DNA of 32,392 nt. It comes from an uncultured Solirubrobacteraceae bacterium. GTDB lineage: Bacteria; Actinomycetota; Thermoleophilia; Solirubrobacterales; Solirubrobacteraceae. The notes below the pieces were generated by a model that searched no databases, was not told the origin of the DNA, and worked only from the letters and a program-made list of their open reading frames with translations. Made by a program: the position numbers and the translations under genes. The DNA is taken from positions 1-32,392 of the forward strand of contig CADCVR010000030.1 of assembly GCA_902806205.1 (NCBI GenBank), read 5' to 3'. Every line of letters starts with the position of its first letter. Position 1 is the first letter of the stretch. Positions 1 to 32,392 of this stretch are shown here, in pieces.

Positions 1-138
1 CCGTCGCCCCCGCCTCGGGCCGCCCCGCCGCCCGCGCCTCGCGCCGGGCCGCCACCAACCCCGCCGCCGCGGGTCCCCCCGCACCAGGCCCAGCGCGAGT
101 TCGGCCCCGCCCGCTCGGAGTTTCCGCGGCGCCCGTGA
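1..138 (+). CDS. C-terminal end of a proline-rich protein (partial)
   Basis: Reading frame 1 is open from the window edge to a TGA at 136-138. It gives about 45 residues: a Pro/Ala/Arg-rich stretch (PSPPPRAAPPP, then PPPTPPPRVPP) ending in QREFGPARSEFPRRP. A proline-rich linker followed by a short tail containing QREFG would fit the end of a secreted or envelope-anchored protein, but no domain is visible and no function can be given. It converges on otsA. In DNA this rich in GC, open frames are common by chance, so the call rests mainly on the protein-like composition and the sensible stop position before a convergent gene. Confidence 0.35.
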   Translation, partial: PSPPPRAAPPPAPRAGPPPTPPPRVPPHQAQREFGPARSEFPRRP

Positions 139-219
139 GCCCGCGCGGGACACCGTCTCAGCGCAAGCCCGGCCGCTCTGTGAGAGCCGGTCTTCCAGGA
201 GATCGGCCAACATTCGCGC

Positions 220-235
220 GCCCGCTCGCGCGGGC
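220..235. terminator. Hairpin between convergent genes
   Basis: GCCCGC (220-225) and GCGGGC (230-235) form a six-pair stem around a four-base loop. It lies between the stop of the left-edge gene (138) and the otsA stop (253), where a bidirectional terminator is expected. No T tract follows on either strand, so it is only a weak candidate. Nothing else was seen in 139-252. Confidence 0.3.
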
Positions 236-252
236 GATCCGTCAACAGCCTC

Positions 253-1716
253 CTAGACCCGCGTGTCGGCCTTCTCGCGGATGTCGGCGAGTTGGTCGTC
301 GATCCAGTCGCCCGGGTCCCGGGCGGTGACGATCTTCTTGAGCCCTCGAAGGCGCTCCTCGCGTCGGTCGGGCGCCATCGTCAGCGCCCCGTGGATCGCG
401 TCGGCGAGCTCCTGGATGTCGAACGGATTGACGCTCAGGGCGAACTCCCCGAGCTCCTCGTGGGCCCCCGTGTTCTCGCCCAGGATCGACACGCCGCCGC
501 GCTCGTTGAGCAGGGGGCCCTCCTTGGCGACGAGGTTCATCCCGTCGAACATCGCGTTGATCAGCAGCACGTCGTAGTTCTTGTAGGCCGCGACGGCCTC
601 CTCGAGGTCGTCGCGGAGCTTGAGCTGGATCGGCATCCAGTCCGGCGTGCCGTGGCGGTGGTTGACCACCGCGACGAGCGCCTCGATCCGCTCGAGGTAC
701 TCCGCGTACTCCGGCACGTCGGTCCTCGACGGCATGAGCTGCGCGATGAACGTCACCCGCTCGGAGAACTCGGGGTGCTGCTCGAGGAACAGGTCGAAGC
801 CGGAGAACCCCCGCAGCACGTTCTTGGAGAGGTCCGCGCGGTCGACGCGGAGGATGAGGTGCTCGCGGCGGCGGGCCAGCAGCACCGCCTCGAACTTGCG
901 CACCGCCTCACGCTCGCCGAGTGCCTTGGTGGCCCGCGCGTCGATCGGCAACGGGTAGTGGCGCACCCACACTTCCCGGTCGCCCACGAGCACGATCCCG
1001 CGCTCGTGGTCGACCTCGAACTCCTCGAAGAGGTCGTCGCAGCACTGCAGGAAGTTGCGGCGGTAGGCCGAGGTGTGGAGGCCGACGATGTCGTTCGCGA
1101 GCACCCCGTGGTAGATCCCTTCGAGGATGGGCCGCGGCAGCACGCGCCAGGCGTCCGACTGTGTCCACGGGATGTGGATGAAGTGGTGCAGGAACGCGTC
1201 GGGGCGGGCGCGCCGCACGAGCGCCGGAAGCGTGTAGAGGTGGTAGTCGTGGACCATCACCACGGGCTGCTCGACGCCCTCGATCTCCTCGAGGACCGCC
1301 TGGGCGAGATCCTCGTTGACGACGTTGTAGCCGAACTCGAAGGCCTCGACCTCGTTGCGCCTGATGTCCGGGGCGTTCGACAGGTCCCACAGGTAGTGCT
1401 GGATGAACCAGAGGATCGGGTTGGCGAAGATCTTGTAGAAGCGGTCGTAGGCGTCGGGGTCCGAGGCCACGAGCTTGACCTGGTACTCGCCGCCCGCCGG
1501 CGACTGCACCTCGATGGGCTGTCCGTCGGCCTCCTCGGCGCGCGCGATGTCGGCGTCGGTCATCGCCGAAGCGATCCAGGTCGCCTCGCGGTGGGAGGCC
1601 AGGCCCGTGAGCGCGGTCACCAGACCGCCCGTGCCGCGGCTGACCGTGCCGTCGTCCTGGAAGGTCACCGGACCCCGGTTGGAGACGAGGACGAGCCTGC
1701 TGCTGCTATCGCTCAT
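253..1716 (-). CDS. otsA: Trehalose-6-phosphate synthase (OtsA, GT20 family)
   Basis: This cytosolic glycosyltransferase should join glucose from a nucleotide donor (UDP-glucose in the classical enzyme) to glucose-6-phosphate, giving trehalose-6-phosphate for osmotic and desiccation protection. The 487-residue product has the GT20 layout. An N-terminal SNRGPVTF with a GTGGLVTAL loop is followed by VHDYHLYTLPALVRR and HFIHIPW in the acceptor half. GLHTSAYRRNFLQCC, RVDRADLSKN (the Arg/Lys pair contacting donor phosphates) and FDGMNLVAKEG of the donor site follow. The start is ATG 1716 (MSDSSSRLVLVSNRG); an upstream extension to 1755 would add only Arg/Pro-rich residues. The gene lies 45 bases after htrA on the same strand, but TAACGT (1727-1732) suggests its own promoter. 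No OtsB phosphatase gene is in the window. Confidence 0.93.
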   Translation of the reverse strand: MSDSSSRLVLVSNRGPVTFQDDGTVSRGTGGLVTALTGLASHREATWIASAMTDADIARAEEADGQPIEVQSPAGGEYQVKLVASDPDAYDRFYKIFANPILWFIQHYLWDLSNAPDIRRNEVEAFEFGYNVVNEDLAQAVLEEIEGVEQPVVMVHDYHLYTLPALVRRARPDAFLHHFIHIPWTQSDAWRVLPRPILEGIYHGVLANDIVGLHTSAYRRNFLQCCDDLFEEFEVDHERGIVLVGDREVWVRHYPLPIDARATKALGEREAVRKFEAVLLARRREHLILRVDRADLSKNVLRGFSGFDLFLEQHPEFSERVTFIAQLMPSRTDVPEYAEYLERIEALVAVVNHRHGTPDWMPIQLKLRDDLEEAVAAYKNYDVLLINAMFDGMNLVAKEGPLLNERGGVSILGENTGAHEELGEFALSVNPFDIQELADAIHGALTMAPDRREERLRGLKKIVTARDPGDWIDDQLADIREKADTRV

Positions 1717-1726
1717 TCGGGGCCGG

Positions 1727-1732
1727 ACGTTA
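1727..1732 (-). promoter_or_regulatory. -10-like element (TAACGT) for otsA
   Basis: On the minus strand TAACGT matches TANNNT and ends 10 bases before the otsA ATG, which implies a very short or absent 5' leader. No clear -35 was recognised. Confidence 0.35.
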
Positions 1733-1761
1733 GCGGGCGACGTCCGTCGCGCCAAGACGGG

Positions 1762-2964
1762 TCACGGGCGCGACGGCACCTGGAGCGGGCGCTCGCCGAG
1801 CTTGACCGCGAGGACCCGGCGCCGGCCGTCGCGGACCACCGTGATCTGCGCGAGGTCGCCGGGCCGCTTGTCCGCGAGCGCGTCGGAGAGGTCCTCCTCC
1901 TCGCGGATCGCCCTCCCGTCGACGGCGACGATGACGTCCCCGCCGGTCTGGTACGGCTGGTCCTGGAAGACCCTGCGCTCGTCGCCCGCCCGGATCCCCG
2001 CCTTGTCGGCGGGGCCCCCCTCGGTCACCGTCTGCACCCAGGAGCCGCGCTGCGTCCCGAGGTCGAACCGCTCCACGAGCTGCGGGAAGAGCCCCGAAGA
2101 GGAGATGCCGAGGTAGGCGTAGCGGACCCTCCCCGTGGCGCGGAGCTGGTCGAGCGAGCGCTTCACCGTGTCGACCCCGACCGCGAAGCCCACGCCCGTG
2201 CCGTCCCCGGATTCCGTGCGGATCTGCGAGTTCATCCCCAGCACGGTCCCGTCGGCGGCCAGCAGCGGCCCGCCCGAGTTGCCCTGGTTGATCGCCGCGT
2301 CGGTCTGGATCGCTCCGGAGGTCGCAAAGCCGGTCAGCGACCGGATGGAGCGCCCGGTGGCCGAGATGACCCCGACCGAGAGCGACTGCTCCTCCCCGAA
2401 CGGCGAGCCGATCGCCGCGACGGGGGCGCCGACGACGAGATCCTTGGTCGAGCCGAGCGGCAGCGGGCGCAGCTTCAGCCCTTGGGGATCGACCTTGAGC
2501 AGCGCCACGTCGGCGAAGGGATCGAAGCCCCTGACCTGGGCGGGCACCTGGTTGCCGTCGGAGAACTTCACGTAGACGCGTCTGGCCCGCGTGATCGCCT
2601 TGCCCTCGCCCGACGTGATGACGTGCGCGTTGGTGGCCACCTCGCCTTCGGCGGAGATCACGAAGCCCGACCCGAGCCCCGCGCCGCCCGCGCGACCCGG
2701 GAGCCCCGTGGAGAGCACGGTGACGATTCCCGGCGACTCGCGCTCGTAGATCCCCGTCGGGTCGAAGCCCTCGCGGCCGACCGGGCGCCCGTCGGCGTCG
2801 AGGCGCTTGATCACCTCGACGCGCGTCGTGCGCTCCACGGTGCTCGTCCGCGTCGGAAGTTGCGCCGGGGAGGCGGCGGTGGGCTCCGGGGCGTCGTCCG
2901 CCCTCCCGCACGCGGCGAGGGCGAGGGCCGCGGCGGCGAGGACGGCGCGGACGGGCTGCGTCAT
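1762..2964 (-). CDS. HtrA/DegP-type serine protease, predicted lipoprotein, with PDZ domain
   Basis: This is a trypsin-like quality-control protease predicted to act outside the cytoplasmic membrane on misfolded proteins. The first 20 residues form a lipoprotein signal, a hydrophobic Ala/Leu run ending LAAC (Cys19). The catalytic triad is visible as His113 (NAHVIT), Asp152 (ADVALLK) and Ser230 (GNSGGPLL). A PDZ domain covers about residues 275-385 and includes GGDVIVAVDGRAI, which binds C-termini or regulates the protease. The ATG overlaps the stop of the upstream histidine kinase (ATGA, 2961-2964), so the two are translationally coupled. The order regulator, sensor, protease suggests that the two-component pair controls this protease in an envelope-stress response. 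A membrane-tethered lipoprotein form is a variation on the usual single-span actinobacterial HtrA. Confidence 0.93.
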   Translation of the reverse strand: MTQPVRAVLAAAALALAACGRADDAPEPTAASPAQLPTRTSTVERTTRVEVIKRLDADGRPVGREGFDPTGIYERESPGIVTVLSTGLPGRAGGAGLGSGFVISAEGEVATNAHVITSGEGKAITRARRVYVKFSDGNQVPAQVRGFDPFADVALLKVDPQGLKLRPLPLGSTKDLVVGAPVAAIGSPFGEEQSLSVGVISATGRSIRSLTGFATSGAIQTDAAINQGNSGGPLLAADGTVLGMNSQIRTESGDGTGVGFAVGVDTVKRSLDQLRATGRVRYAYLGISSSGLFPQLVERFDLGTQRGSWVQTVTEGGPADKAGIRAGDERRVFQDQPYQTGGDVIVAVDGRAIREEEDLSDALADKRPGDLAQITVVRDGRRRVLAVKLGERPLQVPSRP

Positions 2965-4304
2965 GCGGGAAGCTCCAGGGTGAAGGTGGTCCGGCCGGGC
3001 TGGCTCTCGACCACGAGCTCCCCCTCCATCCGCTCGGCCAGCTCGTGGGCGATGGCGAGGCCGAGGCCCGAGCCCAGCGCGTCGTCGGAGGTGATGAAGG
3101 GCTCGAAGATGTGGGGCAGCATCGTGCGCCGGATACCCGGTCCGAAGTCGCCGACGCCGAAGCGGACGAAGCCGTCGCGGCGGGAGGCGCTCACGACCAT
3201 GTCGGTGCCGTCGGGTGTGTGGGTGATGGCGTTGTCGATGAGGATGCGCATGACCTGGGCGACGCGCTCAGGGTCGCATATCGCCTCGACCGGGCTGCCC
3301 GGCACCCGCAGCTCGAGCCGGGAGTCGTGCCCGACCAGCGCCGGGATGAACTCCTGGGCGACGCGCCGCGCCAGCAGCGTGATGTCGGTGCGCTCGGGGC
3401 GCAGCTCGAGCGCGCCCGCCTCGAGCTTGGAGAGGTCCAGCAGGTCCACGGCCAACCGGCTGAGACGCGCGACCTGCTCGCGCACCTGGCCGAGGAACTC
3501 CTGCCGCGTCTCGGAGTCGAGGTCCTCGTCGGCGAGCAGCTCGAGGAACCCGCCGAGCGAGAAGATCGGCGTACGCAACTCGTGCGACGCGGTTGCAATG
3601 AAGCGCTTACGCGCGGAGTCGAGCTCGGCAAGCTGGCGGCGCATGTCGTCGAGGGTGCGCGCAAGCTCGCCGAGCTCGTCGGGGCGATCGACGGGGAAGC
3701 GTGCGCTGAAGTCGCCCGCGGCCACCCGCCGCGCTCCCGCCTCGACGCCGCGCACCCGGCGCGTGAGGCCCTGCGCGACGAGGAAGCCCGCGAGGAGCGC
3801 CAGTCCGCTCGCCACGCCGCCGGCCACCAGCACGCGGCGCTCGACGACCGCCACGCTCGCCTCCACGTCGCGCAGCGGTGTCGAGAAGACCACGACGTGC
3901 CCGACCCGGCGCCGCCCCGTCTCGGGGTTGCGGAAGGCGAAGGGCTCGGCGACCTCCCCGATGCGTCCGTTGGGTCCCGCCTCCGTCCCGCGCTCGGTAC
4001 GTCCGGTGCGTGCGGCGTCGACGGCCACGGGGAAATCGAGGCTGATGTCGCGCTCGGAGGCGGAGTCCGTACCGGGCTCCACGGTGATCCCCTCGTCGCG
4101 GTTGCTGACCACGAGCAGCACGGTCACCCGCACCCCGACGGTGTCGGCGGTGCGCCGCACGAGGTCCTTGAGCGCCGCCTGGGGCAGGCTCGTGCCGACC
4201 GCGCGCCGCAGCAGCGGCCGGTACTGGCGCGAGATGCCGGCGAGGTCGGCGAGCTTCGCGTCGACCAGGCGCTTCTCCAGACCCGGCAGCACCGCGATCG
4301 ACAC
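2961..4304 (-). CDS. Sensor histidine kinase (HAMP, HisKA, HATPase)
   Basis: This membrane sensor kinase is partner to the response regulator immediately upstream. From the GTG at 4304, an extracytoplasmic region (about 15-150) leads to a transmembrane helix near 157-178. Next come HAMP (to about 230), a HisKA domain with the phospho-acceptor His241 in ASHELRTP, and a C-terminal HATPase with DNAITHTPDGT (N box), GDFGPGI (G1) and GSGLGLAI (G2). With this start the usual first membrane helix is missing. The frame stays open upstream and encodes LRARLTLGFFALAVAAVGLV, a typical first helix, but it holds no ATG, GTG or TTG before the regulator's stop at 4379. True initiation is therefore probably at CTG 4361 or ATC 4370 (ATC has an AGAGG a few bases ahead). 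The C-terminus overlaps the htrA start by four bases. Confidence 0.9.
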   Translation of the reverse strand: MSIAVLPGLEKRLVDAKLADLAGISRQYRPLLRRAVGTSLPQAALKDLVRRTADTVGVRVTVLLVVSNRDEGITVEPGTDSASERDISLDFPVAVDAARTGRTERGTEAGPNGRIGEVAEPFAFRNPETGRRRVGHVVVFSTPLRDVEASVAVVERRVLVAGGVASGLALLAGFLVAQGLTRRVRGVEAGARRVAAGDFSARFPVDRPDELGELARTLDDMRRQLAELDSARKRFIATASHELRTPIFSLGGFLELLADEDLDSETRQEFLGQVREQVARLSRLAVDLLDLSKLEAGALELRPERTDITLLARRVAQEFIPALVGHDSRLELRVPGSPVEAICDPERVAQVMRILIDNAITHTPDGTDMVVSASRRDGFVRFGVGDFGPGIRRTMLPHIFEPFITSDDALGSGLGLAIAHELAERMEGELVVESQPGRTTFTLELPA

Positions 4305-4378
4305 CAGTCCGACCGCCGCGACCGCGAGGGCGAAGAAGCCGAGCGTCAGGCGGGCGCGCAGGGAGCTGATCGGAGCCT

Positions 4379-5095
<717 letters not shown>

Positions 5096-5120
5096 GGGGT
5101 CGAACTGTCGCGGTGCCTCC

Positions 5121-5145
5121 AGGGTAGCCCGGCACGACGTACCCT
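5121..5145. promoter_or_regulatory. Divergent -10 elements for the response regulator and the M28-like gene
   Basis: AGGGTA (5121-5126) and TACCCT (5140-5145) form an inverted repeat, so each strand carries TACCCT, a good TANNNT -10 hexamer. The plus copy ends 7 bases before GTG 5153, as expected for a leaderless transcript. The minus copy leaves about 25 bases before ATG 5095. The symmetry could also be an operator; only the promoter reading is directly suggested by spacing. Confidence 0.5.
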
Positions 5146-5152
5146 CGGACGC

Positions 5153-6928
5153 GTGCTGGACCCGCGCATCTACCGTGCCGCCTTCCTGCCGGTGTTCCTG
5201 GCGGTCCTCGTGGTCGCCTTCTCGCTCGAAGCCCGGCCGCGGGGGATCGGCACGACCCTGGCCCCCGATGCCTTCGACGGAAGCGTGGCCTTCGCGACCC
5301 TGGGGACGTACGCCGAGCGCTTCCCGGCACGGCGTCCGGGGGGCCGTGACGACACGCGGCTGGCCGAGCGGGTCGCACGCGACCTCTCCGTGCTGGGGCG
5401 CGGGACGGTGCGGACGTTCCGCGCCGAGGGGCAGACGATCGACGGAGAACAGGAGCTCATGACGGTCGTGGCCAGCCGCCCGGGGCGGCCGGGGCCCGGC
5501 CTCGTCGTGGTCGCGCACCGCGACGCGGCCGGCACCCCCGCGAAGGCGGAGCTCTCGGGCACCGCCGCGCTGACCGAGCTCGCGCGGGTGGCGGCCGCCG
5601 GGCGCCTGCGCCGCACGGTGAGCTTCGTCTCGACGAGTGGCGGCAGCGGAGGCCTCGCGGGAGCGCAGGAGGCGATCGAGCGCCTCCCGCAGCCGATCAA
5701 CGCCGTCCTGGTCCTCGGGGACCTTGCGTCGCGGACGATCCACAAACCATGGGTCGTGAGCTGGTCGAACGGAGGCGGCAGCGCGCCGCTGCGGCTGCGC
5801 CGCACCCTCGAAGCGGCCGTGCGCGCCGAGACCGGCCAGGATGCGGGGGGGCCCCGCGCCCCCGCGCAGTGGGCGCGCCTCGCTTTCCCGATGACCGTCT
5901 CCGAGCAGGGCGCCTTCGGCGAGGCGGGGGAGGCCAGCGTGCTGCTGTCGGCCACCGGCGAGCTGCCGCCCGAGGCCGGCGCGCCGGTCGACGAGCGCCG
6001 GATGACGGTCTTCGGCCGTGCGGCCCTGCGGACGATCTTCGCGCTGGACAACGGTCCCGACATCGCTTCGGGCCCCAAGGAGCTGCTGGTCACCCAGCGC
6101 AAGGTGCTCCCGTACTGGGCGGTCGTGCTCCTCGTCGGGGCGGCGTTGTTCCCCGTCTGGCTGGCGGTGCTCGACGGGCTCGCCCGGGTGCGACGCCGTA
6201 AGCTGCCCGTCGGTGCCGGACTGCGCTGGGTGCTCGCCTCGTCGCTTCCCTTCGCCCTGGCGGCGGTGTTCGCGGTCGTGCTCGGCCTGACGGGCCTGAT
6301 CGGGGAGCTGCCGGGCGCGCCCGTCCCCGCCGGCGCGGTCCCCGCGGACTCCACGGCGGCGGGAGTCGTCGTGGCGCTGCTCCTCGTGTTCGCGCTCGGC
6401 TGGATCGGGCTGCGGCCGGTCGCCTGCGGAGCGGCCGCGGCGCGCACGCCACTGGGCGACGCGCACGGCGCCGCGGCGCTCGGGGTGCTCGCGTCGGCCT
6501 CCTTCGTCGTGTGGCTGGCCAACCCGTTCGCGGCGGGGCTGCTCGTGCTTCCGGCACACCTGTGGCTGCTGGCCGTCGCACCCGAGGTGCGGTTGCCGCG
6601 GATCGCCGCGGGGGTGGTCGGCATCCTCGCCCTCGTTCCCGTGGCGCTCGTGGCCTGGAGCCTCGCCCGGCAACTCGGGTACGGCCCGGGAGAGGCGGCG
6701 TGGAACCTCGTGCTGATGGTGTCGGGTGGGCACATCGGGCCGCTGGTCTGGCTCGTGTGGTCCGTGGTGGCGGGCGCCGCGGTCTCCGTGGGCGTGCTCG
6801 CCATGCGCCGCCCACCCGCCCAGGGCGACCGGGTCCCCGTGGCCGCCCGCGGCGCGGCGGTACGCGGCCCGCGGACCTACGCGGGACCAGGGTCGCTCGG
6901 CGGCACGGACTCGGCGCTGCGGCGATGA
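5153..6928 (+). CDS. Membrane protein with a degenerate M28-type peptidase domain
   Basis: The 591-residue product has an N-terminal membrane anchor (about 8-25), an outside M28-like aminopeptidase fold (about 40-320), and a membrane module of about seven hydrophobic helices from residue 350 on. The M28 fold shows in LVVVAHRDAAG (His122, Asp124), SGTAALTELAR, the FVSTSGGSGGLAGAQ strand-turn, LVLGDLA (Asp190), and the closing VSEQGAFGEAGEASVLL. Compared with the family pattern, the bridging DD segment reads KAEL, the catalytic Glu-Glu pair reads Gly164-Ser165, and the last His ligand reads Gln252. Zinc binding and peptidase activity are therefore unlikely, and a binding or scaffold role is inferred. 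The start is GTG 5153, directly behind a leaderless-type -10. The gene overlaps the sortase by four bases and is co-transcribed with it. Confidence 0.8.
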   Translation: MLDPRIYRAAFLPVFLAVLVVAFSLEARPRGIGTTLAPDAFDGSVAFATLGTYAERFPARRPGGRDDTRLAERVARDLSVLGRGTVRTFRAEGQTIDGEQELMTVVASRPGRPGPGLVVVAHRDAAGTPAKAELSGTAALTELARVAAAGRLRRTVSFVSTSGGSGGLAGAQEAIERLPQPINAVLVLGDLASRTIHKPWVVSWSNGGGSAPLRLRRTLEAAVRAETGQDAGGPRAPAQWARLAFPMTVSEQGAFGEAGEASVLLSATGELPPEAGAPVDERRMTVFGRAALRTIFALDNGPDIASGPKELLVTQRKVLPYWAVVLLVGAALFPVWLAVLDGLARVRRRKLPVGAGLRWVLASSLPFALAAVFAVVLGLTGLIGELPGAPVPAGAVPADSTAAGVVVALLLVFALGWIGLRPVACGAAAARTPLGDAHGAAALGVLASASFVVWLANPFAAGLLVLPAHLWLLAVAPEVRLPRIAAGVVGILALVPVALVAWSLARQLGYGPGEAAWNLVLMVSGGHIGPLVWLVWSVVAGAAVSVGVLAMRRPPAQGDRVPVAARGAAVRGPRTYAGPGSLGGTDSALRR

Positions 6929-7743
6929 GGTCGCGAAGCCCGCTCGTGGAGGCTTCCCCCGAACGGGTCTCGACGCCGGGAGAGCGACACGCGCGCCGCG
7001 CGGACCGTGACCGGCTCGCCGCCCCGGGGGCGTCGCGGCGGCGTCCGCGGCTCCGCTCCCGGCCGGGCGGCAGGCTTCGCTCGGTCTCGACGGTGTTGAT
7101 CGCGGCGGGAGGGTTCCTCGCCGGCGACGCGACCGCCACCCTCGCCTGGGAGGAGCCCGTCACCCACTTCTTGACCCTCCGCCATCAGGCGGCGCTCGGC
7201 GGAGACCTCCGGGCCTTGCGGGCCGAGCCGCCGACCCGCGTCGAGCGGCGCGCCCTGGCCGGACTGCGCGGCACCCGGGAGCGCGTCGCCTTCCTGGCGC
7301 GCTCGCTCGACCGCTCCTCCGCGCCGGGCAGCGCGATCGGGGAGCTCCGCCTTCCGCGGGTGGACGAGCGCCTGGTGCTCGTGAAGGGCTCGAGCCCGGG
7401 TGCCCTGCGCAAGGCCCCGGGCACCTACGACGGCATCGGCTTGCCCGGGGTGCCCGGCACCGCGGCGATCGCCGGGCACCGGACGACCTACGGCGCGCCC
7501 TTCCGCCGCATCGACCGGCTGCGCCCCGGCGATGCGATCGTGATCGCCATGCCGTACGCGACGTTCACCTATCGCGTCGAGCGGACGCGGATCGTGAGCG
7601 CCGCCGACCTCTCCGTGCTGGCCCGCCGCCGCTACGACCGGCTCGTGCTCAGCGCCTGCCACCCGCTCTACAGCGCGGCGCAGCGCATCGTGGTGCTGGC
7701 GCGCCGGGAGCGCACCGTCCCCGCCGGGAGCCTGACCGGCTGA
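6925..7743 (+). CDS. Sortase (class E-like transpeptidase)
   Basis: Sortases cleave a C-terminal sorting signal of exported proteins and attach them to the cell wall or to pilins. This 272-residue protein has an Arg-rich cytoplasmic start, one signal-anchor helix (about 54-73), then the sortase barrel. The catalytic residues are all present: His185 in AGHRTTYG, Cys245 in LVLSACHPLY and Arg254 in AQRIVV. The spacing and the SACHP context fit the actinobacterial class E group. Its ATG (6925) overlaps the TGA of the M28-like gene as ATGA, so the pair is translationally coupled and may act at the same envelope site. No protein with an LPXTG-like sorting signal is encoded nearby, so its substrates must be elsewhere. 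Confidence 0.92.
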   Translation: MRSRSPLVEASPERVSTPGERHARRADRDRLAAPGASRRRPRLRSRPGGRLRSVSTVLIAAGGFLAGDATATLAWEEPVTHFLTLRHQAALGGDLRALRAEPPTRVERRALAGLRGTRERVAFLARSLDRSSAPGSAIGELRLPRVDERLVLVKGSSPGALRKAPGTYDGIGLPGVPGTAAIAGHRTTYGAPFRRIDRLRPGDAIVIAMPYATFTYRVERTRIVSAADLSVLARRRYDRLVLSACHPLYSAAQRIVVLARRERTVPAGSLTG

Positions 7744-7773
7744 AAGCCGGGTGTCCAGCGCCGGGCGCCGCTG

Positions 7774-7803
7774 CTCAAGCCGGCATCGGACGGCAGCCGA
7801 TGG
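7774..7803 (+). promoter_or_regulatory. Possible sigma-28-type (motility) promoter
   Basis: CTCAAG (7774-7779) and GCCGATGG (7796-7803), separated by 16 bases, resemble the flagellar sigma factor pattern (TAAA-like -35, GCCGATAA -10). The spacer is about two bases longer than the classical one. It would start transcription near 7810, just before a hairpin (GCCGCGCG 7811-7818, CGCGCGGC 7824-7831) and the FlgM-like ORF. The match is imperfect and the call depends partly on that neighbour. Confidence 0.25.
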
Positions 7804-7842
7804 AGAGCTTGCCGCGCGACGCCCGCGCGGCGCCCACACACC

Positions 7843-8049
7843 ATGAACGACTCCCGCCGTCAACCCGTCTCCCGCCAAATGTGCCTTCTCGATCTCAAGC
7901 TCCGCATCGACGCCAGTGCCTACGTGGTGGAACCGCACCTCGTCGCGGAAGCCGTCCTGCGGCGCGACGGCCTGCGGCTGCTCCCGTTCAGCTCAGGCGG
8001 TGCTCGTAGCCCGTCAGCTCGCGCGGACCCCGCGCGTCGGTCAGGCTGA
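7843..8049 (+). CDS. Small FlgM-like protein (possible anti-sigma-28 factor)
   Basis: This 68-residue ORF has at about residues 15-42 the pattern [20 protein letters not shown] followed by AEAVLRR. That resembles the C-terminal half of FlgM, where an LK..I..G.Y.V....VAE.IL stretch wraps sigma-28 and holds it inactive. The N-terminal part is shorter than in enteric FlgM. The last 20 residues ([19 protein letters not shown]) lie antisense to the end of thiL and look like read-through, giving a 62-base convergent overlap. No Shine-Dalgarno stands before ATG 7843; ATG 7879 is an alternative. No other flagellar gene is in the window, so this would be an isolated regulator. The assignment rests on the motif alone. 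Confidence 0.4.
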
Positions 8050-9025
8050 CGCGCGCCGGCCCGGCCGCGACGCGCCCGACGAGCGTCAGCCCGCACGCTT
8101 CGAGCGCGGCCCGCGGCCCGCAGGCGCACAGCTCGTAGTCCTCGCCCGCGGTCGCGGCGAGCTCGAGCGGATCGATCCCGAGGGCGGCGGCAACCTCGGC
8201 CACGCCGGGCGCGAGCGGGAGCGTCTCGAGGTCGATGGCGAGGGTGACGTCGCCGGCCGCAGCGAGGTGCTGCGCGTCGGAGGCCAGGCCGTCGGAGAGG
8301 TCGATGAGTGCCCGGGCGCCGGCACGCGCGAGCGCGGCACCGGCGGCCAGCCGCGGCTGCGGCCGCAGGTACCGCTCCACGAGCGCCTCGGCGTGCGTCG
8401 TCGTCGTCCAGGGCACCCGATCCTCGAGCAGGGCGAGGCCCGCGCCCGATGCGCCGAGCGCGCCGCTCACCCCGACCGCGTCCCCCGGACGGGCACCGTC
8501 GCGGCCGACGAGATCCTCCTCGCGCTCCGCCCAGCCCACGACCGTCACCGCGAGCAGCAGCGCCGGGGCACGGGTGACGTCACCGCCGGTGACCGTCAGG
8601 CCCGCGAGCGCGGCGAGGGCCTCCATGCCACGGGCGATGTCGAGCGCCTCCTCCCGCTCGAGGCCCTCCGGCAGGCCGAGGACGACGTAGGCCTCCCCGG
8701 GCTCGACGTCGCCCATCGCCGCGAGATCGGAGACGGCGCCGGCCAGGGCGCGCCAGCCGATGTCCCGCGCCGACACGCGCGGGTGCGCACGCCGGAAGTG
8801 CACGCCGTCGACCATCGCGTCGACGCTCGTGACGCACAACGGTCGCGACCGCACGACGGCGGCGTCGTCGCCCGACCAGCGCACCATGCGCGCCGAGCGG
8901 ACCTCCAGGAGCTCCTGGAGCGCGGCGATCAGCGAGCGCTCACCGGGCGGGCGGGGCAGTTGGGCGCCTACCGGTGGCGGTAGACGATGCGGGCGCGGCT
9001 CAAGTCGTACGGCGAGAGCTCGCAC
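7988..9025 (-). CDS. thiL: Thiamine-monophosphate kinase
   Basis: ThiL phosphorylates thiamine phosphate with ATP to make the cofactor thiamine pyrophosphate in the cytosol. Diagnostic segments are WSGDDAAVV (metal/ATP-binding Asp residues), [38 protein letters not shown], the glycine-rich [30 protein letters not shown] and [12 protein letters not shown], all in the family order. The frame opens at GTG 9025, inside infA. The recognisable protein begins only at [15 protein letters not shown], with no ATG/GTG/TTG after the infA stop. Initiation is therefore either at GTG 9025 (58-base overlap) or at a CTG near 8959. It is the last gene of an infA-thiL unit. Confidence 0.93.
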
Positions 9026-9186
9026 CGGACCCGGTCCCCCGGGAGGATGCGGATGCGAAACCGGCGCATCTTGCCGGCGACGTGGCCGAGCACCTCGTGG
9101 TCGTTGTCGAGCTTGACGCGGAACATCGCGTTGGGGAGCGCCTCGACGACCTCACCCTCGAACTCAACCTTTTCTTCCTTGGCCAT
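8968..9186 (-). CDS. infA: Translation initiation factor IF-1
   Basis: IF-1 binds the ribosomal A site and helps IF-2 and IF-3 during initiation. The 72-residue product is full length and has the single OB-fold sequence: [18 protein letters not shown], then [20 protein letters not shown] and [15 protein letters not shown]. It differs from the usual location among ribosomal protein genes; here it sits ahead of thiL and behind the penicillin-binding protein gene. ATG 9186 is preceded by TAGCCT with an 8-base gap, suggesting a near-leaderless message. Whether it is the only infA of the genome or a second copy cannot be told from this window. Confidence 0.97.
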
Positions 9187-9194
9187 TGAGCCAC

Positions 9195-9200
9195 AGGCTA
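9195..9200 (-). promoter_or_regulatory. -10-like element (TAGCCT) for infA
   Basis: The minus strand reads TAGCCT, then eight bases, then the infA ATG. The spacing puts the transcription start at or next to the initiation codon. Confidence 0.45.
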
Positions 9201-9222
9201 CTCGTCGGCGCGCACAGGCCGC

Positions 9223-11454
9223 CTATCCGGCGCCGGCGATCGCGTCGGCCGCGTCATCGTCCGCGTCGGGGTCGACGGGCGGCGCGGGGGCCGGCGCCGG
9301 CGCCGGCGGCGCTTCGTACTGCCCGGGCGGGAACTGGTCGCTCCCGGGCGGCGGCGCCGTGCCGCCGTCGGGTGCGGGTGCCGGTGCGGGCGTCGGGGGC
9401 TGGGCCGGCGGCGCAACGCCCGGGGGAGCGTAGGGTTGGCTCTGGCCTCGCCCCGTCGACGGCGTGAAGCTGCCTCCTCCCAGTCCCGCCAGCGGCAGGC
9501 GGACGCGCTTGGCGACGAACGGCTCCTTCGGCTTGGGCCAGTCCTTGCAGTTCGTGCCCTTCGTCGCCGTCTGCATGAAGTCCTTCCAGATCGCCGCGGG
9601 CGCCGTCCCCCCGAACATCCGGCCCCAGAACGGGACGTTGTCCATGACCCTGCCCTCCGAGCCGGGATAGCCGACCCACACGGCGGTGTTCAGGCCGCGG
9701 GTCATGCCGGCGAACCAGGCGTCCTTGAAGCCGCTCGTGGTGCCGGTCTTGCCCGCCGCGACGCACTTGTTCAGCCGGGCCTTGGTGCCCGTGCCCGAGT
9801 TGACGTTGCCCTTCATGGCCTGGATGGCCTCGTAGGTCACGCCGTCGGTGAACTCCTTGACCTTGCGGACCTTGCCCATCTTGCGCCCGACCGTCCCGTT
9901 CGGGAACTTCACCCGGGTCACGGCGATCGGCTTCACGCGCGAGCCGCCGTTGTTGATCGTCGCGAACGCGCGGGCCATCTCCAGGGGCGAGACCCCGGTC
10001 GTCAGCCCGCCGAGTGCCTCGGACGGATAGGAGCCGAGCTTCGTCGTGATGCCCATGTCGTAGGCGGCCCGCGTGACCTTCTTCGGGCCGACGTCGAGGT
10101 CGAGCTGCTGCATGACCGTGTTGTCGGACGAGACGACGCCCTGGAACACCGACTTCGACTTCCCCGAGGTCGCCCCGTCGGAGTTGTCGACGTCGATCTT
10201 GGTGCCCGTCGGCTTGTGGAAGAACTTGAGCCTCTTGGAGACGTAGCTCGTCTTGTTGATGTCCACGCCCTCGCGCAGCGCGGCCATCATCACCATGACC
10301 TTGAACGTCGAGCCGGGCTGGCGACGCCCCTGGGCGGCGAGGTTGAACTTCGAGTCCCCGTAGTTCGACGAGGACGCCATCGCCTTGATATGGCCCGTCT
10401 GCGGGTCGATCGTGGCCAGCGCGGAGGACGGCGAGCCGGGGGCCTTGAGGTTCTTCTTGATCACGGCGCGTGCGAGCTTCTGCAGGCGCAGGTCGATCGT
10501 CGTGTACACCCGTAGGCCGCCCGCGCGCACCTTGGCGGCGCCGTAGGTCTTGATGAGCTCCCCGCGGACGTAGTCGAAGAAGTAGTTCTCGCGACGGGTG
10601 GTGTAGTACTCCGTGTCCTCGAGTCCGAGCGGCTCGGCGGCGGCCTCGGCCTCCTGGGTGGTGGTGATGTAGCCCGCGCTGCGCATCTGGGCCAGGACGT
10701 CGTTGCGGCGGCGCAGCGCGGAGTCGGGGTTCAAGCGTGGGTTGTACGCCGTCGGCGCCTGCGGCAGCCCGGCGAGCATCGCGCTCTCGGCGAGCGTCAG
10801 CTCGGCGGGACTCTTGTTGTAGAAGACGCGGGCGGCGGCCCACACGCCGATCGCCTCCTGGCCGCTCGGCGAGTTCCCGTAGGGCACGTTGTTGAGGTAC
10901 TTGACCAGGATCCACTGCTTTCCCTCGGCGCCCGGGTGCTTGTTCTCGAGGTCCTCGGCGAGCTTGGCCTCACGGATCTTGCGCTTGTAGTCCCGCGCGC
11001 GGTCCTGGGAGTAGATGTTCTTGATGAGCTGCATCGTCAGGGTGGAGCCGCCCTGGACGGCGTCGCCGCTCTCGGCGTTCTTCATCGCGGCGCGCACGAC
11101 GCCCTCGAAGTCGACGCCCTTGTGCTGATAGAAGCGCTTGTCCTCGATGGCCACCGTCGCGTCCTTCATGTCCTGGGAGATCGCCGTCGAGGGAATCTCG
11201 CGGCGCAGGACGTCGGACTGGATGACCCCGAGCTTGGCGCCGTCGGCGGCGAAGATGATCGAGTTCTGGCCCTGGTCCTTGGCCTTCAGCGACTCGAGGC
11301 TCGGGGCGCTCGACGCGATCGACACGACGTAGCCCACGGCGCTCAGCCCGGCGATCGCCAGCGTCGCGGTCAGCACCGCCAGGGACAGGAAGATGATCCG
11401 CGAGGGTCCACCCCGGCTGCGGTGGCGGCGTTGTTGGCGTTCGCGGCGGGACAA
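9223..11454 (-). CDS. Class A penicillin-binding protein (transglycosylase/transpeptidase)
   Basis: This bifunctional enzyme polymerises and cross-links peptidoglycan outside the membrane. The 743-residue product has an Arg-rich cytoplasmic tail, a signal anchor (about 19-46), and a GT51 transglycosylase domain with the catalytic Glu in VAIEDKRFYQHKGVDF (about 101-116) and GGSTLTMQLIKN. The transpeptidase domain carries the acyl-serine Ser382 in PGSTFK, SDN at 443-445 and KTGT at 569-572. A Pro/Ala tail follows residue 650, and its coding DNA is a GGCGCC-like simple repeat near 9280-9310. The only usable start is TTG 11454: the frame is open to a stop at 11524, but no ATG or GTG lies between. 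It probably has its own promoter, with TACCAT near 11525-11530 as a candidate. Confidence 0.95.
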   Translation of the reverse strand: MSRRERQQRRHRSRGGPSRIIFLSLAVLTATLAIAGLSAVGYVVSIASSAPSLESLKAKDQGQNSIIFAADGAKLGVIQSDVLRREIPSTAISQDMKDATVAIEDKRFYQHKGVDFEGVVRAAMKNAESGDAVQGGSTLTMQLIKNIYSQDRARDYKRKIREAKLAEDLENKHPGAEGKQWILVKYLNNVPYGNSPSGQEAIGVWAAARVFYNKSPAELTLAESAMLAGLPQAPTAYNPRLNPDSALRRRNDVLAQMRSAGYITTTQEAEAAAEPLGLEDTEYYTTRRENYFFDYVRGELIKTYGAAKVRAGGLRVYTTIDLRLQKLARAVIKKNLKAPGSPSSALATIDPQTGHIKAMASSSNYGDSKFNLAAQGRRQPGSTFKVMVMMAALREGVDINKTSYVSKRLKFFHKPTGTKIDVDNSDGATSGKSKSVFQGVVSSDNTVMQQLDLDVGPKKVTRAAYDMGITTKLGSYPSEALGGLTTGVSPLEMARAFATINNGGSRVKPIAVTRVKFPNGTVGRKMGKVRKVKEFTDGVTYEAIQAMKGNVNSGTGTKARLNKCVAAGKTGTTSGFKDAWFAGMTRGLNTAVWVGYPGSEGRVMDNVPFWGRMFGGTAPAAIWKDFMQTATKGTNCKDWPKPKEPFVAKRVRLPLAGLGGGSFTPSTGRGQSQPYAPPGVAPPAQPPTPAPAPAPDGGTAPPPGSDQFPPGQYEAPPAPAPAPAPPVDPDADDDAADAIAGAG

Positions 11455-11549
11455 GAGAAATCGTCGCTTCGAGTCGGGGTGGGAGAAGTCGCCGGCGGCG
11501 CGTTCTTGCGTTCCGGCAGGTCGTCAATGGTAGCCGTACGCCCGCGGGC

Positions 11550-12383
11550 CTATTGCTGGGCTGGGGCGTCGTCTTCGACGTTCCCCGCGGAACTCCCCCT
11601 CACGCCTACCCCGGCATTACGGAGGGCACGCAGCGCCTGCTCGCGCAGGGCGTGCTCGAGGCCCGCACGTTCGTGCGGCGGCGCCTGGGCGCCGATGAGC
11701 AGCAGCCGGGTGCCGTCCGCGGTGGTCTCGGCAAGGCGGACGCCGACGTCCCCGAGGGCGGCGCGCAGGGCGTCGATCGCCTCGAGCGGATCGATGTCGC
11801 CTCGGAGCCAGACCGACGGCTCGACGGCCACGGCAGCGCTGATGATCGAGTCGTTGCGCAGGACGCCCGCCGCGAGGCGCTCGTTGGGAACGATCACCCG
11901 TGTCCCTCCCGGGGTACGCAGCCACGTGTTGATGAGCCGCACGTCCTCCACCGTCCCGGAATCTCCCTCGAAGGCCACGACGTCCCCGATCCGCAGGGGC
12001 TGCGTGACGGCCAGGAGCACCCCGGCGATCGCGTTGGCCAGGGTCTGGCGCGCCGCGAAGCCGACGACGGCGGCCGCGATCGCGCCCGACGTGAGGATCG
12101 TGCTCGCGACGTCGCCGACCCCGGCGAACTGCCGCAGGGCCAGGGAGACCCCGATCACGACGACCACCACGTCCACGAGGCGCTGGAGGAAGCGCAGGCG
12201 CGTGTCGAGCTCCGGGCGCAGCTCGCCGCCGGCCACGGCCCGGGCCAGCCGCCGTCCCCGGCGCGCGACGCCGCGGTGGATGACGACGAGCGCGAGCCCG
12301 GTCAGGACGAGCACCCCGAGGGCGGTGAGCTCGTCCCGGTGACGCGGGAGGAAGCTCTCGGCAGCGAGGATGGCCGACGGCAT
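11550..12383 (-). CDS. MscS-family mechanosensitive channel
   Basis: These channels open under membrane tension and release small solutes after osmotic downshock. The 277-residue protein has helices at about 15-35 and 70-90. The Gly/Ala-rich pore helix follows, reading AIAAAVVGFAARQTLANAIAG, here written in part: AIAAAVVGFAARQT. The MscS beta domain begins at QPLRIGDVVAFEGDSGTVED with TPGGTRVIVPNERL. It starts at ATG 12383 (MPSAILAAESF), 8 bases after TACCGT on the minus strand. Its start lies head to head with, and overlaps, the start region of the plus-strand mannosyltransferase. With otsA in the same window it would serve osmotic balance, but the two are not in one operon. Confidence 0.9.
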   Translation of the reverse strand: MPSAILAAESFLPRHRDELTALGVLVLTGLALVVIHRGVARRGRRLARAVAGGELRPELDTRLRFLQRLVDVVVVVIGVSLALRQFAGVGDVASTILTSGAIAAAVVGFAARQTLANAIAGVLLAVTQPLRIGDVVAFEGDSGTVEDVRLINTWLRTPGGTRVIVPNERLAAGVLRNDSIISAAVAVEPSVWLRGDIDPLEAIDALRAALGDVGVRLAETTADGTRLLLIGAQAPPHERAGLEHALREQALRALRNAGVGVRGSSAGNVEDDAPAQQ

Positions 12384-13746
12384 GGCGCATGACGGTACCT
12401 CCACGCTTCCCGTGCCGGCCCGCCCCCCGGCGTCCGCCTCCGAGCCCGATGGCCCGGATCCCGGCGCCCGGGCGCCGAGATCGCGGCTGATCTTCGCGCG
12501 GAGGCCGCCGCCGGCCGCCCTGACCCCGCGGCGGCTGAACGCCGAACGTGGTGCCGCGATCGCCGACGCGGCGCGCGCGCTCGTGCTCACGCGGCTCGTC
12601 GTGCTGGCCGCGGGCCTGGCGGCCCTCGCGCTGGTCGGGGAGCGGCCCGGCGTCGGCCCGGGTTTCGATCCGGAGCGCGTCACGGTGCCCTTCGGCGCGC
12701 TCGGCGACGCGCTCGTCGCCCCCGCGGCGCGCTGGGACGCCGTCTGGTTCGTGACGATCGCCGAGCGTGGCTACGGGCTCGACGCGGCGCGGCCGGCGTT
12801 CTTCCCGCTCTACCCGCTCCTGGCGCGCGGGGCGGGGGTGGTGACCGGCTCGGCGCTGGTCGGCGGGATCCTCGTCTCGCTCGTCTCCTTCGGGGTTGCG
12901 CTCTACCTCCTGCGGCGGCTGACCGAGCTCGAGCTCGGAGCAGACGCGGCGCGGGCGACGGTCTGGCTGACGGCGGCGTTTCCCGTGGCGTTCTTCTTCT
13001 CCGCGGTCTACAGCGAGGCGCTCTTCCTCGCGCTCAGCGTGGGTTGCGTGTACGCCGCGCGGACCGATCGCTGGGCCTGGGCGGGCACGCTCGGGCTTCT
13101 GGCGACCGGGACCCGCAGCGCGGGGATCGTCCTGCTCGTGCCCTTGGCACTGCTGCTGTGGGACCGCCGCGCTTCCGGGCTCTGGCGGCGCGCGGCGTGG
13201 GTGGGGCTCGTGCCGCTGGGCGCCGCGGCGTTCTGCGGCTGGCTCGCGCTCCGGGGCGCGGATCCGCGGGCGCCGTTCGACGCGCAGGCCGAGTGGTACC
13301 GCGAGCTCTCGGTGCCCTTCGCCGGCCTGTGGGAGGGCACGACGGCGGCCTGGGACGGCGCACGCCAGCTGCTCTGGGGCTCCTCGGAGCGGATCTTCTT
13401 CGAGCACGCCGGCGGTCAGCCGTCCGAGGTCGCGCGGGTGAACTTGCAGCTCTACGGGTTCCTGGTCCTCGGGCTGACGGCGCTCGTGGGCGCTGCACGA
13501 TGCCTGCCACCGGCCTACGCCGCCTACGCGCTCGCCGCACTCGCGCTGCCGCTCTCGACTCCCGTCCAGGCGCAGCCCCTGATGTCGCTGCCGCGCTTCG
13601 TCGCGGTGCTCTTCCCCCTGTTCATGTGGGGCGGGTGGTGGATCGCGCGTCGCGGGCGACGAACCCGGGTCGCCGTCGGCGCCGCCTCGACGCTCGGTCT
13701 GGTCGTCTTCACGGGGCAGTTCACGACCTGGAGGTGGGTGGCCTGA
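12382..13746 (+). CDS. PIG-V-like integral membrane mannosyltransferase
   Basis: The protein resembles the PIG-V (GT76) family, which in eukaryotes adds the second mannose to GPI anchors and in actinobacteria occurs as polytopic glycosyltransferases probably using a lipid-linked sugar. Visible marks are RWDAVWFVTIAERGY (the conserved W-D region), PAFFPLYPLL, AAFPVAFFFSAVYSEALFL and about nine hydrophobic helices. The donor and acceptor are unknown. The start is uncertain: ATG 12370, ATG 12382 (GAGG twelve bases ahead) and GTG 12412 are all in frame. The first two overlap the MscS start on the other strand. Its TGA lies inside the start of the following HAD gene, so the genes form an operon of three. 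Confidence 0.8.
   Translation: MAHDGTSTLPVPARPPASASEPDGPDPGARAPRSRLIFARRPPPAALTPRRLNAERGAAIADAARALVLTRLVVLAAGLAALALVGERPGVGPGFDPERVTVPFGALGDALVAPAARWDAVWFVTIAERGYGLDAARPAFFPLYPLLARGAGVVTGSALVGGILVSLVSFGVALYLLRRLTELELGADAARATVWLTAAFPVAFFFSAVYSEALFLALSVGCVYAARTDRWAWAGTLGLLATGTRSAGIVLLVPLALLLWDRRASGLWRRAAWVGLVPLGAAAFCGWLALRGADPRAPFDAQAEWYRELSVPFAGLWEGTTAAWDGARQLLWGSSERIFFEHAGGQPSEVARVNLQLYGFLVLGLTALVGAARCLPPAYAAYALAALALPLSTPVQAQPLMSLPRFVAVLFPLFMWGGWWIARRGRRTRVAVGAASTLGLVVFTGQFTTWRWVA
12392..12397 (-). promoter_or_regulatory. -10-like element (TACCGT) for the MscS gene
   Basis: TACCGT on the minus strand stands eight bases before ATG 12383. It lies inside the N-terminal coding region of the plus-strand mannosyltransferase if that gene starts at 12370 or 12382. 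Confidence 0.35.
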
Positions 13747-14456
13747 CCGTCGTCCTCCTGGACGCACTCGGGACGATCCTCGAGCTCGAGCAGCCCTGGC
13801 CGCACCTCGTGCGAGAGCTCGGGGAACGCGGAACCCGCGTCACCGAGGAGCTGGCCCGTGAGGCGATGCTCGCCGAGATGGCCTTCTACCGTGCCGAGCA
13901 CCACCGCGCCGCCGACGCGGACGGCCTGGCGCGGCTGCGCCGGGAGTGCGCAGGGGTCGTCCTCGAGCACCTCGGGCCGGCGGCGGCGCACACGGCGATC
14001 GAGGACGTCGAGGCCGCGCTGCTGGCGGCGGTGCGCTTCGTCGCCTACTCCGACGTCGCGCCGGCGCTCGAGCAGCTCCGCGAGGACGGAGCGCAGCTCG
14101 TCGTGGTGTCCAACTGGGACGTGTCCCTGCATACCGTGCTCGCGCAGTCCGGCCTGAGCGGGCTGCTCGACGGCGCCATCTCCTCCGCCGAGGCAGGAGC
14201 CGCGAAACCCGATCCGGCGATCCTCGTCGCCGCGCTGGCACTGGTGGGCGGGAGTGCCGAGGACGCGTTCATGGTCGGCGACTCGGTGGCGACCGACATC
14301 GCCGGCGCGCAGGCCCTGGGGATCGCCCCGGTGCTCGTAGCGCGCGCCGCGGGCGAGGGCCTCGGCTCCTTCGGCGCCGGCCCGCGTGCCCCTGCGGGCG
14401 TGCCGACCCTGCCGGGACTCGCCGGACTGCCCGAGCTCGTCCGCTACCGTCGGTAG
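13734..14456 (+). CDS. HAD-superfamily hydrolase (haloacid dehalogenase-like)
   Basis: This 240-residue cytosolic HAD protein has the four motifs: VVLLDALGT with nucleophile Asp10, VVVSNWD (Ser), AKPDP (Lys) and MVGDSVATDI (acidic pair). A helical cap lies between about 15 and 90. At position +2 after the nucleophile, where phosphatases have the general acid Asp, this protein has Leu12. That is the 2-haloacid dehalogenase-like arrangement (there usually Tyr) and makes a simple phosphatase role doubtful. GTG 13734 overlaps the mannosyltransferase stop by 13 bases. Seven bases separate its stop from the CPBP protease. The substrate is unknown. Confidence 0.88.
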   Translation: MGGLTVVLLDALGTILELEQPWPHLVRELGERGTRVTEELAREAMLAEMAFYRAEHHRAADADGLARLRRECAGVVLEHLGPAAAHTAIEDVEAALLAAVRFVAYSDVAPALEQLREDGAQLVVVSNWDVSLHTVLAQSGLSGLLDGAISSAEAGAAKPDPAILVAALALVGGSAEDAFMVGDSVATDIAGAQALGIAPVLVARAAGEGLGSFGAGPRAPAGVPTLPGLAGLPELVRYRR

Positions 14457-14463
14457 CCCCCCG

Positions 14464-15354
14464 ATGTCGTCCGCGCCCCCGACGAACGAGCTCGCGCTCA
14501 CCCCGCCGCCGCCCGCGCGCCCAGAGCTTCCGGACGGTGCCGAGCTCACGCCGGTCGAGCCGCGCTGGCACCCCTCGGGGGTCTTCGTCGCCTTCGCGCT
14601 CGGGCTGGCCGGGACCCTCATCGGGGTGCTGGTGCTCGGGTCCGTCGCCGTCGCGCTCGGAGCCGAAGCCGACAACTTCCCACCCGGCGTGAACATCGCG
14701 CTCACGATCGTCCAGGACGCCGCGTTCGTCATCGCCGCGCTGTTCGTCGCGAGCAGGGTGGCGCGGCCGGCGCCCTGGCAGTTCGGCCTGCGGGGCACGC
14801 GGGTGGGCGCGTTCGTCGGCTGGACGATCGCGGCGTTCGTCGCGTTCGCCGCGTTCGGGGCGCTCTACTCAGAGCTCCTGAACATCGGTTCCCAGGAAGA
14901 GCTGCCGGATCAGCTCGGAGCCGACAGCGGGACCCTCGCCCTGTGTGCCGCGGCGTTCCTGGTCACGGTCGTGGCGCCCGTCGCGGAGGAGTTCTTCTTC
15001 CGCGGCTACATCTTCGGGGCGCTGCGCAACTGGAAGGGCATGTGGATCGGGGCACTGCTCACCGGGCTGCTCTTCGGCGCCATCCACGCCGGCTCGGCGC
15101 CCGATCCGCTGTACCTCCCGCTGCTGGCGGTCTTCGGCTTCGTCCTCTGCCTGCTCTACGCCAGGACCCGGTCGCTGTACCCCTGCATCGCGCTTCACGC
15201 GATCAACAACTCCATCGCCTTCGGCGGTGCCCGTGACGGATGGAGCTGGGAGTACGCCGTCCTGCTGGCGGGCTCGCTCGGGGCGATCGTGCTGCTCGCG
15301 CTCGTCGTACGCCGTCTCGGCGGTCCGGCGCCCGCCGCCTTCGAGCAGGCGTGA
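14464..15354 (+). CDS. CPBP-family intramembrane metalloprotease (CAAX protease/Abi)
   Basis: The 296-residue protein has a proline-rich cytoplasmic start and about eight helices. All family motifs are intact: EEFFFRG (Glu175, Glu176, Arg180), FGAIHAG (His208) and HAINN (His245, Asn249). These residues lie within the membrane. In other bacteria such proteins process prenylated or signal-peptide-like substrates or give self-immunity to peptide bacteriocins; nothing nearby indicates which applies. ATG 14464 follows the HAD stop by seven bases, so it is the last gene of a mannosyltransferase-HAD-CPBP operon. Confidence 0.92.
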   Translation: MSSAPPTNELALTPPPPARPELPDGAELTPVEPRWHPSGVFVAFALGLAGTLIGVLVLGSVAVALGAEADNFPPGVNIALTIVQDAAFVIAALFVASRVARPAPWQFGLRGTRVGAFVGWTIAAFVAFAAFGALYSELLNIGSQEELPDQLGADSGTLALCAAAFLVTVVAPVAEEFFFRGYIFGALRNWKGMWIGALLTGLLFGAIHAGSAPDPLYLPLLAVFGFVLCLLYARTRSLYPCIALHAINNSIAFGGARDGWSWEYAVLLAGSLGAIVLLALVVRRLGGPAPAAFEQA

Positions 15355-15367
15355 AGCCGGCTGGTGC

Positions 15368-15404
15368 GTGACCGCGAGGCGCCGCGGAGCGCCGGCGCCG
15401 TCAC
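15368..15404 (+). terminator. Possible hairpin terminator after the CPBP gene
   Basis: GTGAC (15368-15372) pairs with GTCAC (15400-15404), and a GGCGC/GCGCC stem lies inside. It begins 14 bases after the operon's stop codon. No T tract follows. The remaining bases to 15452 show nothing else. Confidence 0.3.
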
Positions 15405-15452
15405 CTCAGCGGACGCGCCGGACAGGTGATGCGCAGGCGGTGCGCCGGGGAA

Positions 15453-15458
15453 TAGGAT
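15453..15458 (+). promoter_or_regulatory. -10-like element (TAGGAT) for the L,D-transpeptidase gene
   Basis: TAGGAT stands nine bases before ATG 15468, within the spacing seen before other starts in this window. Confidence 0.4.
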
Positions 15459-15467
15459 TGCCCTCCC

Positions 15468-16481
15468 ATGCGCGCGGCCACCCCGATTCTCTGCGTCCTG
15501 CTGCCTCTGGGCCTTCCGGCGGTCGCCCAAGGCCAAAGCCTTCTCACGCCGAAGCCCCCCGCCACGACGCCCGCGCCACCCCCGGCGGCCGCTCCGGCTC
15601 CGGCTCCGGTCGCGGGCGTGCTGGCGATCCGGGCCGAGCGCGTCGGACGCGGCCGCACGGTCCTGGCCGGCGCGCGCTGGCGCGTCCGCGGGAGCCTCAC
15701 CCCCTACGTCCCCGGCCAGCAGGTCACCGTGCGCTTCCTCCGCGGGAGCCGCAAGCTCGGCGTGAAGCGGGTCACGCTGCTTCCGAGCACCGGAAACACC
15801 GGGGCGTTCGTCGTCGGCTTCCGCACCACCCGTCCGGGTCCCGTGGTGGTGCGCGCTTCGCACCCGGCCACGCCGGAACTGGCCACCGCCGTCGCGCGGC
15901 CGACGTCCGTCGACGTGCTGCCGCTCCGTGTGCGGGCGGGCGCGAAGGGTCTTGCCGTGCGCATGCTCCAGCAGCGCCTCGCGCGGCTCGGCTACGTCGT
16001 CGGGCGCCGCGGGCGCTTCGACGCGCGGACCGGCCGCGCCGTCCTGGCGTTCCGCAAGGTCACCGGAATGGCGCGGACCTCCGCCGCCGACCGCGCCGTC
16101 CTCAGCCGCCTCGCGCGCGGCCGGGGCGCCTTCCGCGTGAGGTTTCCCCGCCATGGGCGCCACGTCGAAGCCGACATCTCGCGGCAGGTCGTCGCCCTGA
16201 TCGGGGCGGGCGGGAAGGTCGAGCGGATCCTTCCCACCTCGTCCGGAGCGCCCTCGACCCCGACGATCCTCGGTTCCTTCCGGATCTACCGCAAGGACTT
16301 CGGGACCAACGCGCTCGGGATGGTCCACGCGGCGTACTTCATCCGGGGCTACGCGCTCCACGGCTTCCGCTCCGTGCCGACCTACGGGGCGAGCCACGGC
16401 TGCCTGCGGGTGCCGATCGGCGACGCGCTGAGCCTCTTCCGCTGGGTGCGCCACGGCACCCGGGTGGATACGTACCGCTGA
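15468..16481 (+). CDS. L,D-transpeptidase with peptidoglycan-binding domain
   Basis: This exported enzyme would make 3-3 cross-links in peptidoglycan or attach proteins to it. The 337-residue product has a signal peptide (1-22), a Pro/Ala linker (28-48), a beta-rich region (50-150), and a PG_binding_1 domain (about 157-215, LRVRAGAKGLAVRMLQQRL, then LGYVVG). The YkuD catalytic domain (about 230-337) follows. The active site is complete: His298 in YALHGF and the SHGCLRVP motif with His310 and Cys312. Five bases after the stop begins the palindromic element 16487-16646, and the next gene converges on it. With the class A PBP and the sortase it forms a group of cell-wall enzymes across this window. 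Confidence 0.93.
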   Translation: MRAATPILCVLLPLGLPAVAQGQSLLTPKPPATTPAPPPAAAPAPAPVAGVLAIRAERVGRGRTVLAGARWRVRGSLTPYVPGQQVTVRFLRGSRKLGVKRVTLLPSTGNTGAFVVGFRTTRPGPVVVRASHPATPELATAVARPTSVDVLPLRVRAGAKGLAVRMLQQRLARLGYVVGRRGRFDARTGRAVLAFRKVTGMARTSAADRAVLSRLARGRGAFRVRFPRHGRHVEADISRQVVALIGAGGKVERILPTSSGAPSTPTILGSFRIYRKDFGTNALGMVHAAYFIRGYALHGFRSVPTYGASHGCLRVPIGDALSLFRWVRHGTRVDTYR

Positions 16482-16486
16482 ACCTA

Positions 16487-16646
16487 AGCCTGGATCCACC
16501 GATTCTCGCGGCGAATCCCCGCCGTGGCCGAGGCCATATGCCCGTTCGGGGCTTCCCAAAGGGCTCACCCTGAGGGTGCGCCCCGAACGGGCATCTGACC
16601 GGGCCCACGACAGGGATTCGTCCCCGATGATCGGTGGATCCAGGCT
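16487..16646. repeat. Nested palindromic element, single copy in this window
   Basis: A 160-base fold-back. The outer arms AGCCTGGATCCACCGAT (16487-16503) and ATCGGTGGATCCAGGCT (16630-16646) are perfect complements over 17 bases and continue imperfectly about 13 bases further in (GAATCCCC against GGGATTC). The inner arms ATGCCCGTTCGGGGC (16538-16552) and GCCCCGAACGGGCAT (16580-16594) are perfect over 15 bases, and ACCCTGAGGGT (16567-16577) sits in the loop. It starts five bases after the L,D-transpeptidase stop and abuts a different repeat. It could be a small non-autonomous mobile element or an RNA 3' structure. No coding frame in it looks real. Confidence 0.8.
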
Positions 16647-16648
16647 AA

Positions 16649-16812
16649 GTGCTCCGATTCCGAAGTTCCATGGCAGCATCCGGGCGCCTCGCCGGGCCGT
16701 GCCGCCCGGCGACGGCCCCGCAAGTACGCCCAGTACGAGCAGGGCCGTCGCCGAACGCCACGGCGCGCCGATCCATCCCGGGTCCTGCGACGGAACTTAC
16801 GAATCGGAGCAC
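16649..16812. repeat. Intergenic palindrome family, long copy (164 bases)
   Basis: The ends are GTGCTCCGATTC (16649-16660) and GAATCGGAGCAC (16801-16812), and the stem continues as AAGTTCC against GGAACTT. The first 33 bases from 16648 are identical to the copy at 25041. The left ~45 and right ~70 bases also match the copy at 27726 closely. A 47-base stretch found only here contains its own inverted pair, GACGGCCC and GGGCCGTC. Its right end is eight bases from the stop of the minus-strand gene 16821-17183. Confidence 0.88.
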
Positions 16813-16820
16813 CCAGGGCC

Positions 16821-17183
16821 TCAGCGGCCGGCGGCGAACCGGGCGAGGAAGCCGCCGCCCAGGCCGTAGAGCAGGAGCGCGAGGGCGGCGGGCCCGGTGC
16901 GGCGCAGCCAGCGGCTGCTCGCGTCCTCGAAGACGGGCGCGAAGGGGGAGAGCAGCGCGTCGTTGGCGTCGTCGACGACTTCCCGCGCGCCGGAGTGGGC
17001 GCGTTCGCGGGCGCGCTCCTGCTCCGTCGAGGGGTCGGGGGAGCGTGACGCGCGGCGCCCCTCGATCTCCGTGGTGGTGCGGTCGGAGGCGCTGCGCGCC
17101 TCGTCGATCGCGAACAGCGCCCATCCCGCGACGACGACGAGGCTGGCCAGGACCGCGAAGCCACGAAGGAGGGACTCGAGCAC
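16821..17183 (-). CDS. Small hypothetical membrane protein
   Basis: The family is not recognised. The 120-residue product has a hydrophobic helix near the N-terminus (about 8-26, FAVLASLVVVAGWALFAI), a charged central part (30-75) rich in Arg, Glu and Ser with a possible coiled coil, and a second hydrophobic helix (about 97-116, GPAALALLLYGLGGGF). The start is GTG 17183, six bases after TAGCCT on the minus strand, a promoter it shares with pyrE. The 3' end meets the palindromic element 16649-16812. The two helices, clean promoter spacing and defined 3' end support a real gene. Confidence 0.75.
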   Translation of the reverse strand: MLESLLRGFAVLASLVVVAGWALFAIDEARSASDRTTTEIEGRRASRSPDPSTEQERARERAHSGAREVVDDANDALLSPFAPVFEDASSRWLRRTGPAALALLLYGLGGGFLARFAAGR

Positions 17184-17188
17184 GGCAG

Positions 17189-17195
17189 TAGGCTA
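17189..17195. promoter_or_regulatory. Bidirectional -10 element (TAGGCTA) for pyrE and the small membrane gene
   Basis: The plus strand reads TAGGCT (17189-17194), nine bases before pyrE ATG 17204. The minus strand reads TAGCCT (17195-17190), six bases before GTG 17183. The two hexamers share five base pairs, so one near-symmetric element could serve both directions. Confidence 0.5.
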
Positions 17196-17203
17196 CGGCG
17201 CCG

Positions 17204-17758
17204 ATGGATGCCCAGCAGCGCCTGGTGGACGAACTGCGGACGCACGCGCTCGTGATCGGCGAGGTCGTGCTCAGCTCGGGCCAGACCGCGCAGTACTACG
17301 TGGATGCCAAACGGGCCATCCTCCTGCCGGCCGGCTTCACCGCGCTCGGCGAGCTCGTCGCCCACCACGCCCGCGCGTGGGGCGCCACGGCCGTCGGCGG
17401 CCTGACGATGGGCGCCGACCCGGTCGCGTGTGCAGCGCTGGCCGGCGGCTTCGCGGGCAAGGCGTTCTTCGTGCGCAAGGACGTCAAGCCGCACGGCCTC
17501 TCCCGCCGCATCGAGGGCCCGGGGCTCACCGGGCAGGATCGCTGCGTCGTCCTCGAGGACGTGGTCTCGACGGGCGGTTCCACGGTCAGGGCCATCGAGG
17601 CGCTCGGGCAAGAGGGCCGTGAGGTGATCGGGGTCATCAGTGTGCTCGACCGCCTCGCGGGCGGCTCGGAGGCGATCACCGTCGCGGCCGGCGGAGCGCC
17701 TTACGTCGCGCTGACCACGATCGACGACGTGTATCCGGAGCGCCCGGACCGGCCCTAG
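17204..17758 (+). CDS. pyrE: Orotate phosphoribosyltransferase
   Basis: PyrE converts orotate and PRPP into orotidine monophosphate in pyrimidine synthesis. The 184-residue protein is the short bacterial/archaeal form. It shows SSGQTAQYYVDAKRAIL near the N-terminus (orotate side), FFVRKDVKPHG (the loop Lys residues for the second subunit's active site) and the PRPP signature CVVLEDVVSTGGST (about residues 114-127). It is not next to other pyr genes. The ATG at 17204 is set by the close TAGGCT -10. A tRNA gene begins 78 bases after its stop on the same strand. Confidence 0.96.
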   Translation: MDAQQRLVDELRTHALVIGEVVLSSGQTAQYYVDAKRAILLPAGFTALGELVAHHARAWGATAVGGLTMGADPVACAALAGGFAGKAFFVRKDVKPHGLSRRIEGPGLTGQDRCVVLEDVVSTGGSTVRAIEALGQEGREVIGVISVLDRLAGGSEAITVAAGGAPYVALTTIDDVYPERPDRP

Positions 17759-17835
17759 GAGCAGGTTCGTCGGGTCGTTCCACCAGGCGGTCCGGGAGGG
17801 GACCCGGGAAACGACCCATCTAGACTCGCCCGAGC

Positions 17836-17907
17836 GCCCTCGTAGTTCAACGGATAGAACGAGCGCCTCCTAAGCGCTAGATGCAGGTTCGATTCCTGCC
17901 GGGGGCA
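17836..17907 (+). tRNA. tRNA-Arg (anticodon CCT)
   Basis: A 72-base cloverleaf. The acceptor stem GCCCTCG (17836-17842) pairs with CGGGGGC (17900-17906) with one G-T pair and discriminator A at 17907. The D arm is GTTC/GAAC. The anticodon stem AGCGC/GCGCT holds loop CTCCTAA with anticodon CCT at 17869-17871. The T arm is GCAGG-TTCGATT-CCTGC. CCA is not encoded. It decodes AGG, a rare Arg codon in DNA of this composition. Confidence 0.96.
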
Positions 17908-18119
17908 TGGCCGGACGCAGGCAGGATCAAGTTCCCGGGCACGTGCCGGCGGCGGGCGTGGACGTTCGGCGTGTGTCACGGTCAACCGCTCTGGCCGCTA
18001 TGGTCAGCCGTCGTGACCGCGGCTCCTGATCGAAGCTCGGTGGCCACACTCCCCGCAGCAAATGCTGCATCGCATGTTGTGCCTGCATTATCGACTCCGG
18101 GTACGCGGCGCGACAGCCC

Positions 18120-18125
18120 TATAGT
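18120..18125 (+). promoter_or_regulatory. -10-like element (TATAGT) for the peptide importer operon
   Basis: TATAGT stands out in this GC-rich DNA. It would start transcription near 18132, the first base of the tandem hairpins. The preceding stretch 17908-18119 holds no gene. It has a GTCACGGTCA / TGACCG partial repeat around 17977-18021 that could be an operator, but this is weak. Confidence 0.45.
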
Positions 18126-18131
18126 CGCCCA

Positions 18132-18179
18132 CCGTCCGCACGACGCGGACGGTTCCGGCGCCGCTCAGCGGACGCCGGA
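18132..18179 (+). promoter_or_regulatory. Two tandem hairpins in the 5' leader of the peptide importer operon
   Basis: Hairpin 1 is CCGTCCGC (18132-18139) against GCGGACGG (18145-18152). Hairpin 2 is TCCGGCG (18154-18160) against CGCCGGA (18173-18179), with CCGCT/AGCGG inside. They fill the predicted leader from the likely start of transcription to about 20 bases before the first AGGAG (18196-18200). They could protect the message or take part in control. No known riboswitch class was recognised. Confidence 0.5.
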
Positions 18180-18200
18180 GTAGCAGGATCTTCACAGGAG

Positions 18201-18251
18201 ATGTGCCCCATCACCGCCTTGCCGCCAGCCACCGCCGGACGCCCGGTGTGA
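18201..18251 (+). other. Possible 16-codon leader ORF before the permease gene
   Basis: ATG 18201 directly follows AGGAG and opens MCPITALPPATAGRPV, ending TGA at 18249-18251. That stop overlaps GTG 18248, the likely permease start (GTGTGAGC). Such an overlap is typical of translational coupling. The gap between AGGAG and ATG is zero, which is poor for initiation. The same SD could instead serve GTG 18203 in the permease frame. Confidence 0.25.
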
Positions 18252-19270
18252 GCACCACCGCCACGGAGCGCCTCCAGGAGCCTGGAGTCGAGCTGACGCC
18301 GCGCGGCGGCGTGGCGTCGGAGATCACCGCGCGTTCGCCGCTGCAGCTCTTCTGGCGCCGCCTGAAGAGCGACTGGCTTGCGCTCGGCGCGCTCGGCGTG
18401 GTGGTTCTGATCGTCCTCACCGCGATCCTGGCACCGGTCATCGTCGACGTGGCGGGTACCGCCGCACCCCGGGCGACGAACGCGGACCTCACGGGCGACT
18501 TCGGTGAGCCGCTCGGCCCGAACGCCATGGCGTCATCGCCCTCGTCGGACGGCACGGTCGCCCAGGCCGGCCCGTTCGGATCGGACAAGCTCGGGCGCGA
18601 TGTCTTCTCCCGCACGATCTACGGCAGCCGCATCTCACTGCTCGTGGCCTTCATCGCCACGGCCATCACCGTGCTGGTCGGGGTCACCCTCGGGCTGCTG
18701 GCGGGCTACTACCGCGGCTGGGTCGACACCCTGCTCACCCGGGCCATGGACGTCATGCTCGCCTTCCCGGTGCTCGTGCTCGCGATCGGCATCGGCGTCG
18801 CCTGCTCGGGTACCGGCGGCTGCCTGGGCGGCGCGATCAAGCCCGGGCTGGCGGTCGTCATCTTCGTCATCTCGCTCGCGACGTGGCCGTACATGGCGCG
18901 GATCGTTCGCGGCCAGGTGCTGTCCCTGCGCGAGAAGGAGTTCGTCGAGGCCTCCCGGTCGCTCGGCGCCTCCGACCGCCGGATCATCTTCAAGGAGATC
19001 CTGCCGAACCTCGTGGCGCCGATCATCGTCTACTCGACGATCCTCATCCCCCAGAACATCCTGTTCGAGGCGGCGCTCTCCTTCCTCGGCATCGGCGTCG
19101 AGGCGGGCACTCCCAGCTGGGGGGCGATGATCGCCGACGCCGCCTCGATCTTCCGCGAGGCCTGGTGGTACATGACCTTCCCCGGCATCGCGCTCCTCGT
19201 GACCGTCCTCGCCTTCAACCTCGTCGGTGACGGGCTGCAGGACGCCCTCAACCCCCGCACCGCCAAATGA
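18248..19270 (+). CDS. Peptide ABC transporter permease, DppC/OppC type
   Basis: This is one of the two membrane subunits of a dipeptide/oligopeptide importer. After an N-terminal cytoplasmic segment and first helix (LALGALGVVVLIVLTAILAP) comes an outside loop with FGSDKLGRDVFSR, the typical OppC mark. Five helices follow, with the ATPase-contact EAA loop EASRSLGASDRRIIFKEILPN, here in part EASRSLGASDRRIIF, and PSWGAMI near the end. The start used is GTG 18248 (VSTTATERLQEPG), 340 residues. GTG 18203 would add 15 residues (VPHHRLAASHRRTPG) and has AGGAG two bases before it. Being first in the operon, ahead of the binding protein, is unusual because the common order has DppB before DppC. Confidence 0.93.
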   Translation: MSTTATERLQEPGVELTPRGGVASEITARSPLQLFWRRLKSDWLALGALGVVVLIVLTAILAPVIVDVAGTAAPRATNADLTGDFGEPLGPNAMASSPSSDGTVAQAGPFGSDKLGRDVFSRTIYGSRISLLVAFIATAITVLVGVTLGLLAGYYRGWVDTLLTRAMDVMLAFPVLVLAIGIGVACSGTGGCLGGAIKPGLAVVIFVISLATWPYMARIVRGQVLSLREKEFVEASRSLGASDRRIIFKEILPNLVAPIIVYSTILIPQNILFEAALSFLGIGVEAGTPSWGAMIADAASIFREAWWYMTFPGIALLVTVLAFNLVGDGLQDALNPRTAK

Positions 19271-19335
19271 TCAAGCCTGCTTGTCCATCAGCACCTCCTG
19301 GGGACTTCCAGACCCCGAATACGAAAGGATCACGT

Positions 19336-21105
19336 ATGACCAATTCGCTGCGCGCGCTCGCTCTGGGCGCCGCTGCCGCGTCCTCGCTGTTCGTCGTCGC
19401 CTGCGGGAGCGACGACAGCGGATCGAGCTCCTCGCAGAGCTCGGGCGGCGCACCCAAGGCCGAGGCTCCCGCCGAAGGCAAGCAGGGCGGGGCGCTCCAG
19501 CAACTCGGTGCGGCCGACGTCGACTACCTCGACCCCGGCCACACCTACTACCAGGGCGGCTACCAGGTCGCCTACGCCACCCACCGGGGGCTGTACGGCT
19601 TCAAGCCAGGCACTCCGGAGCCGCAGCCGGACCTCGCCGTCGCCGCGCCGGAGATCGGCGCCGACAACAAGTCGATCACCGTCAAGCTCCGCAAGGGCGT
19701 GAAGTTCGCGCCGCCGGTGAACCGCGAGATCACCTCCAAGGACGTCAAGTACGCCTTCGATCGCGCGTTCTCGGTCAACGTCGGCGGCCAGTACGCCACC
19801 GCGTTCTTCTCGTCCATCGAGGGTGCGCCGAAAAAGCTGACCAAGGGCGTCAAGAGCATCTCGGGCATCACGACGCCCGACGACCAGACCCTCGTGTTCA
19901 AGCTCACGAGTCCTGAGGCCCCGGGCGTCGCCGCCGCCCTCGTGATGCCGATCACGATGCCGGTGCCCGAGGAGTACGCCAAGGAGTTCGACGCCAAGAG
20001 CCCGTCGACCTACAACAAGCACGTCGTCGCCTCCGGCCCGTACATGGTGGCCAACGACGCCGAGGGCAACCTGACCGGCTACAAGGCGGGCAAGTCGATC
20101 AAGCTCGTCCGCAACCCGAACTGGGACAAGGCCACGGACTTCAAGCCGGCCTACCTCGACGAGATCAACATGAAGACCAACGTCGCCGACGCGTCCGTCG
20201 CCGCGCAGCAGGTCCTCAAGGGCCAGGGGATGGCGCTCGACACGAACCCGCCGGCCGCCGAGCTGAAGCTCGCCGTGACGCAGTTCAAGGATCAGTTCGT
20301 GCAGGTGCCGTCGGGTGGGTACCGCTACTTCCCGCTGAACACGACGATCAAGCCGTTCGACGACTTGAACGTGCGCAAGGCCGTCCTGGCCGGGTTCGAC
20401 CGCGAGGCGGCCCTCAAGGCGCGCGGCGGCAAGTTCACCGGCGACATCGCCAACCACTTCCTTCCGCCGGGATTCCCCGGCTTCGAGGAGGCCGGTGGCG
20501 CCGAGGGCGCCGGCGTGGATTTCCTGGCCAACCCGCGCGGTGACATGGCGGTGGCCGCGAAGTACATGAAGGCCGCGGGCTTCAAGTCCGGCAAGTACGA
20601 GGGCGACGAGGAGCTGCTGATGATCGGCGCCACCGCCGATCCGGTGAAGGCGCAGTCGGAGGTCGCCAAGGCCCAGCTCGAGAAGCTCGGCTTCAAGATC
20701 AAGCTGCGGCTCGTGCCGCAGGACGCGGTCTACACGGAGTACTGCCAGGTTCCGAAGAAGAAGGTGGCCGTCTGCGGCGGCGCGGGCTGGTTCAAGGACT
20801 TCCAGGACCCGCAGTCGATGCTCGAGCCGACGTTCAAGGGCGAGAACATCACGCTGGATGGCGGCAACAACAACCTGCCGCAGCTCGACGACCCGAAGAT
20901 CGACGCGGCGATGGACAAGGCCGCGACACTCCAGGGCGAGGAGCGGCTGAAGGCCTACGGCGAGATCGACAAGATGATCGTCGAGCAGGCCCCGGCCGTC
21001 CCGTTCGTCTGGGACAAGCAGACGAACATCTGGTCGAAGAACGTCGCCGGCGCCGCCAACGACTACGGCGTGCTGCTCGACTTCAACTTCACGTCGCTGA
21101 AGTAG
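19336..21105 (+). CDS. Peptide-binding lipoprotein of the ABC importer (SBP family 5)
   Basis: This extracytoplasmic receptor captures peptides or similar ligands and delivers them to the permeases. The 589-residue product has a lipoprotein signal ending VVAC (about residue 25) and a Ser/Asp-rich linker. A family 5 binding fold follows, with DYLDPGHTYYQGGYQVAY, VKLRKGVKFAPPVNREITSK, then DVKYAFDRAF and ASGPYMV. ATG 19336 has GAAAGGA six bases upstream. In-frame codons back to 19267 are non-coding in character. Lys- and Asn-rich codon choice stands out from the Arg/Ala-rich neighbours, as is usual for abundant secreted binding proteins. A strong hairpin follows the stop. Confidence 0.95.
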   Translation: MTNSLRALALGAAAASSLFVVACGSDDSGSSSSQSSGGAPKAEAPAEGKQGGALQQLGAADVDYLDPGHTYYQGGYQVAYATHRGLYGFKPGTPEPQPDLAVAAPEIGADNKSITVKLRKGVKFAPPVNREITSKDVKYAFDRAFSVNVGGQYATAFFSSIEGAPKKLTKGVKSISGITTPDDQTLVFKLTSPEAPGVAAALVMPITMPVPEEYAKEFDAKSPSTYNKHVVASGPYMVANDAEGNLTGYKAGKSIKLVRNPNWDKATDFKPAYLDEINMKTNVADASVAAQQVLKGQGMALDTNPPAAELKLAVTQFKDQFVQVPSGGYRYFPLNTTIKPFDDLNVRKAVLAGFDREAALKARGGKFTGDIANHFLPPGFPGFEEAGGAEGAGVDFLANPRGDMAVAAKYMKAAGFKSGKYEGDEELLMIGATADPVKAQSEVAKAQLEKLGFKIKLRLVPQDAVYTEYCQVPKKKVAVCGGAGWFKDFQDPQSMLEPTFKGENITLDGGNNNLPQLDDPKIDAAMDKAATLQGEERLKAYGEIDKMIVEQAPAVPFVWDKQTNIWSKNVAGAANDYGVLLDFNFTSLK

Positions 21106-21127
21106 CCGGGTACCACCACGATCCGTG

Positions 21128-21154
21128 CCCCGCCGCCCTTCTCGGGCGGCGGGG
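21128..21154 (+). terminator. Strong hairpin between binding-protein and permease genes
   Basis: CCCCGCCGCCC (21128-21138) and GGGCGGCGGGG (21144-21154) form a perfect 11-pair stem around TTCTC. It lies 22 bases after the binding-protein stop and 45 bases before dppB. There is no T run, only CTTCTCTTT downstream. It could act as a partial terminator or a 3' stabiliser that keeps binding-protein mRNA above permease mRNA, as known for other importers. Confidence 0.6.
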
Positions 21155-21199
21155 GTCGGCCGTCCTTCTCTTTCGCAGAACAACGACTCGAACGCCCCC

Positions 21200-22156
21200 A
21201 TGGGCACCTACATCTTCCGACGCCTGATCTGGACCGCTCTGCTGCTGTTCTTCGTGAGCGCGCTCACGTTCCTGATCTTCAACGTCCTCCCGACCGCCGA
21301 TCCCGCCAAGCTTCGCGCGGGTCGCAACCAGACGCCCGAGACGGTCGCGGCCATCCGCGAGCAGCTCAACCTCGACGACCCGTTCCTCGTCCGGTTCTTC
21401 AGCTACCTCGGCGACCTCCTCTTCCGCTTCGATTTCGGGACGTCGGTCCTCAACGACGAGCCGGTCCGCCCCCTGATCTTCGAGGCACTGCCGAACACGC
21501 TGATGCTCGTCCTGGGCGCCGCCTTCGTGTGGTTCGCCTCCGGCGTCGTGATCGGCACGATCTCCGCCGTGCGCCGCGGCACGATCATCGATCGGGTGGC
21601 GATGACGACGGCCCTGGTCGCGATCTCCGCGCCCGTGTACTGGCTCGGCCTCGTCGCCCTCTACCTCTTCTCGAGCGACCTGGGGGTCCTCGGCCTCTTC
21701 CCGGCGGCCGGCACCTACGACGCCGCCGACGGCATCTTCACGAACATCTCCTCACTCTTCCTCCCGTGGCTCGTCCTCGCCGCGGCGTTCGCGGCGATCT
21801 ACGCCCGGCTGCTGCGCTCGAACCTCCTGGAAGTCATGAGCGAGGACTACATCCGCACGGCCCGCGCGAAGGGTCTCAAGGAGCGCCGGGTCATCTTCCG
21901 TCACGGCCTGCGCTCGGCGATCACGCCGATCATCACGGTGCTCGGCCTGGACATCGGCATCCTGATGGGCGGCGCGATCCTGACGGAATCCGTCTTCGGG
22001 ATTCCCGGCATCGGACGCCTGTCCTTCGACGCGATCAACCGCAACGACATCGACATCGTCCAGGGTACGACGCTCTTCCTCGCGCTCGGCGTCTGTCTGA
22101 TGAGCCTGCTGGTCGACGTCCTCTACGCGTTCCTCGACCCTCGCGTGAGGTTCTGA
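21200..22156 (+). CDS. Peptide ABC transporter permease, DppB/OppB type
   Basis: This is the second membrane subunit of the importer, 318 residues. It has the standard N-terminus MGTYIFRRLIWT with the first helix, QLNLDDPFLVRFFSYL and the DFGTSV outside loop. Five more helices and the EAA loop with YIRTARAKGLKERRVIFRHG follow, and it ends LDPRVRF. ATG 21200 is chosen because homologues begin this way; the open frame upstream runs through the hairpin. Four bases separate its stop from the ATPase gene. Confidence 0.95.
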   Translation: MGTYIFRRLIWTALLLFFVSALTFLIFNVLPTADPAKLRAGRNQTPETVAAIREQLNLDDPFLVRFFSYLGDLLFRFDFGTSVLNDEPVRPLIFEALPNTLMLVLGAAFVWFASGVVIGTISAVRRGTIIDRVAMTTALVAISAPVYWLGLVALYLFSSDLGVLGLFPAAGTYDAADGIFTNISSLFLPWLVLAAAFAAIYARLLRSNLLEVMSEDYIRTARAKGLKERRVIFRHGLRSAITPIITVLGLDIGILMGGAILTESVFGIPGIGRLSFDAINRNDIDIVQGTTLFLALGVCLMSLLVDVLYAFLDPRVRF

Positions 22157-22160
22157 GGCG

Positions 22161-23248
<1,088 letters not shown>

Positions 23249-23249
<1 letters not shown>

Positions 23250-24280
23250 TGGCCGCAGGCAACCCGCTCGTCGAGGTCCGCGACCTGGTCAAGCACTTCC
23301 CGATCAAGAAGGGCCTGATCCTCAGCAGGCAAGTCGGCGCGGTGCGGGCCGTCGACGGGATCTCGTTCGACATCGTGGAGGGGGAGACGCTCGGGCTCGT
23401 CGGGGAGTCGGGCTGCGGGAAGTCGACGACCGCGCGGCTGCTGACGCGACTGCTCGACCCGACCTCCGGGACGATCTCCTTCGAGGGACGCGACATCGCG
23501 TTCATGTCGCACGAGGAGCTCAAGCCGCTGCGGCGCGACATGCAGATGATCTTCCAGGACCCGTACTCGTCGCTGAACCCGCGCAAGACCGTCGGCTCGA
23601 TCATCGCCGAGCCGTTCGTCATCCACGCGGTCGCGCCCGACCCGAAGGAGCGCAAGCGGCGCGTCCAGGAGCTCATGGAACAAGTGGGGCTCAACCCTGA
23701 GCATTTCAACCGCCTGCCGCACGAGTTCTCCGGGGGCCAGCGCCAGCGCATCGGCGTGGCGCGGGCGATCGCCCTGAAGCCCAAGCTCATCGTGGCCGAC
23801 GAGCCCGTCTCCGCGCTCGACGTCTCCATCCAAGCGCAGATCCTGAATCTGCTGCGAACCCTCCAGCGCGACCTGGGCCTGACGATCGTCTTCATCGCGC
23901 ACGACCTGTCCGTCGTCCGCCACATGTGCGACCGCATCGCGGTGATGTACCTCGGGCGGATCGCGGAGCTCGCGAGCGCCGACGAGCTCTACGGCCATCC
24001 CCGCCACCCGTACACGGGCGCGCTGCTCTCCGCCGTCCCCGTCCCCGATCCCCGCCTGGCGAAGATGAAGGTGCGCCAGGTGCTGGGCGGGGACGTGCCG
24101 TCGCCGACGAACCCGCCGCAGGCCTGCCGCTTCCACACGCGCTGCCCCAAGGCGGTCGCGGGAACGTGCGACGTCGACGATCCCGAGCTCGCGGCGAAGG
24201 CGGGCGGCAACCTCGCGGCCTGCCACTTCCCGCTCTCCGACACGGAGATCGCGGCGCGGGTGCCGACCGCCGCGCCGTAG
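23249..24280 (+). CDS. Peptide importer ATPase, DppF/OppF type
   Basis: This is the partner ATPase of DppD, 343 residues. It has Walker A GESGCGKS (52-59), [10 protein letters not shown], signature [13 protein letters not shown], Walker [13 protein letters not shown] and switch IAHDLSVV. The C-terminal oligo_HPY region has all four cysteines ([16 protein letters not shown] and AACHFP), unlike DppD. The start is ATG 23249, overlapping the DppD stop by one base. In-frame codons back to 23114 belong to the DppD coding region. The lipoprotein gene follows six bases after its stop. Confidence 0.95.
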
Positions 24281-24286
24281 CCGAGG

Positions 24287-25018
24287 ATGCGTCGTGCCGC
24301 GCTCGCCATTCTCCCGCTGGTCCTGACGGGTTGCGGCGCGGGCGAGGTCCGGACGGCGAGCTTCGAGCTTGCGCCCTTCGAGGACGGCGGACCGCTCGGC
24401 GTCGCCCACCTCGAGCAGGACGGGAAGGCGGTCCGTGGCTGGGTGGCCGTGTGGGGGCTGCGGCCCGGTTCGAGCCACGCGGCGCACCTCGGCCCGACGG
24501 GCGCCTCCTGCCGGCGGTTGCCCTCCGACCCGCGCCTGCGGCTGCCCGCGCTGCACGCCGACGAGGATGGCGTCGCCTTCGGGCGCTTCGCGGCGCGAGG
24601 CGAGGCGCCGGTCGCCGACGCGCGCTGGGCGCTCACGGTGCACACGGGCGACGCGCGCTCGGCCCGGGCCGCGTGCGGGGCGGCCGCTCCGGGGCAGCGG
24701 CTCTCCGAGGCGGCGCTCACCGCGGCGGGTCCGTCGGGCGCGCGCGTGGCCCCGGTCGCCGGGCTCGTCCAGCTGCGCGGCGGTCGGCCCGTCGGGGGGG
24801 TCCGGACGCTCCGGGGCCGGGTCGGCGAGCGGCTCGCGGTCGCGGTGCGCTCGGACCGTCGCGACGAGCTCTCGCTGGACGGTTTGGGCCTCGCCTTCCA
24901 GGTCGGCCCGGGTCAGGTCGCGCGCTTCACCCTGCGGCCGCGTCGCCCGGGCGTCGCGACGCTCCGCGGCCCGTCGACGGCCGGCCGGGCGGTGCTGCGG
25001 ATCGTCGTCGCGCGCTGA
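24287..25018 (+). CDS. Lipoprotein with SodC/CHRD-like and cupredoxin-like regions
   Basis: The 243-residue product has a lipoprotein signal ending LTGC (Cys16). Residues about 20-130 look like the SodC/CHRD beta-sandwich type found in actinobacterial lipoproteins: SSHAAHLGPTGASCRR, then LPALHADEDGVAFGRF and WALTVHTGD with RAACG. The histidine pattern is too thin for a Cu/Zn dismutase. The last ~75 residues (RVGERLAVAVRSD to VLRIVVAR) resemble a cupredoxin-like domain, but they have Leu-Asp-Gly-Leu-Gly where His would bind copper. Function is unknown. Its position six bases after dppF suggests co-transcription with the importer. The identification of both folds is by pattern only. Confidence 0.7.
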   Translation: MRRAALAILPLVLTGCGAGEVRTASFELAPFEDGGPLGVAHLEQDGKAVRGWVAVWGLRPGSSHAAHLGPTGASCRRLPSDPRLRLPALHADEDGVAFGRFAARGEAPVADARWALTVHTGDARSARAACGAAAPGQRLSEAALTAAGPSGARVAPVAGLVQLRGGRPVGGVRTLRGRVGERLAVAVRSDRRDELSLDGLGLAFQVGPGQVARFTLRPRRPGVATLRGPSTAGRAVLRIVVAR

Positions 25019-25040
25019 GCGCCCGCGCGCGTCGAAGCTC

Positions 25041-25096
25041 AGTGCTCCGATTCCGAAGTTCCATGGCAGCATCAGGAACGTACGAATCAGAGCACT
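25041..25096. repeat. Intergenic palindrome family, minimal copy (56 bases)
   Basis: AGTGCTCCGATTCCGAAGTT begins the left arm and AACGTACGAATCAGAGCACT ends the right arm. Only about a dozen loop bases (ATGGCAGCATCA) lie between the GTTCC/GGAAC stem tops. It equals the 16649 copy with about 107 central bases missing. It lies between convergent genes, 22 bases after the lipoprotein stop, and its last base is the first base (plus strand) of the nitroreductase stop codon. Confidence 0.88.
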
Positions 25097-25614
25097 CAGT
25101 CCAGGAAGCTGGCGACCTCGGCGACGGGCGCGCGCTCCGGCGTGCGCTCCGCCTGCCGCGGCGGCCCCAGGTGCAGCAGGCCCAGGGTGCGCTCGTCGTC
25201 GGGGATCCCCAGCGCCGCCCGGCCGGCGGGGTCGCGCAGCACGGCCGGAGTGCGCCAGTATCCCGCTAGGCCGCGGTCGTGAGCGCCGAGCAGCACGAGG
25301 TAGGCCGCGACGGCGCTCGAGCACAGATCCTCCTCGTCGGCGACGGGGTCGCCCGTCTGGAGGGCCGAGACGGCGACGAGGGTCGGCGCGCGGTCGAGCT
25401 TGGCGCCCGACCCCGGCTGGAGCGCGTCGGAGGCCGCCCGCAGGCGCTCGAGCGACGCGGGCCCGACCACGCGGAAGCGCCAGGGGTTGGTCAGGTGGTG
25501 GTTCGGCGCCCAGGTGGCGAGCGCGAAGAGCTCCTCGAGGATCTCGCGGGCGACGGGCTCGCGACCGTAGGCCTTGTGGGTGCGCCGGGAGCGGACGGCC
25601 TCCCCGAGCTCCAC
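25096..25614 (-). CDS. Nitroreductase-family FMN protein
   Basis: These small flavoproteins reduce nitro compounds or quinones, or dehydrogenate other substrates, using NAD(P)H. The 172-residue protein has RRTHKAYG (FMN phosphate-binding Arg), WAPNHHLTNPWRFRVVG (the conserved N-P-W-R-F stretch) and a C-terminal LGLLHLGPP. The start is GTG 25614, eight bases after a strong AGGAGG on the minus strand. This excludes the Arg/Ser-rich upstream extension to 25788. It follows the unknown gene 25664-26326 by 49 bases. Its stop touches the minimal palindrome. The substrate is unknown. Confidence 0.92.
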   Translation of the reverse strand: MELGEAVRSRRTHKAYGREPVAREILEELFALATWAPNHHLTNPWRFRVVGPASLERLRAASDALQPGSGAKLDRAPTLVAVSALQTGDPVADEEDLCSSAVAAYLVLLGAHDRGLAGYWRTPAVLRDPAGRAALGIPDDERTLGLLHLGPPRQAERTPERAPVAEVASFLD

Positions 25615-25663
25615 TAGTGGCCCCTCCTGCAAGTCCTCGCACGATGACCTACGAGAGGAACCA

Positions 25664-26326
25664 CTAGGCCGCCTCGCCTGCGCCCGCCGACGAAGGAGGA
25701 AGGGTGTCCTCCTCGTCGTCCTCGTAGAGCGACTCCGACGCGAGCTCGCGGTTGGCGGTGCCCCAGAGCTTGATGTCGAGGACGTCACCGCGATAGTCGT
25801 CCGGAGCGATGAGCGTGAAGCGGTCGTCGAGGATCGCGCACTGGTCGACCGCGAGGCCGGCGAGCTCCGCGGTGACGAGCTTCCCGCCGCGGGTCAGCGG
25901 CCGACCCCAGACGAGCGTCATGTGGGCGACCTTTCCGCGCTCGCCGCGCCACCGGCCGATGACGTCCTCGCAGAGGTCGAGCTTCCAGCCGGGATTCTGC
26001 TCGGCCACCTCGGCGGTGAACTCGGCGGTGGCGTCCAGGTCCGTCGCCTCGGCGCCGTCGGCGCCCGGGACGAACGAGACGTGGCCGTAGAGCTCATAGC
26101 CCGTCGAGGTGCGGCACGTGGCGGGGACGTACGTGCGCCCGCCGTAGGTGCGATCGGGGTACCACACGATGTCGCCGGCCTGGCCGAGATCCTCGCCCTC
26201 CTCGTCGATCCGCAGGCACGCGGCCAGGAACTCCACCCGCAGGCGATCGGCCCAGCGGCCGTAGGGCAGCTCGTCCTGGGGCGGCTCGGCGGCGAAGGCG
26301 GTGACGAAGCGGTCGGTCGGCGGCAT
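25664..26326 (-). CDS. Conserved-looking hypothetical protein
   Basis: The family is not recognised. The 220-residue soluble protein has no signal peptide or membrane helix. It is acidic, with a mixed alpha/beta look and many aromatic residues in the middle: GDIVWYPDRTYGGRTYV, YELYGHVSFVPG, then HMTLVWGRPLTRGGKLV and AILDDRFTLIAPDDYRGD. It ends in an acidic tail (ESLYEDDEEDTLPPSS). The start is ATG 26326 with TAGAAT seven bases ahead. Its reading frame has the normal codon bias of its neighbours, which supports a real gene. It lies between dtd and nitroreductase on the same strand, but its own -10 suggests a separate promoter. Confidence 0.85.
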   Translation of the reverse strand: MPPTDRFVTAFAAEPPQDELPYGRWADRLRVEFLAACLRIDEEGEDLGQAGDIVWYPDRTYGGRTYVPATCRTSTGYELYGHVSFVPGADGAEATDLDATAEFTAEVAEQNPGWKLDLCEDVIGRWRGERGKVAHMTLVWGRPLTRGGKLVTAELAGLAVDQCAILDDRFTLIAPDDYRGDVLDIKLWGTANRELASESLYEDDEEDTLPPSSAGAGEAA

Positions 26327-26333
26327 CCGATCG

Positions 26334-26339
26334 ATTCTA
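26334..26339 (-). promoter_or_regulatory. -10-like element (TAGAAT) for the hypothetical gene
   Basis: TAGAAT on the minus strand stands seven bases before ATG 26326, between that gene and the dtd stop. It is one of the best -10 matches in the window. Confidence 0.5.
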
Positions 26340-26350
26340 CGGCGAGCGCT

Positions 26351-26767
26351 TCACAGCTCGACGAGCACCGTGACGGGCCCGTCGTTGACCAGCGCGACCT
26401 CCATGTGCGCGCCGAAGCGGCCGCGCTGCGCCCGGAGCGCGTCGGCCACCCGCTCGTAGAGCGGCTCGGCGTGCCCGGGCCGCGCGGCCGCGACGTAGCT
26501 CGGCCGGTTTCCCTTCCCGACGTCCCCGTACAGCGTGAACTGCGAGATGACCAGGACCTCCCGGGCGCCGAGCGGCTCGTTCATCCGGCCCTGGGCGTCG
26601 GGGAACAGCCGCAGGCCGCCGATCTTCCGGGCGACGCGGTCGGCCGTCGCCGCATCGTCCTCGTGGGTGATCCCGAGCAGGACGAGCAGCCCCGCCCCGA
26701 TCGCGGCGACGGGCTGGCCATCGACGCTGACCGACGCCTCCGAGACCCGCTGGACGAGCGCGCGCAT
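26351..26767 (-). CDS. dtd: D-aminoacyl-tRNA deacylase
   Basis: Dtd removes D-amino acids (and glycine) wrongly attached to tRNA, a proofreading step in the cytosol. The 138-residue protein is full length and has the two catalytic motifs: SQFTLYGDVGKGNRPSY (about 75-91) and NDGPVTV (128-134, the Gly-cisPro motif). The N-terminus MRALVQRVSEASVSVDG is typical, so ATG 26767 with a G-rich SD is chosen over the frame opening at 26782. It lies 28 bases after the AEC transporter stop and is probably co-transcribed with it. Confidence 0.96.
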   Translation of the reverse strand: MRALVQRVSEASVSVDGQPVAAIGAGLLVLLGITHEDDAATADRVARKIGGLRLFPDAQGRMNEPLGAREVLVISQFTLYGDVGKGNRPSYVAAARPGHAEPLYERVADALRAQRGRFGAHMEVALVNDGPVTVLVEL

Positions 26768-26795
26768 CCCCCGCAGGGTCACACACCGCGACGGG

Positions 26796-27713
26796 TCAGA
26801 CCAGCGCCACGACGCTCGCGACGCCCACCACGAGCGCGGAGCTCCACGCGACGGCGGCGGCCGCGAGCTTCAGGTCGAGTCCGTACACGTGGGCGACCAC
26901 CAGGCAGTTGATCCCGCACGGCATCGCGGCCTGCAGCAGGTACGACGGCGGGAGGTCGAGCAGCACCGCGTCGGCCAGCAGCATCACCGCGGGCGCCAGC
27001 GTCAGGCGGACGCCGACGGCCGCCGCGACCGGCCGCGTGAGCGGCGGCGGGAACGAGAAGGTCCCGTCGGCCGCCTCGTGGCGCAAGTGGACGCCGAGGA
27101 TGAAGAAACCGATCGGGGCGAGGCCGAGCGCGGCAACGCGGCCGGCGTCGATGACCGCGTCCGGGACCGCGCTGTCCGGGACGATCAGCGCCACCACCAG
27201 CGCCAGCCCGGGGGGGTTGCGCAGGACGAAGCTGCGCGCACGTTCGCGGAAGCCCTCGCCGGCCTTCGTGCCGAACGCCGCGCCGACCCCGAAACCGAAC
27301 AGCAGGACCGCCGGGGCGGAGACGAGCGCGTCGTAGGCGATCGCCGGCCCGAGCTGGTCGGTTCCGAGCACGGCGGCCGACAGCGGCAGGCCGAGGTAGC
27401 CCGTGTTGGCGACCAGCGCCGCGCAGAGCACCGCGCCCAGCGCCGGCCGGTCGAGGCGCAGCACGCGGCGCCCGAGCACCCAGGCTCCGAGGGTCGCCAC
27501 TCCGAGCGCGACGTAGCCCAGCGCGAGCCCGATCCCGACCCCCGTGCTGAGCTCGAGCCGGTTGACGCCGCAGAACGTGATCAGCGGGAAGAGCGTGTAG
27601 AGCAGGATCTCCAGCGCGCGTCCCGTCGCCGATCGGGCCCGCGCGCCCCAGCGCCGCTCCGTCGCGACCCCCGCCCAGGCCGAGCCGACCACCGCCAGGA
27701 CGACCCACAGCAC
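26796..27713 (-). CDS. AEC-family (auxin efflux carrier-like) transporter
   Basis: This polytopic membrane protein of the AEC family in bacteria exports or takes up small organic acids or related compounds. The 305-residue product has about ten helices in two halves. The broken helices are near GLPLSAAVLG and QAAMPCGINCLVVAHVYG, the second being the conserved proline-containing region. The start is GTG 27713 (VLWVVLAVVGSAWAG). Transcription from galT upstream would have to pass the palindrome 27726-27842, whose near end is only 12 bases from this start. The substrate cannot be predicted. Confidence 0.9.
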   Translation of the reverse strand: MLWVVLAVVGSAWAGVATERRWGARARSATGRALEILLYTLFPLITFCGVNRLELSTGVGIGLALGYVALGVATLGAWVLGRRVLRLDRPALGAVLCAALVANTGYLGLPLSAAVLGTDQLGPAIAYDALVSAPAVLLFGFGVGAAFGTKAGEGFRERARSFVLRNPPGLALVVALIVPDSAVPDAVIDAGRVAALGLAPIGFFILGVHLRHEAADGTFSFPPPLTRPVAAAVGVRLTLAPAVMLLADAVLLDLPPSYLLQAAMPCGINCLVVAHVYGLDLKLAAAAVAWSSALVVGVASVVALV

Positions 27714-27725
27714 GGGTCGGGCTCA

Positions 27726-27842
27726 GTGCTCCGTTTCCGACGTTCCGTGGCAGCATCCGGGCGCCTTCGCCGGTCCGTCGTCGGACGCCACGGCGCGCCG
27801 ATCCGTCCCGGGCCCTGCGGCGGACCCTACGAATCGGAGCAC
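27726..27842. repeat. Intergenic palindrome family, middle-length copy (117 bases)
   Basis: The ends are GTGCTCCG (27726-27733) and CGGAGCAC (27835-27842). It matches the 16649 copy throughout but lacks its 47-base inner block. It lies between the GalT-like gene and the AEC gene. Its right end reaches 16 bases into the GalT-like coding sequence, giving that gene's last residues (CSDS) and its TAG stop (27827-27829). Confidence 0.88.
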
Positions 27843-28810
27843 GTGGCCAGCGGGCGCAGCTCGGCTGCCGCGCGCTCGGGCAACACCGGGTTGAGGTGCA
27901 CGCCCGTGCCGAGCTCGAGGCCACCTGGGGCGAACAGGCGCGGCAGCACGTCGATCCGCCAGCAGAAGCGCTCCGCGCCGCGAGGCGCCGTGCGCACCCA
28001 GAGCGTCAGCGGCGGTGGCGCCCCGAGGCGGGCCTCCAGCGCGTGAACCGCGCGGTGCAGGAGCGCGGCACCGAGCACCCCGGGCGCCTCGAAGCGCGGC
28101 GTGGGCGTCCGCGGCACGATCATGAGCTGGTAGGGGACCCGCGAGGCGTAGGGAGCGAGCATGACCGCCTCGTCGTCGTAGCCCACCAGGCGCTCGCGCA
28201 GGCGGACCTCGGCCTGCACGAGGTCGCCGAGCAGGTCGGAGCCCTGGGTTCGCGTCGCGTAGGCGCCGCACCGCTCGCGCTCGCGCGCGACCGCCGCCGG
28301 CACGAAGTCGAGTGCCCACAGCTGCGCGTGGGAGTGGGGTTGCGACGCGCCGCCGTCGGCGCCCTCGCTGACGTGCAGGTGCACGTGGGGCGCCTCGGCG
28401 TAGGCGGCCATCCGCTCACGCCAGAGCCCCATGGCCAGCACGAGCTCCTCCCGGGTCAGCGCGCCGAGCGTGGCCACGCGCCGCGGGGCGTTCACGATGA
28501 CCTCGTGGTGCCCGCGCGCCCCGGCGCTCGTGAACAGGTCGAGCGCGGCCTCCCGCGGCGGGTCCGGCGCGTCGGGCGTGAACGCGGGATACCGATTCTC
28601 GAATGCGCGCGCCGACCAGCCGCCGCCGGCGGCGACCGCCCGCGCGCGCTCGGGTGGCGTCCGGTCCTCGTGGCCCGGCGCGAACGGATCGCCGTCCGGG
28701 TCGATCTCGACGGCAGGAGGCAGCGGGGGGAACGCGCCGGGGCGGCCGGCCCGCGCCGGCACGAAGACCACGCGTAGACCGCTGAGCGGGTCGACCCGGA
28801 TTTCGCCCAT
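27827..28810 (-). CDS. GalT-like (HIT-fold) nucleotidyltransferase without zinc cysteines
   Basis: The protein resembles galactose-1-phosphate uridylyltransferase. It has RPGAFPPLPP, TPPERAR, FENRYPAFTPD, GHHEVIVNAP and the active-site HSHAQ (His159, His161, Gln163; classical form HPHGQ). The family's N-terminal CPFCPGNE zinc site reads DPFAPGHE, with Asp41 and Ala44 in place of the two cysteines. It may therefore be zinc-free or act on another sugar phosphate or nucleotide, and the galactose role is not certain. The start is ATG 28810 (MGEIRVDPLSGLRVV), 327 residues. Its last residues and stop codon lie in the palindrome 27726-27842. It lies 51 bases after the thioredoxin-like gene. Confidence 0.85.
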   Translation of the reverse strand: MGEIRVDPLSGLRVVFVPARAGRPGAFPPLPPAVEIDPDGDPFAPGHEDRTPPERARAVAAGGGWSARAFENRYPAFTPDAPDPPREAALDLFTSAGARGHHEVIVNAPRRVATLGALTREELVLAMGLWRERMAAYAEAPHVHLHVSEGADGGASQPHSHAQLWALDFVPAAVARERERCGAYATRTQGSDLLGDLVQAEVRLRERLVGYDDEAVMLAPYASRVPYQLMIVPRTPTPRFEAPGVLGAALLHRAVHALEARLGAPPPLTLWVRTAPRGAERFCWRIDVLPRLFAPGGLELGTGVHLNPVLPERAAAELRPLATCSDS

Positions 28811-28861
28811 CTCAGTTCCCGGGGGGCACGGCACGCGGGCATCGGGTCCGCAGGCGCGGCG

Positions 28862-29449
28862 TCATCGCGCCGGTGCGGCGTACTTCTCGATGTCGGCCCG
28901 CAGGTCGTCCGCGGAGAGATAGGGGCCCTGGCGGACGTGGGTCTGCCTGCCGTCGGCGTCGAAGAACGCGGTCGTCGGCCAGAAGGAGCCGGCGATACCC
29001 AGCGCCTCGACGGCTTCGAGCTTGGGATCGGAGATGTGGGGGAAGCTCGTCGGGAACTCCGCGAGGAACTTCGCCGCCGGCCCCGGGCCGTCTCCCGCGT
29101 CGACGCCGAGGAAGGCGACCTGCTTGCCGAGGTCGGCGCTCACGCGTTGAAAGGCCGGGAACTCCGCGCGGCACGGCCCACACCACGACGCCCACTTGTT
29201 CACGACGACCGGGTGGCCCTCGAGCGCCGCGAGCTCGCGTTTGGCCGTGGCCGCGGGAAGCAGTTGGTTGCCGCGGGCGTGAAGCCGCGCGAGGGGTGCC
29301 GGGGCGCCCGCGAGGCGCTCGCGTACCTCCGCGGGGCTGGGCGTCCCGTCGCTCGAGGGCCGCTCCGCCTCCGGGCTCTCCAACAGCCCCACCGTGACGA
29401 TCGCGCCGAGCGCGATGACCACGAGCAGCAGGAGGGGACGGCGGCGCAT
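28862..29449 (-). CDS. TlpA-like membrane-anchored thioredoxin
   Basis: This is an envelope thiol-disulfide protein that probably reduces or oxidises cysteines of exported proteins, or serves cytochrome c maturation. It has a signal anchor (about 5-22, LLLLVVIALGAIVTVGLL) and a linker. A thioredoxin fold follows, with VVVNKWASWCGPCRAEFPAF (the WCGPC redox pair) and a cis-Pro region near SFWPTTAFFDADG. ATG 29449 (MRRRPLLLL) is preferred over ATG 29455, because the TACCCT -10 (29458-29463) leaves only two bases before the latter and eight before the former. It gives 195 residues. No other cytochrome maturation gene is present. Confidence 0.92.
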   Translation of the reverse strand: MRRRPLLLLVVIALGAIVTVGLLESPEAERPSSDGTPSPAEVRERLAGAPAPLARLHARGNQLLPAATAKRELAALEGHPVVVNKWASWCGPCRAEFPAFQRVSADLGKQVAFLGVDAGDGPGPAAKFLAEFPTSFPHISDPKLEAVEALGIAGSFWPTTAFFDADGRQTHVRQGPYLSADDLRADIEKYAAPAR

Positions 29450-29457
29450 CGTCATCC

Positions 29458-29463
29458 AGGGTA
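29458..29463 (-). promoter_or_regulatory. -10-like element (TACCCT) for the thioredoxin-like gene
   Basis: TACCCT on the minus strand stands eight bases before ATG 29449. This spacing decides between two candidate start codons. Confidence 0.45.
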
Positions 29464-29494
29464 CGGCTTGCGGCGTGTTCGCCCGCGGGTGCGG

Positions 29495-29500
29495 TATCCT
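29495..29500 (+). promoter_or_regulatory. -10-like element (TATCCT) for the helicase transcript
   Basis: TATCCT would start transcription near 29507, only a few bases before the strong AGGAGG (29511-29516) of the leader ORF. It is divergent from the thioredoxin-like gene's promoter 32 bases away. Confidence 0.45.
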
Positions 29501-29524
29501 GGCCACAGTCAGGAGGCGACGTCG

Positions 29525-29671
29525 ATGGGAGGTCCCTCCTCCAAGCAGTTCCCGGGGTGGTTCCCGGGTCCTGGCTGGCGCGGAAGCGTTTCCGCTCAGC
29601 CCATTGAGTTGCCAGAGCTTCATGGCCGAGTCCACGAGCGTGGCGGCGCCCGCCGCCCTTCCCACTCCTGA
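29525..29671 (+). CDS. Leader ORF overlapping the helicase start
   Basis: This 48-codon ORF begins at ATG 29525, eight bases after a perfect AGGAGG. That is by far the best SD near the helicase, whose own ATG 29622 has only a weak AGAG. Its N-terminal part repeats aromatic Pro-Gly units (QFPGWFPGPGWRGS) coded by a TTCCCGGG direct repeat. GCGGAA/TTCCGC (29580-29595) forms a hairpin inside it. It ends 47 bases inside the helicase gene in another frame. It may be a translated regulatory leader whose ribosomes help or limit helicase synthesis. No family is recognised, and the second half looks like chance coding. Confidence 0.4.
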   Translation: MGGPSSKQFPGWFPGPGWRGSVSAQPIELPELHGRVHERGGARRPSHS

Positions 29672-32392
29672 GCAGATCGCTCAGGCCGAGCGCTTCACGC
29701 GCGAGCTCTTCCTGTACCCCGGGGAGGAGCCCGCTGCGGCGCTCGCCCCCGGCGGTCCCCGCCGCCGGGCGCTGGACCGTGCGCTCGCGGAGCTGGAGGA
29801 GGGCCTGACCGTCCCCTCCACGAAATGGCGCCGGCGCTACTCGCTCATGCTCGGCCTCGAGCGGGTGCTCTCCGACCAGGAGGTCGTGCTCGCCGACGGC
29901 ACGCCGCTGAACCCGCACCAAGTCGACGCGCTGTCGGGCACGCTCACCGCGCTGCTCACCCGCGAACAGGGCAACGGCAGCGCCGTCGCGCCGTCGTCGG
30001 CCGCGCCCGTGCTGGCTGTCGACGAGACGACGGCCTACGCCCCGGTTCCCGACGCGCAGCGTCCCGCTGTCCGGGTGGAGGCCGACGAAGAGCCTGAGTC
30101 CGACGAGGACGAGGACGACGAGGAGGAGGACCTCGACCTTGCCGAGGACGGTGAGAACGAGGTCGTCGCCGCGGCGCCGGAGGAGGAGGACGACGACGAG
30201 GAGGAGGACGAACCTCTGTCGTCCTCGGCGGGAGAGGACGAGGAGCCCGAGGATGAGTCGGACTCCTACGAGGACGACGACCCGGGCGGCTACGGCGACG
30301 TCGACGAGGACATCGACGACGGCGCCCTCGAGGATCCCAACGCGGGCAAGCGCTTCTGGTTCGAGCACGCGACGGGCGCGGGCAAGACCGTCGCGGCGAT
30401 GGGCTTCGTCGAGGCGTCGCGCACCGGCGGCGTGCTCATCCTCACCCACCGTCGCAACCTCGTCGACCAGTTCAACGACGAGCTCACCACGCGCGGCTAC
30501 GGCGACCGCATCTCGCCGCCACTGCTCGGCGCGAAGGACAACCTCCGCGCCGACGGCCCCGTCACCGTCGAGACCTACCAGTGGTTCGTCCGGAACGCGG
30601 GGGAGATCTCCGCGGTGTACACCGTGGTCATCTGCGACGAGGCGCACACCGCGCTCGGCGAGAAGACGAGCGCGGCGATCCGCGAGTGGACGGGCCCGAT
30701 CTTCGTCGGCATGACGGCGACGGGGGCGCTCATCGCGCGGCACGTCACCGACCTCTTCCCGACGCAGACGTCGCGCTTCGACCTCGCCCAGGCCGCGCGC
30801 CGCGGCGTCATCGCGCCCCTGCGCGGCATCCGCATCCCGCCGGGCCAGGGGGTGCGCTCGATCGCGAAGGTGCCGCTGCGCCGCGGCGAGGTCGACGTCG
30901 AGTTCGACCAGGAGATGCTGGCCGAGCTGCTCGACCAGGCGCCGTTCAACATGGCGATCGCCGACCTCTACAAGACGCGGTTCAACGGCGTTCCGGGAGT
31001 GCTGTACGCAGCAGGCGTCCGGCACGCCTACAACGTCGCCGAGGCGCTGCGCGAGGCGGGGATCAAGGCCCAGGCGGTCTCGGGCGAGACTCCGAAGCGC
31101 GAGCTCGCGTCGAGCCTGGCCGCCTACGAGCGGGGCGACATCGACGTGCTCGTCAACGCACAGCTGCTCGCGGAGGGCTGGAACTCCCCCCGTGCGACCG
31201 TCTGCATGCACCTGGCCCCCACGGCGTCCAAGCGCATCTACCAGCAGCGCGTGGGCCGCGTCACGCGCCGCCATCCGGGCAAGGAGGCGGGCGTCGTGGT
31301 CGACTTCGTCCACCCCGCGACGAAGAACGACGACCCGGTCATCACCCTCCACTCGCTGCTCGACCGCGACGTATACCGCGGCGGGGCGATCGTCGTCGGG
31401 CCCGTGCGGCGCGGTCGGGGCCGGCGCGTCCGCGTCGAGCGCCGCGTGGTGCCGGTGTGCGCGGAGGAGGAGCGCCGCCACGAGGTCTTCGAGCGCGAGC
31501 TCTGGCGCATCGCCGTCGAGTTCCTCGACTGGGGCGAGCAGCACATGTGGGCGGCTCTGGCGGGGGCACGCGTCGTGCCGTCGGGCTGGCGCCGCGCGCG
31601 GGCGATGCTCCACTTCGACAAGTCGGGCGAGCTCAAGAGCCGCTTCCTGATCACAGCGCTGGAGCGCAACAAGAACACCCAGCTGCGCATGCGCGCCCTG
31701 CAGGAGATCGCCGGCGGCAAGGATCCCGAGCCCTTCCAGCAGGCGGTCGACATCATCTCGACGTGGTCGCGCGACGAGCGTCGCGAGGGCGTCAAGCTCC
31801 TTCTGCAGGGCCTGGCCGAGCGCCGCATCGGCCGCCGCGACCAGGCCAACCAGTGGATCTGGGATCTCGCGGACATGACCCGCGACGTCCACGAGGAGTA
31901 CGCGGTGCAGCGCTGGCCGGAGACCAAGCGCCTGCTCGGCCTGCTCGTGAACTCGAGCGGCGGCGCCCATGCGCGCAACGCGCGGCGCCTCGTGCACGCC
32001 TCGCGCAAGCAGGACCGTCGCCTCAGCGCCGCGATCCTCGCTGCCGCCGTCGCGCACAGCCCGGAGGCGATGGAGGTCGTCCGCGGCGCCCGGACGCGGA
32101 TGGCGCGTAAGCCCAGCTCGCTGTCACGGGAACTTCTGCGCAACTTCCCCAAGGGCCGCGGGCGCCGTAACCGCCGCAGGAAGAAGGGCTCCGTCCACGG
32201 CGGACAGGTCACGCCGGGGGCGCCGCGCGACGAGACCGCCGTCCTGGCCGCGCAGGCCGCCGAGGCCGAGGCACGCGAGGCCCGCGCCCGTGAGGAAAAG
32301 TTCGTGACGCGCGCGGCCGGGGCGCAGGCGAAGGCCGCGGGCGCCTCGGAGGCCGAGGTGCTCGAGGCGATCTCGAGCGCGGCCGCCGCGCT
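29622..32392 (+). CDS. DEAH-box SF2 helicase with a long acidic insert (3' end beyond window)
   Basis: The frame is open for 923 codons to the window edge. Order: an N-terminal helical region (1-90); a Q-like motif LNPHQVDALSGTL (about 96-108); an acidic low-complexity block (about 151-240, 51 of 90 residues Asp or Glu). Walker A ATGAGKT (250-256), DEAH (339-342), the TAT motif (365-367) and a second RecA domain with NAQLLAEGWNSPR and motif VI QQRVGRVTRR (541-550) follow. Then comes an extended C-terminal region with SRFLITALERNKNTQLRMRA, a basic patch (GRGRRNRRRKK) and an Ala/Glu-rich tail. It should be an ATP-driven nucleic acid translocase or helicase of the type III restriction/RAD25-like group, with unknown target. 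ATG 29622 (MAESTSVAAPAALP) lies inside the leader ORF. Confidence 0.93.
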   Translation, partial: MAESTSVAAPAALPTPEQIAQAERFTRELFLYPGEEPAAALAPGGPRRRALDRALAELEEGLTVPSTKWRRRYSLMLGLERVLSDQEVVLADGTPLNPHQVDALSGTLTALLTREQGNGSAVAPSSAAPVLAVDETTAYAPVPDAQRPAVRVEADEEPESDEDEDDEEEDLDLAEDGENEVVAAAPEEEDDDEEEDEPLSSSAGEDEEPEDESDSYEDDDPGGYGDVDEDIDDGALEDPNAGKRFWFEHATGAGKTVAAMGFVEASRTGGVLILTHRRNLVDQFNDELTTRGYGDRISPPLLGAKDNLRADGPVTVETYQWFVRNAGEISAVYTVVICDEAHTALGEKTSAAIREWTGPIFVGMTATGALIARHVTDLFPTQTSRFDLAQAARRGVIAPLRGIRIPPGQGVRSIAKVPLRRGEVDVEFDQEMLAELLDQAPFNMAIADLYKTRFNGVPGVLYAAGVRHAYNVAEALREAGIKAQAVSGETPKRELASSLAAYERGDIDVLVNAQLLAEGWNSPRATVCMHLAPTASKRIYQQRVGRVTRRHPGKEAGVVVDFVHPATKNDDPVITLHSLLDRDVYRGGAIVVGPVRRGRGRRVRVERRVVPVCAEEERRHEVFERELWRIAVEFLDWGEQHMWAALAGARVVPSGWRRARAMLHFDKSGELKSRFLITALERNKNTQLRMRALQEIAGGKDPEPFQQAVDIISTWSRDERREGVKLLLQGLAERRIGRRDQANQWIWDLADMTRDVHEEYAVQRWPETKRLLGLLVNSSGGAHARNARRLVHASRKQDRRLSAAILAAAVAHSPEAMEVVRGARTRMARKPSSLSRELLRNFPKGRGRRNRRRKKGSVHGGQVTPGAPRDETAVLAAQAAEAEAREARAREEKFVTRAAGAQAKAAGASEAEVLEAISSAAAA

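What the first reader, a model, noticed from the sequence alone, without database searches (positions are those of the whole stretch)
16487..16646. Second, unrelated nested palindrome directly next to the first family
A 160-base element with perfect 17-base outer arms and perfect 15-base inner arms begins 5 bases after the L,D-transpeptidase stop and ends 2 bases before the 164-base repeat. Each of the two convergent genes thus has its own fold-back at its 3' end. It has MITE-like form without a visible target duplication, or it could be a structured 3' RNA.
Basis: partly seen in the sequence, partly recalled or inferred. Interest (0 to 1): 0.55.

Follow-up and report, generated by a model that had tools for sequence, protein, structure and literature searches.

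The report
Transposon-derived hairpin seated at stop codons
The fold-back is a small non-coding jumping element, probably moved by a known kind of transposase, that inserts at the five-base motif CTNAG; most copies examined in related bacteria sit exactly on a gene's stop codon, which the duplicated target preserves, so the gene stays intact.

Summary
The palindrome is real and is a MITE. The host genome holds an inverted 155/156-identical copy flanked by TTAAG and a 99-bp deletion copy flanked by CTTAG. Relatives with the same gene lack the insert. The same ends and duplication bound 1.6-kb elements in relatives that encode a 427-430 aa IS1380-family transposase, the likely motor; the host draft holds only transposase fragments, and 7 of 13 carrier genomes searched showed none. 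The neighbouring 164-base repeat is a second family with other ends but the same CTNAG target. The arms covary strongly across 30 copies. Outside the apical stem, G-T and A-C mismatches are about equal, which favours upkeep at the DNA level over selection on one RNA strand. The unexpected part: every CTNAG contains a stop codon on one strand, and 26 of 34 copies overlap a gene's stop, against 82 of 646 background CTNAG sites and 2 of 11 autonomous copies. Placement looks like survival after insertion rather than homing, but that is inferred. New member of a known kind with an unusual seat.

The parts
16489..16644 (.). 156-bp MITE (family 2), one long imperfect fold-back with a nested inner stem
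   Evidence: copies in the own genome and in relatives
16489..16503 (+). left terminal inverted repeat CCTGGATCCACCGAT
   Evidence: same ends on 1.6-kb IS1380 elements
16630..16644 (-). right terminal inverted repeat
16538..16594 (.). inner stem (15-bp arms 16538-16552 and 16580-16594) with apical hairpin
   Evidence: columns covary across 30 copies
16484..16488 (.). left target duplication CTAAG
   Evidence: 19 of 34 two-ended copies have identical 5-mers on both sides
16645..16649 (.). right target duplication CTAAG, at the same time the left flank of the neighbouring element
16650..16811 (.). neighbouring MITE (family 1), ends TGCTCCGATTC; its right flank CCCAG (16812-16816) is not identical to its left flank CTAAG
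15468..16481 (+). upstream gene, L,D-transpeptidase (YkuD plus peptidoglycan-binding domain); stop TGA at 16479-16481, 2 bases before the duplication
16821..17183 (-). convergent gene, 120-aa protein conserved beside the transpeptidase in several relatives

Best explanation
It is a non-autonomous DNA transposon (MITE) mobilised in trans by an IS1380-family DDE transposase. The transposase recognises the 15-bp ends, cuts a CTNAG target with a 5-base stagger and inserts, and repair leaves CTNAG on both sides (ends and duplication shown; the enzyme's role inferred). Every CTNAG contains a stop codon on one strand: CTAAG has TAA or, on the other strand, TAG; CTGAG has TGA; CTTAG and CTCAG are their complements. 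When the target is a gene's stop, the duplication leaves that stop in place and the element becomes a hairpin just after it. In compact GC-rich genomes, insertions inside genes are lost and those at gene ends, especially between convergent genes, survive (inferred). In this window the element lies 2 bases past the transpeptidase stop, not on it, beside a second CTNAG element. The fold-back is kept by DNA-level processes or by the needs of transposition; any effect on mRNA ends is a side effect (inferred).
For: Own-genome copies: C42 copy 155/156 identical, inverted, flanked TTAAG/TTAAG; C19 99-bp copy flanked CTTAG/CTTAG. Identical 5-mers on both sides in 19 of 34 two-ended short elements; three of these (TTAAG, GTAAC, TTTAG) and four IS-size cases (CTAAA, CTAAC, TTTAG, GTTAG) depart from CTNAG yet match on both sides, which shows the duplication is 5 bp rather than 3. 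Same ends and duplication on 1.6-kb elements with an NF033539 IS1380 transposase (309-316 bits, cut-off 180); G007, same genus, has 12 matches over the cut-off. Empty sites: only the own locus among 30 transpeptidase loci has an inward-facing pair of these ends, and only the own locus among 20 for the C19 gene. C19: homologues in 13 of 20 relatives with a match align to the last residue, and in 7 of 9 printed relatives where the register held the stop falls at the same place, 3 of them reading CTGAG, with no element. Stop overlap 26 of 34, background 82 of 646, IS-size 2 of 11.
Against: No complete transposase in the host draft, only three fragments; in 7 of 13 carrier genomes searched no IS1380 match was found, one of them a single-contig assembly. 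Internal sequence resembles no known autonomous element beyond the ends (by eye). 15 of 34 copies have unequal flanks, four of them CTNAG with a different middle base. The window copy itself does not overlap a stop.
Confidence: 0.92

Rival explanations
1. A structured RNA module: a bidirectional 3'-end hairpin that terminates transcription or protects mRNA, spread by transposition but kept by selection for the RNA.
For: Very stable fold; 32 of 48 pairs show changes on both sides, 125 doubly changed cells against a shuffle mean of 22.4; strong enrichment at stops and between convergent genes (16 of 34 against 42 of 461 background non-coding sites); in the apical stem G-T cells outnumber A-C by 21 to 1, as one RNA strand would allow.
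Against: Outside the apical stem G-T and A-C cells are 19 and 25, so neither RNA strand is favoured; the apical excess comes mostly from one column pair. Orientation to the gene 15 same, 13 opposite. No terminator-like site with a T tract between 16300 and 17000; no Rfam family matched here at gathering score.
Confidence: 0.15
2. Homing to gene ends: the transposase or a host factor guides insertion to stop codons or to sites of transcription termination.
For: Stop overlap remains enriched against non-coding CTNAG sites alone (26 to 6, against 82 to 276; Fisher p 6e-11).
Against: Autonomous-size elements are at stops in 2 of 11, close to background, 8 of the 11 from one genome. The 'inter' background class certainly holds some misjudged coding sites, which inflates the contrast.
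Confidence: 0.1
3. REP/BIME-type palindrome moved by a RAYT (Y1 tyrosine) transposase.
For: Extragenic palindrome in many intergenic places.
Against: 5-bp target duplications and perfect terminal repeats shared with a DDE-transposase element; RAYT-type movement leaves no duplication (recalled).
Confidence: 0.02

Closest known systems
IS1380 insertion-sequence family (NCBIfam NF033539; Pfam PF13701)
   Same: Ends and 5-bp duplication are those of 1.6-kb elements that encode this transposase. IS1247 of this family is listed with 1672 bp, inverted repeats 16/13 and a 5-bp direct repeat (PMC3281130, passage seen).
   Different: The window element encodes no transposase and shows no IS-like sequence inside the terminal repeats (by eye).
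Bacterial MITEs, e.g. QMITE2 of Coxiella burnetii
   Same: 150-190 bp, stable stem, mainly 3' of genes (PMC5896051, abstract and passages seen; PMC10969869 section 3.3 read).
   Different: QMITE2 has 7-11 nt duplications of variable sequence; here 5 bp, CTNAG, overlapping stop codons. One QMITE2 lengthens a protein (enhC, same passages); here the stop is preserved.
RUP, BOX and SPRITE elements of pneumococcus
   Same: Small repeats that bunch together and insert into one another (PMC10969869 section 3.3), as with the two adjacent families here.
   Different: Other ends and motor (recalled); not compared by sequence here.
REP/REPIN elements with RAYT transposases
   Same: Extragenic palindromes (papers seen in search listing only).
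   Different: No duplication expected there (recalled); duplications and DDE-type partner here.

Membership tests
MITE | short, no transposase gene | tested here: met
   156 bp, no coding content of its own considered
MITE | terminal inverted repeats | tested here: met
   perfect 15 bp
MITE | target site duplication | tested here: met
   CTAAG/CTAAG here; identical 5-mers in 19 of 34 short copies
MITE | several dispersed copies and empty sites | tested here: met
   3 two-ended copies plus one-ended remnants in the own genome; empty sites
MITE | ends shared with an autonomous element | tested here: met
   1.6-kb elements in G007, G061, G062, G051
MITE | mobilisation by that transposase | not testable with these tools
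   needs a transposition assay
IS1380-derived (partner) | partner transposase over the curated cut-off | tested here: met
   NF033539 316.1, 308.9 and 309.3 bits, cut-off 180, for 3 of 3 proteins given
IS1380-derived (partner) | complete transposase in the same genome | tested here: not met
   three fragments only in the 108-contig draft; the C15 fragment lies at a contig edge and is followed by a right end plus CTTAG
intrinsic terminator | hairpin followed by a T tract | tested here: not met
   0 sites in 16300-17000; longest T run in 16484-16655 is 2
known Rfam RNA | match at gathering score | tested here: not met
   only a tRNA at 17836-17907 in the window

The most novel reading that the evidence does not exclude
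A transposable element whose target motif is in effect the stop codon of GC-rich genes: CTNAG always carries a stop on one strand, the duplication preserves it, and so the element spreads as a gene-end module that adds a long hairpin right after the stop, with a function there (insulating convergent transcripts or setting mRNA ends) that has kept the fold by compensatory change across genera.
Probability: 0.2. Interest if true: 0.65.

Novelty: new member of a known kind. Interest (0 to 1): 0.42.

Why it matters
It explains two puzzling fold-backs between convergent genes as two transposon families that share one target motif, and offers a simple rule by which an element can spread through compact GC-rich genomes with little harm: hit a motif that carries a stop codon and leave the stop in place. 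That rule can be tested with a single transposition assay and with RNA-seq, and it predicts where such elements accumulate.

Tried and rejected
A 3-bp duplication (TNA) with longer ends was considered and rejected: seven elements with off-consensus flanks match on both sides at all five positions. REP/RAYT and intrinsic-terminator readings were considered and rejected. A search for an autonomous partner of the neighbouring family by its ends gave only G000 as a multi-copy genome; the 8 other genomes had one or two one-mismatch hits each. The literature was searched for IS1380 with MITE, for MITE with stop codon, for IS1380 with target site, for CTNAG-type motifs, for stop-restoring duplications and for convergent genes; no listing described a stop-seated IS1380 MITE, but only open-access papers are held, and listings were judged by title and abstract except for passages of three papers.

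Limits of the counts. The 34 short elements were chosen by me from the 89 rows (chance pairings dropped), with L038 added by hand; they come from 15 genomes, 11 of them from G010; outside G010 stop overlap is 17 of 23. Two IS-size rows were left out of the 11: L096 (decayed, CTTGG/CTTAG) and L153 (truncated). The alignment used 30 of the 34: three short copies and L101 (174 bp) were left out. Coding frames were judged by a GC3 rule, not by a gene finder. One search gave 87 of 543 for the background with a different filter. The neighbouring family has stop overlap in 7 of 16 and identical flanks in 6 of 16, after one chance pairing is dropped from the 17 rows. The orientation count used lists typed, and counts five elements twice (one stop on each side). 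Three of the eight spacers are negative (overlapping ends by the script) and one (L195) did not end at a stop, so only four (11, 1, 24 and 10 bases, against 339 here) are firm. Seven of the 29 relatives' transpeptidase loci hold lone or outward-facing two-mismatch matches to the 13-base end, taken as chance.

Full report
What is there. The nested palindrome is present at the stated place and folds far better than shuffles (z -11.5 as RNA, -10.2 as DNA). The flanks read CTAAG on both sides (16484-16488, 16645-16649), so the element proper is 16489-16644 with 15-bp terminal repeats CCTGGATCCACCGAT.

Copies in the own genome. A DNA search found a second full copy on contig 42 (155 of 156 bases identical, inverted), flanked by TTAAG on both sides, and a 99-bp deletion copy on contig 19 flanked by CTTAG on both sides, plus one-ended remnants on contigs 64, 78, 46 and 15.

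Copies in relatives. 15 of 151 genomes searched, the own one included, have a DNA match; 60 of 146 genomes of the family have at least one match to CTNAG plus the end at up to two mismatches, which includes autonomous elements and lone ends. A scan of genome contigs with a degenerate pattern for one subterminal arm gave 20 stretches, whose titles read Solirubrobacteraceae, Solirubrobacterales, Candidatus Solirubrobacter or Actinobacteria; records of the own genome may be left out of that scan. Of 34 two-ended short elements, 19 have identical 5-mers on both sides, 16 of these CTNAG. Seven further cases, three among the 34 and four IS-size, have identical flanks that depart from CTNAG (TTAAG, GTAAC, TTTAG; CTAAA, CTAAC, TTTAG, GTTAG), which fixes the duplication at 5 bp.

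Likely motor. Inward-facing pairs of the same end 1.6 kb apart occur in G007, G061, G062 and G051 with CTNAG duplications. Those in G007 and G061 contain an open 427-430 aa frame that scores 309-316 bits against NCBIfam NF033539, IS1380 family (cut-off 180), and matches Pfam DDE_Tnp_1_4. G007, of the same genus, has 12 matches over the cut-off. The host has three fragments; the one on contig 15 lies at the contig edge and is followed by a right end and CTTAG. Against this link: of 13 carrier genomes searched, 7 gave no IS1380 match, and only G012 and G092 had one over the cut-off. So the link rests on shared ends and target, not on co-occurrence.

Empty sites. Among 30 transpeptidase loci (own and 29 from relatives) only the own one has an inward-facing pair of the ends. 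Where the convergent neighbour is kept and the reading is firm, the spacer is 1-24 bases in four relatives, against 339 here. For the contig-19 copy the stop of the adjoining gene lies inside the duplication. Homologues in 13 of 20 relatives with a match align to the very last residue. Of 9 relatives printed, 7 kept the register; their stops fall at the same place without an element, and 3 read CTGAG. Insertion at a stop codon is thus shown by comparison at one locus.

Stop codons. Every CTNAG holds a stop codon on one strand or the other. By a GC3 frame rule, 26 of 34 short elements have flanks in which the CTNAG-like 5-mer carries the stop of a coding frame; the same rule gives 82 of 646 for other CTNAG sites in the fetched DNA and 2 of 11 for IS-size elements. 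Outside G010, which gives 11 of the 34, it is 17 of 23. Against non-coding CTNAG sites alone the excess remains (26 to 6, against 82 to 276; p 6e-11), although that background must hold some misjudged coding sites. 16 of 34 lie between two convergent gene ends, against 42 of 461 background non-coding sites and 0 of 11 IS-size elements. The window copy lies 2 bases past the transpeptidase stop and does not overlap it.

The fold across copies. In 30 aligned copies, 32 of 48 pairs show changes on both sides, and doubly changed cells number 125 against 22.4 in shuffles and at most 35 in slid controls. In helices 1-5, G-T cells are 19 and A-C cells 25; in the two apical helices they are 21 and 1, mostly from one column pair. 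Elements lie in both orientations to the adjoining genes (15 and 13). I read this as upkeep of the DNA palindrome, with the apical stem as an open question. No terminator-like T tract was found.

The neighbour. The 164-base family has many copies in the own genome (51 matching pieces at E 0.001 or better, both strands counted). Its copies carry CTNAG at their edges; 6 of 16 two-ended ones have identical flanks and 7 of 16 overlap a stop. In the window the two elements share one CTAAG. A likely order is neighbour first (its right flank has decayed to CCCAG), then this element into the neighbour's left CTAAG; this is inference.

Novelty. As a MITE with an IS1380 partner it is a new member of a known kind. 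The CTNAG and stop-codon coincidence was not met in the searches made, which cover open-access papers only. The prokaryotic MITE review PMC10969869 has no occurrence of IS1380 or of 'stop codon' in its main text. The nearest precedent seen is QMITE2 of Coxiella, found mainly 3' of genes (PMC5896051, passages).

Noticed in passing
window 16650-16811, 25043-25094, 27727-27841: Three copies of the neighbouring family lie in this window, two of them deletion copies; the 52-bp copy at 25043 has CTCAG on both sides and the right one carries a TGA of the adjoining gene by the GC3 rule.
   Followed up: partly
L037, L073, L100, L102 (this family); L110, L111, L112, L120 (neighbouring family): Flanks are CTNAG on both sides but with a different middle base; in L073 and L102 each flank carries the TGA of its own convergent gene. 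Mutation, recombination between copies, or joining of two CTNAG sites with loss of the DNA between could explain it.
   Followed up: no
L064, L069 (54-56 bp) and L005 (99 bp): Very short derivatives with both ends and identical flanks, two of them little more than two terminal repeats face to face.
   Followed up: partly
G007, contig 1: A same-genus genome with 12 IS1380 transposase matches over the cut-off, a likely recent expansion.
   Followed up: partly
alignment A1, columns 19-25 and 145-153: A subterminal internal loop (CGCGGCG against CATCCACG) is nearly invariant and asymmetric between the arms across genera; it may be a protein-binding or orientation signal.
   Followed up: no
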